64,000 nucleotides of DNA from an uncultured Clostridia bacterium (GTDB taxonomy: Bacteria > Bacillota > Clostridia > Oscillospirales > Ruminococcaceae). The DNA lies in the NCBI GenBank assembly GCA_947625125.1, contig CANQNF010000012.1, positions 1 through 64,000 of the forward strand. The letters run 5' to 3'. Position 1 is the first letter of the stretch; each line of letters starts with the position of its first letter. The notes beneath the pieces were generated by a model. That model saw only the letters and a list, made by a program, of their open reading frames with translations. It was not told where the DNA came from and made no database searches. Both the position numbers and the translations under genes were made by a program. Shown piece after piece: positions 1-64,000 of the stretch.

Positions 1-1346
1 ACGAACGAGTCGTCGCGCATGAGCTTAAACGTTATGTCAAACTCCGTCTCGTCGCCGCTCGGAAGCGGCCTTAAGACATGCGCCGTCATCTCGTCGCCCG
101 GCGAAAGCTTAAGGATTATGCTGTAAACGTCGTCGGCGCTCCTGACCTTTTCGCCGTTCATTTCGGTGATGTAGTCGCCTATCCTCAGATCGGTGTTGTA
201 GATATCGCAGTCCTCCTCGATACCGGCGATGCAGAGCCCGGCCGGGGTGCCGTCTATCTCTGCGGCAGCGTCGCTGACCTCGTAAAAGCTTATGCCGACC
301 CTCGGCCTGCTTACGACTCCGCCGTGCTCTATGATATCCTCGACGATTCCCTTTGCGGCGGACGTCTCTATCGCGAAGCCGATGTTGTCGTACTCGAACG
401 CGTCAAGCTTTGAGGATGTTATGCCGATGACCTGGCCCCACATATTTATCAGCGCTCCGCCGGAGTTGCCTGGGTTTAGGGCCGCGTCAATCTGAACGCA
501 GGACATCGAAATGTTGGCCTCGTCGACCTTTATCATCCTGTCTATCCCCGAGACGATTCCCGTCGTCATGCTTCCCTCAAGACCTGCCGGAGAGCCTATG
601 GCGACGACCTGCTCGCCGACGGAGACCTTGTCGGAGTCGCCGAACTGCGCTGCCGGAAAACCCTTGCCGTCGATTTTTATGACTGCGATATCGCTTTTGA
701 CATCGCTGCCGACGACCTTTGCGGAGTATTCCTCGCCGTCCTTGAGCCTGACTTTAAGTGCCAAAGAAGCGTCCTCGATGACGTGGGAATTCGTTATTAT
801 ATATCCGTCGTCCGACATGATTATCCCGCTGCCCTGGCCGAAGCTTTTGAGCGCGTCGCCGTCGACATACGCTTCTATCGTGACGATAGACGGCGAGACT
901 GCCTCGTAAACGCCCTCGACGGTGTATCTGCCGTCGGGCTGATAAAACCTGTCCTCGAGCACGGGATATTCCGCAATCGGCAGGGTAAAGGCATGCTTTT
1001 CCGGTTCCTTGTCAAACAGCCTGTTGAGCCAGCCCTTGCCGAACACGACCCTTGAGGTCGCGCCGAAGATGATGACAAAAGCAAATAAGAAAAACAGGAA
1101 CGCCTTTAAAAAGGTGTGGTCGGCGCGCCGCCTTAAACGGCGTATCGGCTTCGGCATATAGTCCCACTGCTCGGCTTCGGCGCTGGCAAGCTCCTTGAGT
1201 TCCTTTACGGCGTCCCTCGGGTCGTCTTTAGGGGCAATGGCCGCCGGCCGATATATTTCCTCCGGGGGCGCTTCCTGCTCCAAAGCGGGAGAGTCCTCCG
1301 GGACGGCCTCGGGAGAAACGCCGTCGAATTCTCTTTCGTTTTCCAT
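1..1346 (-). CDS. HtrA/DegP-like membrane-anchored serine protease with PDZ domain (runs off window edge)
   Basis: Minus-strand translation from ATG at 1346 gives an acidic N-terminus, one TM segment (FLKAFLFFLFAFVIIFGATS), GQGSGIIMSDDGYIITNSHV, DIAVIKI and LNPGNSGGALIN motifs, and a PDZ-like C-terminus; no stop before base 1. Confidence 0.93.
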   Translation of the reverse strand, partial: MENEREFDGVSPEAVPEDSPALEQEAPPEEIYRPAAIAPKDDPRDAVKELKELASAEAEQWDYMPKPIRRLRRRADHTFLKAFLFFLFAFVIIFGATSRVVFGKGWLNRLFDKEPEKHAFTLPIAEYPVLEDRFYQPDGRYTVEGVYEAVSPSIVTIEAYVDGDALKSFGQGSGIIMSDDGYIITNSHVIEDASLALKVRLKDGEEYSAKVVGSDVKSDIAVIKIDGKGFPAAQFGDSDKVSVGEQVVAIGSPAGLEGSMTTGIVSGIDRMIKVDEANISMSCVQIDAALNPGNSGGALINMWGQVIGITSSKLDAFEYDNIGFAIETSAAKGIVEDIIEHGGVVSRPRVGISFYEVSDAAAEIDGTPAGLCIAGIEEDCDIYNTDLRIGDYITEMNGEKVRSADDVYSIILKLSPGDEMTAHVLRPLPSGDETEFDITFKLMRDDSF

Positions 1347-1370
1347 GTATAAACCGCCTTTCCGGGGGTA

Positions 1371-2396
1371 TTACTTCTTTTTCTTCTTTTTTGAGAACAG
1401 CGCCACAGCGACCGCCGCCGCAATAGAAGCCGATACAGCTGCCGCCGCTACTGAAATCAAATTCCAATTATTTGCACTGCTGCGGCTTCTTCTCACCGGC
1501 ACGGGTAACATTTTTGTTTCAGGCTTCTTTCCCGGGGTCATGGTTATCTTGGAAGCCCTGTCCTCGTTTTCGTTCGATGAGCCGTATAGCTCGGGATGCT
1601 TATAGGCGGGGGTGTCCTCCTCGGAGAAATACCTCTCGTCGTACTCGTAGTCAAATCCCTCCGGAAGCTCGCCGTCCTCCATGCTGTCGACCGCCTTTTC
1701 CATGCTGTCAAGCTTCTCACCGAGGCTTCTCAGCTCCTCGTGCAGGTGCGCCTCTATCTCGTCTATCGACTTCGGCTCGGGCAGGGTCTCGGCCTCGCTT
1801 TCTTCGGCGGGCTGCTCCTCAAAGCCGCTCCATTCGTCATAGCTCCCGTCCGGCTCCTCGTCCTTTTCGGAGGCTATCTCGTCCCACGGCTTCTCGGCCT
1901 GTTCGGCTGTCTCCTCGCCGTTGTCTAAGGCTATATCCTCCCAGACCCGCTCCTTGTCGGAGGCTATCTCCTCCCAGGCTTTCTCGGCCTGTTCGTCGGG
2001 TTCCTCGGGAGCCGAAAGCGTATCCTCCGAAGCCTCGGGTTCTTCTTTATTTTCTTCATCAGAAGCTTCCGGCGGGTTATCCAAGACCTCGGGCGCTTCT
2101 TCGGGAACGTCCTCCGCCGCCTTTTCGGCAAGGTCGGAAAGCTTCTCGCTCACTGCTTCTTCCTCGCTTGAAATCGGCGCGGATAAAGCCTCGCTGTACT
2201 GCTCCTTAAAATCGGGAGTCTCGTCCATAGGCTCTTCGACCGTGACGTCGGACAAATCTATAAGCGGTTCGTCGGCCGCAGGCTGCTCAATAACTATATC
2301 GTCCTCAGCGCTTTTTTCAAGCTCTCTGAGTCTCTTTCTCTCGGCTTCTTCCTGCTTTTTGGACAGCGGGAAATCCTCGTCAAAGAAATCAAACAT
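1371..2396 (-). CDS. Highly acidic protein with C-terminal TM segment and polylysine tail, unknown function
   Basis: Start likely MFDFFDEDFPLSKKQ (2396), overlapping the upstream regulator; Glu/Asp-rich body, C-terminal hydrophobic VAAAAVSASIAAAVAVALF followed by SKKKKKK. Confidence 0.8.
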   Translation of the reverse strand: MFDFFDEDFPLSKKQEEAERKRLRELEKSAEDDIVIEQPAADEPLIDLSDVTVEEPMDETPDFKEQYSEALSAPISSEEEAVSEKLSDLAEKAAEDVPEEAPEVLDNPPEASDEENKEEPEASEDTLSAPEEPDEQAEKAWEEIASDKERVWEDIALDNGEETAEQAEKPWDEIASEKDEEPDGSYDEWSGFEEQPAEESEAETLPEPKSIDEIEAHLHEELRSLGEKLDSMEKAVDSMEDGELPEGFDYEYDERYFSEEDTPAYKHPELYGSSNENEDRASKITMTPGKKPETKMLPVPVRRSRSSANNWNLISVAAAAVSASIAAAVAVALFSKKKKKK

Positions 2397-3108
2397 TCGT
2401 ATTCTCCTTTCCGGCATTCTCCGCCAGCTCAAATTTATATCCCACGCTCCAGACCGTTTCAAGAGACCACTGCTTTGAAACGCCGTCAAGCTTATCTCTT
2501 AAGCGCTTTATGTGGACGTCTATCGTCCGCGAGCCGCCGTAATACTCAAATCCCCATATCGAATCAAGAAGCTGGTCGCGGTTAAAGACGGTGTTAGGAT
2601 GGGAGGCAAGATGAAACAGAAGCTCCAACTCTTTAGGAGGCGTGTCGAGGACCCTGCCGTTGACCCGCAGTTCATACTTCGACATATCTATGTCGAGCCG
2701 GTCGTAGTGCACTTCCTTGAGTTCGCCCTCGTCGTTTGAGGGGCCGGTCCTGCGGCAGACCGCCTTTATCCTTGCGATGACCTCTTTGCCGTCAAAGGGC
2801 TTCACGATGTAGTCGTCGGCGCCGAGCTCAAGCCCCAATACCCTGTCGAAGACCTCGGTCTTTGAGGTGACGAAAATAAGCGGGGTCTGGGATTTTTTTC
2901 TTATCTCCCGGCATACCTGCCAGCCGTCGGTGCGCTGTAAAACGGCCTCAAGAAGCACTATATCCGGCTTGAGCTGGAAAAATTTCGCAAGACCCTCTTC
3001 ACCGTCCTGCGCAGCCGTCACCGAACAGCCCTCCTTTTCGAGGCAGAGCCGCAAAAGCTCCACCGAAGCCGGGTCGGAGTCGATAATAAGAACCTTGTAG
3101 GCCTGCAT
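2389..3108 (-). CDS. OmpR/PhoB-family response regulator
   Basis: N-terminal receiver (IDSDPASVELL, KPDIVLLEAV, FVTSK, GADDYIVKPF) and winged-helix C-terminus (RTIDVHIKRLRDKL). Confidence 0.95.
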   Translation of the reverse strand: MQAYKVLIIDSDPASVELLRLCLEKEGCSVTAAQDGEEGLAKFFQLKPDIVLLEAVLQRTDGWQVCREIRKKSQTPLIFVTSKTEVFDRVLGLELGADDYIVKPFDGKEVIARIKAVCRRTGPSNDEGELKEVHYDRLDIDMSKYELRVNGRVLDTPPKELELLFHLASHPNTVFNRDQLLDSIWGFEYYGGSRTIDVHIKRLRDKLDGVSKQWSLETVWSVGYKFELAENAGKENTNV

Positions 3109-3351
3109 ACAAAACCCTCCTTCTTTAAATATCGTAATTCATCTTATATTATATAATAAACCGAGGAATAATGCAAGGGTTTTCGTTAAATTTTGTTGCA
3201 GAATCTTTAAGAAAGTGTTAAATAAGGTCAGACAATTCATTTTTTGGTAACATCTTTCGGCGGATTTTATAAATTTGAGCCAAAATTATCCGCAATTATG
3301 TACTAAGTCAACGAAAAATCGCAAATTTTAAATTGTACGACATTAACCGCT

Positions 3352-3378
3352 TGATTTTTTAGAAAACTATGATAAAAT
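3352..3378 (+). promoter_or_regulatory. Candidate sigma-A promoter of groESL (TTGATT ... TAAAAT)
   Basis: TTGATT at about 3352 and TAAAAT at about 3373, immediately upstream of the CIRCE element. Confidence 0.55.
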
Positions 3379-3382
3379 AGTA

Positions 3383-3409
3383 TTAGCACTCTAAGCAGGA
3401 GATTGCTAA
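3383..3409 (+). promoter_or_regulatory. CIRCE operator (HrcA binding site)
   Basis: TTAGCACTC-N9-GATTGCTAA, one mismatch from consensus TTAGCACTC-N9-GAGTGCTAA, directly upstream of groES. Confidence 0.93.
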
Positions 3410-3478
3410 TTATTGGCCGGAAACGCAGAGAGCAGCCGGCATGCAAAAAATGTAAAATAATTTTTTAGGAGGATCTTT

Positions 3479-3766
3479 ATGAAATTAAAACCAATTTTTG
3501 ACCGTGTTATCGTTAAGATGGTCGAGGCCGAGGAGACCACCAAGTCGGGCATCATCCTTACCGGCTCCGCCAAGGAAAAGCCGCAGCTCGCCGAGGTCAT
3601 CGCTGTCGGCGACGGCAATTCTCACGACGGCAAGGAGCCAGTCGCCATGAAAGTCAAGGTCGGCGACAAGGTGCTTCTTTCCAAGTATTCCGGCACCGAG
3701 GTCAAGATAGACGGCGAGGAGCTTATCATCGTCAACATGGGCGATATTTTAGCGGTCGCCGAGTAA
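3479..3766 (+). CDS. groES: Co-chaperonin GroES
   Basis: MKLKPIFDRVIVKMVEAEETTKSGIILTGSAKEKPQ...VGDKVLLSKYSGTEVKIDGEELIIVNMGDILAV. Confidence 0.98.
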   Translation: MKLKPIFDRVIVKMVEAEETTKSGIILTGSAKEKPQLAEVIAVGDGNSHDGKEPVAMKVKVGDKVLLSKYSGTEVKIDGEELIIVNMGDILAVAE

Positions 3767-3802
3767 ATCCGTAAAACTTAACACATTATAAAAGGAGAAT
3801 GA

Positions 3803-5440
<1,638 letters not shown>

Positions 5441-5448
5441 AAGAATAC

Positions 5449-5477
5449 AGAAAAGGAGCCGAGGAGGCTCCTTTTTT
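5449..5477 (+). terminator. Rho-independent terminator after groEL
   Basis: AAAGGAGCC-gag-GAGGCTCCTTTTTT. Confidence 0.85.
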
Positions 5478-5527
5478 GATGATAGATGATTAGATGAACA
5501 GGGGATAGAAACGCTTTGACATACAGC

Positions 5528-5663
5528 CGAGCCCCCTCTCCTCCCGCCGGGGGGCGAAGCCCCCGGGGTCCGGCTTCGCCGGACCCGAAACGGCGCGAAG
5601 CGCCGTTTCCGTCGGCCGCAGGCCGACGGGGCTTCGCCAGGAGGCGGGAGAAGTAGGGGGCGG
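5528..5663. repeat. GC-rich hairpin-array element A (family 1)
   Basis: Successive hairpins GGGGGC-GAA-GCCCCC, GGTCCGGC-TTC-GCCGGACC, AAACGGCGC-GAA-GCGCCGTTT, GTCGGCC-GCA-GGCCGAC inside an outer inverted repeat (CCCCCT...CCCGCC / GGCGGG...AGGGGG). Confidence 0.85.
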
Positions 5664-5687
5664 CGGTCAAGCGCGCATTTACGCAGT

Positions 5688-6068
5688 CTATCCCCGGTAG
5701 GCCTGCTCGATGTTCGTGCCGCTCAGATAGACCGGGTCGCCGGGCTTGAATTTTTCGTGAAGCTGAATTTTTTCGCTGACCGGGACGGCGTTCTCGCCGC
5801 CGTTTTTGTCGGTGACGATGACGTCGTAGCCGTCCGGGGTCTGATTGACCGCCTTGACGGTATACCCGAATTCTTCAAGCTGCTTATTTATCTTCGCGTC
5901 CTTGGCCGCGCCGATACCGAGGCCGAGGCACAGCCCCAAACTTATGCCCATGCTCGTCCCGAGAGCGACGTTGTCAAACAGCATGCCGTATACCGAAATC
6001 CCTAAAGTGAGCCCGAACAGCATCCCGAGCGGCATAAACATAGTTGCATATTTATTCGTCTTTTTCAT
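5688..6068 (-). CDS. Small membrane protein of unknown function
   Basis: Likely start MKKTNKYATMFMPLG (6068), two hydrophobic segments; overlaps the upstream small ORF. Confidence 0.75.
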   Translation of the reverse strand: MKKTNKYATMFMPLGMLFGLTLGISVYGMLFDNVALGTSMGISLGLCLGLGIGAAKDAKINKQLEEFGYTVKAVNQTPDGYDVIVTDKNGGENAVPVSEKIQLHEKFKPGDPVYLSGTNIEQAYRG

Positions 6069-6231
6069 TATTTTCCTCCTCAACATAGCTTTTCCTGCGC
6101 TTTTTGACGGCTTCCGTGAGAATATACTCCACAAGACCGTTCATCGACCGAAGCTCCTCGGCGCTCCAGCGCATAAGCTCGTCGTAGAGCTTCGGATTCA
6201 CCCTGAGCCGCAGGTCTTTTTTATTGGTCAT
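6052..6231 (-). CDS. Arc/ribbon-helix-helix-type DNA-binding protein (59 aa)
   Basis: Not in the supplied ORF track. Manual minus-strand translation: [62 protein letters not shown] overlaps the TGA of the SPFH gene (ATGA). Confidence 0.82.
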   Translation of the reverse strand: MTNKKDLRLRVNPKLYDELMRWSAEELRSMNGLVEYILTEAVKKRRKSYVEEENNEKDE

Positions 6232-7298
6232 GAGTAGAGAGTGCCGGAGTTGACGACCGGCTGTGCGTCATGGTTGCCGCAGAGAACGACTAAGAGGTTG
6301 GAGACCATAGCCGCCTTTCTCTCGTCGTCAAGCTCTACCATGCCGCCTTTCTGGAGCCTGTCAAGGGCCATCTCGACCATCCCGACCGCGCCGTCGACTA
6401 TCATCTTTCTTGCGTCGATTATAGCGCTCGCCTGCTGGCGCTGGAGCATTACAGCGGCGATCTCGGGAGCGTATGCCAAATAAGTGATCCTCGCTTCAAC
6501 TATTTCAAGGCCTGCCTCGTTGACTTTCTGCTGGATTTCCCGGCGAATCCTCTCTGCCACGACCTCGGACGAACCTCTGAGCGAACCCTCGTCGGCCACG
6601 CCGTCGCCGGTGGTGTCGACATTCTGAGCAACGTCGTAGGGGTAGACCCGAACGATATTTCTCAGGGCCGTGTCGCACTGCAATGAAAGATATTCCTTAT
6701 AATTGTCGACATTAAAGACGGCCTTGGCGGTGTCGACGACTTTCCACATTACCGCAATGCCTATTTCAACGGGGTTTCCGAGACAGTCGTTGATTTTCTG
6801 GCGGGAATTGTTCAGGGTCATTATTTTAAGGGATATTTTGTTATTAGTCACAGCTCCCGGCGCGGCTGCGATTTCGCCGTTTGCCCCAAAAATTACGGCA
6901 GGTGATGATTTGCCGCCGCCGTTGACGTCGCCGGACTGATTGAGCTTTGTTTTGGCGGCGGGGTTAAAGCTTGAGCAGAACGGGTTGACCCAGTAAAAGC
7001 CGTCGTTTTTGAGCGTGCCGTAATATTTGCCGAACAGTGTCAGGACGAGCGCCTCCTGGGGCTTTATGACGTGCAGGCCGCACAGGGGTATCCAGCCGAA
7101 GAATAGGCCGATAGCGCCGACCGCGAGCATAATTCCGCCTATGACGGGCGCGGTTTCCGAGTCGAGGATGACGATACCCGCGATGAACAGGACGATCGCC
7201 GCGACGATCAAAAGCAGGTCGAGAAACAGGACCTTAAAGCCGTTCGGCTTGACGGATAAAACTTTTTCTTGCATTTTTGTTACCTCACTTTTTGTCAA
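6228..7298 (-). CDS. SPFH/band-7 domain membrane protein
   Basis: N-terminal TM pair, [51 protein letters not shown]...[34 protein letters not shown]; start possibly [12 protein letters not shown] (7274). Confidence 0.92.
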
Positions 7299-7321
7299 TT
7301 ATATATTATTTTCCGCAAAGG

Positions 7322-7351
7322 TGGTACCACCTTGGTACCACTGTGGTAACA
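7322..7351. promoter_or_regulatory. Three TGGTACCA-type boxes at 11-bp spacing (candidate operator)
   Basis: TGGTACCA at 7322, TGGTACCA at 7333, TGGTAACA at 7344; upstream of the SPFH/RHH operon. Confidence 0.65.
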
Positions 7352-7440
7352 TCATAGCACAAATAAATCGATTTGTCAAGGGGCGGGGGGAATTTTTGAG
7401 GAGGGATGGTCAGCTTGGTTCGGCATTGGTCGATTAAAGA

Positions 7441-7480
7441 AAAATCCCCCACCGAATCCTTGCGGATTCGGTGGGGATTT
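7441..7480. terminator. Terminator hairpin downstream of ABC genes (minus strand)
   Basis: CCCCACCGAATCC-ttgc-GGATTCGGTGGGG with a T-run on the minus strand (gggggattttt). Confidence 0.8.
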
Positions 7481-7511
7481 CAGCAAGTTTCGGACAGGAG
7501 CAAACTCCCCA

Positions 7512-9401
7512 TCAGGAGATTTCTTCCTCCCCCTCATAATACCTCGCCTGGGCGTCCCAAAGCTGCTTATATCTTCCGCCCGCGTCTATGAGCTCGTCGT
7601 GCGTGCCCCGCTCGATTATCCCGCCGTCCTCAAAAACCAGTATCTCCCTGCAAAAACGGCAGCTCGAAAGCCTGTGGCTTATATAAATCGCCGTGCGGTC
7701 GCCGACTATTTCATCGAAATTCTTATATATTTCGGCCTCGGCAAGCGGGTCGAGGCTCGCGGTCGGCTCATCCAAAACTATAAACGGCGAATCTTTATAC
7801 AGGGCGCGTGCGATCGCTATCTTCTGCTTCTCGCCGCCCGATACCACAATGCCGTCCTCGTCAAAATCCTTGCCGAGCCAGGTTTCCAAGCCGTCCGGCA
7901 GCTCTTTTAACCGCTCTCCGAAGCCTGCGTCCTCAAGGCATTTAACCGCCCTTTTTTCATTCACGTCGCAGGAGCCCGCAACGTTCTGCCCGAGCTTATG
8001 CGACATCAGCCAATAGTCCTGAAAAACGACCGAGAAAATCGCTATGTATTCGTCGTAGCGGTATTTTTTTATGTTCACGCCATTGAGAAGTATCTCCCCC
8101 TCCTGCGGGTCGTAGAGGCGGCATAAAAGCTTTATGAACGTCGATTTGCCCGAGCCGTTCTCGCCCACCACGGCAAGCTTCGTCCCGACCTCGAATGACG
8201 CAAAAACATGCCGAAGCGCCCATCTTTCGGAGTTCGGGTATTTAAAACTCACGTCTTTAAATTCGACATTGTATTTTCTGTCGCGGCGTTTTTCGGTCGT
8301 AAGGGTTCCCTGATACATCTTGTTAGGAATATCCAAAAATTCAAATATATCCTTTAAAAACTTCGAGTTTACGCGCAAATTGTTTAACAGGGTCATCGTC
8401 CATGTGAACCCGGTGATGAAGTTTGTGACGGCGCCGACATACTGAGTTACCTCGCCGAGTCCGAACGCCCCGCCGAGCGCTTTCAGGCATACAAAGAGAT
8501 AAATTATGCTCATCAGCGCCTTTTCGCCAAAGACTGCGGCAATCTTCATCAGCCCGCCGACGCCCTTGTTGTGCTTGTCAAAAATGCCTCCCGGAAACCA
8601 CGGAGTCTCGCCCTTTACCCAGCAGTAATGCTTTAAAAATCCCTCGCTTTGGTTATACATTCTGTAATCGACCATCGATTCGGGGTCTCTTCGCATAAAA
8701 TTGAAATGCCCAAATAGCCTGTTTCCGAACCTCGCTTTGTCCGCCAAAGCCGCCGACATCTCCATGCTTTTGCCGTTTAAAAATGGGGATATAGAAGCGC
8801 AGAAAATCATCAGCGCCAAAAAGCCCAGGACTGCAAAGGGGCTGTTGAGAAATGCATAGGGGCTTTCATCGGGGACTTTGTTTATTATCAGTCCCGCCGC
8901 CATCGCAAACGCTCCGATAACGCTGAACAGGTTAGACACAAGCCCCTCAAAATTCCACTGTATCCGCGAAAAACCCCAGCCCGACCAGTTTCTGTTCTGA
9001 TCTATCTGATCTCTTAGATCCCGAACGCGCTGGTCCTCGACGTCGCTGTAGTCCATCGACATGAACTTTTCGTCCTCGATTCGTTCCAGGTTGTTCCAGA
9101 AGTTTGTCGCCTTGACCTCGTAGGCATGATACATAACGCCGTTAATTATGGCGAAAACCGCCGTCGAGATTATCTGAAACGCAGCCCAGAACAAAAGCGT
9201 TTCGGGCCGCCTCTCCCCGGCAAGCTCGCCTATAAGCCTTGCGGTCACAAAAAGCGAGGCGTAGGAAAATACGGTATTTAAAAGCGCTTTTATTGTGACG
9301 TACGGAAACATCAGCCTGTTTTTTGAATTTAAGAGCTTAATCGCCCTGACATTTATCTTAAACGCCTCTTTCCAAGGCATTTTATCCGATTTATTAGCCA
9401 T
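7512..9401 (-). CDS. ABC exporter half-transporter (permease-ATPase), locus 1
   Basis: Start MANKSDKMPWKEAFK (9401); VGENGSGKSTFIKL, VVSGGEKQKIAIARALYKDSPFIVLDEPTASLDP. Confidence 0.93.
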   Translation of the reverse strand: MANKSDKMPWKEAFKINVRAIKLLNSKNRLMFPYVTIKALLNTVFSYASLFVTARLIGELAGERRPETLLFWAAFQIISTAVFAIINGVMYHAYEVKATNFWNNLERIEDEKFMSMDYSDVEDQRVRDLRDQIDQNRNWSGWGFSRIQWNFEGLVSNLFSVIGAFAMAAGLIINKVPDESPYAFLNSPFAVLGFLALMIFCASISPFLNGKSMEMSAALADKARFGNRLFGHFNFMRRDPESMVDYRMYNQSEGFLKHYCWVKGETPWFPGGIFDKHNKGVGGLMKIAAVFGEKALMSIIYLFVCLKALGGAFGLGEVTQYVGAVTNFITGFTWTMTLLNNLRVNSKFLKDIFEFLDIPNKMYQGTLTTEKRRDRKYNVEFKDVSFKYPNSERWALRHVFASFEVGTKLAVVGENGSGKSTFIKLLCRLYDPQEGEILLNGVNIKKYRYDEYIAIFSVVFQDYWLMSHKLGQNVAGSCDVNEKRAVKCLEDAGFGERLKELPDGLETWLGKDFDEDGIVVSGGEKQKIAIARALYKDSPFIVLDEPTASLDPLAEAEIYKNFDEIVGDRTAIYISHRLSSCRFCREILVFEDGGIIERGTHDELIDAGGRYKQLWDAQARYYEGEEEIS

Positions 9402-9402
9402 T

Positions 9403-11256
9403 TCAAACCGCCTCCTCTTTAGTAAAATCCTCTTGATAATAGCGCGCCTGCACCTGAAACAGCTTTGCATATTCCCCGCCAAGCTTTAAAAGACTCTCGT
9501 GAGTGCCCTCCTCGGCGATTTTTCCGTCCTTAAGATATAAGATCCTGTCGCAGAACTGCGTAGAAGCAAGCCTGTGGGAGATAAAGAGCGAGGTTTTACC
9601 GTCCGCCATCGAGTTGTATTTTTCATACATATCCCGCTCCGCCAGAGGGTCTAAAGCGGCCGTCGGCTCGTCCAAAACAAGGATTTTTCCGTTTTTATAG
9701 AGCGCCCTTGCAAGCATGAGCCTTTGGGTCTGCCCGCCCGATAATACCACGCCGTCAAGATAAACTTCTCTTCCGAGGTGGGTATTTATCCCATCCGGCA
9801 GGTCGGAAACAGCCTTTGTCAGCCCGGCCTTTTCAATGCAGTCGCGAACTCGCGGCAGGTCGATATTTGTCGCCGACTGCGCGACGGTCTCGGCGACGGT
9901 GATGTCAAACATATTAAAATGCTGAAAAACCGCCGAAAAGAGCTTGTAATACTCGGCGCGGTTGAAGTTTTTAATATCGACGCCGTTAAGTAAAACTCTG
10001 CCCCCGTCGGGGTCCAAAAGCCCGGTGATGAGTTTTATCAGCGTGGTCTTGCCCGCTCCGTTGAGACCGACTATCGCTATCTTTTCGCCCGGCTTTACGG
10101 TCAGAATCATGCCGTCGATAATTTTTTTGTCCGATTCGGGATAGGCGTAGCTTACGTTTTCAAGCTTTATTTCATATGTATAGCCCTCGGGAATCTTCTC
10201 GCCGCCGCCGAAGTTAAACGGCTCGGGATAGTTTAAGAATTCAAGTATGCAGGAAAAATCGAGGCACTTGTTCTTTAGATCCAAAAAGTCGTTTAAGATC
10301 CCGCTGAAGCGCCCGTTAAAGGAGTTCACCGCCGAGAAATAAAGCATGAATTCCGCCGCGGTCATACCGTTTTCGAGGCACATTTTTAAGAGTATGAAGA
10401 TGACCGCGCCGCTCCGAAGAAATTCTATTATCATGCTCGAAAACGTGCCGATAAGATAGAATTTGTGCTCTTTTTTAGAATACGCTTCCTTTGCGGCAAG
10501 CGCCTTGTCGGTGAGGCGGTTTATCCAGCTCGCGAGCCCGAAAAGCCGGATATCCTTAGCAACGGAAAGTTGGCTCGGCAGGCCCTGCAAATACCACGCC
10601 TGCCGGTCGATGTGGGACAGCTCCTCGCGGTGGCGGTAGTTATACTTATAAACATAGCCCGAGATCAGAAAGTCGGCTAAGCTTAAAACGACCGTCACCG
10701 CAAACACGACAGGATGGATGTAGGTCAGCATCGCCGTGAAGAAGATGAACATGACTATGTTCACGCCGAGGTTCTGAAGCGTGTTCCATATTCCCTCGGT
10801 GGGGGCGGCGTTTGAGTAACCGGCATTGGTTGCACGCTCGGCCGCCCGCAAAAATTTGTTGTCGTAGCAGTGGCAGTAGGATGTCGCGACGGTCTTGTCC
10901 GAGACCTCCTGTACGATCTTTGTGCGCAGCTGTACCTGATAAGCCATCTTGAAACCCTCAGCGCCGATGCCGTTTCCGATATAGTTTACAAGCGCGTCGG
11001 AGATAAAGCAGCCGCCGATGAAGAATGCCGCCGTCAGAATCAGCTCTTGGGCGGTGCTGTGGTTTTCAAGCTTTGAGAGTATCATCGGGGACATATAAAA
11101 CCCGAAGACCGCGCTTGAGATGTTGAATATGATTTGGAAAAACAGCAGTACAATGGTTTCGGGACGGTATTTTTTTGCCCGCGAGAAGAACCAGCCGAGG
11201 CATTTGAGCATGCCGTACTGCGGCTTTTCGTCCTTTTTCTTATCCTTTTTTGACAT
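9403..11256 (-). CDS. ABC exporter half-transporter (permease-ATPase), locus 1
   Basis: MSKKDKKKDEKPQYGMLKCLGWFF; VGLNGAGKTTLIKL, VVLSGGQTQRLMLARALYKNGKILVLDEPTAALDP. Confidence 0.93.
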   Translation of the reverse strand: MSKKDKKKDEKPQYGMLKCLGWFFSRAKKYRPETIVLLFFQIIFNISSAVFGFYMSPMILSKLENHSTAQELILTAAFFIGGCFISDALVNYIGNGIGAEGFKMAYQVQLRTKIVQEVSDKTVATSYCHCYDNKFLRAAERATNAGYSNAAPTEGIWNTLQNLGVNIVMFIFFTAMLTYIHPVVFAVTVVLSLADFLISGYVYKYNYRHREELSHIDRQAWYLQGLPSQLSVAKDIRLFGLASWINRLTDKALAAKEAYSKKEHKFYLIGTFSSMIIEFLRSGAVIFILLKMCLENGMTAAEFMLYFSAVNSFNGRFSGILNDFLDLKNKCLDFSCILEFLNYPEPFNFGGGEKIPEGYTYEIKLENVSYAYPESDKKIIDGMILTVKPGEKIAIVGLNGAGKTTLIKLITGLLDPDGGRVLLNGVDIKNFNRAEYYKLFSAVFQHFNMFDITVAETVAQSATNIDLPRVRDCIEKAGLTKAVSDLPDGINTHLGREVYLDGVVLSGGQTQRLMLARALYKNGKILVLDEPTAALDPLAERDMYEKYNSMADGKTSLFISHRLASTQFCDRILYLKDGKIAEEGTHESLLKLGGEYAKLFQVQARYYQEDFTKEEAV

Positions 11257-11318
11257 TATATCACTCCCTTTTTAGGATGATCATATCATAACACAAAAGT
11301 CCCCGAGGATTATATTTC

Positions 11319-11354
11319 GGGGACGAATTGCAAGCTGTAGGGGACGAAATGCAA
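11319..11354 (-). promoter_or_regulatory. Paired direct repeats (21-bp period), candidate LytTR regulator site, locus 1
   Basis: Plus-strand GGGGACGAATTGCAA (11319) and GGGGACGAAATGCAA (11340); on the minus strand a TATGAT lies 28 nt downstream of the second unit. Confidence 0.6.
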
Positions 11355-11390
11355 TCAGAAGTCAGAAAACAGAAAATCAGATTGTCAGAA

Positions 11391-12053
11391 TTATTCTTTA
11401 GGGAGGGGCAGTAAAACTTCTGTTGTAAACGCTCCCTCCTCGGAGTTGCGGGAGATGTAGCCGCCAAGGCGTTTGACCACGTCGTCTATCCTGCCGAGGC
11501 CGAGGCCGTGCTCTCCGCCCTTGGTGCTTTTAAAGACATTCCCGATTTTTTGGAGCTTGCCGCCGGATGTGAAATTGAGAAAAGAAATATAGAGCTGATT
11601 GCCCTTTAAATCGAGATAAACGCGGATGACCCGCCTATCCTCCGGCAGGCCCTCGGAGGCTTCGATGGCGTTGTCAAAGAGATTGCCCAGAATCGTGCAG
11701 AGATCGACCGCCGAAACCGAGAGCAGAACGGGGATGTGCGCGTCGACGTCGACACGAATATTTCGGTCGTTTGCAAGGGCGATCTTTGAATTTAAAATCG
11801 CGTCGGTCATCGGGTTGCCGGTCTTAATTACCGTATCGACGGTGTAAAGGTCCTTTTCGAGGTCGTCCAGATATTTTGAAACGGCCTCAAGGTCGCCCTT
11901 GTCGGCGTATGACTTCAGGACCTGGATATGGTTTCGGTAGTCGTGCCGCCAGCCCCGCATTTTTCTGTACATGTTGTCGACCTCTAAAAAATGCGTTTTC
12001 AAAAGCTCCTGCTGATAGGCTTCGATCCGCCTGTTTGCGCGCTTTCCGAGCAT
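11391..12053 (-). CDS. GHKL-type sensor kinase lacking a membrane domain (AgrC/CitB-kinase-like cytoplasmic part), locus 1
   Basis: MRGWRHDYRNHIQ (phospho-acceptor box), LGNLFDNAIEA (N box), HGLGLGRIDDVVKRLGG (G box); no hydrophobic N-terminal segment. Confidence 0.9.
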   Translation of the reverse strand: MLGKRANRRIEAYQQELLKTHFLEVDNMYRKMRGWRHDYRNHIQVLKSYADKGDLEAVSKYLDDLEKDLYTVDTVIKTGNPMTDAILNSKIALANDRNIRVDVDAHIPVLLSVSAVDLCTILGNLFDNAIEASEGLPEDRRVIRVYLDLKGNQLYISFLNFTSGGKLQKIGNVFKSTKGGEHGLGLGRIDDVVKRLGGYISRNSEEGAFTTEVLLPLPKE

Positions 12054-12059
12054 ATTTAC

Positions 12060-12755
12060 CTACCCTTTCATGTTGATTATCGCACGGTTGACTTTTTCGT
12101 ACGCGCCTCTCGGCAGCGGTACGGCGTCCCCGCCCTTTAAAAAAATCTCCGACCGAGTGACCCGGGTTATGAAATAAAGATTGACGATATACGAGCGCCC
12201 GACGCGGATAAATCTTTCGTCAAGTTCATGCTCGATTTCTTTGAGCGGCTTTTTCAGCGTATATTCCCGCTCGGCATGCACGGTGACATAATTTTTAATC
12301 ACTTCAATAAATTTTATATCGCATATCGGCACCAAAGCCGTCTCGTCGGGAGTCTCCAAAACGAGCCTTTTGCCGTCGTCCGCAATTTTCTCGACCGCCC
12401 TTGACAGCACCGAAAACAGCTTCTCTCGGTCCACCGGCTTTAAAAGATAATGCGTCGCCGCGACGTCGTAGCCCTCCGAGATGTAGTCGGAATAGGCGGT
12501 GATGAAGATTATTTGGAGGAGGCGGTTGCCGTTCTGCCGAAGTTTTTTGGCAAGCTCGACCCCCGAGAGCCCCGGCATCTCGATGTCCAAAAGAAGTATG
12601 TCGGGCGGGAAGTCGGAGTATGAAAACAAAAGCGCCTCGGCCGACGGGTATTCGCGTATGCTGACGCCCGCCCCGGACCGGTCAGCCCAGTCGAGGACGA
12701 GGTTTTTGATGTATGCGCGCTCCTGCGCGTTGTCGTCGCAGAGGGAGATGTTCAT
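12060..12755 (-). CDS. LytTR-family response regulator, locus 1
   Basis: Receiver (DILLLDIEMPGLSGVELAKKLR) plus LytTR DNA-binding domain (IKFIEVIKNYVTVHAEREYTLKKPLKEIEHEL...FIRVGRSYIVNL). Confidence 0.94.
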   Translation of the reverse strand: MNISLCDDNAQERAYIKNLVLDWADRSGAGVSIREYPSAEALLFSYSDFPPDILLLDIEMPGLSGVELAKKLRQNGNRLLQIIFITAYSDYISEGYDVAATHYLLKPVDREKLFSVLSRAVEKIADDGKRLVLETPDETALVPICDIKFIEVIKNYVTVHAEREYTLKKPLKEIEHELDERFIRVGRSYIVNLYFITRVTRSEIFLKGGDAVPLPRGAYEKVNRAIINMKG

Positions 12756-12782
12756 GATAGGCTCCTTTGGGGGGATAAGATG

Positions 12783-12811
12783 ATTGTAGCATATTTCGGG
12801 GGAGAAATCAA
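12783..12811 (-). promoter_or_regulatory. Candidate sigma-A promoter, locus 1 regulator
   Basis: Minus strand TTGATT-17 nt-TACAAT. Confidence 0.65.
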
Positions 12812-12865
12812 GGTGGGGGATTCCGGGGAGAGTCTAATTCACCCGCATTATTCGATATTATAAAA

Positions 12866-12930
12866 ATGTCGCCGCAGGCGACACCTTGAAATTCTGTCAT
12901 CTGATTTCTGACCTCTGTCTTCTTGATGTG
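12866..12930. repeat. Family-2 dispersed repeat with GTCGCC-GCA-GGCGAC mini-hairpin
   Basis: TGTCGCCGCAGGCGACACCTTGAAATTCTGTCATCTGATTTCTGACCTCTGTCTTCTTGATG; near-identical inverted copy at 62850-62914. Confidence 0.8.
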
Positions 12931-13026
12931 GCCGCTTTAGCCACTCCCTATCTTCCCCCGCCACTTGACTTTTCCCGGAAACTGCGCTAATATAGTCTAA
13001 GCAATTTCTTTTTCGGAGATGAAACC

Positions 13027-13824
13027 ATGCAAAAAATTATTGACTGCCACTGCCATATTTACCCGGATAAAATCGCCGAAAAGGCGTCCGAGAGCATCGG
13101 AAAGTTCTATTCACTGCCGATGGCGTATCACGGCACCGCCGCCGAAATGATAAGGGAAAGAGAGGCTGCCGGAATTACCCACAGCGTTGTTTTTTCGGTC
13201 GCGACAAAGCCGTCTCAGGTCAGAAGCATAAACAGCTTTATCGCCGAGGAGGTCGCTGCATACCCGAATCTTTGCGGGCTTGGGGCAGCTCATCCCGACA
13301 GCGACGACCAGGACGGCGACATCAGAAACATCGTCGATTTAGGCCTTAAGGGCGTTAAGCTTCATCCGGATTTTCAGGGCGTCGGCATAGACGACCCGCG
13401 CTGCTACAGAATTTATGAGCTGTGCATAAAATACGACCTTATTCTTTTGCTTCACATGGGAGATCTGCGTTACGACTTTTCGAGTCCCGAAAGGCTTGTG
13501 AGGACGCTTGAAATGTTCCCGGGGTTAAGGGTCATAGGCGCGCACTTCGGCGGCTGGGGGATGTGGAAAAAAGCGGAGGAAACTCTTAAGGGGTATAAGG
13601 ATTTTATTGTGGACTGCTCAAGCTCGTTTGCATTCCTGCCGAAAGAAGAATCTCTCAGGATAATCCGCTCCTACGGCTCGGAACGCGTTTTATTCGGCAC
13701 CGATTATCCGATGTGGGACTTCAAGGAGGAGCTGAAGCGATTTGATGAGCTCGGGCTCACGGAATCCGAGAAAGAAAATATACTGTATAATAATGCAAAC
13801 AGGCTTTTCTTCGGGGAAAAGTGA
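13027..13824 (+). CDS. Amidohydrolase-family (TIM-barrel) hydrolase
   Basis: IIDCHCHIYPDKI, GLKGVKLHPDFQG, VIGAHFGGWG, RVLFGTDYPMWD. Confidence 0.9.
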   Translation: MQKIIDCHCHIYPDKIAEKASESIGKFYSLPMAYHGTAAEMIREREAAGITHSVVFSVATKPSQVRSINSFIAEEVAAYPNLCGLGAAHPDSDDQDGDIRNIVDLGLKGVKLHPDFQGVGIDDPRCYRIYELCIKYDLILLLHMGDLRYDFSSPERLVRTLEMFPGLRVIGAHFGGWGMWKKAEETLKGYKDFIVDCSSSFAFLPKEESLRIIRSYGSERVLFGTDYPMWDFKEELKRFDELGLTESEKENILYNNANRLFFGEK

Positions 13825-13897
13825 CGGCTTGTGCGTTGCCGAACGCGGCCCGCGGGGCTGGGCGGGCAACGGACATTTGTAAAAAACCGCAGCCTTG

Positions 13898-14000
13898 TGC
13901 GGGCGGAGCCCGGAGCCGGCGAAGCCGGCCCGCTTCCCCGAGCCCCAACGGGGCTCGGGGAAGTCCCCCGGCCGCAGGCCGGGGGACGGGCTCCGCGCAC
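13898..14000. repeat. GC-rich hairpin-array element B (family 1)
   Basis: GCCGGC-GAA-GCCGGC, CCCCGAGCCCC-AAC-GGGGCTCGGGG, CCCCCGGCC-GCA-GGCCGGGGG, enclosed by GCGGAGCCCG / CGGGCTCCGC. Confidence 0.85.
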
Positions 14001-14130
14001 GCACTCCGTATAGGGGCCGCGTGGGGGACGATGAAAGGGAAAGCCGGCTGCGTAAAAGGTATGGTCAAAAAAACAGGCTCCGTCCGTGGGACAGGGCCTG
14101 CTTTTTCAAAAGAAGTGTTTTACGTCGGTT

Positions 14131-14592
14131 TTACTCGGCGGGATATAGCCCGTTCGCGTTCATATACGCCCAAAGCTTCTCGCCGTGCTGCTGCTCCTCG
14201 GCCTGAATGTGATTCAGAGCCTTTCTTGCGGCGGGGTCGGTGAACTCGAAAACGCTGACGTCATAGAGGCTCGAGGCGTGCTTCTCGGACGCGAGCATAT
14301 CGGTGCAGAGGAACCTGTCGATATTTTTTGACATATCGTCCTCGTAATTCACCTTTTTCGCCCACTTGTTGTTTTCGTTTTGCAGGCCCGTCGGCATCTG
14401 CGGGACAGTCCCTTGGAGCATGGCGGTGATGGAGTTGTAGTGCTGGCGCTCGGTCTGTGCCATCTCGCTGAACATCGACTTTAATTCCTGAGAACAGGCG
14501 TCGCAGCTGTACTTGTCGTACTTTTCCCAGCAGAGCTTCTCCTGGCCCTTGAGGTCCTTTAAAAGAGAGGTCTCTTTCTGCGTAAGATTCAT
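14131..14592 (-). CDS. CotF/ferritin-like spore-coat family protein
   Basis: MNLTQKETSLLKDLKGQEKLCWEKYDKYSCDACSQELKSMFSEMAQTERQHYNSITAML; helical bundle with paired E..H motifs. Confidence 0.82.
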   Translation of the reverse strand: MNLTQKETSLLKDLKGQEKLCWEKYDKYSCDACSQELKSMFSEMAQTERQHYNSITAMLQGTVPQMPTGLQNENNKWAKKVNYEDDMSKNIDRFLCTDMLASEKHASSLYDVSVFEFTDPAARKALNHIQAEEQQHGEKLWAYMNANGLYPAE

Positions 14593-14732
14593 GGGGTATC
14601 ATCCTTTCTGTGCTAAGATGGAAGTATTATGCTCCGGCATGCGGGAAATTATACAGCGCGCCCGACCGCGGGCACAGGGCTTCGGCAGGCTCCTCCGCCT
14701 AAGATTTATCCACACCCTTGCGGCTCCTGCGA

Positions 14733-14825
14733 AGCCCCGGCCCGCGCACAAGTGCGCGGGCCCCGAGCCCGGCAAGCCGGGCTCGGGCCTCCGGCTGAAA
14801 GCCGGAGGGGGCTTCGCCCCCGTAC
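14733..14825. repeat. GC-rich hairpin-array element C (family 1)
   Basis: GGCCCGCGCAC-AA-GTGCGCGGGCC, CCGAGCCCGGC-AA-GCCGGGCTCGG, CCTCCGGCT-GAA-AGCCGGAGG, GGGGGC-TTC-GCCCCC in succession. Confidence 0.85.
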
Positions 14826-14975
14826 TCTGAAGCCGCCCGCGCGGGCGCCCTTGTGAAAAGCACCGATATCCTGCCAAAATTTTAAGAAATTTTTCTCGTT
14901 TTCCTCTTGTAACCGGGGAATAAATGTGCTATACTTTACTCTGAGCCAAAATATTTAAAGGAAGAGGAAATTTTT

Positions 14976-15998
14976 ATGAGTATGTTCAAAAAGGATATAG
15001 GCATCGACCTCGGCACCGCCAACACCCTCGTCTACGCCAAGGGCAAGGGCATAATCCTGCGCGAGCCGTCGGTCGTGGCAGTCGACACAAAAACCGACGC
15101 GGTAAGATACGTCGGCATGGAGGCCAAAAACATCATCGGCCGCACACCGGGTTCTATTCGCGCCGTGCGCCCGCTTAAGGACGGCGTTATCGCCGATTTT
15201 GACATGACCACCGCCATGCTCCAGGAATTCATAAGAAAGGCCCTCGGCAATCCCCTCGCAAAGGCCCGGGTCATCATCTGCATACCCTCGGGAGTCACCG
15301 CAGTCGAGAGAAGAGCCGTCAAGGAAGCGGCCGAGGGAGCAGGCGCCAAAAAGGTCGCAATTATCGAGGAACCGATGGCGGCGGCTATAGGCGCGGGTCT
15401 TCCCGTCGAATCCCCGACCGGCTCGATGATAGTCGACATCGGCGGCGGCACCAGCGAGGTCGCGGTCATCTCCCTCTGCGGCATCGTCACCAGCCGTTCC
15501 GTAAGGGTCGCGGGCGACGAATTCGACAATTCGATAATCAACTTCATCAAGAGAAAATACAACCTCCTCATCGGCGAGAGGACTGCTGAGACCATTAAAA
15601 TATCCATCGGCTCGGCATACCCCGGCGAAGATGATTCCGAGCTTGAGATCAAGGGCAGAAACCTGCTCACGGGTCTCCCCGAAAATATCACCGTCACTTC
15701 CGAGGAGATAAGAGAGGCCCTTTCGGAATCCCTGTCGCACATCATCGAGGCAATCAAGGTCACTCTCGAGCGCACTCCTCCGGAGCTTTCCGCCGACATA
15801 ATCGACGCGGGAATAACCCTCGCTGGCGGCGGCGCGCTCTTAAGAGGGCTCGACCAGCTCATCAACGAAGAGACCGGCATTCCGGTGCACATCGCCGAGA
15901 GGCCTCTTGACTGCGTAGTCGACGGCACCGGCAAGCTTCTTGACAACATTGAGGAGCTCTCCGAGGTCCTCAACGCCGGAGCAAGCAACGCGCAATAG
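14976..15998 (+). CDS. mreB: Rod-shape protein MreB
   Basis: [45 protein letters not shown]. Confidence 0.98.
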
Positions 15999-15999
15999 A

Positions 16000-16215
16000 G
16001 GGTAGAGAGTTAGGGAATAGAAGATAGAACTGCGGGGCGCGAGTGTCAGCGGTGATTTATCGCTGTAATGTGCTAAATCACTTTATCCTCTAATCATCTG
16101 AATTCTATCCTCTAATCATCTATATTCTATCTTCTAATCATCTAATCTCTAACTTCTGCAAAGCTCAAAGGCCGGGCTTTCATTCTGACTTCCGACTATA
16201 TCAATTCTGTCTTCT
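16000..16215. repeat. Family-2 TAGA/TCTA-rich repeat tract between mreB and mreC
   Basis: gagggtagagagttagggaatagaagatagaa ... ttatcctctaatcatctgaattctatcctctaatcatctatattctatcttctaatcatctaatctctaacttctgc. Confidence 0.8.
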
Positions 16216-16230
16216 GAAAGGGTCGATTGC

Positions 16231-17085
16231 TTGAAGGAATTTTTCAAATCAAAAAAATTCATAGTTATCGCATGCGTCGCCGCCTTTCTTATCGGCGTGA
16301 TGATCTATGCTGCGGTGAGCTCCTCGAACGCCATTTCGTCGGCGATCGGGCGGGCTCTTTCGCCGTTTCAGAGGTTTTCAAACAGCATTTCCGGCAAGGT
16401 CTCCGAGACTATTGACATGCTCATAAACGCAAGGGACTATTATGAGGAAAATCAGAAGCTCAAGGACGAGCTCGCGGGACTTTATGCCGAAATTTCCGAC
16501 TATACCCAGCTCAAGCAGGAAAACGAGCACCTCCGCGAGATGATAGATCTTGCTTCGTCAAACGAGGGGATCGAGCTTTCGGAGCCCTGCGCCGTCATAG
16601 GCAGGACCGCAAACGACGTCTACGGCTCTTTCTTTATCGACAAGGGCGAAAAGGACGGGGTGGAATACTACGACCCGGTCGTCACGCAAAACGGCCTCGT
16701 CGGGTATGTCACCGAGGTCCAGTACACCTATTCAAAGGTCACGACCGTTCTTTCTAACGAGCTGTCCCTCGGCGTGTACTGCGTAAGAACAGGCGAGACC
16801 GGCGTTATAGAGGGAAGCTACACGCTCGCCGTGGACAAAAAGATAAGGATGGACTATATCCCGCTTGAATGCGAGCTTAAGACCGGGGATATACTTATAA
16901 CATCGGGCTACAGCGGGACCGTCCCGAAAGGGATAGTCGTGGGCACCGTCGACGACACCTACATCGCCGGTAACGGCCTTTCAAGAAGCGGAAACGTGAC
17001 TCCCGCCATCGACCCGGGAGAGCTTAAGACGGTCTTTGTCATCACCGATTTCGACGGAAAGGGCTCTGTGTATGAAGAAGAATGA
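16231..17085 (+). CDS. mreC: Rod-shape protein MreC (TTG start)
   Basis: N-terminal TM then coiled coil YYEENQKLKDELAGLYAEISDYTQLKQENEHLREMI; operon position after mreB. Confidence 0.93.
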   Translation: MKEFFKSKKFIVIACVAAFLIGVMIYAAVSSSNAISSAIGRALSPFQRFSNSISGKVSETIDMLINARDYYEENQKLKDELAGLYAEISDYTQLKQENEHLREMIDLASSNEGIELSEPCAVIGRTANDVYGSFFIDKGEKDGVEYYDPVVTQNGLVGYVTEVQYTYSKVTTVLSNELSLGVYCVRTGETGVIEGSYTLAVDKKIRMDYIPLECELKTGDILITSGYSGTVPKGIVVGTVDDTYIAGNGLSRSGNVTPAIDPGELKTVFVITDFDGKGSVYEEE

Positions 17086-17647
17086 GCTTAACGAGACCGT
17101 CCTCAGACCCGGCCTCAAGACTGCGATAAAGTGGGCCGCTTTTGTCGTCATCATGATTTTTTCATACTCCTCCTCCACTGCCGGAAGCGGCGGGAAGCCG
17201 GCGGCGCTGGTCTTATTCCCGCTTGCGGCCGCGGTCGCGGTATACGAATCGGAGATACCCGCCGCAGTTTTCGGCTCCTGCGCGGGGCTTTTGCTCGACG
17301 TGTCGCTCGGCAAGCTCCCGGGATTCACGGCGCTCTGGCTCTGTCTTTGCTGTGCGGGAATGTCGGCGCTGTTTTCTATGCTCCTAAGAAAAAACATCGT
17401 AAACTATCTCTGGACGTTCGCCGTCACGGGGGCGATGTATTTGGGGATAGATTACTACTTTTACTATAAGATCTGGGAATACGAGGGCCACGAGCTGATA
17501 CTTAAGAGGATAATGATACCCTCGGCGTTAAAGACGCTGGCCTGGGCGATACCGATATATATTTTGATATACATCCTCGAGCGCCTCAGCGGGGAGTTCA
17601 AAAAGCTGACACTTGAGGAGCAGGACAAAAACATAGACAGAGTGTGA
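17072..17647 (+). CDS. mreD: Rod-shape protein MreD
   Basis: Multi-TM protein between mreC and PBP2; start MKKNELNETVLRPGLKTAIKW. Confidence 0.85.
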   Translation: MKKNELNETVLRPGLKTAIKWAAFVVIMIFSYSSSTAGSGGKPAALVLFPLAAAVAVYESEIPAAVFGSCAGLLLDVSLGKLPGFTALWLCLCCAGMSALFSMLLRKNIVNYLWTFAVTGAMYLGIDYYFYYKIWEYEGHELILKRIMIPSALKTLAWAIPIYILIYILERLSGEFKKLTLEEQDKNIDRV

Positions 17648-17648
17648 C

Positions 17649-17798
17649 CGGGCCTGCCCCCGAAAGCTCGCGGGTAAGCAGCCCGCGGCCCCCTGACCTG
17701 AAAGGTCAGGGGGCCCCTCGGCCGAAGGCCGAGGCCCGTGCGCCCCTTTGGGGCGCACGGGCGCGGGCTGCGCCTCGCAGGAGGTTCGGGCAGGCCCG
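17649..17798. repeat. GC-rich hairpin-array element D (family 1), inside mreD-mrdA gap
   Basis: CCCCCTGACCT-GAA-AGGTCAGGGGG, CCTCGGCC-GAA-GGCCGAGG, CCCGTGCGCCCC-TTT-GGGGCGCACGGG; outer GGGCCTGCCC / GGGCAGGCCC. Confidence 0.87.
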
Positions 17799-17830
17799 GC
17801 ACATGCAGACGCAGGAGGCGGCGATAAGGC

Positions 17831-19903
17831 ATGAAAAAGGTTTTTGACATCGTGAGAATAGGCGTCATCATCGCGGTGCTTGCGGTCGCGGTCGTATTCG
17901 CAGGCTCGAAGCTGATGAAGATACAGGTCGTCGACGGGGCGATGTATCTTGAAATGTCAAAAACGTCAAAGTCGGCGACCCAGTCCATCTCGGCTGCAAG
18001 GGGCCAGATAGTCGACTGTAACTCGGAGCCTCTTGTCAAAAACCGGGTCTCCTATAACGTCGTCATAAATCAGTCATTCTTCCCCGACTCCAAGGAGGAA
18101 CAGAACAAGGTCATCCTCGACATCGCGAAAATCCTTGAGGCGGACGGGCTGATGTGGCGGGACGACCTGCCGATTTCACGGGAAAGACCCTACTCCTATA
18201 CCATCGACGAGACCGACCGCAAGGTCTCCCAGATACATGAAAAGCTGAGGCTCAACAGCTATGCCACGGCGGAAAACTGCATAGACGCGCTTATTGACGA
18301 ATACGACATATCAAAGACGTATACGAGCGAGGAAAAGCGCACCATCGCGGGCATAAGATACCAGATGATACTCGACGATTTTTCCTCAAAGACCGACTAT
18401 GTTTTTATTAAGGACATCCCCATCTCGACCGCCTCTAAAATCAGAGAGCTCGGGTTTCGGCTCTCCGGCGCGGGCATTGTCGAGGACGCGGTGAGGGTAT
18501 ACTCTTCGGGGGATATCTTCCCGCACGGGATAGGCTACGTCGGACCTATATATGCCGAGGAATATCCGGCGCTCAAAGAAGCGGGGTATCTCATAAGCGA
18601 CACCGTCGGAAAGGCGGGAATCGAACGCTCGATGGAGCAGTATCTTGCCGGAAAAAGAGGAGAAAAGACCATCACCGTGTCGTCCGACGGCGAGATAACC
18701 GAAACGGTCGCTAAAGAAGCCGTGCCGGGAAGAACGGTCATGCTCACGATAGACAGCGATCTTCAGAAAAAACTCCAGACCATCCTTGGAGATTTTATAA
18801 AGTCCCTCGCGGACGGGACTCTCACGAAACAGGACTACGATTTTACCGACTGTTCTGCGGGCGCTATTGTCGTCATGGACGTGAAAACGGGCGCAGTAAA
18901 GGGCTGTGCGACATATCCGAACTATGACATAAACGACCTTATAAACGACTATTCGTCGGTCCTTTCGGCAGACGGCCAACCCCTCTACAACCGTGCCCTC
19001 GACGGACTTTACCGCCCTGGCTCGGTGATGAAAACAGTTACCGCGACGGCCGCTCTGAGCGAGGGGATCATAAACAGCGAAACGAAGCTGACCTGCCACA
19101 GAAATATGCAGTACCTTGACATTGAAGTCCACTGCACCGGCAACCACGGCAGCATTAACGTCGTCACCGCAATACAAAAAAGCTGCAACATATTCTTCTA
19201 TCAGGTCGTCCAGCAACTCGGCCTCGACGGGCTTATGAAGTATGAGTCGGCATACGGTCTCGGCGAGGACCTCGGCCTTGAGATACCGAGCGCAAAGGGG
19301 TATCTTGCCTCCCCCGACACTTTTGCGCAGCTGGGTCTTGACTGGACCGTCGGACAGGTCCTCCAGGCCGCCATAGGGCAGTCCGAGGTCGGAGTCACGC
19401 CGCTTCAGATGTGCGTACTTGCCTCGACGATTGCCAACCGCGGCGTTCGGTACAGGCCCTATCTCGTCGACTCGCTCTGGGACTACAACATGGTCGAACA
19501 AATTTCAAAGACCGAGCCGGAAATCGCCGAGACGATACCCGCATCTGCCGAAGTCTACGACTCTATAATCGCGGGAATGAAGCTCGCCGCCGAAAACACC
19601 ACTTCGGCGCAGTACTATGCCGCAAACGAGCAAAACGCCTATCTTTCGCAGTTTTCTTTGCAGGCCCTGCCCTACCCCGCCGCCATCAAGACCGGCACTC
19701 CGCAGGCCTACAACAAGGCCACCCAGAACTCCACCGTGGTCGGGTTCTATCCTGCCGACGACCCGGAGATAGCTTTCTCGGTCGTCATCGAAAACGGCGA
19801 ATATTCAAAGTACCTCGTGAGAAAAATCATCGAAGCCTACTACGGCTACGAATCCGGCGTCGAGGAGATCTCGCCGGGGCTTTATAAGAGCGTTGTAAAA
19901 TAA
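17831..19903 (+). CDS. mrdA: Penicillin-binding protein 2 (transpeptidase)
   Basis: NTD with RGQIVDCNSEPLVKNRVSYNVVI, active site LYRPGSVMKTVTA, KTGTPQAYNKA. Confidence 0.95.
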   Translation: MKKVFDIVRIGVIIAVLAVAVVFAGSKLMKIQVVDGAMYLEMSKTSKSATQSISAARGQIVDCNSEPLVKNRVSYNVVINQSFFPDSKEEQNKVILDIAKILEADGLMWRDDLPISRERPYSYTIDETDRKVSQIHEKLRLNSYATAENCIDALIDEYDISKTYTSEEKRTIAGIRYQMILDDFSSKTDYVFIKDIPISTASKIRELGFRLSGAGIVEDAVRVYSSGDIFPHGIGYVGPIYAEEYPALKEAGYLISDTVGKAGIERSMEQYLAGKRGEKTITVSSDGEITETVAKEAVPGRTVMLTIDSDLQKKLQTILGDFIKSLADGTLTKQDYDFTDCSAGAIVVMDVKTGAVKGCATYPNYDINDLINDYSSVLSADGQPLYNRALDGLYRPGSVMKTVTATAALSEGIINSETKLTCHRNMQYLDIEVHCTGNHGSINVVTAIQKSCNIFFYQVVQQLGLDGLMKYESAYGLGEDLGLEIPSAKGYLASPDTFAQLGLDWTVGQVLQAAIGQSEVGVTPLQMCVLASTIANRGVRYRPYLVDSLWDYNMVEQISKTEPEIAETIPASAEVYDSIIAGMKLAAENTTSAQYYAANEQNAYLSQFSLQALPYPAAIKTGTPQAYNKATQNSTVVGFYPADDPEIAFSVVIENGEYSKYLVRKIIEAYYGYESGVEEISPGLYKSVVK

Positions 19904-19920
19904 CGGCCGCGTGTTCCCAC

Positions 19921-20094
19921 AGCCGCGGCCCAAAAATAGGTCGGGCGCCCGGAAGCTTGCGGGTAGCCCGACCTTTGTTAAACGAGCCCGCGCCCGGCTG
20001 TCGCCGGGCGCCCGCCCCCCAAAAAGGGGGGCGGGCCTCCGACGGCGAAGCCGTCGGAGGGCGGGCTCCCGCAGAAGGTAGCGGGGCCGCGGCC
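19921..20094. repeat. GC-rich hairpin-array element E (family 1)
   Basis: GCGCCCGGC-tgtc-GCCGGGCGC, CCCGCCCCCC-aaaaa-GGGGGGCGGG, CCTCCGACGGC-GAA-GCCGTCGGAGG; outer AGCCGCGGCCC / GGGGCCGCGGCC. Confidence 0.85.
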
Positions 20095-20320
20095 GTCGGG
20101 AGAGCATGCACACCCATTGCCCGCAGGTTTTTGCCCCGCTCCCCCAAAAAAGTTTATAAAATTTTGAAATTGTTACTCTTTTGTAATTGCTATTTTCAAA
20201 ATGTTGTGGTATAATATATCAGAATAGTCACCGTAAAGGGGATAGTATGCCCTTTTGATGACAATAAAGGAAAAATATGTATGGCATCCTGCCTTAAATA
20301 CAGACGCTTGGAGTTATTAT

Positions 20321-21604
20321 ATGGATAAGTTTATCATAAAGGGCGGCACGCCTCTTAAGGGCGAGGTCGTCATAAGCGGCGCTAAAAACGCCGCCGTAGC
20401 AATCGTCGCCGCAACTATTTTATCGGACGAGCCCTGCACGCTCGAAAACGTCCCCGAAATAAGAGACATCAACGCCTGCGTCAAGATACTCTACGCGATG
20501 GGCGCAAGCATAAAAATAATCGACAAAAACACCATCAGGGTCGACCCACGCGGAATCTCCGACCCGGTCGTGCCGTACGAGCTGGCCCGTGCTTTCAGGG
20601 CTTCGAGCTACTTTCTGGGCACGCTCCTCGGCCGGTTCCACAGGGCCGACGTTCCCATGCCGGGCGGCTGCGACCTCGGCGACAGGCCGATAGACCAGCA
20701 TTTAAAGGCGTTTAACATTTTGGGGGCAAGGGACTCCATAGACGGCGGAATCGTAAGCCTGCGGGCCGAAAGCCTCGTCGGCAGCCAGATCTATTTTGAC
20801 CTTGTGACAGTCGGCGGCACCATAAACGCCATTTTCGCCGCGGTAAAGGCGGACGGCATGACCGTCATTGAAAACGCCGCAAAAGAGCCTCAGATAGTCG
20901 ACCTCGCGAACTTTCTAAACTCCATGGGCGCGGATATCATGGGCGCAGGAACCGACGTCATAAAAATAAGAGGCGTTAAATATCTCAAGGGCGTAACTTA
21001 CGGCATTATCCCCGACCCAATCGAGGCCGGCACATATATGGTGGCGGCGGCCGCTACAAAGGGCGACGTAATTATAAAGGGAGTCATCCCGAAGCACCTT
21101 GAATCGGTCACGGACAAGCTCCGCAAGGCAGGAGCGTTCGTCGAGGAATTTGACGAGGCTATACATGTCAGGGCCGAGGGCAGGCTGATGAAAACAAATA
21201 TCAAGACCCAGCCCCATCCGGGCTTCCCGACCGACATGCAGCCCCAGTTTTCCACCATGCTCTCGACGGCCGACGGGGTAAGCGTTATCACCGACAACAT
21301 CTTCACCAACCGTTTCAGATATGTCAACGAGCTTCGGCGTTTCGGCGCAAATATAACTGCCGAAAGCTCTACGACGGCCATAATCGAGGGAGTTGACGAG
21401 CTCAGCGGAGCCACCGTCAAGGCGACGGATCTGAGGGCGGGCGCGGCGCTTGTCATAGCGGGTCTGATGGCGAACGGCACGACCGTCGTCGAGGACATCT
21501 ACCACATCGAACGCGGCTACGAAAATATCGACGAAAAGCTTCGCGCTCTCGGCGCGGACATCCGCAGGGCGACCGACTACGACGGCCAAAGAATGGCGAT
21601 ATGA
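20321..21604 (+). CDS. murA: UDP-N-acetylglucosamine 1-carboxyvinyltransferase
   Basis: MDKFIIKGGTPLKGEVVISGAKNAAVAIVAATIL...MPGGCDLGDRPIDQH. Confidence 0.97.
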   Translation: MDKFIIKGGTPLKGEVVISGAKNAAVAIVAATILSDEPCTLENVPEIRDINACVKILYAMGASIKIIDKNTIRVDPRGISDPVVPYELARAFRASSYFLGTLLGRFHRADVPMPGGCDLGDRPIDQHLKAFNILGARDSIDGGIVSLRAESLVGSQIYFDLVTVGGTINAIFAAVKADGMTVIENAAKEPQIVDLANFLNSMGADIMGAGTDVIKIRGVKYLKGVTYGIIPDPIEAGTYMVAAAATKGDVIIKGVIPKHLESVTDKLRKAGAFVEEFDEAIHVRAEGRLMKTNIKTQPHPGFPTDMQPQFSTMLSTADGVSVITDNIFTNRFRYVNELRRFGANITAESSTTAIIEGVDELSGATVKATDLRAGAALVIAGLMANGTTVVEDIYHIERGYENIDEKLRALGADIRRATDYDGQRMAI

Positions 21605-21795
21605 GCGGGTTTCAAGTCTGAGGGATGAATCTTCAATCGCGAGCGCCCTCGCAAAAGCCCTTAATTTGCGGCTTTTGGACATCGAGGATTATTACTTCCC
21701 GGCGCGCCGTTTATTGAACCCGATGGGGAACGGGACATCTTAGAAAACGTTAATTTTATCATGGATCATATAAACAAACACCTTGAGCTGTCCCT
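21605..21795 (+). pseudogene. Possible decayed gene fragments between murA and walJ
   Basis: Readable but disrupted peptides: SLRDESSIASALAKALNLRLLDIEDYYFPARRLLNP (P-loop-kinase-like) and, in another frame, APFIEPDGERDILENVNFIMDHINKHLELSL*. Confidence 0.4.
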
Positions 21796-21825
21796 ATGAC
21801 GGCTCTTATTTTAAGGAGGAATATT

Positions 21826-22611
21826 TTGGCAAGAATCTACCCTCTTTTTTCGTCAAGCTCGGGAAACGCATGCTTTGTCGGCAGTCCCGATTCGGGGATT
21901 TTAATTGACTGCGGAGCAAGCTGCCGAAAAATTATAACGGCCCTTGAGCGCTGCCATATAAGCGCCGAAGCCGTGAAAGCGATATTCATAACCCACGACC
22001 ACTCGGACCACATAAACGGTCTCAGAGTGTTCACAAAAGCCCGTCCAATGCCGGTTTATGCCTCTAAGGCAACGCTTAGGTATCTCGAAAATTCCGATAT
22101 GCTCTCCCCGGGCTGCGAGGCTGACGAGGTCGGAGAAACGGGAGTAGAAGCCTGCGGATTTTTCGTGCGCGCCTACCGCACCCCGCATGACGCTATGGAA
22201 AGCGTGTTCTATAAAATTGTCATGCCCGACGGAAAAACGGTATGCGTCTGCACCGACCTCGGGACCGTAACCCCGAAAATCGACAGCGAACTTTTAGGCT
22301 CGGACGCCGTGCTTCTCGAATCGAATTATGATGAGGATATGTTAAGGCTTGGGCCGTACCCCCCTGCCCTGAAAAAAAGAATCGCCGGAGACCTCGGACA
22401 CCTCTCCAACCCCGACAGCGCCAAGGAGGTCAGGCGGCTCGTCGAGCACGGCACCCGCAGGATAATCCTCGGGCACTTAAGTCAGCACAACAACGCCCCC
22501 GAGGTCGCCGAAAGCACCCACGTCAGGGCGCTCGGCGGGTTTAGGCGAAACGCCGACTACATACTGAAAATTGCGCCGGTAGAGACCGACGGTTGGGGGA
22601 TGAGTTTTTGA
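21826..22611 (+). CDS. walJ: Metallo-beta-lactamase-fold hydrolase, YycJ/WalJ-like (probable TTG start)
   Basis: ARIYPLFSSSSGNACFVGS...ITHDHSDHINGL; precedes rlmH. Confidence 0.88.
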   Translation: MARIYPLFSSSSGNACFVGSPDSGILIDCGASCRKIITALERCHISAEAVKAIFITHDHSDHINGLRVFTKARPMPVYASKATLRYLENSDMLSPGCEADEVGETGVEACGFFVRAYRTPHDAMESVFYKIVMPDGKTVCVCTDLGTVTPKIDSELLGSDAVLLESNYDEDMLRLGPYPPALKKRIAGDLGHLSNPDSAKEVRRLVEHGTRRIILGHLSQHNNAPEVAESTHVRALGGFRRNADYILKIAPVETDGWGMSF

Positions 22612-23090
22612 ACGTGAACGTCGTCTGCGTGGGAAAGCTCAAGGAGCAGTTCTGGCGGGACGCCTGCGCAGAATACCTGAAACGTCTCGGCGGCTTCGGA
22701 AAGGCGGCGGTCGTTGAGCTGCCGGAATCAAAGCTTTCGCAGGAGCCGTCCGAGGCCGAAGTAAGGGCCGCGCTCAACGCCGAGGGCAGGCTGATGCAGC
22801 CGTATCTTTCGGACAAAAAGGCGCTTCAGGTCGCGCTTTGCGTCGAGGGCCGGCAGCTCTCGAGCGAGGAGCTGTCCGAAAAACTCGAAAACGCCGGGGT
22901 CTCGGGGCTCGGGTCGGTCAATTTCTATATCGGCAGCTCGTTCGGGCTGTCGGAGGACGTGAAAAGGGCCTGCGGGCTGCGGCTGTCGATCTCGAAGATG
23001 ACCCTGCCGCACCAGCTCTGCCGGGTCGTTTTGCTCGAACAGGTCTACCGCGCTTTTTCCATTTCGGCAGGGTCAAAATACCATAAATAG
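22608..23090 (+). CDS. rlmH: 23S rRNA pseudouridine-1915 N3-methyltransferase RlmH
   Basis: NVNVVCVGKLKEQFWRDACAEYLKRL...FYIGSSFGLSEDVK...LSISKMTLPHQLCRVVLLEQVYRAFSISAGSKYHK. Confidence 0.96.
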   Translation: MNVNVVCVGKLKEQFWRDACAEYLKRLGGFGKAAVVELPESKLSQEPSEAEVRAALNAEGRLMQPYLSDKKALQVALCVEGRQLSSEELSEKLENAGVSGLGSVNFYIGSSFGLSEDVKRACGLRLSISKMTLPHQLCRVVLLEQVYRAFSISAGSKYHK

Positions 23091-23128
23091 GAAAAGACGT
23101 GCCCCTTGCGGTTTTTTTGGGACATCTC

Positions 23129-23157
23129 TGCCGGCCGAACCGAGCCGGCATTTTTAA
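23129..23157 (+). terminator. Terminator-like hairpin after rlmH
   Basis: TGCCGGC-cgaaccga-GCCGGCATTTTT. Confidence 0.65.
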
Positions 23158-23237
23158 AAAATCAGCGGGTTAAGTCCCTCGGCACGCCCGAGCATAGGTT
23201 TTTTGGGACGGAGGGCATGATGAAAAAAGAGGTAAAT

Positions 23238-23681
23238 ATGATAAAAATACGAAAGCTTGAGGAGCGCGACCGCGGGCCGGTCAAGGAAATGATGCGGGTT
23301 TTTTACGCCTCGCCGGCAGTGATGACCGACGGGTCGGACGAAATTTTTGAAAAAGATATTACGGAATGTATAAGCGGCTCGCCTTTTGCCTCCGGGTATA
23401 TTTTTGAGGTTGACGGAGAGCTCGCCGGGTATTCGATGCTGGCGCACAGCTTCTCGACCGAGTTCGGAAAGCGTTGCGTGTGGGTGGAGGATTTATACAT
23501 TATTCCCAAATTCAGGCGGCAAGGTATCGGCCGGGAGTATTTTTCATTTCTCGACCGGGAGTTCGCGGGTTGCCTGCTCCGGCTCGAAGCGGAGGAGGAC
23601 AACGCCCCGGCGATACGTCTTTACGAGCAGGCGGGTTTTAAGCGAATCGGGTATCGGGAGATGGGGAAGCAGCCGGGATAG
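23238..23681 (+). CDS. GNAT-family N-acetyltransferase
   Basis: MIKIRKLEERDRGPVKEMM...VWVEDLYIIPKFRRQGIGREYFSFL...APAIRLYEQAGFKRIGYREM. Confidence 0.9.
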   Translation: MIKIRKLEERDRGPVKEMMRVFYASPAVMTDGSDEIFEKDITECISGSPFASGYIFEVDGELAGYSMLAHSFSTEFGKRCVWVEDLYIIPKFRRQGIGREYFSFLDREFAGCLLRLEAEEDNAPAIRLYEQAGFKRIGYREMGKQPG

Positions 23682-23682
23682 A

Positions 23683-23825
23683 TGATAGAGGGTAGGAGAT
23701 AGAAGATAGAGATTAGAGGATAGAATTCAGAATTTCTGCACAAAAATGCCGCCAAAAAAGGCGGCTCTTTTTATATTCCCCTCCCTCTTCTATCCTCTAT
23801 CCTCTAACTTTCTATCCTCTACATA
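23683..23825. repeat. Family-2 repeat tract, imperfectly palindromic, containing a bidirectional terminator
   Basis: tagatgatagagggtaggagatagaagatagagattagaggatagaattc ... GCCGCC-aaaaaa-GGCGGC-tcttttta ... ttctatcctctatcctctaactttctatcctcta. Confidence 0.8.
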
Positions 23826-25673
23826 GTACCCCGCCTGCGCGTCCCAAAGCTGCTTATACTTCCCCTCCTGCCGGCTCAGCTCCTCATGCCCGCCGTCCTG
23901 AACGATTTCCCCCTTATCGAACACCAAAATCCTCTCGCAGAACCGACAGCTCGACAGCCGGTGACTTATAAACACCGAGGTGCGGTCCTTGGCGATTCGG
24001 TTGAAGTTTTCATAGACTTGGGCTTCCGCGATTGGGTCGAGGCTCGCCGTCGGCTCATCTAAAATCACGAACGGAGCGTCCTTATAGAGAGCCCTCGCGA
24101 GCGCCGTTTTTTGCTCCTCGCCGCCGGAAAATTCTATTCCGTTTATGTCATATTCCCTGCCCATGCAATAGTCGAGCGCGCTTATGCCGTCTTCTTTTGC
24201 TTTTTTATTAAGGTCATTAAGCTTCTGCCCCATGCCGGCGCGCTCAAGGCAGTCGCGGGCACGTGCTTCGTCATACCCGAGGCCTGCCGAAACATTGTCG
24301 CCGAGAGAAAATCCGAACAGCTTGAAATCCTGGAAAACGACCGAAAACAGCGCCATGTATTCGTCGTATCTGTACCTCGTAATGTCAATGCCGTTAAGTA
24401 AAATCTTCCCCTCGGTCGGGTCGTATAGTCTGCACAAAAGCTTTATAAAGGTCGATTTTCCGGAGCCGTTTTCCCCGACGATCGCGATCTTGTCCCCGAT
24501 TTTAAACTTCATCGTAACGTGCCTAAGCACCCAATTTTCTGTCCTCGGGTATTTAAAGCTCACGTCCTTGAATTCGATTTCATAGTCGAGGTCGTCCCGC
24601 TTTTCGACGGCGAGCGTGCCTTTGTACATATTATTCGGCAGGTCGAAAAATTCGTATGTCGTCTTAAGATAGCCGGTGTTGAAGCGAAGCTGCGTGACAA
24701 GCTCGGTTATTTCGTCAACAGCGCTCACGAAGCGGCTTATCGCGCCCTCATAGAGGACGAAGCTGCCGACGCCGAACGCGCCCATGAACGCCTTTGCCGC
24801 GACGTAGAGGTGTATTATGATCTGCATGGCGGCGTTTTTCGGGGCGTCGAGCGCGCCGAACACAAGCCCTGTTTTCTGGAGTTTCATAAGCCACGGCGGC
24901 CGAATCGTGTGCCTGCGGTACTCGTTTAAAACGATGGGGTGCAGCCCGAAGATCGTCATATCCTCGCCCCAGAGCCGACCGTAGGAGTTGTAGCGGCGGT
25001 TTGTGAGCGATACCTCCGAGAGAGCCTCTTCCTTGCGCTTTCTTTGTAAGACCCGAAGCTTCACCGTCAGCGCCGAGAACGCCCCGATAATTAAGAGCAT
25101 TATGAATACCGACAGGCGGGAATTGATAAATCCCAATATGCCGCTGAACTTCCCCGAGGCGCTTGCAAAGAGCGCGGCGGCCGTCAGAGAGAGCGACAAA
25201 ACAATATCGGTCATCGCCCCTATAGCGTCCGGGATATTATACAAAACGTTCATCAAACCGCCGTAAACCGTTCTTGTATTTGCGTCTATCTTCTCGTATA
25301 ACAGCTTTACATCGGGGTTTTCGAGATGTTCATACTGCAAGCTGCAGTTTTCGTTGAACATGATTTGAGAATATCTGTAATAATTCTGATTTTCTAAAAT
25401 GCTTTCATTCATTTGTACAGCGCGGCTAAGAACCGAGAATATAAACCCTCCGATAACCGTCAGCGCCGAGAAAATAATTAACCTTTTCTCATCTCTTGCG
25501 CCCGATACTTCGTCAAGCAGCAGCGCGGACATTGTGAGCGAAAAATATCCGGAGACCTGCCGCAATACCTTTTCAATCGTATCAAGAATCCAGTATTTCG
25601 ACGCGTACTCCCGCCATATCTTCATCGCCCTCTTAAGGCAGTAAATATCGTATTTAAGCCCTTTTTCAGCCAT
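23790..25673 (-). CDS. ABC exporter half-transporter, locus 2
   Basis: Start MAEKGLKYDIYCLKRAMKI; VGENGSGKSTFIKL, EFSGGEEQKTALARALYKDAPFVILDEPTASLDP; C-terminal VEDRKLEDRG is encoded by the repeat. Confidence 0.93.
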   Translation of the reverse strand: MAEKGLKYDIYCLKRAMKIWREYASKYWILDTIEKVLRQVSGYFSLTMSALLLDEVSGARDEKRLIIFSALTVIGGFIFSVLSRAVQMNESILENQNYYRYSQIMFNENCSLQYEHLENPDVKLLYEKIDANTRTVYGGLMNVLYNIPDAIGAMTDIVLSLSLTAAALFASASGKFSGILGFINSRLSVFIMLLIIGAFSALTVKLRVLQRKRKEEALSEVSLTNRRYNSYGRLWGEDMTIFGLHPIVLNEYRRHTIRPPWLMKLQKTGLVFGALDAPKNAAMQIIIHLYVAAKAFMGAFGVGSFVLYEGAISRFVSAVDEITELVTQLRFNTGYLKTTYEFFDLPNNMYKGTLAVEKRDDLDYEIEFKDVSFKYPRTENWVLRHVTMKFKIGDKIAIVGENGSGKSTFIKLLCRLYDPTEGKILLNGIDITRYRYDEYMALFSVVFQDFKLFGFSLGDNVSAGLGYDEARARDCLERAGMGQKLNDLNKKAKEDGISALDYCMGREYDINGIEFSGGEEQKTALARALYKDAPFVILDEPTASLDPIAEAQVYENFNRIAKDRTSVFISHRLSSCRFCERILVFDKGEIVQDGGHEELSRQEGKYKQLWDAQAGYYVEDRKLEDRG

Positions 25674-27513
25674 TTTCGGGCACCTCCTCCCGGTAATACT
25701 TAGCCTGTATGTCAAACAGCTCGCGGTATTTTCCTTTCTTTGCCATCAGCTCGTCGTGCGTTCCGACCTCGGCGAAGTTCGCGCCGTCAAGTAAAAAAAT
25801 TCTGTCGCAGAAGCGGGTCGAAGCTAAGCGGTGTGAAATAAATACCGAGGTCGAATTTTTTGAGATCTCGTTATAGCGGCGATACATCCTGTCCTCGGCG
25901 ATGGGGTCTAAAGCCGCCGTCGGCTCGTCAAGTATCATGCAGAGCGGGTCTTTATAAATCAGGCGCGCCAGCAAAATCCTCTGCTTTTCGCCGCCCGATA
26001 AATCTGCCGCGCCGTCGTTCACGGTTCGGTCTAAAGGCGTTTTTAAGCCCATCGGCAGGCTGTCGGCCTTATCCTTAAACCCCGAGAGCTCGACCGCGCG
26101 CAAAAGCTTATCCCGGTCAATTTCATCTTCATTAACGGTGCAGGCGATGTTCTTTTCAAGCGATACCGGAAGCAGATTATATTCCTGCGGGATCAGCCCG
26201 AACATGGAATACATCTCGTCGCGGTTGTATTCAAAGAGCGTGCGGCCGTCAAGGAGAACCTCGCCCTCGTCGGGCAGCAAAAGCCCGCACATAAGCTGTA
26301 CAAGGGTAGTTTTACCCGCGCCGTTTAAGCCCACCAGCGCTATCTTTTCCCCCGGCTCTATTTTAAACGAGACATGCTCCAAAACATTCTTTTCGCCTTT
26401 AGGATACTTGAATGTAACGTCCCTGAACTCGATTGAAAACGGCTTTTTGGGGAGCGCAATGCCGGGGCCTCGGTTTAATTTTCCTTTATATTCCAAAAGC
26501 TCGCGGATATCGCTTATCTGCGCCGAGCCCTCTTTTACCTGCTGGAAGCGCCACGCTATGCCGCTTAAAAGGCCTGCGAGCGAGCTTATCGCCGAGAAAT
26601 AGAGGACGAACTGCGCGGCGTCGACCTCTCCCGAAAGCGCTTTATAAATCAGCAGGGCGTAGGCGAGCCCGTCTCTTAAAAGCACTATCGAAAAATCGAC
26701 GAGCGAGACTAAGAGCCCGCGGCGCTCGTGCTTTCTCTGCCAGCCGATACAGTCCTCGATTTGCTTTGAAAATCTGTCGTTTAAGGGCTGCGCCATGCCG
26801 TACAGCCGGATTTCTTTTTGGTATTCAAGATTTTTTGCAACGCTCACGGAGATGTAATCCCGCTTTCTGTCGGCGGCGTTGCGCCCGTCGCGCTCTTCAT
26901 AGTGCTTCCGCCACTGCCAGTTTGACATGCGGCGGTTTACAAATGCCCCGATAATAAGAATCACGACTATCGCCGGGTGGAGCATTGAGACCGTCGCCCC
27001 GAAGAGGAAGAATTTGATAATTTCTCCGACCGTCTCGGCAAAAATCATCGGGAAGTGTGTGGCGTGGGAATGGTCGCGGGCGGCGGCGCTTGCGCGGTCG
27101 TTGAATTCTCGGTATTTCGTATCGTAGTGCAGATAGTTGTCGGCAAGCCTCGCAGACTCTGTGACCTTATATGACAAAAGCCCCAGCATATGGTTCTCGG
27201 CGTTCGATACCATGGTCTGAATCATGGAATTCATGGCGTTTACCGTGGCGCGCGCTAAAACAATCCCGCCGACGGCGAGAGCTATGAACCCGAAGTCGGA
27301 ATATTTTTCGATGGCGGTTATTATCGCCGGGGAAGCGTAGAGGCCGAATGCCGCCGCCAAAAGCGAGAGCGGCACGACCCCGAGCCCGACGAACACCAAA
27401 AACCGGGCGTTTTCCCAGAGCAGGCCGTAGATATATCTCACGCAGGAGAGTATGCCGTACTTGGGCTTGCGCTTTTGGTCCCTGTCTTTTTTCTTTTTTG
27501 ACATTTTTATCAC
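25666..27513 (-). CDS. ABC exporter half-transporter, locus 2
   Basis: MSKKKKDRDQKRKPKYGILSCVRYIYGLL; VGLNGAGKTTLVQL, DLSGGEKQRILLARLIYKDPLCMILDEPTAALDP. Confidence 0.93.
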   Translation of the reverse strand: MIKMSKKKKDRDQKRKPKYGILSCVRYIYGLLWENARFLVFVGLGVVPLSLLAAAFGLYASPAIITAIEKYSDFGFIALAVGGIVLARATVNAMNSMIQTMVSNAENHMLGLLSYKVTESARLADNYLHYDTKYREFNDRASAAARDHSHATHFPMIFAETVGEIIKFFLFGATVSMLHPAIVVILIIGAFVNRRMSNWQWRKHYEERDGRNAADRKRDYISVSVAKNLEYQKEIRLYGMAQPLNDRFSKQIEDCIGWQRKHERRGLLVSLVDFSIVLLRDGLAYALLIYKALSGEVDAAQFVLYFSAISSLAGLLSGIAWRFQQVKEGSAQISDIRELLEYKGKLNRGPGIALPKKPFSIEFRDVTFKYPKGEKNVLEHVSFKIEPGEKIALVGLNGAGKTTLVQLMCGLLLPDEGEVLLDGRTLFEYNRDEMYSMFGLIPQEYNLLPVSLEKNIACTVNEDEIDRDKLLRAVELSGFKDKADSLPMGLKTPLDRTVNDGAADLSGGEKQRILLARLIYKDPLCMILDEPTAALDPIAEDRMYRRYNEISKNSTSVFISHRLASTRFCDRIFLLDGANFAEVGTHDELMAKKGKYRELFDIQAKYYREEVPENG

Positions 27514-27557
27514 CTCAGCTCATAGAGTAGCACATTTGCGAAGATTTTTGTGAAAAA

Positions 27558-27593
27558 GTGTACGAAATGTAATTTTGAGGGTACGAAACGCAG
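27558..27593 (-). promoter_or_regulatory. Paired direct repeats (21-bp period), candidate LytTR regulator site, locus 2
   Basis: Plus-strand GTGTACGAAATGTAA (27558) and GGGTACGAAACGCAG (27579); minus-strand TACTCT lies 28 nt past the second unit. Confidence 0.58.
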
Positions 27594-27594
27594 T

Positions 27595-27690
27595 TAGAGG
27601 ATAGATGATTAGAGGGTAGAAGATAGAGGATGATTAGATGATTAGAGAATCAGAGGTTAGAATTCAGAAAGTGCGGAAAGTGCAGAAAGT
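27595..27690. repeat. Family-2 repeat, left arm of inverted repeat IR1
   Basis: ttagaggatagatgattagagggtagaagatagaggatgattag...agaatcagaggttagaattcagaaagtgcgg; reverse complement at 28782-28870 apart from a short indel. Confidence 0.88.
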
Positions 27691-27903
27691 TCAGACAGAG
27701 AACAGACGGTCAGAGGTTCGGAAAACAGAATGCAAAATGCGCAAAATCCACATAGTAGTTAGAGAATAGTTGTTAGTAGTTAGTTTCAAGGTATCGCCTG
27801 ACGGCGATTATTTTAAAGGTGCGGGAGGAGATTACTAACTACTAATAACTAATCTCTGACTACTACACGCTGACCGACAAAATGCGCAAAATGTGCAAAA
27901 TCC
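27666..27903. repeat. Left arm of long inverted repeat IR2 (about 240 bp)
   Basis: Reverse complement matches 29573-29824 with few differences (an extra GCGCAAAAT unit and a short GGAGGAGATT/GAAAAAATAC difference). Confidence 0.9.
27753..27865. repeat. MITE-like palindromic unit within IR2 left arm (no transposase)
   Basis: Ends TAGTAGTTAGAGAATAGTTGTTAGTAGTTAGT ... ACTAACTACTAATAACTAATCTCTGACTACTA, about 29/32 matching terminal inverted repeats, around a TCGCCTGACGGCGA core. Confidence 0.65.
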
Positions 27904-27956
27904 ATAAAAGTAAAAATCAGAAGAACAAGCTATCCTCCTGATTTTCTATCTTCTAT

Positions 27957-28631
27957 TCATCTAACCTCTCTATCATCTAAAAGCGGAATCAGAAGTTCCG
28001 CCGTGAACCCGCCGTCCTCGCTGTCCGCGGAGAAATATCCCCCGTACTTTTTCACCGTTTCCGCCACCCGCCCGAGGCCGAAGCCGTGGCTGTCCCCCTT
28101 TGACGACTCAAAGTGAGAGCCCGTTTTTTTATGCTTACTGCCGGCGGCGTTCGTGACCGAAAGATAAAGCTGAGTGTTTTTTCTGCCCATATAAACGCGT
28201 ATGAAGCGGCTTTCGGGCGCAAGGCGCTTGTTTTCTTCAATGGCGTTGTCCAAAAGATTCCCGATGATAACGCATAAATCGACGTCCGAAACCGGAGTGC
28301 CGTCGGGGATTTTCGCCTTTGCGTTTACGGGTATTTCGTTTTGCGCGGCGATGTTGAGCTTGCCGTTTAAAATCGCGTCGACCATCACCCGACCGGTTTT
28401 TATCACGGTATCGACGTTCGTCAGGTCGTCGTTCAGGTCGGAAAGGTACCGGCTCACCTCGTCGTATTTCCCGAGCGCCATCGAAGCCTGCATGGCCTGA
28501 ATGTGGTTGTGATAGTCGTGCCGCCAGCCCCGCATTTTTCGGTACATCGACTCGACCTCGTCGCAGTACTTCTGGAGCAGCTCGGACTGATACCGGTCAA
28601 TCCTTTTGTTAATTATCCTATCAAAGATCAT
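27957..28631 (-). CDS. GHKL-type sensor kinase lacking a membrane domain, locus 2
   Basis: Likely start MIFDRIINKRIDRYQSELL; MRGWRHDYHNHIQ, IGNLLDNAIEE, HGFGLGRVAETVKKYGG; C-terminal DDREVR encoded by the family-2 repeat. Confidence 0.9.
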   Translation of the reverse strand: MIFDRIINKRIDRYQSELLQKYCDEVESMYRKMRGWRHDYHNHIQAMQASMALGKYDEVSRYLSDLNDDLTNVDTVIKTGRVMVDAILNGKLNIAAQNEIPVNAKAKIPDGTPVSDVDLCVIIGNLLDNAIEENKRLAPESRFIRVYMGRKNTQLYLSVTNAAGSKHKKTGSHFESSKGDSHGFGLGRVAETVKKYGGYFSADSEDGGFTAELLIPLLDDREVR

Positions 28632-28781
28632 TTTTAGCTCCTTTTGTTTAGAAGATAGATGAACAGAGGGTAGAGGATAGAATTCTCTACTAAAATTTAT
28701 ATGGATTTTCAGCATTTTCAGCACTTTCCGAATTCTATCTTCTAACTTCTACCCTCTAATCATCTACCCACTAACAGCGTG

Positions 28782-28870
28782 AACTTTCTGAACTTTCCGC
28801 ACTTTCTGAATTCTATCCTCTGATTCTCTAATCATCCTCTATCTTCTACCCTCTAATCATCTATCCTCTA
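28782..28870. repeat. Family-2 repeat, right arm of inverted repeat IR1
   Basis: gaactttctgaactttccgcactttctgaattctatcctctgattctctaatcatcctctatcttctaccctctaatcatctatcctcta. Confidence 0.88.
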
Positions 28871-29246
28871 AATGCAGTCTCTTTTTCAGCCCCTCCTGCA
28901 AAACGCCGGAGAAGTTTATGTTTGCGGCCTCGGCCGCCTCGTTGAGCCACGACGGGACTGTAAGCGTTTTCTTTACCGAGCGGGCGTCGTGCGCGCGCTT
29001 ATAGGCAAGCTCGTCGTATTCTATTATCATCATAAAGTCCGGCGCGGCCGTTTTTATATCTTCGGGGCGGGACGGCGCGGGTATAACGCTGAGCCCGTCA
29101 AGATAAAGCCCGACAGCTTCCCGAATCATCCCGACCGCCTCGACGACAGTCTCGCCCTGAGAAAAGCAGCCGTCGAGGTCGGGCACGCTCACAGAATAGC
29201 CCTCGTCCTCGGGATGAAAAACTGCGGGATAATAAAGTTTTTTCAT
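28857..29246 (-). CDS. hicB: HicB-family antitoxin
   Basis: MKKLYYPAVFHPEDEGYSVSVPDLDGCFSQGETVVEAVGMIREAVGLYLDGL; C-terminal HTH-like part; last codons LEDR from repeat. Confidence 0.9.
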   Translation of the reverse strand: MKKLYYPAVFHPEDEGYSVSVPDLDGCFSQGETVVEAVGMIREAVGLYLDGLSVIPAPSRPEDIKTAAPDFMMIIEYDELAYKRAHDARSVKKTLTVPSWLNEAAEAANINFSGVLQEGLKKRLHLEDR

Positions 29247-29269
29247 TTAAAATCACTCCTGTTAAATAA

Positions 29270-29458
29270 TTATTTCAGCCCTGCCTGCTTAAGAATGCTC
29301 TGCTCTGTGCCCTTTTTCAGCTCTTTGGCATGAAAGGGAACTATTGCGGTTTTCCCTGTTTTAGGGTTATAATATTTTCGGTGAGAGCCGTTTGAGCTTA
29401 TAAATTCAAATCCGCTTTCTTCAAGCAGCTTAACTATTTCCCGAGGCGTCATAGGCAT
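29270..29458 (-). CDS. hicA: HicA-family mRNA interferase toxin
   Basis: MPMTPREIVKLLEESGFEFISSNGSHRKYYNPKTGKTAIVPFHAKELKKGTEQSILKQAGLK (GSHRKY and PFH motifs). Confidence 0.93.
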   Translation of the reverse strand: MPMTPREIVKLLEESGFEFISSNGSHRKYYNPKTGKTAIVPFHAKELKKGTEQSILKQAGLK

Positions 29459-29572
29459 TTTATAATTCCCAACTTTCCATGATAATATTATAGCACGTAT
29501 TATACGTATTGTCAAGAGCTCATAGAAGATAGAATGTTAGAGGGTCAGAGGATAGAAAATCTCTGCCCGAGT

Positions 29573-29824
29573 TTTGTGAATTTTGCGCATTTTGCGCATT
29601 TTGTCGGTCAGCGTGTAGTAGTCAGAGATTAGTTATTAGTAGTTAGTATTTTTTCCCGCACCTTTAAAATAATCGCCGTCAGGCGATACCTTGAAACTAA
29701 CTACTAACAACTATTCTCTAACTACTATGTGGATTTTGCGCATTTTGCGCATTTTGCATTCTGTTTTCCGAACCTCTGACCATCTGTCCTCTGTTCGCAC
29801 TTTCTGAACTTTCCGCACTTTCTA
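29573..29824. repeat. Right arm of long inverted repeat IR2
   Basis: ttgcgcattttgcgcattttgtcggtcagcgtgtagtagtcagagattagttattagtagttagta ... cctttaaaataatcgccgtcaggcgataccttgaaactaactactaac ... attttgcattctgttttccgaacctctgac. Confidence 0.9.
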
Positions 29825-29838
29825 ACCTCTATCCTCTA

Positions 29839-30531
29839 TCAGAATAATTCTATTATCCGTTTCCCGATTTGCCCCTGCATGCCCCTGCTGATGGGAACCG
29901 CTTCGCCGCTTCTAAGAATCACCTCGGTGCGGGTTATCCTAAGGACCTCTCTAAGATTGACGATAAACGAGCGCTGAACTCTCAGAAAATACCCGTCGAG
30001 GCGCGTCTCAAGCTCGGAAATAGGGACTTTGAGCCGATACTCGCCGGATGATGAAAAAATAACGGAATACTGCCGACTGGCCTCGATATAGCGAATCTCC
30101 CGAAGCGGCAGGGCGACTTCCCCGCCGTCAAAAGGCACAAGAATTTTGCGCTCGGATTGTGAAATCTTCACAGCCGCGCGGTCGAGCACCTCAAAGAGTT
30201 TTTCGGGCGTGACGGGCTTCAGGAGATAATGCAGCGCTTCGACGTCGTATCCCTCGGAGATAAAGTCGGGGTAGCCCGTGATGAAAATAATCTGCACCGG
30301 CTTGGACTCATGGCGAAGCTTTTTTGCAAGCTCCACGCCGTTCATGCCGGGCATTTCTATGTCCAAAAGCAAGATTTCGGGGCAGCGTTCGGGGCAGTCG
30401 AACAGCAGCGCCTCGGCCGAGGGGTATTCGCGCACGCTGACCAACGCCCCCGACTGTGAAGCCCAGTCAAGGACGAGGTTTTTGATGTATGCGCGCTCGT
30501 TGGCATTGTCGTCGCAGAGGGAGATGGTCAT
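29839..30531 (-). CDS. LytTR-family response regulator, locus 2
   Basis: Receiver (EILLLDIEMPGMNGVELAKKLR) and LytTR domain (IRYIEASRQYSVIFSSSGEYRLKVPISELETRLDGYFLRVQRSFIVNL). Confidence 0.94.
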   Translation of the reverse strand: MTISLCDDNANERAYIKNLVLDWASQSGALVSVREYPSAEALLFDCPERCPEILLLDIEMPGMNGVELAKKLRHESKPVQIIFITGYPDFISEGYDVEALHYLLKPVTPEKLFEVLDRAAVKISQSERKILVPFDGGEVALPLREIRYIEASRQYSVIFSSSGEYRLKVPISELETRLDGYFLRVQRSFIVNLREVLRITRTEVILRSGEAVPISRGMQGQIGKRIIELF

Positions 30532-30560
30532 GGTGTGGCTCCTTTGGGGGGGATAAGATG

Positions 30561-30589
30561 ATTATAACATGAACGAGGGAGAAATGCAA
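30561..30589 (-). promoter_or_regulatory. Candidate sigma-A promoter, locus 2 regulator
   Basis: Minus strand TTGCAT-17 nt-TATAAT; shared leader ATCATCTTATCCCCCC(C)AAAGGAGCC with locus 1. Confidence 0.68.
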
Positions 30590-30778
30590 GACGAGGAGAA
30601 TCATAAACCAATCAATATAAGTGTGCAGGCTGTCTTAATTCAAATCGCAAGCGCACCATTGTCCAACCATTCGTTTAATTTTACAACCGAAATCAAACCG
30701 AGCCGCCATTGAAATGCCCGAAAAATGCTGCTATAATAATATCAGAACGGCCGTTCAATAATCTTAAGGAGAAAAATT

Positions 30779-31840
30779 ATGAACATAACATTAGACAAAA
30801 ATTTACAGGAGCTTCGCCGAAAAAAAGGCAACACCCAGGAGGACCTGGCCGAGTTTCTCTCGATAAGCTCGCAGGCCGTCTCGAAGTGGGAGCGCGCCGA
30901 AAGCCTGCCGGACATAGCGCTTCTGCCGAAAATTGCGGCGTTTTACGACGTGACCGTCGACGACCTCTTAGGCGTGGGCGAAATCAGAAAGCGGGAGAGG
31001 ATAAACCGGTATCAAGCCGAAAGCAGAAAGCTTCAGAACGTCGGGAAAATGCCGGAGGCCGCAGCGCTCTGGCGGGAGGCTCTGAAAGAGTTCCCGAACG
31101 AGCATGCCGTAATATCGGAGCTCGCGCACGCGCTTTTCTACCAGAACAGCAGCGACAAAGAGCGCTTTAAAGAGGTGATAGAGCTTGAGGAGAGGATACT
31201 TCGAGAATCCACGAATCAGGAACTTCGCGACGTCGCCGTGCAGCTTCTATGCTACTCGTATAACAACCTTGACGACTATGAAAAGGCAAAGGAATATGCC
31301 GAAACGGCAAGCGGAATTCAATTTTCCAAAGAAATACTTTTGTCGAACATTTTAAAGGACAACGAGAGCGATATCTTCAACAAAGAGCTTATAACCGTTT
31401 TGGCGGATTATATCGGCTTGTGCACCTATCATCTTAATTCGATTCCTTGGGAGAAGCGGCATGAGTTTTATCTGAAAATTTTGGAGCTTATCTTCGACGA
31501 CGGCTTCTACGGTTTTTATTCGACATGCGCGGCCGAGCGCCATCACTTCCTTGCGAGAATTTACGCGGGTTGGGAGAATCAGGAAGATAAAGTAAAATAT
31601 CATATCGGGCAGCTCGTCCGGTTCGCGAAGCAGTATGACAGCCTCGACGGAGAGTATACCTATACCTCGACGTTTATGTTGGGCGTAAAGGGCAACTCCA
31701 AGGAGGTCTCGACAAACGTAGAGGGCACCGAATGCGAGCAGTATCTCAAGGCGCTCACCGACGGCGACAGCAGGATGTTCGACAGGTTCCGCGGGACGGA
31801 TTGGTTCAAAAAAGCGCTGAGGGAGCTGGAGGAGAATTAG
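30779..31840 (+). CDS. XRE-family HTH regulator with TPR-like C-terminus
   Basis: LDKNLQELRRKKGNTQEDLAEFLSISSQAVSKWERAESLPDIALLPKIAAFYDVTVDDLLG, then helical repeats. Confidence 0.9.
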   Translation: MNITLDKNLQELRRKKGNTQEDLAEFLSISSQAVSKWERAESLPDIALLPKIAAFYDVTVDDLLGVGEIRKRERINRYQAESRKLQNVGKMPEAAALWREALKEFPNEHAVISELAHALFYQNSSDKERFKEVIELEERILRESTNQELRDVAVQLLCYSYNNLDDYEKAKEYAETASGIQFSKEILLSNILKDNESDIFNKELITVLADYIGLCTYHLNSIPWEKRHEFYLKILELIFDDGFYGFYSTCAAERHHFLARIYAGWENQEDKVKYHIGQLVRFAKQYDSLDGEYTYTSTFMLGVKGNSKEVSTNVEGTECEQYLKALTDGDSRMFDRFRGTDWFKKALRELEEN

Positions 31841-31874
31841 CAGCTGAGGGGGCGTCAAAAGATGTGGCCTAATG

Positions 31875-31915
31875 GCCGCATCAAGAAAACAGAAGTCAGA
31901 AGTCAGATGTCAGAA
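31875..31915. repeat. Family-2 CAGA-type repeat
   Basis: gcatcaagaaaacagaagtcagaagtcagatgtcagaattt, cf. 62848 and (inverted) 12885. Confidence 0.7.
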
Positions 31916-31978
31916 TTTCGACGTAACAGACGCTCCCCTTCTTCATCCCCGCCCTTGTATTTCCCAAAGATTTATGCT

Positions 31979-32002
31979 ATAATAATCGCGAGCGATTATT
32001 AT
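31979..32002. promoter_or_regulatory. Palindrome in thyA upstream region
   Basis: ATAATAATCGC-GA-GCGATTATTAT perfect 11-bp arms. Confidence 0.6.
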
Positions 32003-32125
32003 AAATTATTTTAAGTCGCCCTTTTGCTCCCCGGCTTCGCCGGGAACCGCAAAAGATGGCTGATTATAGCACAAAGCTTCGCTTTATGCTATAATACCCA
32101 TATATCTTTTCCAAGGAGGGTCACT

Positions 32126-33028
32126 ATGTCGCGCTGGGATGATGTTTACTGCGGACTGCTCAAAAAAATACTTGACGAGGGGGTCGAGGTCGAAAACCGC
32201 ACCGGTATCAACACCCGAAAGATCCCGTCCTACAGCTTCCGCCTCGACGTCGGGGAGGAATTCCCCGTCCTCACCACAAAACAGGTCTTTATCAGGCAGG
32301 CCGTGCTCGAAATGCTCTGGTTCTATCAGGCCAAATCCAACGACGTCCGCTGGCTTCGGGAGCGTAACGTCCATATCTGGGACGAGTGGGAAATAGACTC
32401 CGAGGGCTACTGGAACGCCGTCCAGAATTTGCCCGGAGACGACGGAAAGCTTCACAAGACCGAGGTCCATAAATTTTTCGGCAGGGAATGGGCGCACACC
32501 ATCGGCACCGCCTACGGCTGGATAGTCAACAAATTCAACCTGACCGACGAGCTGATAGACAAGCTTAAAAACCACCGCGAGGACCGCCGCATGGTCGTTT
32601 CGCTGTGGCAGAACGACTACCTCAAAACAGCCGTGCTGCCGTCCTGCGTGTGGTCGAGCGAGTGGGACGTGACCGAGGGAAAATTAAACGCATGGGTCCA
32701 TCAGAGAAGCTGCGACGTGCCTTTGGGACTGCCGTTTAACGTCACTCAGTATGCGGTTTTGCTCTGCATGCTCGCGCAGGTCTGCGGCCTTGAGCCGGGT
32801 ACGCTCGACTGGTCGATAAAGGACGCGCACATCTATGTCAACCAGACCGACGGAGTCTTGGAGCAGCTCGGAAGATATGCCGAAAACGGTTCATATCCCG
32901 CCCCGAAACTTTGGCTGAATCCCGATGTAAAGGACTTTTACGATTTCGACAACTCAGCGGAGTGCAAAGACGTCAAGCTGATAGATTATAAGCATATGGG
33001 AAAAATTTCTTTCCCGATAGCGCAGTAG
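32126..33028 (+). CDS. thyA: Thymidylate synthase
   Basis: ENRTGINTRKIPSYSFRLDVGEEFPVLTTKQVF...; VHQRSCDVPLGLPFNVTQYA; SIKDAHIYVNQ. Confidence 0.95.
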   Translation: MSRWDDVYCGLLKKILDEGVEVENRTGINTRKIPSYSFRLDVGEEFPVLTTKQVFIRQAVLEMLWFYQAKSNDVRWLRERNVHIWDEWEIDSEGYWNAVQNLPGDDGKLHKTEVHKFFGREWAHTIGTAYGWIVNKFNLTDELIDKLKNHREDRRMVVSLWQNDYLKTAVLPSCVWSSEWDVTEGKLNAWVHQRSCDVPLGLPFNVTQYAVLLCMLAQVCGLEPGTLDWSIKDAHIYVNQTDGVLEQLGRYAENGSYPAPKLWLNPDVKDFYDFDNSAECKDVKLIDYKHMGKISFPIAQ

Positions 33029-33037
33029 GAGGCTCTC

Positions 33038-33508
33038 ATGATAAAAATTATAGCGGCAGTCGGAAAAAACCGCGAGCTCGGCGGCGGCAATTCTCTTTTG
33101 TGGGAGCTTCCCGGCGACATGAAATATTTTCGCGATACGACGAGGGGAAGCACGGTTATAATGGGCCGTAAGACGTTTGAGTCTATCGGCAGGCCCCTGC
33201 CCAAAAGAAGAAACATCATCGTCTCCCGCAGCGGCGGGTATAAGCCGGACGGGGCCGAGGTATGCCGAAGCCTTGAGGAAGCGCTGAAAGCTGCCGAAAA
33301 CGACGCGTTTATCATCGGCGGAGCGCAGATCTACGCCCTCGGACTTGAATATGCGGAGGAGCTGTACCTGACCGAAATAGACGGCGAATACCCCGAGGCC
33401 GACGTGTATTTCCCGGAGTTTGATCAAAAAAAATATTCCCGCACCGTAATCGGCACGGGAAACGATGGCGGGGTAGGATATACCTTTGCCCTCTACAAAA
33501 GACTCTGA
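33038..33508 (+). CDS. folA: Dihydrofolate reductase
   Basis: IKIIAAVGKNRELGGGNSLLWELPGDMKYFRDTTRGSTVIMGRKTFESIGRPLPKRRNIIVSR. Confidence 0.96.
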   Translation: MIKIIAAVGKNRELGGGNSLLWELPGDMKYFRDTTRGSTVIMGRKTFESIGRPLPKRRNIIVSRSGGYKPDGAEVCRSLEEALKAAENDAFIIGGAQIYALGLEYAEELYLTEIDGEYPEADVYFPEFDQKKYSRTVIGTGNDGGVGYTFALYKRL

Positions 33509-33509
33509 G

Positions 33510-33836
33510 TCACGGCTCCTTTAAAAGGGCGTCGATGAGGCCGAGGACGGCTTTTTTGTCCCTCGGGGAGAGCTGCGAAAATTTTTCGCTGAAGCTGTCC
33601 GCAAGGTAGCCGGGACAGCCCGAAGCGGACTCCGACACCAGTTCGTCCATCCTGCACTCCAAAGCCGCGCATATTTTTGCGAGCAGGTCGAGGTTTATGC
33701 TTGTTTTGCCGCGCTCCACCTGGCTCACATATCCCACCGAAACCGACAGCGCCTCCGCAAGATTCTCCTGGGTCATGCGGCGGGAAAGTCTCTGCCGCTT
33801 TATCTTCGACCCTATCACGGAGTAGTCGACGTTCAT
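33510..33836 (-). CDS. XRE-family HTH regulator
   Basis: IGSKIKRQRLSRRMTQENLAEALSVSVGYVSQVERGKTSINLDLLAKICAALECRMDEL. Confidence 0.9.
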   Translation of the reverse strand: MNVDYSVIGSKIKRQRLSRRMTQENLAEALSVSVGYVSQVERGKTSINLDLLAKICAALECRMDELVSESASGCPGYLADSFSEKFSQLSPRDKKAVLGLIDALLKEP

Positions 33837-34001
33837 AATAATTCACCTCAGATATATTTATACACTTTTTTCGCATTAAATTAAGATAGTCATAGGTATA
33901 GTTTCAGCTATAACTGTTACCCGAGATGAATTTTTAATAAATTTTCATATTTTATGACAGATTATAACAGAATGAAAATAATATTTATGGGAGGATTTTT
34001 T

Positions 34002-34661
34002 ATGAGAAAGGAAATGGAAGCCGAGTTCAATTTGCTGAAAAGGACGTATCTTGAACGGGGCATAAACGGCATGACCCCGAGGGATTCGGTGGAGCTTCTT
34101 TTGTTTTTTGCGGGCATAGAGGACCCTATCATGCTCATGAGGACGCTGTTTGAAAAATTCAGGTCCCCCGACAAAATACTGAACGCCGGGAAAAAGCAGC
34201 TTATGGAATGCGAGGGGATGACCGAAACGGCCGCAGAGCTTATAACCGCCCTGCCGACGGTGTTCACAGTAGCAAAGACGTCGCTTATGATGAGCGGCAG
34301 GCGGCTCGACGTCCCGGAAAACGCCGAAAGATATTTTAAGCTCCAGTTCGGCAGTCCCGCCGTCGAACAGTTTCGGTTCTGCTGTCTTGACAAGGATTAT
34401 TCGGCGATTTGCTGCATGACCCCATCGATGGGGGACGGCGTTTCGGTCGAGGTCTCGGCGGACGAGCTGATAAAAACGGCGAGGCAGTACGGCTCGACCG
34501 CGATGATAGTGGCGCACAACCATCCCTCGGGAAGCAGGTATCCGTCGCAGGACGACGTCGACTCCACGCAGGCGCTTAAGGAAGCGCTCGCAAAGGCGGG
34601 GATAAAGCTTTTGAACCACGTCGTCATCGGCCGCGACGGGGTCTACTCAATGGGCACGTAG
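34002..34661 (+). CDS. radC: RadC/JAB-domain protein
   Basis: VEVSADELIKTARQYGSTAMIVAHNHPSGSRYPSQDDVDSTQALKEALAKAGIKLLNHVVIGRDGVYSM. Confidence 0.93.
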   Translation: MRKEMEAEFNLLKRTYLERGINGMTPRDSVELLLFFAGIEDPIMLMRTLFEKFRSPDKILNAGKKQLMECEGMTETAAELITALPTVFTVAKTSLMMSGRRLDVPENAERYFKLQFGSPAVEQFRFCCLDKDYSAICCMTPSMGDGVSVEVSADELIKTARQYGSTAMIVAHNHPSGSRYPSQDDVDSTQALKEALAKAGIKLLNHVVIGRDGVYSMGT

Positions 34662-34668
34662 AAAAAGA

Positions 34669-34706
34669 AAACCCCGGCGGAGGCTCTCCGACGGGGCGGT
34701 TTTTTA
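34669..34706 (+). terminator. Terminator after radC
   Basis: CCCCGgCGGAGgctCTCCGaCGGGGcgGTTTTTT. Confidence 0.75.
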
Positions 34707-34713
34707 TATTTTT

Positions 34714-36549
34714 TTATTTTATCTCCTCAAAATCTGATGCACCGTGCTTGCAGAGCGGGCAGACGAAGTCCTCGGGAAGCTCGTCGCCCTCGTAAACATA
34801 CCCGCAGATCTTGCATACCCAGCCCTTTTTGCCCTCGGTCTTGGGCTTCGGCTTGACGTTCTGATGATAATACGCGTATGTCATCGACTCGGCGTCGGAG
34901 ATGACCCTCGCTTCTGTAACCGAGCAGATGAACATTCCGTGAGTGCCGAGGTCGACGTACTGCTCGACCTTTAAGGACATGAACGCGTTGATATATCTCG
35001 ACAGGAACACGAGCCCGTTGTCGGAACGCAGGACCTCGCAGTCCTTGAATTTATCGACGGCGCGGCCGCTCTGGAAGCCGAACGTCTCGAAAACCTTGAA
35101 CGGAGCGTCGGTAGACAGGCAGCAGACGTTCATCTTCCCGGTCTGCTTGATGACGTGGTGGGAGTAATTTTCTTTGTTCACGCTTACGGCGACTCTGAAC
35201 GGGTTGTCGGTGAGCTGCGAGACGGTGTTGACGATAAGGCCGTTGTCCTTAGTACCGTCGTTTGACGTCACGACGTAAAGCCCGTAGCCGATTTTATTGA
35301 GCGCCGTCATATCCTGCTTGTTGGCGGTCTCGCCGGACTGCGCCATATAGTCCATGCAGAGCTCGTCCGAAAGCTCGTCGATTTGCCTGCGGCTGTCGTC
35401 CGAAAGGGCGGACAGAATTTTGACGGTGGTTTTTGTATAGTTGATGTTTTTGCAGGGCTCAAGCATCGAGAGCATCGTTTTTGCGGCAAGCGGCGCCCAT
35501 GAACCGTTTTCCATAAGCGCTACGGTGCGGTCGCGGTAGCCCCTTTCGGTGAGATGATTTATAAATTCGCGCATGAACGGGAAAATTTCGGCATTGTAGG
35601 TGGTGGTCGCCAAAACAAGCTTGTTATAGCGGAAAGCGTCCTCGACGGCCTCCGCCATATCCTCTCTTGCAAGGTCCGTGACGACGACCTTGGGGCAGCC
35701 CTTGGCCGTGAGCTTTGAAGCCAAAAGCTGTACCGCTTCCTTGGTATGCCCGTAAACCGACGTATAGGCTATCATAACGCCCTCGGATTCGGGGCGGTAG
35801 CTCGACCAAATGTCGTAGAGGTTGATATAGTGCGAGAGGCTTCCGCTGATAACGGGGAGGCCGACGTAGTTCAAGGGGTTCTCGCTGAGAACGGGACCGT
35901 GGGTCGGGCAGATGATCGAAATGTCAAGTCCTGCGGCTTTCTGTAAGAGCTTTTGCACCTGTGCGCCGTATTTTCCGACGATGCCGATATAGTATCTTCT
36001 TGCTTCGCAGTCCCATTCTTCCTCGACGTCGTTCGCGCCGAACTTGCCGAAGCCGTCCGCAGAGAATAATACCTTATCTTTTGAATCATAGGTGACTATG
36101 ACCTCGGGCCAGTGGACCATCGGAGCAGTCACGAATGTCAGAGTATGCTCGCCGAGAGGGAGCGTGTCGTTCTCGCCGACGACGATTCTTCGGTCGGAGT
36201 AGTCGGTGCCGAAGAACTGCTTCATCATCGCAAACGCCTTTGCGGAGGAGACGATCTTTGTCTCGGGATAAATTTTCATGAAGCTTGAGATGCTTCCGGC
36301 GTGGTCGGGCTCCATGTGCTGGACTATCAGGTAATCGGGCTTGCGGCCGCCGAGGGCCTCCGCGATATTGTCGAGCCACTCGTGAGAGAAGCGGATATCT
36401 ACGGTGTCCATTATTGCGGTCTGCGCGTCGACTATGGCATAAGAATTATAGGCCATCCCGTTCGGGACAACGTACTGTCCCTCGAACAGGTCTATCTCAT
36501 GGTCGTTCACGCCGATGTATTTAATTGTTTCGGAAACGTTGGTGTTCAT
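34714..36549 (-). CDS. Multidomain flavodiiron protein (MBL-flavodoxin-flavin reductase-rubredoxin)
   Basis: HMEPDHAGS diiron motif, flavodoxin YTSVYGHTKEAVQLLAS, flavin-reductase-like domain, C-terminal rubredoxin WVCKICGYVYEGDELPEDFVCPLCKHGASDFEEI. Confidence 0.93.
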   Translation of the reverse strand: MNTNVSETIKYIGVNDHEIDLFEGQYVVPNGMAYNSYAIVDAQTAIMDTVDIRFSHEWLDNIAEALGGRKPDYLIVQHMEPDHAGSISSFMKIYPETKIVSSAKAFAMMKQFFGTDYSDRRIVVGENDTLPLGEHTLTFVTAPMVHWPEVIVTYDSKDKVLFSADGFGKFGANDVEEEWDCEARRYYIGIVGKYGAQVQKLLQKAAGLDISIICPTHGPVLSENPLNYVGLPVISGSLSHYINLYDIWSSYRPESEGVMIAYTSVYGHTKEAVQLLASKLTAKGCPKVVVTDLAREDMAEAVEDAFRYNKLVLATTTYNAEIFPFMREFINHLTERGYRDRTVALMENGSWAPLAAKTMLSMLEPCKNINYTKTTVKILSALSDDSRRQIDELSDELCMDYMAQSGETANKQDMTALNKIGYGLYVVTSNDGTKDNGLIVNTVSQLTDNPFRVAVSVNKENYSHHVIKQTGKMNVCCLSTDAPFKVFETFGFQSGRAVDKFKDCEVLRSDNGLVFLSRYINAFMSLKVEQYVDLGTHGMFICSVTEARVISDAESMTYAYYHQNVKPKPKTEGKKGWVCKICGYVYEGDELPEDFVCPLCKHGASDFEEIK

Positions 36550-36644
36550 GGGTATCCTCCTTGAATGTTTTTACTAAGTATAGCACCTTTTTGGCAAAAA
36601 GTAAAGTGCGGGAGCGGGATTTTGGGGGAAAATTTTGGGGGAGC

Positions 36645-36690
36645 TAAAAAAGCCATCCCAAGCCTTTTGCTTTGAGATGACTTTTTCGCA
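36645..36690 (-). terminator. Terminator downstream of SGNH hydrolase (minus strand)
   Basis: Minus strand AGTCATCTCAAAGC-aaaag-GCTTGGGATGGCTTTTTT with G-U pairs. Confidence 0.65.
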
Positions 36691-36706
36691 TTTTACCGTC
36701 CCCTGT

Positions 36707-37939
36707 TCACTCTTCCCTCTTCAGCCTCTCCTCCATGACCTCGGCGGCGGCCTTTCCCATCACGTCGTAGCCGTTGGCGTTCGGATGGAGCCCGTCGCCC
36801 GAATCGTAGAGCGTTTGCAGGGTCTGCGGCTTTTCGGCATAGCAGGTCACTCCCGCAAAATCTATGTAGCCGTCGAAGCCGCTCTCGTCGCTCATCATCC
36901 ACTCGTTGACGGTCTTTCTTATCTTTTCGTGCAGCTCGGAATACCACATTTCGCTGTTCCCGAACGGGGTTATCGTGCCCGCGTAGACGCTTATCCCCTT
37001 TTCATGGCACATTTTTATCATCTTTGAATAGGTCTCGATGAATTCCTCCGACGTGTCATATTGCGCGCCGGGAATATCGTTCGTGCCCAAAAGTATTATG
37101 ACATGGTGCACGCCCGGAATGTTTAAAACGTCCCTCTCAAAGCGCTTTATTCCGGGTTCTCCCCATCCTCCCGACATGAGCGCTCCGCCTGCTATAGCGG
37201 TGTTGACGACGGAGATATGCTGAGTCTCGGGGTTTTGTCTTAAGGCATATGAAAGATTATCGGGCCAGGAATCGAAGCCGTTAAAGGTCGAGCACGCCCC
37301 GTCGGTGATGGAATCTCCGAAGCAGACGACCGTCTCGGTACCGGCGGGCGCCCATACGTCGGCTCGGCAGAGGAAATAGTAGCTCCATGCCAGCTCGACC
37401 GAATCAAAGGTCTCGTCGGAAATGCGGTTTCCCTCGACGAACCAGCTTGTGCAGTCGGCTTCACGGTGGCCGGTGGCGGTGGCGGGGACGTTCTCCCCGA
37501 GGGCCATCGTCACCGAGAGAAAATCAAGGCTGTCAAAACTAAAAGCTATCTCATCGGAAGTCAGGGTCTCTCCGGCGGGAATGGTCACGCTCTCGGCCCC
37601 GCCGAACGTGACGGCGGTGTCGGTGGCAATATCTATCTCGGGGCTGCCGGAATTTTTGAGCTTGGCGAGCCTTATCCCCGAAATTTCAAGGGGAGAGGCG
37701 CCGTACTCGTTTGAAAACGTCAGTCGTATCTTCTCGCCGCCCAAAGAAACTCTGAACTGCTGGCGGCAGGTCACGTTTTTAAACCCTCGGCGAGGAGTCT
37801 CCTCGGCGGTTATATCAATAGAGGCGGCCGCCCAGGTCGCGTACCAGCCGTCCTCGGGCTCGATTTTTCCGCGCTTTTCACAGCCTGTGCTCAGAATAAG
37901 CGCCGCACACAAAGCCGCCGCAATTATTTTCTTTTTCAT
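36707..37939 (-). CDS. SGNH/GDSL-family hydrolase lipoprotein
   Basis: Lipobox LILSTGC; VVCFGDSITDG, ILLGTNDIPG, DGLHPNANGY. Confidence 0.92.
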   Translation of the reverse strand: MKKKIIAAALCAALILSTGCEKRGKIEPEDGWYATWAAASIDITAEETPRRGFKNVTCRQQFRVSLGGEKIRLTFSNEYGASPLEISGIRLAKLKNSGSPEIDIATDTAVTFGGAESVTIPAGETLTSDEIAFSFDSLDFLSVTMALGENVPATATGHREADCTSWFVEGNRISDETFDSVELAWSYYFLCRADVWAPAGTETVVCFGDSITDGACSTFNGFDSWPDNLSYALRQNPETQHISVVNTAIAGGALMSGGWGEPGIKRFERDVLNIPGVHHVIILLGTNDIPGAQYDTSEEFIETYSKMIKMCHEKGISVYAGTITPFGNSEMWYSELHEKIRKTVNEWMMSDESGFDGYIDFAGVTCYAEKPQTLQTLYDSGDGLHPNANGYDVMGKAAAEVMEERLKREE

Positions 37940-38014
37940 CGGACATTCCCCCGCTTCATGATAAATAAATATCTGTTATTGATATTTTATCACAGCTTAA
38001 GGGCAAAGTCAAGA

Positions 38015-38050
38015 GCAGAAGATAGAAGATAGATGAACAGAAGATAGAGT
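38015..38050. repeat. Family-2 repeat
   Basis: agcagaagatagaagatagatgaacagaagatagag. Confidence 0.7.
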
Positions 38051-38886
38051 TATTCGGTAATTTCGGACGGCGGGAGGTTCTTTTTTTCGCGTTCCGTCAG
38101 ATATGTGCACGCCACCGTCACGGCCGAGCATGTAAGAACATAGATCATCACAAAAGCGGCTCCCGCCGCGCTTTTCTCGGTCTTTGTCAGGGTAGAGTAG
38201 TAGCTTTCATGAAAAATCCTTTCATACTGCACGCCGCCGGAGGGATCGGGAGGAATGTCTGACTCGGGATTTTGCATAGTCACGGCAAGCGATCCCGAAG
38301 CTCTGTCCACAGTCGTTTCGGTATAGCTGCAAACAAGACTGTTTCCGGAGATCGGCGCGGGACAGGCAAGCACCGCATGCGCGACTATGCCGTTATAGAT
38401 GAGAGTGTATGCAAAAAACGCGACCGCCCAGACGTTTGCCGCCAAAAACTTAAGAATCTCCCGCTTCTGCTCTCTCTTCGGAAGCTTCACCAGCCCGAGC
38501 TCGAACGCGGTTATGCCGACGGTTATAAACACAAACCCGAACAGCGCGCTGAAAAGCCCCGCCCATTCGTCCCAGACCATGAGGGCGATTCCGAAAGCTA
38601 TGACTACCCCCAAAATAATGAGCGCCGTGCCCACCACGCTGTAGGGCTTCGAGGGGCGTTTTTTCTTTTCGGGCAGCTCCCCGAGCGGCTCTATCCCCTT
38701 TAAAAGGTAGTCGGTCGTCACTCCGAATATATCGCTCAGCGCCGTTATCTTTTCAATTTCCGGCAGCGACTGGTCCGCCTCCCACTTCGACACCGACTGT
38801 CTCGAGACCCCGCACCTCTCCGCAAGCTCCTCCTGCGACAGGTCTCTTGATTTTCTCAGCATTGAAATTCTGTCTCCTATGGTCAT
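38050..38886 (-). CDS. XRE-family HTH regulator with TM domain
   Basis: GDRISMLRKSRDLSQEELAERCGVSRQSVSKWEADQSLPEIEKITALSDIFGVTTDYLLKG plus hydrophobic segments. Confidence 0.9.
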   Translation of the reverse strand: MTIGDRISMLRKSRDLSQEELAERCGVSRQSVSKWEADQSLPEIEKITALSDIFGVTTDYLLKGIEPLGELPEKKKRPSKPYSVVGTALIILGVVIAFGIALMVWDEWAGLFSALFGFVFITVGITAFELGLVKLPKREQKREILKFLAANVWAVAFFAYTLIYNGIVAHAVLACPAPISGNSLVCSYTETTVDRASGSLAVTMQNPESDIPPDPSGGVQYERIFHESYYSTLTKTEKSAAGAAFVMIYVLTCSAVTVACTYLTEREKKNLPPSEITE

Positions 38887-39059
38887 AAATTCGTCCTTTC
38901 CCGGGTTTTTCCCGTATCTTAAAATTGTATAAGCCGTCAGAACTTTCCGTCTGACGGCTTAAGTATATCATATTTTTCGGTTGATATCTACCAACCGAGG
39001 GAAAAATCCCGTCAACCCACGGTTGCATTTTCGATTGCAGAACATAAAAAGCCGGAATT

Positions 39060-39637
39060 TTACCACGGGATGATAAAATTCTCCCCGGGTTTTCTCATGT
39101 CATAAATTTTTTTCAAATCCCCGTCGACTTCGCTTTTAAGATGTATCAGCGGCTCGGAATGTGAAAGGACGAATTTTTCGGCGGAAAGCTTTTCAAGCCT
39201 GTCTATCGTCTCCCTTAAAACGCCGGCGTTGAAGCCGTCCTTTGAGGAGTAGGTCCCATCCCCCAAAAACGCAAGCCCGTTATACTCAAGCCCGAGGCAG
39301 CCCTTGGCATGGCTCGAGGGGAGACTGAAAAGGTGCGCGCCGAAAACTTCTGTATCTCCCGCGACGGCCTCTCCCCCGAATTTTTTGCAGGTATATCCCC
39401 CGCCGAACAAAAGCTTAGGCTTAAGCCGCCGGATGTTACTTGAGTGGTCGGCGTGAAAATGTGATAAAACTACGGCGGCGTCCCCCGAAACCTTGGCAAG
39501 CTCCGAAAAAGCTTCATCCGAAGCGCCCACGTCATATATCACGACCCCGCCCGAGGCCCTTATTATAAACGCCTCGGCCGACAGCGGATTCTCGCTTTTC
39601 GGGACGTACTCTACCCCGTCGGAAAGATTGATAAGGC

Positions 39638-39641
<4 letters not shown>
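39060..39641 (-). CDS. Metallo-beta-lactamase-fold protein
   Basis: VVLSHFHADHSSNIRRLKP...; LPSSHAKGCLGLEYNGLAFLGDGTY. Confidence 0.85.
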
Positions 39642-43142
<3,501 letters not shown>

Positions 43143-43284
43143 TCATGTTAAGCTTGCAATATAACTATACCATACGAAAGGCGTATATGCAATAAGGTTT
43201 TCCGCAAATTTTTGGTTATTTTCTGCATGAAAAAAGGATGAACCGAAAAAATAAAAATTTTTGGGGCAAATTTTCGCAATCCGC

Positions 43285-43313
43285 TTGACAAATCGCGATT
43301 ACTCTGTTATAAT
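43285..43313 (+). promoter_or_regulatory. tRNA-Lys promoter
   Basis: TTGACA-17 nt-TATAAT. Confidence 0.8.
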
Positions 43314-43330
43314 ATGTAGGCTATTTAAAT

Positions 43331-43406
43331 GAGCCATTAGCTCAGTTGGCAGAGCATTTGACTTTTAATCAAAGGGTCTGGAGTTCGAATCTCCAATGGC
43401 TCACCA
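43331..43406 (+). tRNA. tRNA-Lys (anticodon TTT), CCA encoded
   Basis: GAGCCAT...ATGGCTC acceptor, D-loop AGCTCAGTTGGCAGAGC, anticodon loop CTTTTAA, GGAGTTCGAATCTCC T-arm, A-CCA end. Confidence 0.98.
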
Positions 43407-43870
43407 CGGCGTCGCAAGCTTTGTATCGCTTGTGACGTCCTTTTTATGCTTACGCATAAACGGAGTCCCAAGCTCACGCCGCTGCTCCGCCTTTACCCCA
43501 CAAACGCAGGCGTTTGCGGGGACCCTGTTTAATCCGCGTAAGGCGGTTTTTTGATGGTGAGCATAGACGCGATTATTTCTCCGTGAGACGACCGAGGCAA
43601 TAATTGCCGCCGAGGGAAGTCGAACGGCAAGAAATAACGCTTCTATTGCCACCACGGCGTCGCAAGCTACATATCGCTTGCGGCGCTTTCTTCATGCTTC
43701 GCATTTGAAAGCACCTCAAGCTCATTCCGCTGCTCCGCCTTTACCCCACAAACGCAGGCGTTTGCGGGGACCCCTCTTATTTTGCAAGCTACATATCGCT
43801 TGCGGCGCTTTCTTCATGCTTTGCATTTGAAAGCACCTCAAGCTCATTCCGCTGCTCCGCCTTTACCCTT
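43401..43870. repeat. Three-copy direct repeat array (about 90-130 bp units) starting at tRNA-Lys 3' end
   Basis: Units begin CACCACGGCGTCGCAAGCT at 43402 and 43651 (third truncated from 43784 TTGCAAGCTACATATCGCTTGCGGCG); shared CTGCTCCGCCTTTACCCCACAAACGCAGGCGTTTGCGGGGACCC. Confidence 0.85.
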
Positions 43871-43882
43871 CCCCCCACAAAC

Positions 43883-44506
43883 TCACTGCAGCGCTCTTCC
43901 GACTTCTGACAATCTGTCCTCTGACAGCGCCCACGCCCTCACGATCTGCCGCCTCATCTTCCCCACCTCGATTTTTTGCGGCGAGCGGGAGCCCGAAAAG
44001 AGATTGTACGCGTAAAGGTCGCGGCCGCGAAGCTCGCAGAAAACCGTGTGGAGGCTAAGGCTCCCCGGGTTGAAAAAGGAAATTATCAGGCATGCCGGGC
44101 CGATTTTTCCGATTTCATCCTCGATTTTTTTCGGGGGTATCGCCCTCGCGCTTATCCCGAAGCGCTTCAGGACCCGCTTTATTGAGTACGGATTCCCGCC
44201 GAAAAATCCGAGCGGCCAAAGAGTAAGCGCGCCCGATGACATAAACGCCGAGCGCACCGACTCATACGACGACGGCACGCCCGAAAATGTGAGCGCGTTG
44301 TGCACGGCGATGACCTCGCATGCCGTATTTTCGGCCTTTGCAAGATAAAGCCGCCTGCCCTTAAGACTGCCCTGACCGTAGATAAACCCCTCGGGAAGCG
44401 GCGTTTTCGGCCTGAAAAGTCCGAAGATAAGCCCCTGCGGAATGCTTATTATCGATTGAATTTTCAGCAGCAGCCGCTCCCCCGACCACAAAAGCCTCAG
44501 GCTCAT
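43883..44506 (-). CDS. Peptidase C39/papain-like fold protein, unknown
   Basis: ENTACEVIAVHNAL (Cys), LSLHTVFCEL (His), LYAYNLFSGS (Asn/Asp) arrangement; start overlaps GH25 gene stop. Confidence 0.55.
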   Translation of the reverse strand: MSLRLLWSGERLLLKIQSIISIPQGLIFGLFRPKTPLPEGFIYGQGSLKGRRLYLAKAENTACEVIAVHNALTFSGVPSSYESVRSAFMSSGALTLWPLGFFGGNPYSIKRVLKRFGISARAIPPKKIEDEIGKIGPACLIISFFNPGSLSLHTVFCELRGRDLYAYNLFSGSRSPQKIEVGKMRRQIVRAWALSEDRLSEVGRALQ

Positions 44507-45621
44507 TCCTCCTCGGCCTCCGGTCTTTCGGCGGCGTAGTCCTTAAAGCATACGTTTAAGTCGACGTTTCCCGCAATGCCGGGGACCTGTCCGTCCGAGC
44601 AATACTGCCACATACACCACTTATAGGGCAGGCCCGGGGTGTCGTTGTAGTCGGCATACCATATATCGTAGTCGGATATCCTGCCCAAATCGTACTTGAA
44701 CACCGCCGTCTTTTTATTCGTATACAGCACCGGCGTGAGTCCCTCGTTTTCGAGGCGCTGTGCAAAGACGATAAAGTTATTTGTCAAGTCTGTGGGCTCG
44801 ATATAGGCGGTCCTCGCAGTGTCGCCGTCCTGGTCGTGAACGACCTCCCAGTCGTATGCCACGGGATATGTTATGTCATAATCCTTTAAAAGATCGATGA
44901 CAAAATTCGCCTCGTCAAGGGCTTCCTCGGTGGTCAGGGCCTGGGAGAAGAAGTAAACGCCTACTTCAAGTCCCGCGTCGAGGGCGCCCTCGATATTCTT
45001 TCTGAAGTTTGCATCTTCTACCATCAGCCCGGTGACATAGCCCCTGTTCCCGCATCTCATCATCACAAACTCAAACCCGGCCGCCTTTACCTGCTCCCAA
45101 TCTATATCCCCCTGATAGACCGAAACGTCGATTCCGGGTATGTAGTCCTCGGTCCCGAGGTATTGCATATAGCCGGTCTCGGGGTCCTTGACAAAATACT
45201 CCTGGGGATATTCGCTCTTCGGGACATTCCCGAGCACGGGCACCCAGATGGGTCCGTAGCTTGAGTCGTTCAGGCTTATCATCTCGCCCGAGAGGCGGCG
45301 CTCATACTCCACCGACGGGTCGAGTATCATGTAGTCCGGGACCTCGACGACGACCTCTTTTTCAACGGTCACGACCTGTGGCACGACGGTGCCCTGTTCA
45401 CGGTTCCAGCCTATCGCGCATACTATCAAAGCGACGCTCAGGAATACCACGGCCGCGCCGAGCGCGATAATCGCCGCCGAAAAGCTTTTCATCATGCCCT
45501 TTTCGCGGTTTATCTTGGTTCGCTCGGTCTTTTCGGAGAGCGCCGTGAGCTCGTCGTATATCTCGGCCGCCGAGCGCTTCTCGGTCTCGGTGGCGGAGTT
45601 TTCATAACCCAAATTTGCCAT
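44503..45621 (-). CDS. GH25 lysozyme-like hydrolase with N-terminal TM anchor
   Basis: IPGIDVSVYQGDIDWEQVKAAGFEFVMMRCGNRGY...VGVYFFSQALTTEEALDEANFVIDLLKDYDITYPVAYDWE. Confidence 0.93.
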   Translation of the reverse strand: MANLGYENSATETEKRSAAEIYDELTALSEKTERTKINREKGMMKSFSAAIIALGAAVVFLSVALIVCAIGWNREQGTVVPQVVTVEKEVVVEVPDYMILDPSVEYERRLSGEMISLNDSSYGPIWVPVLGNVPKSEYPQEYFVKDPETGYMQYLGTEDYIPGIDVSVYQGDIDWEQVKAAGFEFVMMRCGNRGYVTGLMVEDANFRKNIEGALDAGLEVGVYFFSQALTTEEALDEANFVIDLLKDYDITYPVAYDWEVVHDQDGDTARTAYIEPTDLTNNFIVFAQRLENEGLTPVLYTNKKTAVFKYDLGRISDYDIWYADYNDTPGLPYKWCMWQYCSDGQVPGIAGNVDLNVCFKDYAAERPEAEEE

Positions 45622-45819
45622 AAAATACCTCTTTTCCACTTCATTTGCCTTTTTTCGGCTTATATCTAAGTTTACCATAAAATCCTGCCGTTGTAAAGCG
45701 GGAATATCGCGGAAAATAGAAATTTAAGAATTTTCGGGAAAAGGCGTGCGATTTTGCTTGACAAATTTAAAATCGGTAGTAAAATGTAAGACCGGAAAGA
45801 GGGAATTCATACGAGACCG

Positions 45820-46941
45820 ATGCTCAAAAACGTCAAATCGTTCATAAAATCAAACACCGTGATGGTCGTGGCCCTTTGCGCCGCCGTTCTGACATCCTTT
45901 ATAGTACCTCCCGACAGGGAATATTTGGGGTATTTCGACTTCAAAACTCTGACATGCCTTTTTTGCGTCTTAGCAGTAGTATGCGCATTAAAAAACGTCA
46001 ATTTTTTCTATGTTCTGGCGGAGAAGATAGTCGAGCGCTTCAAGACCGCAAGAATGAGCATTTTAGCCCTTGTCTACATTACGTTCATAGGCTCCATGCT
46101 CATCGCAAACGACATGGCGCTTTTAACGTTTCTGCCGCTCGGGTACTTTGTTTTAAGCGCTTCAAGAAAGCGGAAGTACATGGCCCTGACCTTTATTCTG
46201 CAAAATATCGCCGCCAATTTGGGAGGCATGCTCACCCCTTTCGGCAACCCCCAGAACCTCTATCTGTACACAAAATTCAGCATCCCTACGGATGAGTTTA
46301 TGTTAATAATGGCGCCGCCGTTTTTGGTGTCGGTCGCGATGATAACGTTCTGCTGCTTTGTCTTTGTAAAAAACGAGCCGCTGAAATTCGAGGAGGAGTC
46401 CTTAAGCCTCGAACCGAAGCGCACGGGGATTTACCTTGCGCTGTTCGCGCTCGCCATCGCGATAGTTTTCAGGGGGATACCCTACTGGATAAGCCTGATA
46501 GTCATTCCTGCCGTCTTATTTTTCATGGACAGAAAAGCCCTTAAAATGGTCGATTACCCGCTTCTTCTGACGTTTGTATTTTTCTTTGTCTTTGCGGGAA
46601 ACATGGCAAGGATCGAAGCCGTGAGGGAATTCTTCTCGACGCTTTTGGAAAAGAGCACGCTCCTGTTCAGCGTTATTTCCTGCCAATTTATCTCAAACGT
46701 TCCCTCGGCGATCCTGCTCTCGCAGTTCACGGACAACTATCCCGACCTTTTAGTCGGCGTGAATATAGGCGGCATAGGCACGCTCATAGCCTCGCTCGCC
46801 TCGCTGATAACGTTTCGGGAGTACACCAAGCACCACCCCCACCACGCGATGTATTACGTCGAGACTTTCTCGGCATTTAACTTCTCGTTTTTAGGCGTGC
46901 TCTTGGCGTTCATGTTCGTGATGAAAGCCGTGACGGGGTAA
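45820..46941 (+). CDS. SLC13/ArsB-NhaD superfamily anion permease
   Basis: Multi-TM; ANDMALLTFLPLGYFVL, NIAANLGGMLTPFGNPQNLYLY, FISNVPSAILLSQFT. Confidence 0.9.
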   Translation: MLKNVKSFIKSNTVMVVALCAAVLTSFIVPPDREYLGYFDFKTLTCLFCVLAVVCALKNVNFFYVLAEKIVERFKTARMSILALVYITFIGSMLIANDMALLTFLPLGYFVLSASRKRKYMALTFILQNIAANLGGMLTPFGNPQNLYLYTKFSIPTDEFMLIMAPPFLVSVAMITFCCFVFVKNEPLKFEEESLSLEPKRTGIYLALFALAIAIVFRGIPYWISLIVIPAVLFFMDRKALKMVDYPLLLTFVFFFVFAGNMARIEAVREFFSTLLEKSTLLFSVISCQFISNVPSAILLSQFTDNYPDLLVGVNIGGIGTLIASLASLITFREYTKHHPHHAMYYVETFSAFNFSFLGVLLAFMFVMKAVTG

Positions 46942-46946
46942 AAAAG

Positions 46947-46976
46947 AAGCATACCAAACCCGGTATGCTTTATTTT
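46947..46976. terminator. Bidirectional terminator between convergent genes
   Basis: AAGCATACC-aaaccc-GGTATGCTTTATTTTTT, with A-run 5'. Confidence 0.85.
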
Positions 46977-47437
46977 TTGCTTTTCCCCCTCACCCCCCTG
47001 AAAAAGTCCCTCAGCATCCCCGCGCACTCGTTTTCGAGGACGCCGCCGAGCGACTGCGGGCGGTGGTTGTACGGCAGGTCGAACATCCTCATCACCGACT
47101 CTGCCGACCCCGCCTTCGGGTCCTTGGCGCCGTAGACGACCCGCTCTATCCGCGAATTTATTATCGCTCCCGCGCACATCGGGCATGGTTCAAGCGTGAC
47201 GTACAGGTTGCAGCCGAGAACCCGCCATCCCCCTAAATTTCGGCTCGCCTCGTCAAGCGCCATTATCTCGGCATGGGCAAGAGGCGACTTTAAGCTCTCG
47301 CGGCGGTTATACCCCCGGCCGACTATCTCGCCGTCCGATCTTCTCACGACAACAGCGCCCACAGGGGTCTCCCCGAGGGCGTAGGCGGTCTTTGCGAGCT
47401 CTATCGCTTCGTGCATATATTCTTCGTCAGATCTCAT
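46970..47437 (-). CDS. tadA: tRNA-specific adenosine deaminase
   Basis: [68 protein letters not shown]. Confidence 0.95.
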
Positions 47438-48038
47438 TTCGATTCTCCAGGGCCTTATAGAGCGTGACCTCGTCGGCATACTCCAAGATCGCCCCCACGG
47501 GAAGCCCGAACGCCAGCCTCGTGACCTTGACTCCGAGGGGCTTTAAGAGCCTTGAGAGATACATCGCCGTGGCCTCGCCCTCGGGAGTGGGGTTCGTCGC
47601 CATGATGACCTCCTTGACCTCGCCGCCCTGAAGCCGCTTTAAAAGCTCGGTTATCCTGAGCTTGTCCGGCGTTATGCCGTCGATGGGGGAAATAAGCCCG
47701 TGCAGGACGTGGTACATCCCCTTGTACTCCCTCGTTCGCTCAAACGCCGAGACGTCCTTTGGCCCCTCGACCACGCATATCGTCGAACGGTCCCGGCCCG
47801 CGTCGGAGCATATCGGACAAATTTCTCTGTCGGTGAGATTTTGGCATATTTTACAGGAATGCACCGTTTTATGGGCATGCAAAATAGCGTCGGCGAAAGC
47901 CTTTGCCTCTTCGTCGGAATAGGACATCACGAAGTAGGCGAGCCTTTGGGCGGTCTTCATGCCGATACCGGGGAGCTTAGCGAACTGCTCGGCCAAAAGC
48001 CGAAGCGGCAGAGCGCCCGTGTAATCCTGTCCCGCCAT
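47427..48038 (-). CDS. recR: Recombination protein RecR
   Basis: [24 protein letters not shown]4 zinc motif [16 protein letters not shown], Toprim [12 protein letters not shown]. Confidence 0.97.
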
Positions 48039-48039
48039 G

Positions 48040-48387
48040 TCAGAACAGCCCCGGCATGCTCATATTGCCGGTAATTTTGCTCATGCCGGCGTTAGAGGCT
48101 TCTTCGATATTCTTAAGGACCTCGTTGACGGCGCTCGCAATTAAATCCTCGAGCATCTCGGGGTCGTCGGGGTCGATGACCTCGGGCTTGATTTTTACCG
48201 CGGTCACTTCCCGGGCGCCGGTCATCGTAAGCTCGACCATTCCTCCGCCGACCGACGACGAGAATTCGCGGGAGGCGAACTCGTCCTGGAAAGCGGTCAT
48301 CTCCTCCTGCATCTTCTGGGCCTGGCGTATCATCTGGTTCATGTTAGCGCCCTGTCCCTGCATATTCTGGGGTATTCTTGCTTTCAT
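48040..48387 (-). CDS. YbaB/EbfC nucleoid-associated protein
   Basis: [69 protein letters not shown]. Confidence 0.95.
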
Positions 48388-48878
48388 TTTCCATTCTCCT
48401 TTGCAGTTTTTCCGGGGTTTGACTTCGCCGTTATCTCCCTGACGGTCAGCTCGGCCGCCATGGTTTTTTCAAGCAGTTTCGGGTTCGGGATTATCCCGAA
48501 CGTCTCCCGGTATCTTATAAGTATCCTTTCAAGAGCCATGACCTTTTCTTTGCCGTCCAAAAATCTCACGTCGGCAGTCCCCATCACGCTCTCATAGTAA
48601 ACGGTGGCGGCGCCCTCCTCGGGCTTCGGTATAAGCTCGTAAACGCAGTCCGCCTCGAACGAACATCTCCCGAGCTTTTTTAACAGCTCATATTTTCTCC
48701 CCGAGCATGCGCCGTGAATGTAAAACTTAACGGTCCCGCCGCTTATCTGATACCCGAAATTGACCGGGACGATATAGGGATAATCGCCGTCGGGAAGCCC
48801 GAGCCGCAGTATATCGCAGTTTGAGATTATCTTAAGGATTTCCGCGAAATCGGTTATCTCTCTGTCTTTTCTTCTCAT
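48384..48878 (-). CDS. Pyridoxamine 5'-phosphate oxidase-related FMN-binding protein
   Basis: LRLGLPDGDYPYIVPVNFGYQISGGTVKFYIHGACSGRKYELL. Confidence 0.88.
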   Translation of the reverse strand: MRRKDREITDFAEILKIISNCDILRLGLPDGDYPYIVPVNFGYQISGGTVKFYIHGACSGRKYELLKKLGRCSFEADCVYELIPKPEEGAATVYYESVMGTADVRFLDGKEKVMALERILIRYRETFGIIPNPKLLEKTMAAELTVREITAKSNPGKTAKENGK

Positions 48879-48890
48879 TTTGCACCTGCT

Positions 48891-50495
48891 TTAATCGAGC
48901 CTGTCTCGGGTCTCGACGGGGACTCCGGCGGCCTTTGCCTTTTCTATGAGCTCGTCGAGCGCGGCGTTTTTGTCCTCCGGCATCGGCTCGCTGTTGTCGC
49001 TTTTTGCGCCTATTCGGTACTTTATCCCGGTCACTTCAAGCGCGGCCTCCTGCAAAGACTTCGAGTTGTCGGGGGCTTTTAAAAGCGACAGGAAGAACCG
49101 GTTCGGCATGACTATCATCATCCTGTCCCCCGAAACGTAGGCGCTCGAGCCCTGCAAAGCGCCCGCACAGCCGGGGTTCTTTTTTGTCAATAGATCGAGT
49201 ATCTCGTCCCATTTTGCGCACCGCTCAAACTGCTCTTTCGGGGCCTCCGGCTCCTTTTTGGACTCGGGCAGGGGCTCGGGTTTTGTCTCTTTTTTTATGG
49301 CAGGGGCGGGAGCCGGCTCGCTTATAGGCCTTTCTCGTACGGCTGCGGGAGCGCCCTCCATAAGCCTTTCAAGCTCGGAAACTCTCTTTTCGAGCGAGGA
49401 TATATCCCCCTCGGACTTTACGCTGCAAAGCCTTACAAGCGCCATCTCAAGCTCGGTCCTCTTTGACACGGCTCTCGGCAGGACTTCTGCGCACCTCTGT
49501 AAGATCTCAAGCCTTGACAGAACGTCCCCGAGGCTCAGCTTTGAGGCGATTTTTTCAAGTCTTTCAAGTTCTCCGGGCAGGCACCTTAAAAGCTCCGGCT
49601 TATTCGGCACGGTCTTTAGGAGCATGACGTCCCGAAGTCCCGTGATAAGCTCGTCGCAGAGCCTCGACATATCCTTTGATTTTGAATACAGCTCGTCCGC
49701 CAAGGTTATGGCGCCCGCGGCGTCGGATGAGGCCGAATAATCAAGCATGTTAAATATATAGTCCCGTCCCGCGACGCCGGCGGCGTTTGAAACGCACTCG
49801 GGGTCGATATGCTCGGAAAACGCCACGCACTGCTCCAAAAGCGACAGCGCGTCTCGCATAGCGCCGTCCGAAAGCCTTGCTATAAGCGCAGCGGCCTCGG
49901 GAGTCAGGTCGAATTTCTCCTCCCCTGCTATATACATGAGCCGGTCGACGATGTCCTCCTCGCGGATTCTTCTGAAATCAAATCTCTGGCAGCGGGAAAC
50001 TATCGTCGGCGGGACTTTGTGGGCCTCGGTCGTAGCAAGGATGAATTTGACATGCTCGGGCGGCTCCTCCATTATTTTCAGCAGGGCGTTGAAAGCGCCG
50101 ACCGAGATCATATGCACCTCGTCGATGATATAGACCTTATAGCGGCACCTTTCGGGCGTGTAGAGCGCCGATTCCCGCAGGTCTCTTATATCGTTCACGC
50201 CGTTATTCGAGGCGGCGTCTATTTCGATTATATCGGGCAGAGTGCCCGCGTCGGCAGCTTTGCATATCTCGCACTCAAGGCAGGGCTTGCCGTCTATCGG
50301 ATGGAGGCAGTTTACGGCCTTGGCTAAAATCCGCGAGCAGGTGGTCTTGCCCGTCCCACGGGAGCCGGTGAAGAGATAGGCGTGGGCGGTCTTGCCCTCG
50401 GCGACCTGTCTTTTCAGAGCGGCCGTGATATGAGGCTGCGAGACGACGTCGTCGAACGTCATCGGCCGCCACTTGCGGTATAGTGCCGTATACAT
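48891..50495 (-). CDS. dnaX: DNA polymerase III subunit gamma/tau
   Basis: YRKWRPMTFDDVVSQPHITAALKRQVAEGKTAHAYLFTGSRGTGKTTCSRILAKAVNC. Confidence 0.97.
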   Translation of the reverse strand: MYTALYRKWRPMTFDDVVSQPHITAALKRQVAEGKTAHAYLFTGSRGTGKTTCSRILAKAVNCLHPIDGKPCLECEICKAADAGTLPDIIEIDAASNNGVNDIRDLRESALYTPERCRYKVYIIDEVHMISVGAFNALLKIMEEPPEHVKFILATTEAHKVPPTIVSRCQRFDFRRIREEDIVDRLMYIAGEEKFDLTPEAAALIARLSDGAMRDALSLLEQCVAFSEHIDPECVSNAAGVAGRDYIFNMLDYSASSDAAGAITLADELYSKSKDMSRLCDELITGLRDVMLLKTVPNKPELLRCLPGELERLEKIASKLSLGDVLSRLEILQRCAEVLPRAVSKRTELEMALVRLCSVKSEGDISSLEKRVSELERLMEGAPAAVRERPISEPAPAPAIKKETKPEPLPESKKEPEAPKEQFERCAKWDEILDLLTKKNPGCAGALQGSSAYVSGDRMMIVMPNRFFLSLLKAPDNSKSLQEAALEVTGIKYRIGAKSDNSEPMPEDKNAALDELIEKAKAAGVPVETRDRLD

Positions 50496-50530
50496 AACCG
50501 ATCCCCCTTATTCTATCAATAAGTCGATCT

Positions 50531-50650
50531 CATATGCAGGAGCACGGGCGAGGCTGCGTCACACAAAGCAAGCCGCTTAATGCTGCTCGGTTCCCCGCCT
50601 GACATGGTTCACGGAACTCTGTTGCACAGGACCCGTGCGCCTGCATATCG
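50531..50650 (-). ncRNA. ffs: Signal recognition particle RNA
   Basis: Minus strand GGGTCCTGTGCAACAGAGTTCCGTGAACCATGTCAGGCGGGGAACCGAGCAGCATTAAGCGG, closed by GCAGGCGCACGGG / CCCGTGCTCCTGC; adjacent to dnaX; TTGCAA-17-TACAAT promoter upstream. Confidence 0.93.
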
Positions 50651-50787
50651 GATCGACTGAAGATATTGTACCACAATCTTATGAGATTTGCAAGTGTTTC
50701 CCGATAAATATTTTTGACAAAAGCTATTGCAAAACTTATAAATCATGATATAATAATTTTAACAAAATTTTTTGGGGAGCTGATACC

Positions 50788-51630
50788 GTGAAAATATTTG
50801 CATTTGCAGACGAAGCAGGTTCAAAAATTTCGTCCCAGGTGAACGCCATGAAGCGAAACGGCCTCGACGGGGTCGAGCTTCGGGGCACCGAGTACGGGAA
50901 CGTCTCCGACTTAAAGCCCGAGCAGGCGCGTGAGATAAAAAGGACTCTCGACGGCGAGGGCCTTAAGGTCTGGTCGATAGGCTCTCCGCTCGGGAAAATC
51001 GGCATAAACGACAGCTTCGGGCCCGAGCTTGAAAAATTGAAGAGAACGCTCGAGACCGCCGAGATACTTGATTCAAAAAATATAAGGATGTTCTCGTTTT
51101 ACATCCCGAAAAACGAGCCGGCGGAGGATTTTAAAAACGAGGTCCTTGACAGGCTGAGCAAAATGGCCGAAATCACTGATTCGCTTCACAGCGGCATAAG
51201 GCTCTGCCACGAAAACGAAAAGGGAATTTACGGCGAGAACGATACGCGCTGCCTTGAGATTTTGGAGAACGTCCCCGAAATTTACGGGATATTCGATCCC
51301 GCAAACTTCGTGCAGTCGGGGGTCGAGGCCCTTAAAGCGTGGGAGCTTCTTAAGAATAAAATAAGGTATCTTCACATCAAGGACGCGCTCCCCGACGGCA
51401 GGGTCGTCCCGGCCGGAAAGGGCGTCGGAAACCTTGGGAAGATCCTTTCGGAATTTATCTGTATGGGCGGGCGGGCCGTGACCGTAGAGCCTCATCTCGC
51501 GGTATTTTCCGGGCTGTCGTCATTAGAGCGGGAGGGCGAGCGCTCACAGGTCGGCGAGGTGTACGAATACCCCGACTCCGACGCGGCGTTCGACGCAGCA
51601 TGCAATGCTTTAAAGGAGCTGATAAAATGA
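50788..51630 (+). CDS. Sugar phosphate isomerase/epimerase (TIM barrel)
   Basis: FADEAGSKISSQVNAMKRNGLDGVELRG...GIFDPANFVQSG...RYLHIKDALPDGRVVPAGKGVG. Confidence 0.88.
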   Translation: MKIFAFADEAGSKISSQVNAMKRNGLDGVELRGTEYGNVSDLKPEQAREIKRTLDGEGLKVWSIGSPLGKIGINDSFGPELEKLKRTLETAEILDSKNIRMFSFYIPKNEPAEDFKNEVLDRLSKMAEITDSLHSGIRLCHENEKGIYGENDTRCLEILENVPEIYGIFDPANFVQSGVEALKAWELLKNKIRYLHIKDALPDGRVVPAGKGVGNLGKILSEFICMGGRAVTVEPHLAVFSGLSSLEREGERSQVGEVYEYPDSDAAFDAACNALKELIK

Positions 51631-52376
51631 AGACAGGCGCGCAGCTTTATACGGTCCGGGGCTTTACCCAGACTCTTGAAAGCTTTTCTGAAGCCTTAAA
51701 AAAGGTCGCGGATATAGGGTACAGGACCGTGCAGGTCTCGGGGACGTGTGAATTTGAGGCGGGATGGCTGAAAAATGAACTTATAAAAAACGGGCTTGAG
51801 TGCGCAGTCACCCACACACCTCCGCAGAAGCTTTTGAATGAGCCCGAAAAGGTCGCTGAGGAGCATCTTGAATTCGGCTGCCGGTATGCGGGTCTCGGCT
51901 GGAACGCTTTTAATCTTGCGGACGGCGATACCCCGGAAAAATTTGTCGAAAAATATCTTCCGGTCTCAAAAAAGCTCTATGACGGCGGCGTGAAGTTTAT
52001 GTATCACAACCACGACCGGGAGTTTCAGAAGTCCGGCGGGAGGCTTATTATAGACATTCTGGCGGACGCGTTTCCCGAGGAGCTGATGGGATTTATCGTC
52101 GACACGTTCTGGGTACAGGCTTCGGGCGCCGACCCGGCGCTATGGCTTAAAAAACTCTCCGGCAGATGCCCCTGCATACACTTAAAAGACTTTTCCTACG
52201 GCAGAAAATTCGCCCCTATAGGCGAGGGGAACATGAACTTCCCGGCGATATTCTATGCCGCGGAGGAGGCGGGCACGGAGTACATGCTTGTGGAGCAGGA
52301 CGACTGCTACGGCGAGGACCCGTTTGACTGTTTAAAAAGAAGCTATGACTATTTAAAGGCCAACGGCTTTGAGTAA
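51627..52376 (+). CDS. Sugar phosphate isomerase/epimerase (TIM barrel)
   Basis: MKTGAQLYTVRGFTQTLESFSEALKKVADIGYRTVQVSG...FMYHNHDREF...CIHLKDFSYG. Confidence 0.88.
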   Translation: MKTGAQLYTVRGFTQTLESFSEALKKVADIGYRTVQVSGTCEFEAGWLKNELIKNGLECAVTHTPPQKLLNEPEKVAEEHLEFGCRYAGLGWNAFNLADGDTPEKFVEKYLPVSKKLYDGGVKFMYHNHDREFQKSGGRLIIDILADAFPEELMGFIVDTFWVQASGADPALWLKKLSGRCPCIHLKDFSYGRKFAPIGEGNMNFPAIFYAAEEAGTEYMLVEQDDCYGEDPFDCLKRSYDYLKANGFE

Positions 52377-52402
52377 AATCGGAGCGAGCGGTTGACAAAC
52401 CG

Positions 52403-52445
52403 TCAAAAGATGACAGAAATCAGAAGTCAGAGGTCAGATTTAAGA
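52403..52445. repeat. Family-2 CAGA-type repeat with TGCGCC-gtt-GGCGCG hairpin adjacent
   Basis: aaaagatgacagaaatcagaagtcagaggtcagatttaagatgttgcgccgttggcgcg. Confidence 0.7.
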
Positions 52446-52509
52446 TGTTGCGCCGTTGGCGCGATCGGAAATACAGATAATAGGTTAAGAATTAAAGGAG
52501 AGAACGGGT

Positions 52510-53685
52510 ATGGAAAAAATCAGGCTCGGAATCATAGGAATCGGAAACATGGGCTCGGGACACGCAGGCAGAATCAAAGCGGGAAATTGCCCCGACTTCG
52601 TTTTGTCGGCGGTCGCGGACATAAACCCGGCCCGGCTTGAATGGGCAAAAAAAGAGCTCGGCGAGGATGTGAAGCGCTTTGACAGTGCCGAAGCGATGCT
52701 TGACTCGGGGGCAATCGACGCCTGCATAGTCGCGGTGCCGCATTACGATCACCCGAAATATGTCATAGAGTGCCTTAAAAGGGGCATTCACGTCATGTGC
52801 GAGAAGCCGGCGGGGGTCTATACCAAGCAGGTCCGCGAGATGAACGAGGAGGCAAAAAAGCACCCCGACGTCGTTTTCGGGATGATGTTCAACCAGCGCA
52901 CCAACTGCGTTTACAAAAAAATGCGTGAGCTTGTGCAGTCGGGAAAATACGGACAGATTCGGCGGACAAACTGGATAATCACCGACTGGTACCGTCCCCA
53001 GGCATACTTTGACTCCGGCTCATGGCGGGCGACATGGTCGGGCGAGGGCGGCGGAGTGCTCTTAAATCAGGCTCCGCACAACTTAGATTTGTGGCAGTGG
53101 ATATGCGGCATGCCGGTAAAAATTTCGGCGCACATGAAATTCGGCAAGTGGCATGATATAGAGGTAGAGGACGACGTGACGGCGTACTGCGAATACGAAA
53201 ACGGCGCGACGGGCGTGTTCATAACCACGACCGGCGACGCCAAGGGCACTAACCGCTTTGAAATTCAGCTTGACAAGGCAAAGATAGTCGCCGACTATTC
53301 GGGGCTGTCGGTACTTGAATTCGACATGCCCGAGCCGGAATTTTCAAGAACCAACACGGTGCCGTTCGGGAACATGGGCGCGCACAATGTTGAGCTTGAT
53401 TTGGACGGCTCAAATCCTCAGCACGACGGCGTTTTAAGGGCATGGGGAGGCGCGATTTTAAGAGGCGAGCCTCTTGTCGCCCACGGCAGCGAGGGAATAT
53501 ACGGCCTCACGATTTCAAACGCCATGCACCTTTCGGCATGGCTCGGAAAAGAAATCGATTTAAGAGAGTTTGACGAAGACTTATTCTATGCCGAGCTTTC
53601 AAAGAGGGTCGCGACTTCAAGAAGAAAGACTAACGTTAAAGAGCAAGTCGCCGACACCTCGGCCACATATGCGGGAAACAAATAA
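52510..53685 (+). CDS. Gfo/Idh/MocA-family oxidoreductase
   Basis: IRLGIIGIGNMGSGHAGRI, MCEKPAG, SGEGGGVLLNQAPHNLDLWQWICG. Confidence 0.94.
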   Translation: MEKIRLGIIGIGNMGSGHAGRIKAGNCPDFVLSAVADINPARLEWAKKELGEDVKRFDSAEAMLDSGAIDACIVAVPHYDHPKYVIECLKRGIHVMCEKPAGVYTKQVREMNEEAKKHPDVVFGMMFNQRTNCVYKKMRELVQSGKYGQIRRTNWIITDWYRPQAYFDSGSWRATWSGEGGGVLLNQAPHNLDLWQWICGMPVKISAHMKFGKWHDIEVEDDVTAYCEYENGATGVFITTTGDAKGTNRFEIQLDKAKIVADYSGLSVLEFDMPEPEFSRTNTVPFGNMGAHNVELDLDGSNPQHDGVLRAWGGAILRGEPLVAHGSEGIYGLTISNAMHLSAWLGKEIDLREFDEDLFYAELSKRVATSRRKTNVKEQVADTSATYAGNK

Positions 53686-54869
53686 TGGAGACCGTGAAGA
53701 TAGGCATAATCGGGGTCGGGGGCATAGGTTCGGCGCATTTAAACTGCATAGCCTCGGGAAAGATTTCCGGGATGGAGCTTGCGGCGGTCTGCGACATTGA
53801 TGAAAAAAGGCTTGAGTATGCCCGGTCGGTATGCCCGGGCCTGCCATGCTTTTCGGACTACCGAGAGATGATAAAAAGCGGGCTCATAGATTCGGCGCTC
53901 GTTTCGGTCCCGCACCCGCTTCATGCCGAGACAGCCTGCGAAGCGCTTTCAAAAGGACTTAACGTCCTGGTCGAAAAGCCCGAGGATATAACGGTCGGCA
54001 GGGCGAGAGCGCTCAACGAGACTGCAAAAAAATCCGGAAAAGTTTTCGGGATAATGTTTAATCAGCGCACCAACCCGCTCTACGCAAGGGCGAGGGAGAT
54101 AGTCTCCTCCGGCGGGATAGGCGAGCTTAAGAGGACGGTCTGGGTCATCACGAACTGGTACCGTACCCAGAGCTACTACGATTCCGGCGGCTGGCGTGCG
54201 ACGTGGTCGGGCGAGGGCGGCGGAGTGCTCTTAAATCAGGCCCCGCACAACCTTGATTTGTGGCAGTGGATATGCGGGAAGCCGTGCGAGATAACGGCGT
54301 TTTGCGACGAGGGAAAGTGGCATAACATCGACGTAGAGGACGACGTCACTATTTTTGCAAGATACAAAAACGGCGCGACGGGCGTGTTTATAACATCGAC
54401 GGGAGAGCTCCCCGGGACCAATAGGTTGGAAATTTCCGGCAGCAGAGGTTCGGTGGTCATAGAGCGCGGCAGGCTGACCTATAAAAAGCTCAGGACCGAC
54501 GAGCGAGAGGTCTGCACGGGATGCAAGGAGAGCTGGCCGCAGGCTGAATATGACGAAGAAATTTACGAGCCGAAGTCCGCAGGAAAGGCCCACGCCGGGA
54601 TTTTGCAGAATTTTGCCGACGCGGTTTTACGGGGCGGCGAGCTTCTGGCGCCGGGGTATGAGGGGATAAACGAGCTCGAGATTTCAAACGCCGCCTATCT
54701 TTCGTCCTGGACGGGGAAAAGCGTGAGCCTGCCGATGAGCATGGAGGACGAAGGGGAGTTTGAGAGGCGGCTTTTTGAAAGGCAGAAGCGCGAGAGCACA
54801 AAAAAGCCGCCTGAGTCCGCTCAGCAGACTCATAAGACATACAGCGAGCGCTGGGAAGTGAGGTTTTAG
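53685..54869 (+). CDS. Gfo/Idh/MocA-family oxidoreductase
   Basis: VKIGIIGVGGIGSAHLNCI, VEKPEDITV, SGEGGGVLLNQAPHNLDLWQWICG. Confidence 0.94.
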   Translation: METVKIGIIGVGGIGSAHLNCIASGKISGMELAAVCDIDEKRLEYARSVCPGLPCFSDYREMIKSGLIDSALVSVPHPLHAETACEALSKGLNVLVEKPEDITVGRARALNETAKKSGKVFGIMFNQRTNPLYARAREIVSSGGIGELKRTVWVITNWYRTQSYYDSGGWRATWSGEGGGVLLNQAPHNLDLWQWICGKPCEITAFCDEGKWHNIDVEDDVTIFARYKNGATGVFITSTGELPGTNRLEISGSRGSVVIERGRLTYKKLRTDEREVCTGCKESWPQAEYDEEIYEPKSAGKAHAGILQNFADAVLRGGELLAPGYEGINELEISNAAYLSSWTGKSVSLPMSMEDEGEFERRLFERQKRESTKKPPESAQQTHKTYSERWEVRF

Positions 54870-54982
54870 GGGGCAATTCTGACTTCTGACCTCTGTTTTC
54901 TGCCCCCTTGACGCGTAAGCGGCTTGACTTTCCCCTTTCATTGTGGTATAATATCCCCGCAGAAAACAAAAGGAGCCTTGAC

Positions 54983-55543
54983 ATGACCTTTCATCCCGTC
55001 GCGCCGGACGCGCTGTCCGATTTTCTGAACTTCTTCGACAACTCGGCGTTCCAAAAGGGCGACGAGTGGGAGGGCTGCTACTGCCTCGAGGGAAGCTGCG
55101 ATCGGCACTTTGAAATTTCTTTCACCGACCGAAAAAAGCGCCGGGAGCTCGCTTCACGGCTTGTTTTATCGGGCAGGCTGCGCGGCTATATCATCCGCGA
55201 AAACGGCAGAGATATCGGCTGGGTAAAGCTCGGCGACAAGCTCGATTTTGAGGCGTTTAACGATTGGTATCACGGGGAGATGCCAGAAAAAAGGGGCGTC
55301 ACGGCCGTGCTTTACTGCATTGACCTGATACCGGAATGCCGAGGTAAAGGGCTTGCAAAGGAAATTCTCGACTTTGCGATAAAAACCGCCGCCGAAGAGG
55401 GTTATGATTTTTTGGAGGCATACCCATCCTCCGACCTTAGTGAAAAGCGCAACTATCGCGGGCATGCCGGAATGTATCAAAACGCGGGCTTTGAGACAGT
55501 CGGCGTGGGCGAGGATTTTCTTATCATGCGCAAGGCGCTCTGA
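54983..55543 (+). CDS. GNAT-family N-acetyltransferase
   Basis: VLYCIDLIPECRGKGLAKEILDFAIKTAAEEGYDFLEAYP. Confidence 0.85.
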   Translation: MTFHPVAPDALSDFLNFFDNSAFQKGDEWEGCYCLEGSCDRHFEISFTDRKKRRELASRLVLSGRLRGYIIRENGRDIGWVKLGDKLDFEAFNDWYHGEMPEKRGVTAVLYCIDLIPECRGKGLAKEILDFAIKTAAEEGYDFLEAYPSSDLSEKRNYRGHAGMYQNAGFETVGVGEDFLIMRKAL

Positions 55544-55562
55544 ACATTCTGCTAAAATTTAA

Positions 55563-55605
55563 CAGAGGTGTTTGCCTTGATTAACCACCTCTAAAAAACA
55601 AGGAG
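55563..55605 (+). ncRNA. preQ1-I-type riboswitch (translational)
   Basis: P1 AGAGGTG (55564-55570)/CACCTCT (55586-55592); pseudoknot CCTTG (55575-55579)/CAAGG (55599-55603); A-rich tail AAAAAA; SD AAGGAG partly inside the pseudoknot; queT ATG at 55613. Confidence 0.88.
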
Positions 55606-55612
55606 ATTTTTT

Positions 55613-56098
55613 ATGCAAAAAAACAGTTTTTCCGCCGTAAGAATCGCAAAATTGGCGGCCGTCGCCGCGCTCTATGTGGCGCTCACCTACGCCCTCGGCT
55701 TCATGTCCTATGGCAACATTCAATTCCGGGTCGCCGAGGCTCTGATGCTCCTGTGCTTCTACAAAAAGGACTACGGTATCGCCCTTACGCTCGGCTGCTT
55801 CATCGCGAATATTTTCAGCCCGATGATGCTGATGGATATGGTTTTCGGCACTCTCGCCACCGTACTTGCCGTGCTTCTTATTTTCATCAGCCCGAACCTT
55901 TACATCGCTTCCCTCGCGCCCGTCCTGACGAACGCGGTCATCGTCGGGATCGAGCTCACCGTGGCGTTCAAAACCCCGTTCTGGCTCAACGCCATTGAAG
56001 TCGCCGCAGGCGAATTCGTCTGCGTGAGCATTGTCGGAGTCATCCTCTTTAAGCTCCTCGAAAAAAACGCCGGGTTCATGAGGCTTGTCACCGAATAA
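55613..56098 (+). CDS. queT: Queuosine precursor ECF transporter S-component QueT
   Basis: AALYVALTYALGFMSYGNIQFRVAEALMLLCFYKKDYGIALTLGCFIANIFSPMMLMDMVFGTLATVLAV. Confidence 0.92.
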   Translation: MQKNSFSAVRIAKLAAVAALYVALTYALGFMSYGNIQFRVAEALMLLCFYKKDYGIALTLGCFIANIFSPMMLMDMVFGTLATVLAVLLIFISPNLYIASLAPVLTNAVIVGIELTVAFKTPFWLNAIEVAAGEFVCVSIVGVILFKLLEKNAGFMRLVTE

Positions 56099-56195
56099 AA
56101 AAATTTTTTTCGGCATGCAATATTTCGCCCGCGAAAAGCGTATTATTTATTGAGAACTCAAGGTCAGATTTCCGACCCTTTCTCACTCGTTTCAC

Positions 56196-56223
56196 CTCCC
56201 GCCCCAAAGCGGGAGTTTTTTTA
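56196..56223 (+). terminator. Terminator downstream of queT
   Basis: CTCCCGC-cccaaa-GCGGGAGTTTTTTT. Confidence 0.88.
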
Positions 56224-56298
56224 TGGCTTTCGGGAGGCCGAAGCCCTTGAAGCCTATACCTCGGCACGCCTTATCCGCCGCCCGCGCGCCCTGACCGT

Positions 56299-56350
56299 CT
56301 GCGTGGGCGGAGCCCCCCGGCAGCTTCGCTGCCGGGGGCTCCGCCCGCAG
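56299..56350. repeat. GC-rich hairpin element F (family 1)
   Basis: CTGCGTGGGCGGAGCCCCCCGGCAGC-TTC-GCTGCCGGGGGCTCCGCCCGCAG, one long nearly perfect hairpin. Confidence 0.87.
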
Positions 56351-56548
56351 AAGCTTGCGGCCATACTGCAAGGGACTGCCTCGCGCAAGCCTCGAGCGCG
56401 CGGTCGGTGGGGCACAGGGCCCTGCATTCTCGATTCCGGCCCCGCCCCCGCGTCGCTCTCACTATTCGGATATTCTGCTTCGTATAGCCCTTGCATTTCT
56501 CAAAAAAATTTAGTATAATAGAACCAAACTACCGAAAGGACGGTCCCT

Positions 56549-57709
56549 ATGAAAAAAATCTGTAAAATTCTTGCTGTTTTTCTTGTTGTGACATCTCTTC
56601 TCGCCTCTCTTTCCGGCTGTTCTTCCGGCTCGGGCGATATCTATGAGATGCGCGAAAACCTTTCCGCCAAAAAGGTCGCCAATGAAATGGGTATCGGCAT
56701 AAACTTAGGCAACACCTTTGAGGCATATTTCAACGACGATACCAACATGTGCGGCTTCTCGCAGGTCGTCGGCGACGGCAAAATGTCCGACTACGAGACC
56801 TGCTGGGGAGCGGTCGAAACCACCCGCGAGATGATAGACGGCATGCGCGACTCCGGCTTTAAAACGGTCCGCATTCCCGTATTCTGGGGTAACGGCATGC
56901 CGGACGACGGCACATTTACCGTCAGCAAAAAGCTTCTTAAAAGAGTGGAAGAGGTCGTAAAATGGGTACTTGAGGACGGCATGTACTGCGTCGTCAACAT
57001 GCACCACTACGACGAACGGCTTATAATGTTTTTGGACAGGGAGCAGGCCGTGAATGCCGCAAAAACGGTCTGGGAACAGGTCGCCGAGCACTTTAAGGAT
57101 TACGGCGATCACCTTATCTTCGAGGGCTACAACGAGTATCTTGGCGGCGCTAAGAACGGGACCAACCCCTCGGACGCCGAAAAGTTCGACTACTGCAACG
57201 AGATGAACCAGGTCTTTGTGGACGCTGTGAGAGCTTCCGGCGGCAACAATTCGGAAAGAATTCTCATCGCCTCCGGCTACAACACAAACATCGACAAAAC
57301 CACGAGCGCCGGCTTTAAAATGCCGACAGACACGGTCAAAGACAGGCTTATGGTCTCGGTGCATTACATCGACAACAACATGTACTGGTCAAAGCAGATA
57401 GGCAGCGAAGCCTGGCACGACTACACTATTTCGCAGTGCGAACTGCTCAAAAACCGCTTCACCGCCGAGGGAATTCCGGTTTTCGTCGGCGAAACGACGG
57501 CGGGCTATGACGGCTGCATGGCCGGAAATTCCGCCTACGGCAGCTCACAGGACTGCATCCGCGAGCTTATCAGCATAGCCGTCGACGACTACGGCTTCGT
57601 GCCCGCTTTCTGGGACACCCACCACTCCGACGGCGGCGCGTTCTACGACCGTTTGGAGTGCAAGATCAGCGACAGCGAAAACGCCGAAACCGTCCGAAAA
57701 TTCGGCTGA
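56549..57709 (+). CDS. GH5 cellulase-like lipoprotein
   Basis: Lipobox LLASLSGC; GINLGNTFEAY, FKTVRIPVFWGNGM, YCVVNMHHYDE, LIFEGYNEYLGG, IPVFVGETTAGY. Confidence 0.9.
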   Translation: MKKICKILAVFLVVTSLLASLSGCSSGSGDIYEMRENLSAKKVANEMGIGINLGNTFEAYFNDDTNMCGFSQVVGDGKMSDYETCWGAVETTREMIDGMRDSGFKTVRIPVFWGNGMPDDGTFTVSKKLLKRVEEVVKWVLEDGMYCVVNMHHYDERLIMFLDREQAVNAAKTVWEQVAEHFKDYGDHLIFEGYNEYLGGAKNGTNPSDAEKFDYCNEMNQVFVDAVRASGGNNSERILIASGYNTNIDKTTSAGFKMPTDTVKDRLMVSVHYIDNNMYWSKQIGSEAWHDYTISQCELLKNRFTAEGIPVFVGETTAGYDGCMAGNSAYGSSQDCIRELISIAVDDYGFVPAFWDTHHSDGGAFYDRLECKISDSENAETVRKFG

Positions 57710-57730
57710 TAATATTTAAGGAGGTTAATT

Positions 57731-59008
57731 ATGGACAAGAATTTATTCGCCACCGTCCCGCCGATGGGCTGGAACAGTTACGACTACTACGACACGACGG
57801 TCACTGAGGACGAGGTCAAAAAGAACGCCGATTATATGGCAAAAAATCTTAAAAAATTCGGGTATAAGTACGTCGTTGTCGACATTCAGTGGTATTCAAA
57901 CGCCGCCGGAACACGCCGAGATACCTACCAATATATTCCTTTTGAGGACTTCGAGATTGATGAATTCTCACGTCTTCAACCGTCGCATTTACGTTTTCCG
58001 AGTTCGGCAAATGGTAAAGGTTTCAAACCCCTTGCGGACTACGTCCACGGGCTCGGACTGAAATTCGGCATACACATTATGCGCGGAATTCCGAGAATGG
58101 CGGCACACAAACATCTGAAAGTTTTAGGCACCTCTGCTACCGCTTCCGACGTTGCAGACGCGGGTTCTATCTGCGGCTGGAACCCCGACATGTACGGCGT
58201 GAAACACAATGCCGACGGCCAGGCATACTATGATTCGATCATTCAGATGTACGCTGACTGGGGCGTGGACTTTATCAAGTGCGACGACATCTGCGACTCG
58301 TGGATGTATCCCGTCAATCGCTTCTCGGGATGGGAGGAAACCCGCATGTTAAGGCGCGCTATCGACAAATGCGGGAGGCCCATTGTGCTGAGTTTATCCC
58401 CCGGACCGGCGCATGTTGAGAACGCCACTCACTACCTCGAAAATGCCAATATGTGGAGAATCACCGACGACTTCTGGGATAACTGGGAGCTGCTGAAAAA
58501 TATGTTTTGGCGCTGCGAGCAGTGGCAGGACCACACCCGCACCGGCTGCTGGCCCGACTGCGATATGCTCCCCATCGGAAAGTTAGGTAAGGGGCATGGG
58601 CATGAGTGGATTTCAAACTTCACCGAGGACGAGTTAAAGACAATGCTGACCCTCTGGTGCCTCTGCCGGTCGCCCTTGATGATAGGCACCGACCTGCCGC
58701 AGCTGAACGAAAGAGATTTCGGATTATTAACAAATCCTCAGATTCTGGCGATGGAGTTTGACGGCAAGGCGAGGCAGCTTAGGAGGAATGACAAGGAAGC
58801 GGTCTGGCTCTCCGAGGGTAAAGATTGCGTGAGGGTAGCGCTGTTCAATCTTTCGGACGAGGACGCGGAAATTTCTGCGGAATTGCCCGAAAAACCTGCC
58901 GAAAAGGGAACAGAGCTTTGGGGCGCGGGGGACTGCAAAATTATGGAAAATAAAATCTCTGCGTTTGTACCGAAGCACGGTGTGAGAATTTACGGCTTCG
59001 GGGTATGA
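57731..59008 (+). CDS. Alpha-galactosidase, GH27
   Basis: PPMGWNSYDYYDTTVTEDEVKKNADYMAKNLKKFGYKYVVVDIQWY, GVDFIKCDDICD, RSPLMIGTDLPQLNE. Confidence 0.95.
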   Translation: MDKNLFATVPPMGWNSYDYYDTTVTEDEVKKNADYMAKNLKKFGYKYVVVDIQWYSNAAGTRRDTYQYIPFEDFEIDEFSRLQPSHLRFPSSANGKGFKPLADYVHGLGLKFGIHIMRGIPRMAAHKHLKVLGTSATASDVADAGSICGWNPDMYGVKHNADGQAYYDSIIQMYADWGVDFIKCDDICDSWMYPVNRFSGWEETRMLRRAIDKCGRPIVLSLSPGPAHVENATHYLENANMWRITDDFWDNWELLKNMFWRCEQWQDHTRTGCWPDCDMLPIGKLGKGHGHEWISNFTEDELKTMLTLWCLCRSPLMIGTDLPQLNERDFGLLTNPQILAMEFDGKARQLRRNDKEAVWLSEGKDCVRVALFNLSDEDAEISAELPEKPAEKGTELWGAGDCKIMENKISAFVPKHGVRIYGFGV

Positions 59009-59031
59009 TCCCGAGGGCGACTGCGTTCACA

Positions 59032-59157
59032 GGCGGCTTCTGCTGACCTTGGGCGGAGCCCCCGGCCGCAGGCCGGGGCGCCGTCGGCGAAGCCGCCGGC
59101 GTGGTCGGCCGGCTGAAGCCGGCCGACCGGGGCTCCGCCCCGGCAGCAGAAGCCGCC
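59032..59157. repeat. GC-rich hairpin-array element G (family 1)
   Basis: Perfect ends GGCGGCTTCTGCTG / CAGCAGAAGCCGCC; inner GGGCGGAGCCCC / GGGGCTCCGCCC; hairpins CCCCGGCC-GCA-GGCCGGGG and GGTCGGCCGGC-tgaa-GCCGGCCGACC. Confidence 0.9.
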
Positions 59158-59241
59158 GGTCTGCAGCGCACCCCAAACCCTTAGTTTCAGGCATGAAAAA
59201 AGCTCCCTGTTTCGCGGGAGCTTTCTTTATTCGATGTGTAA

Positions 59242-59937
59242 TTAAACCCCGTATTTCGCGGTGTTGCACTTCACGCCGGGACCCATGGTGGAGGTCAGCG
59301 TGATGGACTTGAGGTAAGCGCCCTTTGCGGCGGCAGGCTTGGCCTTGACGACTGCTTCCATAAGGGCCTCGTAGTTCTCGGCGAGCTTCTCCTTGCCGAA
59401 CGAAGCCTTGCCTATCGGGCAGTGGATGATGTTCGTCTTGTCGAGTCTGTACTCGATTTTACCGGCCTTGGCCTCGGTGACGGCTTTCGCAACGTCGGGA
59501 GCGACGGTGCCGGCTTTCGGGTTCGGCATGAGTCCGCGGGGACCTAAGACCTTACCTAAACGTCCGACAATGCCCATCATATCGGGCGAAGCGATGACGA
59601 CGTCGAAGTCCATCCAGTTTTCTTTCATGATCTTGTCGACATAATCCATGCCTCCGACATAGTCGGCGCCCGCTTCCTTAGCGGCCTCGTACTTGTCCTC
59701 TTTGCAGAAAACAAGAGTCCTGACAGTCTTGCCGGTGCCGTTCGGTAAAACGACGGCGCCGCGAACCTGCTGGTCGGCATGGCGGGAATCGACGCCGAGA
59801 CGGATGTGAACCTCGACGGTCTCGTCAAACTTAGCCTTTGCATTGGCGGCAACCAGCTCGCAGGCCTCAAGGGAATCGTAGAATTTTGTCTTGTCGACGG
59901 CCTTTAAGCTGTCGTTATATTTCTTTCCGTGTTTCAT
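59242..59937 (-). CDS. rplA: 50S ribosomal protein L1
   Basis: [29 protein letters not shown]...[19 protein letters not shown]. Confidence 0.98.
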
Positions 59938-60020
59938 TCAGATTTACTCCTTTATAATTAGGGTCGTGGTTATACGGTCTATGAAACCTCCCACTTGAAA
60001 TTCCGTTCCTTTTTTGTTTA

Positions 60021-60446
60021 TCAGTCGACAACAGTTACGCCCATGGAGCGCGCGGTGCCGGCGATCATCGACATGGCCGCTTCAACGGAGCCGGCATTGA
60101 GGTCGGGGAGCTTCTGCTCGGCGATGGCTCTTACCTGGTCCTTGGTTATCTTTGCGACCTTGGTCTTGTTGGGGGTGCCGGAGCCGGACTCTATCCCGCA
60201 GGCTTTCTTGATAAGAACGGCTGCCGGAGGGGTCTTTGTGATGAACGTGAACGAACGGTCCGCATACACGGTGATGACGACGGGGATTATTAAGCCCATG
60301 TCGTTTTTGGTTCTCTCGTTGAAGTCCTTTGTAAAAGCGACTATATTAACGCCGTGCTGGCCGAGAGCCGGGCCGACCGGCGGTGCGGGAGTAGCTTTTC
60401 CCGCCGGGATCTGAAGCTTGATGATTCCAGTTACTTTCTGTGCCAT
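60021..60446 (-). CDS. rplK: 50S ribosomal protein L11
   Basis: [46 protein letters not shown]. Confidence 0.99.
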
Positions 60447-60579
60447 AATAATTTTTCCTCCATTTGTGGTGATAGCGCTTCGGCATTACGCTCTCCCTTT
60501 TCAGGCATTTTTCGGGAGATAAAGCCGGGTGCGCGTTTTTGGCGAACCGTTAAAATTCCGGTTCTCCCACTGCCGAGGC

Positions 60580-61119
60580 TTATTCCTCGACCTTCCTGAC
60601 TTGTGTGACGGCAAGCGTCGCAGGGGTCTCTCTTCCGAACATGGATACCGAGATATCTACGGTCTGTTCTTCCAGATTCACGGACTTGACGACTCCTATC
60701 CAGCCGTCGAACGGTCCGCCCATAACGGTGACCTCGTCGCCCTCCTTGAAGTTTACGCTGTCCTGGACCTTTCTTACGTCCACGCCCAGAGCCTCTACCT
60801 CTTTATCGCTCAGCGGCACTGGCTTTGAGCCGGGACCCACGAATCCGGTGACGCCTCTGGTGTTTCTTACGATATACCAGCTTTCGTCGGTCATCACCAT
60901 CTTCACAAGAACATAGCTCGGGAAGAGCTTTGACTCGGCTTCCTTTTTCTTGCCCTGTGCGTCGGTCTGTTCCACGATCTCAACGGGGACTCTTACCATC
61001 TGGATGGTATCGCGGAGCTTGCGGTTTTCCACGACCTTCTCAATGTTCTGAGCCACCTTGTTCTCGTAACCCGAATAAGTGTGCACTACATACCATTTTG
61101 CAGTCGTTTCAGCGTCCAT
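60580..61119 (-). CDS. nusG: Transcription antitermination factor NusG
   Basis: AKWYVVHTYSGYENKVAQNIEK...VTGFVGPGSKPVPLSDKEV...EGDEVTVMGGPFDGWIGVV. Confidence 0.98.
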   Translation of the reverse strand: MDAETTAKWYVVHTYSGYENKVAQNIEKVVENRKLRDTIQMVRVPVEIVEQTDAQGKKKEAESKLFPSYVLVKMVMTDESWYIVRNTRGVTGFVGPGSKPVPLSDKEVEALGVDVRKVQDSVNFKEGDEVTVMGGPFDGWIGVVKSVNLEEQTVDISVSMFGRETPATLAVTQVRKVEE

Positions 61120-61140
61120 ACTAATCTTCCTTTCGTAGAC

Positions 61141-61368
61141 TTAAGCGCGAACCAGAAGCTGGATAAGCGCTGCGAAAGCAGAATCGATCGCGAAAAGCGC
61201 GACGCCGCAGATTATGCACACGACCAAAACGACGGCGGTATTGTTTAATACCTGCTTGCCGGACGGCCATGTGACCTTTTTGACCTCAGCGACAAGATCG
61301 CGGAAGAATTTCTTTACCGCGCCGAAGATTCTTTTAAAGATATTCGGCTTCTTTTCGTCTTTTGCCAT
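61141..61368 (-). CDS. secE: Preprotein translocase subunit SecE
   Basis: MAKDEKKPNIFKRIFGAVKKFFRDLVAEVKKVTWPSGKQVLNNTAVVLVVCIICG. Confidence 0.95.
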   Translation of the reverse strand: MAKDEKKPNIFKRIFGAVKKFFRDLVAEVKKVTWPSGKQVLNNTAVVLVVCIICGVALFAIDSAFAALIQLLVRA

Positions 61369-61382
61369 TTGCTCTCCTCCCC

Positions 61383-61532
61383 TTACTTGGTCTCTCTGTG
61401 GAGAGTGTGCTTGCGGCAGAACTTGCAATACTTGTTCATTTCAAGTCTGTCGGGATCGTTTTTCTTGTTTTTCTTGGAAATGTAATTCCTTTGCTTGCAC
61501 TCCGTGCAGGCGAGCGTGATGTTTACCCTCAT
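61383..61532 (-). CDS. rpmG: 50S ribosomal protein L33
   Basis: Not in ORF track; manual translation [49 protein letters not shown]. Confidence 0.97.
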
Positions 61533-61819
61533 TTTCGGCACCTCCTGAAGATATTTACGCCCTACGGGTCGATAAGGCGCATTTAGATTGCCTCCCTCCG
61601 GTCAGTTTCCGCACCTTTTGGGAGAGCCCCAAGCGGCGGGTCGCTGCGTTTTGTTTGCGGGCACACTAAAAAGACCCCGCAAAGAGGTAGAATTATAATA
61701 CCACGTCAAGAACGGTTTGTCAAGGGTTTTTTTGAAAAAATGCCTATAAAACGAAGAATTCGGGACCCGAGGATGGGGGCGAAAGCTTGTTTGCGGAAAC
61801 CCGCAGGGGAGTGCGGGGG

Positions 61820-61907
61820 GGCGGAGCCCCGGGCCCGCGAAGCGGGCCTTTCGTCGGCAAAGCCGACGAAAAAGCCGGCCGCAAAGCGGCCGGCTCGGGG
61901 CTCCGCC
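61820..61907. repeat. GC-rich hairpin-array element H (family 1, 88 bp)
   Basis: GGCGGAGCCCCG-GGCCCGC-GAA-GCGGGCC-TTTCGTCGGC-AAA-GCCGACGAAA-AAGCCGGCCGC-AAA-GCGGCCGGCT-CGGGGCTCCGCC. Confidence 0.92.
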
Positions 61908-61930
61908 GTGGCAGAAGCTACAGAAAAGCG

Positions 61931-62779
61931 CTATCTTTTGATTTCGATGAGCACGACCTCGGGGCGGTTGTTTACCCGCACCGGGATGAGGCTGTTGCCG
62001 ATACCTCGGCTTATCACGGTGTATCTGCCGGAAAACTCGTGCACCCCCTGGTAAAATTCCGGGAAGAACATCTGGTCGGGCGCGATCAGCCCTCCTATAA
62101 AAGGTATACGGGCCTGACCGCCGTGTGCGTGTCCGCAGACCGTCAGGTCCGCTCCCGCTTCGGCATACTCTTTGGCAAACTGCGGGCGATGACTTATTAA
62201 AAGGTTAAAGAGGCCGTCCTGCTCCAACGATCTGATCAAATCAAAATCGGGGTATTTCCTGTCGCAAACGCCCATTATATTGACCGCCACGCCGTCCATG
62301 ACAAAGAGCTCGGAGCTGTCCCGAAGAAGATGAACGCCGGCGTCCTCAAGAGATTTCAGCACCTCGGCATAAATCTCCGGCGGCAGGCGCTCCTCATGAT
62401 TTCCCGTGACATAATAGACCGGCGCGATCTGGGCAAGAGTTTCCATCAGCGAGACTGCGGCGGAAATGTCGCTGACCCGCGAATCGACAAGGTCGCCAGA
62501 AACGGTTATCAGGTCTGGCTCAGTCGACGCCGCAGCCTTAATCAGCGGGCCGTAATCACGGGGCTCGGGCTTTACATGTATGTCGGAAAGGTGGCAGATA
62601 CGTAGCCCCGCCAGGCTTTCGGGGAGGGCCTGCGAAGCGATCTCATAGCGAGCAAGCTGAATGGCGGTGTTTTCGTAAACGGCGTAGCCGATGGCCGCGC
62701 AGGTAAGAACTCCGACTGCGGCGGCTATCCCGACCGCCCTTTTCGCGGCCTTTTTCGACGGTTTTTCAGCAGTCATCAC
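61931..62779 (-). CDS. Metallophosphoesterase with N-terminal TM
   Basis: GLRICHLSDIHVKPEP, LITVSGDLVDSRVSD, PVYYVTGNHEE, LTVCGHAHGGQARIP. Confidence 0.95.
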   Translation of the reverse strand: MMTAEKPSKKAAKRAVGIAAAVGVLTCAAIGYAVYENTAIQLARYEIASQALPESLAGLRICHLSDIHVKPEPRDYGPLIKAAASTEPDLITVSGDLVDSRVSDISAAVSLMETLAQIAPVYYVTGNHEERLPPEIYAEVLKSLEDAGVHLLRDSSELFVMDGVAVNIMGVCDRKYPDFDLIRSLEQDGLFNLLISHRPQFAKEYAEAGADLTVCGHAHGGQARIPFIGGLIAPDQMFFPEFYQGVHEFSGRYTVISRGIGNSLIPVRVNNRPEVVLIEIKR

Positions 62780-62849
62780 AAGGCTCCTTTCAGTGGTTTT
62801 TGTTTATTATAGCATATTTTTTCCGGGATGGCAAGGGCATGCGGCGCAT

Positions 62850-62914
62850 CAAGAATACAGAATTCAGAAATCAGATGACAGAATTTCAAGGTGTCGCCTG
62901 CGGCGACAATTTAA
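62850..62914. repeat. Family-2 dispersed repeat (inverted copy of 12866-12930)
   Basis: catcaagaatacagaattcagaaatcagatgacagaatttcaaggtgtcgcctgcggcgaca. Confidence 0.8.
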
Positions 62915-63039
62915 AAACAGTGACAACGCGGGCGACCGAACGCCCCTGCTAATTTTGTATGCTCCCCGTACCTCCTGCGCACCGCCCGCACCGGGGGACT
63001 GCGAGCCGGAACCTTGCAGAATCCATCGGGATAGTGCAA

Positions 63040-63127
63040 GGCGGAGCCCCGGCCCGCTCCGCGGGCCTTTCGTCGGCTTCGCCGACGAAAAAGCCGGCCG
63101 CCGGGGCGGCCGGCTGGGGGCTCCGCC
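63040..63127. repeat. GC-rich hairpin-array element I (family 1, 88 bp, sibling of H)
   Basis: GGCGGAGCCCC-GGCCCGC-TCC-GCGGGCC-TTTCGTCGGC-TTC-GCCGACGAAA-AAGCCGGCCGC-CGGG-GCGGCCGGCT-GGGGGCTCCGCC. Confidence 0.92.
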
Positions 63128-63281
63128 CCCTCGGGTCAGCAGTCCCTGCGGGCGAAGAAAACGGCATTGCAGGAGGCGGGAGGAGGAGCACGCACGCCAA
63201 AAACGCACATTACCCCCGAAATTCCTTAAAACCCCTTGACAGACTCCGAAAAACGTGCTAAAATAAGGGCGTTCCGCGTTT

Positions 63282-63358
63282 GTCTGCGTAGCTCAGTTGG
63301 ATAGAGCGACCGCCTCCTAAGCGGTAGGTCGGGTGTTCGAGTCACCTCGCGGACGCCA
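63282..63358 (+). tRNA. tRNA-Arg (anticodon CCT), CCA encoded
   Basis: GTCTGCG acceptor, CCGC-CTCCTAA-GCGG anticodon arm, GTGTTCGAGTCAC T-arm, G-CCA end; TTGACA-17-TAAAAT promoter upstream. Confidence 0.97.
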
Positions 63359-63363
63359 TATTT

Positions 63364-63393
63364 CAAGCCCGCTTCGGCGGGTTTTTGTTTTTT
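63364..63393 (+). terminator. Terminator after tRNA-Arg
   Basis: AAGCCCGC-ttc-GGCGGGTTTTTGTTTTTTT. Confidence 0.85.
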
Positions 63394-63591
63394 TGGCAGT
63401 TTTTGAGCGTCATCATGCGCCTCATAGAATATATGCACGTATAATCCCGATGAACAAAAATGACTATAATTGAAGCGCACATGTATGCTCAAAAAACAAA
63501 AAACGCTGTTCCCGTGCAGTTGACATTTCCCGCCGAACATGATAAAATATATCCGAGGCTTCGGCCACCATTTTTACAGGAGGATTTTACC

Positions 63592-63975
63592 ATGAAAGAA
63601 TATTTCAGCTATGCAAAATGCCCGATCTGCGGCAATGTCGTCGAGGACGTCCTCGGCAGCCTTGAGCACGTCACCTGCTGCGGCAAACCGATGGAAAAGC
63701 TGACCGCAAATACCACCGACGCGGCCGTCGAAAAGCACGTTCCTCACGTCGAGGTTTCCGACGGCGAGCTCGTCGTCAGGGTCGGCTCAGTCGAGCACCC
63801 GATGACCAAGGAACACTATATAATGTGGGTCTCTCAGGTCTGCGGAAACCGCGAAAATAAGGTCATTTTGGCGCCCGAGCAGTCCACCGAGGTCCGCTTT
63901 CCCTATATGCCCGAGTGCAAAATCTACGCCTACTGCAACCTCCACGGCCTCTGGGTCAAGGAATTCAAGGCATAA
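63592..63975 (+). CDS. Desulfoferrodoxin/superoxide reductase
   Basis: MKEYFSYAKCPICGNVVEDVLGSLEHVTCCGKPMEKLTANTTDAAVEKHVPHVEV...VGSVEHPMTKEHYIMWVSQ...YAYCNLHGLWVKEF. Confidence 0.95.
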   Translation: MKEYFSYAKCPICGNVVEDVLGSLEHVTCCGKPMEKLTANTTDAAVEKHVPHVEVSDGELVVRVGSVEHPMTKEHYIMWVSQVCGNRENKVILAPEQSTEVRFPYMPECKIYAYCNLHGLWVKEFKA

Positions 63976-64000
63976 TTCGGCAAATAAATCGGTTAAATTT

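Follow-up and report, generated by a model that had tools for sequence, protein, structure and literature searches.

REP and MITE-like elements are dispersed palindromic intergenic elements. Intergenic heptanucleotide direct repeats have been described as TAACTGA sets in marine Beggiatoaceae and in some Cyanobacteria and Bacteroidetes, and their author considered both regulatory and rearrangement roles for them (PMC4679880). In the C. difficile cmr switch (cmrRST), a regulatory segment is inverted by a site-specific recombinase (PMC6837544). Here we describe a regulator-kinase-ABC transporter operon of an uncultured Clostridia bacterium, found in a window of 64,000 nucleotides, by which we mean the whole stretch of DNA that was analysed. 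In our main reading, to which we assign a probability of roughly two in three, homologous recombination between copies of an intergenic composite repeat (R) relocated and inverted the hicBA genes within this operon and homogenised the repeat copies, as a slow rearrangement and not as a dedicated switch.

The operon is read from the minus strand, and its genes follow one another in this order:

29839-30531, minus strand: LytTR response regulator (RR)
29270-29515, minus strand: hicA toxin (HicA_toxin, PF07927, 6e-21), as the longest open reading frame
28857-29246, minus strand: hicB antitoxin (HicB_lk_antitox, PF15919, 1e-12)
27957-28631, minus strand: GHKL histidine kinase (HK), 224 aa with a SpoOB-type dimerisation helix, full length compared with its orthologs
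25666-27513, minus strand: ABC1 transporter gene
23790-25715, minus strand: ABC2 transporter gene

These identities and coordinates for the kinase, hicB, hicA and the regulator agree with a preliminary description of the locus. HicA and HicB domains occur in neighbouring genes, both with Pfam matches above the cut-off, and by domains and gene order the pair is a toxin-antitoxin module. The longest hicA frame overlaps the promoter of the module, so the real start is probably an inner ATG at about 29459, which is kept in relatives. A truncated kinase was ruled out, as orthologs and a paralog are equally about 220 aa long. Since all genes of the operon read one way at present, the present state is the coupled one. 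The same window contains a paralogous regulator-kinase-ABC-ABC operon (7512-12755, minus strand) without hicBA and with few repeats, in which 6 bp separate regulator and kinase. We also observe a remnant resembling the hairpin core close to the paralogous operon (12858-12928), with a matching inverted copy at 62847-62917.

The gaps between regulator and hicA, between hicB and kinase, and between kinase and ABC1 hold three copies of one repeat type, which are arranged in several overlapping pairs:

27652-27909, plus strand: outer arm on the ABC side, the composite repeat between kinase and ABC1, delimited by pairwise alignment
29572-29837, minus strand: outer arm on the regulator side, the composite repeat between regulator and hicA, reverse complement of 27652-27909
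27590-27693, plus strand: nested inverted pair, ABC-side copy, with AG-rich heptad/nonad repeats
28780-28875, minus strand: nested inverted pair, hicB-side copy, the third and partial copy of the composite repeat, whose end forms the last hicB codons
28783-28821, plus strand: direct repeat bracketing hicBA (family D1), kinase-side copy, 92% identical to 29799-29837
29799-29837, plus strand: direct repeat bracketing hicBA (family D1), regulator-side copy
27753-27865, plus strand: heptad-armed hairpin element, copy 1, with 32-bp arms that are 91% complementary (RNA fold -51 kcal/mol, z -7.1)
29616-29727, minus strand: heptad-armed hairpin element, copy 2
15996-16030, 23679-23725, 23790-23822, 27957, 28857 and 29838: heptad arrays near stop codons

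Upon aligning the first outer arm with the reverse complement of the second, we find 241 identities, 16 mismatches and 10 gap columns over 267 columns, with nine of the ten gap columns representing exactly one 9-bp repeat unit, which accounts for nearly all of the difference in length. The alignment score is 414, against at most 34 in 200 shuffles, and the arms share an exact core of 95 nt (27732-27826 and 29654-29748, 100%). The inverted arms that had been proposed at 27666-27903 and 29573-29824 are thus real and fall inside the measured limits. So is the nested pair proposed around the kinase, which aligns in two segments separated by an 8-bp indel (27590-27650 with 28815-28875 at 92%, and 27637-27693 with 28780-28836 at 96%) and surrounds the kinase plus most of the first outer arm. 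Two further features were absent from the preliminary description, namely the 39-bp direct pair, which surrounds hicBA alone, and a 32-bp inverted repeat within each outer arm. Outer, nested and direct pairs are all far above chance. An assembly artefact is unlikely, as common read lengths exceed the longest exact match between the arms (95 bp) and two separate assemblies show an alternative gene order.

The arms are built around a hairpin of about 115 nt, in which 32-bp heptad arms (TAGTAGT TAGAGAA TAGTTGT and so on) enclose a GC-rich inner stem, and the hairpin is surrounded by 9-bp units (CAAAATGCG, GAAAGTGCG) and 7-bp units (TAGAGGA). When one hairpin copy was folded on each strand, the self-complementary fold was beyond chance (z -7.1 and -7.9). 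A search for known RNA families in the arms returned only sub-threshold microRNA matches, which we take as chance because the sequence consists of hairpins. The heptad arrays often begin at a stop codon or immediately behind it and show TAG on the coding strand; their 7-bp spacing places stops in all three frames. Furthermore, the last codons of three genes, ABC2, the kinase and hicB, consist of repeat sequence. The arms could on these grounds act at operon boundaries as bidirectional transcription terminators or as hairpins that stabilise RNA, in which case the inverted layout would be a by-product and any rearrangement incidental: both contain terminator-like stems, shuffled sequences fold much less well than the hairpins (z about -7), and repeats often start right at stop codons. 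We consider this very improbable, given that the T-tracts after the stems are weak and that termination alone leaves unexplained both a lineage-specific segment shared by the arms and the differing positions of hicBA among relatives, described below.

The copies found elsewhere and the counts of heptad arrays place the arms in a dispersed intergenic family and argue against a bespoke pair; the arms are copies of R without being dedicated inversion sites. R has 25 matches in its own genome, mostly partial, and repeats of this kind also flank unrelated genes. Copies of the hairpin element with about 74-85% identity and a common consensus are present in eight genomes of the genus (the own genome and seven others) and form a genus-wide family with a degenerate heptad unit, TAGNNNN. 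The own genome has 108 exact heptad triples (TAGNNNNTAGNNNNTAG), compared with 22 for a reversed control pattern, two sister species have 215 and 160, and many other species of the genus have almost none; several relatives show an excess over the control similar to or larger than that of the own genome. In a 463-kb sample that includes the window, all 53 triples observed lie outside crude gene calls, compared with 0.3 expected under a first-order model.

Several individual sites illustrate the spread of the family. Another species of the genus (G028) carries 652 exact heptad triples in 1.9 Mb, a strong species-specific expansion. A block of 38-39 bp in the window (27865-27903, around ACACGCTGACCGACAAAATGCGCAAAATGTGCAAAATCC) recurs with 100% identity in different species at unrelated loci (L170, G021:C19:40387-40425; L165, G017:C151:588-625), a conservation that is unusual for intergenic DNA. 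A third kinase of the family, on contig C11 of the own genome (L142:13450-14520), is flanked by inverted repeats of 9-bp units and the hairpin element, and its locus has LytTR-like sites of its own upstream of ABC genes. Additionally, two own-genome loci (L140:13900-15650 on contig C9 and L151:10650-11050 on C11) have a common upstream region, after which the C9 locus has a gene of about 1.5 kb between repeats of 9-bp units and the C11 locus only the hairpin element, as if a gene cassette had been gained or lost at the repeats.

Seventeen orthologous operons (kinase identity at least 83%) were retrieved by scanning public genomes, all of them from rabbit-gut ('Lapin') metagenome assemblies, so that the loci carrying the comparison of gene order are metagenome assemblies throughout. 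In 15 of the 17, hicBA is absent beside the regulator, the kinase and, where the contig reaches that far, the ABC genes. The two others, from sister species (L047 and L048), have the order RR> HK> <hicB <hicA ABC>, with hicBA between kinase and ABC1 and opposing the operon, while the window has hicBA between regulator and kinase, reading with the operon. An alternative order, whose absence from all strains the preliminary description had named as evidence against a rearranging cassette, is thus found in a pair of sister species. In each of the 21 ortholog loci listed, some of which come from one species retrieved twice, kinase and regulator point the same way, and in each of the 20 loci with ABC genes the kinase also agrees in direction with these; the suggestion that inversion uncouples the kinase from its regulator and turns it against the ABC genes is not borne out. 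Comparison of orientation among relatives, as had been proposed, hence reveals an inverted and displaced hicBA in L047 and L048 and a kinase that is never inverted. The distance between regulator and kinase ranges from 12 to 264 bp among orthologs, indicating that loose coupling is tolerated.

A tree of four genes joins the window with L048 and then with L047, with weak node support (75 and 58), which makes the order of L047 and L048 the more parsimonious ancestral state. With this weak support, the shortest history on the tree would be one gain of hicBA and one later change in the window lineage. The genes flanking the operon differ from species to species, and rearrangement therefore extends beyond this locus. 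We also note genes that are about 25 kb away from the operon in the window (54908-56098) and a few kb upstream of the operon in L048 (1193-2383), so that the whole operon changed neighbourhood between sister species.

The borders of hicBA were compared between the two arrangements. In L048, hicBA is flanked by a pair of direct repeats, 95% identical over 119 bp. The hicA-side border of the window matches that of L048 at 86% over 118 columns and the hicB-side border at 93% over 43 bp; the hicBA cassette therefore carries the same repeat-derived borders in both positions and orientations. At the 3' border of the kinase, the start of the window's kinase-ABC gap equals the start of the kinase-hicB gap of L048 (48 of 48), and the end of the same gap matches the hicA-ABC gap of L048 at 88% over 121 bp. 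The gap thus looks like an R1/R2 hybrid left by the departure of hicBA through direct-repeat recombination. This border sharing is suggestive and not conclusive, because the 39-bp nonad block recurs at 100% at unrelated loci of other genomes and because the kinase-3' flavour of R also adjoins a paralogous kinase of the same genome; sharing of R alone is no proof that hicBA once sat between kinase and ABC. Furthermore, both arms of the window carry a hairpin segment of about 145 bp at the same site. The repeats that border hicBA in L047 and L048 lack this segment, which suggests that the arms of the window exchanged sequence recently, after the lineages had split. Half of the hairpin is present in the regulator-kinase gap of L048, so a repeat was available there for a move of hicBA.

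The proposed path begins from an ancestor which, in the regulator-to-ABC direction, would have had the order RR>, R', HK>, R, <hicB, <hicA, R, ABC>, as in the two sisters, and would end in the order of the window, RR>, R', hicA>, hicB>, partial R', HK>, R, ABC>. With R copies on both sides of the kinase and on both sides of hicBA as possible recombination substrates, the repeat halves would pass from RR–b0'a0'–HK–a1b1–<hicB<hicA–a2b2–ABC to RR–b0'a2'–hicA hicB–b1'a0'–HK–a1b2–ABC. This could occur by inversion of the kinase-hicBA block followed by inversion of the kinase alone, or by excision of hicBA between direct repeats and its reinsertion at the repeat between regulator and kinase. Both routes would need homologous recombination only, for which the arms are, as previously proposed, long and similar enough (267 columns with the 95-nt exact core), and because both yield identical junctions, the present sequence is compatible with either. 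The two inversions put forward in the preliminary description, across the outer pair and of the kinase alone, do relate the sister order to that of the window, but what differs between the species is hicBA and not the orientation of the kinase. The repeats, the alternative orders and the shared borders are observed directly; from the borders and the shared segment we infer the recombination pathway.

Alternatively, a mobile hicBA bordered by R may have entered the operon twice, once in the window lineage and once in that of L047 and L048, without inversion. R is scattered over the genome, the borders of hicBA consist of R, and the C9 and C11 loci provide a second own-genome site at which a gene is present or absent between nonad repeats. 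Nevertheless, we regard separate entries as unlikely: hicB of the window is 84-89% identical to its counterparts in the two sisters, similar to the values for the adjoining genes, no further species in 31 genomes of the genus has a hicB copy above 80%, and sampling 398 genomes of the family added only relatives at 58-67%, so that common descent within the same operon is simpler. Regarding a phage origin, viral contigs gave only hicB relatives at 43-47%, and a 34-base piece of the hairpin element had no exact copy in them; a phage-borne hicBA and a phage-borne repeat were both rejected.

Relocation of hicBA by slow recombination has also to be weighed against a phase-variable cassette, in which the kinase-hicBA block or the kinase alone would flip in the living population and turn the kinase on and off. 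The long, near-identical inverted arms with their 95-bp exact core, the signs of recent exchange between them and the precedent of phase-variable signal transduction in gut Clostridia (cmrRST, PMC6837544) all fit such a cassette, and, as in invertons, inverted repeats bound a DNA segment here. We nonetheless hold it to be improbable, in view of the constant direction of the kinase relative to the regulator across orthologs and the membership of the arms in a dispersed family whose repeats flank unrelated genes. No recombinase gene lies on the contig of the window (C12), which carries none of the 19 PF00589 and 35 PF00239 matches of the genome, although one encoded elsewhere may act in trans. 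A search of the own genome assembly for a second or alternative junction found none, with a single assembled orientation. A site-specific inverton was rejected, given the contig without a recombinase and arms that are long and part of a dispersed family. A switch working by homologous recombination between the dispersed hairpin repeats, flipping the kinase with hicBA or alone in living populations, appears quite improbable as well; if it did operate, kinase expression would alternate between states coupled to and uncoupled from an autoregulated toxin-antitoxin promoter, and a signalling system would be linked to a toxin-antitoxin module. Overall, a programmed invertible switch is not supported, and a live switch is possible but unsupported.

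The predicted effect of a relocated hicBA on expression involves the following sites:

29487-29515, minus strand: hicBA promoter, a perfect TTGACA-17-TATAAT
29495-29507, no strand assigned: palindrome ACGTAT-A-ATACGT between -35 and -10, kept in other hicBA loci, a probable HicB operator
27560-27590, minus strand: LytTR-like direct repeat pair (ATTTCGTAC type, 21 bp apart) upstream of ABC1

The hicBA promoter and its palindrome are conserved in the sisters, with a similar form upstream of more distant hicBA copies. In the window the promoter reads towards the kinase, and in the sisters against the regulator-kinase transcript. LytTR-like sites with the 21-bp spacing occur upstream of ABC1 in several orthologs under a strict pattern, and the pair in the window is a probable binding site of the regulator, together with a separate ABC promoter. 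A terminator-like stem follows the kinase, and a weak one lies between regulator and hicA. With the move of hicBA, the kinase would leave the regulator transcript and come to lie behind the strong and probably HicB-regulated hicBA promoter, and the ABC genes would keep their own regulator-responsive promoter. The window would then probably be transcribed as RR, hicA-hicB-HK and ABC1-ABC2, compared with RR-HK, a reversed hicBA and ABC1-ABC2 in the sisters.

At the level of single genes, the locus illustrates how a two-component operon can be rewired by non-coding intergenic repeats, with the same toxin-antitoxin cassette in two positions and orientations around one kinase and with repeat-derived borders. 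It also brings to light a little-described family of heptad hairpins in gut Clostridia, of which some species of one genus have hundreds of arrays and others nearly none. If the rearrangement were frequent, control of the kinase would be phase-variable.

Among the systems considered, the intergenic heptamer sets are the nearest published repeats found (PMC4679880). Like the TAACTGA sets, the repeats of the window have short 7-bp units in small tandem sets, are intergenic and are distributed patchily between related species; unlike them, the unit is degenerate (TAGNNNN) and often placed right after stop codons, and two opposed sets often form a hairpin with a conserved GC-rich inner stem. With REP and MITE-like elements they share a non-coding, intergenic hairpin of about 115 nt in several divergent copies per genome, dispersed in the own genome and in relatives and with a self-complementary fold, a likeness of hairpin form and dispersal. 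As in the cmr switch (PMC6837544), inverted repeats adjoin a two-component system gene of a clostridial gut bacterium, but the arms of the window are about 260 bp long, have three whole genes between them, are members of a dispersed repeat family and have no recombinase nearby. Finally, the module resembles type II hicBA modules in its order, hicA then hicB, its strong promoter and its palindromic operator, and departs from the usual hicBA in being embedded in a regulator-kinase-ABC operon and in taking the last residues of hicB from repeat sequence.

What the first reader, a model, noticed from the sequence alone, without database searches (positions are those of the whole stretch)
61820..63127. 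Two 88-bp hairpin-array elements identical in their stems but different at all three loop tips
Elements H (61820-61907) and I (63040-63127) align over 88 bp. Ends GGCGGAGCCCC/GGGGCTCCGCC and three internal stems (GGCCCGC/GCGGGCC, TTTCGTCGGC/GCCGACGAAA, AGCCGGCCGC/GCGGCCGGCT) are identical. Loop triplets are GAA, AAA, AAA in H and TCC, TTC, CGGG in I; the only other differences are one G deleted next to the left end and C versus G before the right end. Divergence confined mainly to hairpin apices is not neutral decay. It suggests stem conservation by selection or gene conversion, or tip-directed change such as hairpin nuclease cleavage with fill-in, template switching, or processing of a folded single-stranded intermediate.
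Basis: partly seen in the sequence, partly recalled or inferred. Interest (0 to 1): 0.82.

Follow-up and report, generated by a model that had tools for sequence, protein, structure and literature searches.

The report
Three-hairpin cloverleaf DNA repeats with flipping tips
The two elements belong to a large family of repeats scattered between the genes of an uncultured gut-type Clostridia genus, each folding into a head of exactly three tiny hairpins, and their tips differ mainly because single hairpins can flip end-for-end while their stems stay frozen, which points to an undescribed kind of mobile or self-copying bacterial DNA repeat.

Summary
In detail: H (61820-61907) and I (63040-63127) share every stem and differ at all three tips. 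They are not an isolated pair. The genome carries a dispersed family in which a closing stem (GGCGRAGCCCC and variants) encloses exactly three perfect hairpins: 30 of 30 elements in 444 kb, 0 in a Markov control. A sister species has 108 more in 422 kb, with different stem sequences. Triloops are GNA on one strand (TNC on the other) in 93%, stems have 0.7% G-T pairs against 6.5% in tRNAs, elements are intergenic, and shaft orientation ignores gene direction. This argues for a DNA-level structure.

In sister-species copy pairs whose flanking shafts differ by 12%, stems have no changes. Loop changes are mostly exact reverse-complement flips, and similar shafts can carry different heads. H looks like such a case: the I-type head with shaft motifs of another family. 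So stems, not tips, are the anomaly. Tip differences are largely explained by hairpin inversion (a known template-switch product) plus drift inside the GNA motif, with no need for tip cleavage.

Best reading: a REPIN-like, non-autonomous repeat whose three-hairpin head is the unit that is copied or exchanged. The agent that moves it was not found. New variant of a known kind.

The parts
61820..61907 (+). Element H, head: closing stem 61820-61830 / 61897-61907 enclosing three hairpins
   Evidence: sequence, detector, fold, model R1 50.9 bits
61832..61848 (+). H hairpin 1 GGCCCGC-GAA-GCGGGCC
61849..61871 (+). H hairpin 2 TTTCGTCGGC-AAA-GCCGACGAAA
61873..61895 (+). H hairpin 3 AGCCGGCCGC-AAA-GCGGCCGGCT
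61808..61819 (+). H left shaft motif GGAGTGCGGGGG (GAGTGCG motif shared with other subfamilies)
61908..61923 (+). H right shaft motif GTGGCAGAAGCTACAG (GCAG(A/T)AGCTACAG as in L008/L015)
63040..63127 (+). Element I, head: same stems, loops TCC, TTC, CGGG
62966..63039 (+). I left shaft, homologous to L018/L019
   Evidence: (87-89% over about 320 bp)
63128..63185 (+). I right shaft, homologous to L018/L019
5553..5638 (.). Same architecture, closing GGCGAAGCCCC; relative of C4:87014-87098 (L073:7014) with one flipped tip (GCA/TGC)
13903..13996 (.). Same architecture, closing GCGGAGCCCG, three hairpins, GAGTGCG motif on the - strand
14729..14817 (.). Same architecture, closing GCGAAGCCCC
17678..17771 (.). 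Same architecture, closing GCAGCCCGCG, followed by GCAGGAGG
19984..20068 (.). Same architecture, closing GAGCCCGC, followed by GCAGAAGG
59052..59139 (.). Same architecture, closing GGCGGAGCCCC, middle stem imperfect
56306..56345 (.). Degenerate relative: same closing arms but one hairpin only

Best explanation
H and I are members of a non-coding, dispersed DNA repeat made of a variable, imperfectly paired shaft and a perfectly paired 'cloverleaf' head: a closing stem plus exactly three GC-rich hairpins, mostly capped by C(GNA)G triloops. Shown: the architecture, its abundance and distribution within the genus, intergenic placement, frozen stems, GNA caps, different heads on similar shafts, and tip flips. 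Inferred: the head is the unit that is copied or exchanged between loci, at the level of folded single-stranded DNA or a cruciform, in a REPIN-like process driven by an unidentified enzyme, so heads are younger than the shafts that carry them. Inferred: tips differ because replication template switching (or recombination between the two arms) inverts a hairpin, which leaves a perfect stem unchanged and turns its loop into the reverse complement, and because the middle base of the GNA loop is nearly free.
For: Exactly three hairpins in 30/30 (G000) and 108 (sister species) elements, none in a Markov control; same architecture with unrelated stems in G009, G014, G016, G028 and two rabbit-gut MAG contigs. 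Of 394 genomes across the order only this genus matched the sequence pattern. 361/386 triloops GNA/TNC against 100/264 in other hairpins of the same DNA, 383/386 C-closed. G-T pairs 9/1344 against 26/402 in tRNAs. No gene overlap and no strand bias. About 50 G018-A copies with near-identical stems in shafts diverged to 30-80% per-site conservation. Ten same-head pairs: shaft 174/1469 changed, stems 0 of about 480. Similar shafts with different heads (L147 8030/8299, left shaft 89%). Flips: 36 of 64 non-modal loops in G018 are the exact reverse complement; 0 of about 100 copies with three common 7-bp stems but 19/49 with a 9-bp stem; L015/L015b (96% over 299 bp) differ GCA/TGC. Spacer inversion by template switching, including GAA->TTC, is documented (PMC8604942; PMC8794818).
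Against: No mobilising gene, no empty site (0 headless shaft junctions) and no target duplication was found, so copying of the head is inferred. Stem length and middle position are confounded in the flip data, and a 9-bp outer stem with a TCGC loop showed 0/10 flips. Frozen stems could instead reflect family-specific selection. The detector favours perfect stems, although compensatory changes would not have been hidden and one search did not require perfection. H's shaft match to the other subfamily rests on short motifs. Most of the data are draft assemblies.
Confidence: 0.52

Rival explanations
1. Family-specific purifying selection: each head sequence is the binding site of a DNA-binding or structural protein (nucleoid protein, gyrase, nuclease), so stems are conserved in place and nothing moves.
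For: Stems lack even compensatory changes inside a family, as expected for sequence recognition; always intergenic.
Against: Dozens of unrelated head sequences coexist in one genome (44 distinct heads among 107 in G018), which one protein could hardly all recognise by sequence; head type is partly uncoupled from shaft.
Confidence: 0.2
2. Ectopic gene conversion among heads, for example after cruciform cleavage (SbcCD-like) and repair from another copy, homogenises heads but not shafts.
For: Head identity among loci with diverged shafts; tandem neighbours usually share heads.
Against: Loops inside identical heads still differ, so conversion would have to be followed by fast flipping; a change of head type between similar shafts needs template exchange between unlike heads.
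Confidence: 0.17
3. A structured RNA (mRNA stabiliser, terminator or small RNA) under selection for base pairing.
For: Strong fold (z -8.5); elements often sit shortly after stop codons (median 86 nt in G000).
Against: G-U pairs ten times rarer than in tRNA; no orientation bias relative to genes; no Rfam match; no T-tract follows the heads in the sequences printed; few compensatory changes within families.
Confidence: 0.07
4. Tip-directed mutation by a hairpin nuclease with fill-in.
For: Tips do differ at all three places between H and I; the third tip (AAA against CGGG/ATG) is not a flip.
Against: Tips change no faster than the shaft in close pairs (8/90 against 12%) and most changes are exact flips or GNA-conserving; three common 7-bp stems show no flips.
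Confidence: 0.04

Closest known systems
REP / BIME / REPIN with RAYT (TnpA-REP) transposases
   Same: High-copy, intergenic, palindromic, DNA-level hairpin repeats; conserved arms with a less conserved interior (REPINs, PMC3116915); species-specific sequence families.
   Different: A fixed cloverleaf of three GNA-capped hairpins within one closing stem on a variable shaft; no RAYT found (only IS200-type Y1 among those checked).
ERIC / RU / MITE-like long imperfect palindromes
   Same: About 130-320 bp non-coding intergenic palindromes in many copies.
   Different: Perfect multi-hairpin head partly decoupled from the shaft; no terminal repeats or target duplications shown.
Hairpin-loop flip-flop inversions (chloroplast small inversions; template-switch spacer inversions)
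   Same: A perfect stem with an inverted loop, the same GAA<->TTC change (PMC8604942).
   Different: There sporadic single loci; here recurrent in a repeat family, which gives many replicate events per genome.
Parvovirus (AAV) terminal repeat, as an analogy from own knowledge only
   Same: GC-rich small hairpins with triloops on a common stem that occur in flipped forms.
   Different: No replication protein, no virus, three arms instead of two; no homology claimed.

Membership tests
REP/REPIN | High-copy, intergenic, palindromic | tested here: met
REP/REPIN | Cognate RAYT (NF047646) in the genome | tested here: not met
   Three full-length Y1_Tnp copies of G000 score 33-39 bits against a RAYT cut-off of 80, and 148-153 against the IS200 model; several element-bearing species, e.g. 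G009, have no Y1 hit at all
REP/REPIN | Conserved GTAG/CGTC-type tag at the foot of a single 20-40 bp hairpin | not tested
   An AGTGCG motif is present in many G000 copies, but no statistical test for a GTAG or CGTC tag was made
IS200/IS605-derived small elements | Ends shared with a resident IS200 | tested here: inconclusive
   Only scattered hairpins near IS200 genes and one array within 150 bp of one; ends not compared; copy numbers do not track across species
Rfam RNA family | Match over gathering score | tested here: not met
Intrinsic terminator | Hairpin followed by T-tract on the transcribed strand | tested here: not met
   No T-tract in the printed flanks; no orientation bias
Integron attC | GTTRRRY/RYYYAAC boxes, extrahelical bases, integrase | not tested
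   Heads are perfect palindromes; integrase not searched
Template-switch loop inversion | Loop exactly reverse-complemented, arms unchanged | tested here: met
Template-switch loop inversion | More frequent with longer arms | tested here: inconclusive
   0 of about 100 (three common 7-bp stems) against 19/49 (9-bp stem), but confounded with middle position and with a 9-bp exception

The most novel reading that the evidence does not exclude
The three-hairpin head is itself a mobile cassette: a 75-90 nt single-stranded DNA cloverleaf that an unknown enzyme recognises by shape and GNA caps rather than by sequence, copies, and places into existing shafts, so that dozens of unrelated head sequences coexist as competing intragenomic replicators.
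Probability: 0.25. Interest if true: 0.87.

Novelty: new variant of a known kind. Interest (0 to 1): 0.62.

Why it matters
A genome with roughly 200 replicate sets of perfect hairpins whose tips record inversions is a natural assay for template switching in bacteria: the rate by stem length, position and replication direction could be read directly from strain genomes. The fixed count of three, the GNA caps and the decoupling of head from shaft suggest recognition by shape of a DNA cloverleaf, which would be a new way for a small repeat to persist in bacterial genomes.

Tried and rejected
Rfam, phage and plasmid collections: no match. Viral contigs: 21 chance anchor matches, none with the three-hairpin architecture. 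IS200/RAYT as mobiliser: only IS200 among those checked, no correlation with copy number. Headless 'empty' shafts: none. Conservation of the H and I positions around the phosphoesterase gene in relatives: elements occur nearby in G016 and G022, but not as a clear orthologous site. Simple local duplication of H and I: rejected by different shafts. Hairpin module shuffling: a few four-gamete cases in G018, none in G000; weak.

Full report
OBSERVATION. H and I are as described. All 76 paired bases are identical and the differences are the three tips plus two linker positions. The closing arms are strongly over-represented in the window, and H folds far better than shuffles (z = -8.5).

WHAT IT BELONGS TO. 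A whole-genome pattern search found 16 further elements with the same closing arms and different hairpins. A structure-only detector, which ignores sequence and allows 2 to 5 hairpins within a closing stem, found 30 elements in 444 kb of this genome. All had exactly three hairpins, and an order-2 Markov control had none. If the sampled stretches are typical, that is about 200 per genome; several stretches were chosen because they held elements, so this is rough. The detector does not count single-hairpin forms, and one degenerate one-hairpin relative lies at 56306-56345. In the sister species G018, 108 three-hairpin elements lie in 422 kb of stretches chosen around model hits. The same architecture with unrelated stems occurs in G009, G014, G016, G028 and two rabbit MAG contigs of uncultured Clostridia. 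A pattern built on the closing arms found matches in only three genomes, all of this genus, among 394 of the order; species with other closing arms would be missed. Anchoring on closing arms alone, with no hairpin requirement, still gives three hairpins almost every time.

FULL ANATOMY. Around the head lies an imperfect shaft. In this genome many copies have GAGTGCG on the left and GCAG(G/A)AGG on the right, then an outer stem such as GCGGCCGGA/TCCGGCCGC. In G018 the shaft is a longer imperfect stem, and units often stand in tandem at 230-480 bp. Heads can lie inverted relative to the shaft: L071:8339 has the hairpin order reversed relative to its GAGTGCG motif, and L159:2357 is inverted against its flanks.

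DNA OR RNA. Four results favour DNA. First, 361 of 386 triloops are GNA or its complement TNC and 383 are closed by C-G, against 100 of 264 GNA/TNC in other hairpins of the same DNA (p about 1e-51). GNA triloops form extraordinarily stable DNA minihairpins (Yoshizawa et al. 1997, cited in PMC6479982). Second, G-T pairs are 9 of 1344 against 26 of 402 in resident tRNAs (p about 1e-10). Third, no element overlaps a predicted gene although 71-77% of the DNA is coding (home-made gene finder). Fourth, shaft orientation is random relative to flanking genes (14 tandem cases in G000, 21 in G018).

STEMS, LOOPS AND SHAFTS. In the G018-A subfamily about 50 copies have almost invariant stems, while their flanks have decayed to 30-80% per-site conservation. 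In ten nearest-neighbour pairs with the same head the shaft differs at 174 of 1469 sites, stems at 0 of about 480, and loops at 8 of about 90, of which 6 are two exact flips. The detector prefers perfect stems, but compensatory changes would have been seen, and one search did not require perfection. Stems are therefore frozen; loops are not hypermutable. Four other nearest shaft pairs carried different heads, and neighbouring units L147:8030 and 8299 share 89% of the left shaft but differ in two hairpins. H shows the same: its stems are those of I, L018 and L019, the only four exact copies of that middle stem in the genome, but its proximal shaft matches L008/L015/L010/L002 better than I (short motifs, so moderate evidence).

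TIPS. In G018, 36 of 64 non-modal loops are the exact reverse complement of the modal loop; in G000, 7 of 32. Three common 7-bp outer stems flip in 0 of about 100 copies, a 9-bp middle stem in 19 of 49, and 10-11-bp middle stems in about 40%. Stem length and middle position are confounded, and a 9-bp outer stem with a four-base loop gave 0 of 10. The tandem pair L015/L015b, 96% identical over 299 bp, differs at one tip as GCA/TGC; L010/L011 differ as GAA/TTC. Spacer inversion with unchanged arms is a known product of intermolecular template switching, mostly with long arms, and includes GAA to TTC (PMC8604942; PMC8794818). For H and I, tip 1 is a flip plus one transition (GAA / TTC in L018 / TCC in I), tip 2 a flip plus one transition (AAA / TTT in L019 / TTC in I), and tip 3 is unexplained.

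MECHANISM. I commit to the following. The head, as folded DNA, is what is copied or exchanged, which keeps heads young relative to their shafts, and tips vary by hairpin inversion and by drift within the GNA motif. The inversion step has a known mechanism. The copying step is inferred from head/shaft decoupling, and its enzyme is unknown: the resident Y1 proteins checked are IS200-type and not RAYT, and their number does not track the elements. Pure intra-hairpin correction would give many compensatory changes within families; two or three events were seen in about 50 copies, so it cannot be the main reason for frozen stems.

NOVELTY. REPINs are the closest known kind. The fixed three-hairpin cloverleaf, the GNA caps and the decoupled head were not found in the literature searched here (open-access library only).

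Noticed in passing
window 62852-62910: A second, AT-richer repeat (CAGAATTCAGAAATCAGATGACAGAATTTCAAGGTGTCGCC...) lies beside element I; similar stretches flank L006, L009, L015 and several G018 heads.
   Followed up: no
window 56306-56345: One-hairpin derivative with the same closing arms, possibly a deletion product of a three-hairpin head.
   Followed up: partly
L025 (G000:C2:119118-119474): About ten IS200-type (Y1) transposase genes or fragments in the genome, one interrupted by two stops.
   Followed up: partly
L034:1390-1474 (G022): Three-hairpin element with a different closing stem but an upstream GAGTGCG, just before the phosphoesterase gene; suggests that the motif outlives the closing-stem sequence.
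   Followed up: partly
L138, L148, L156 (G018): Elements stand in tandem arrays of 2-3 units with periods of about 240-410 bp, usually with identical heads and shafts diverged by 5-35%.
   Followed up: partly
window 61934-62779 (-): YaeI-like metallophosphoesterase gene lies between H and I; tRNA-Arg(cct) follows I at 63282-63358.
   Followed up: yes
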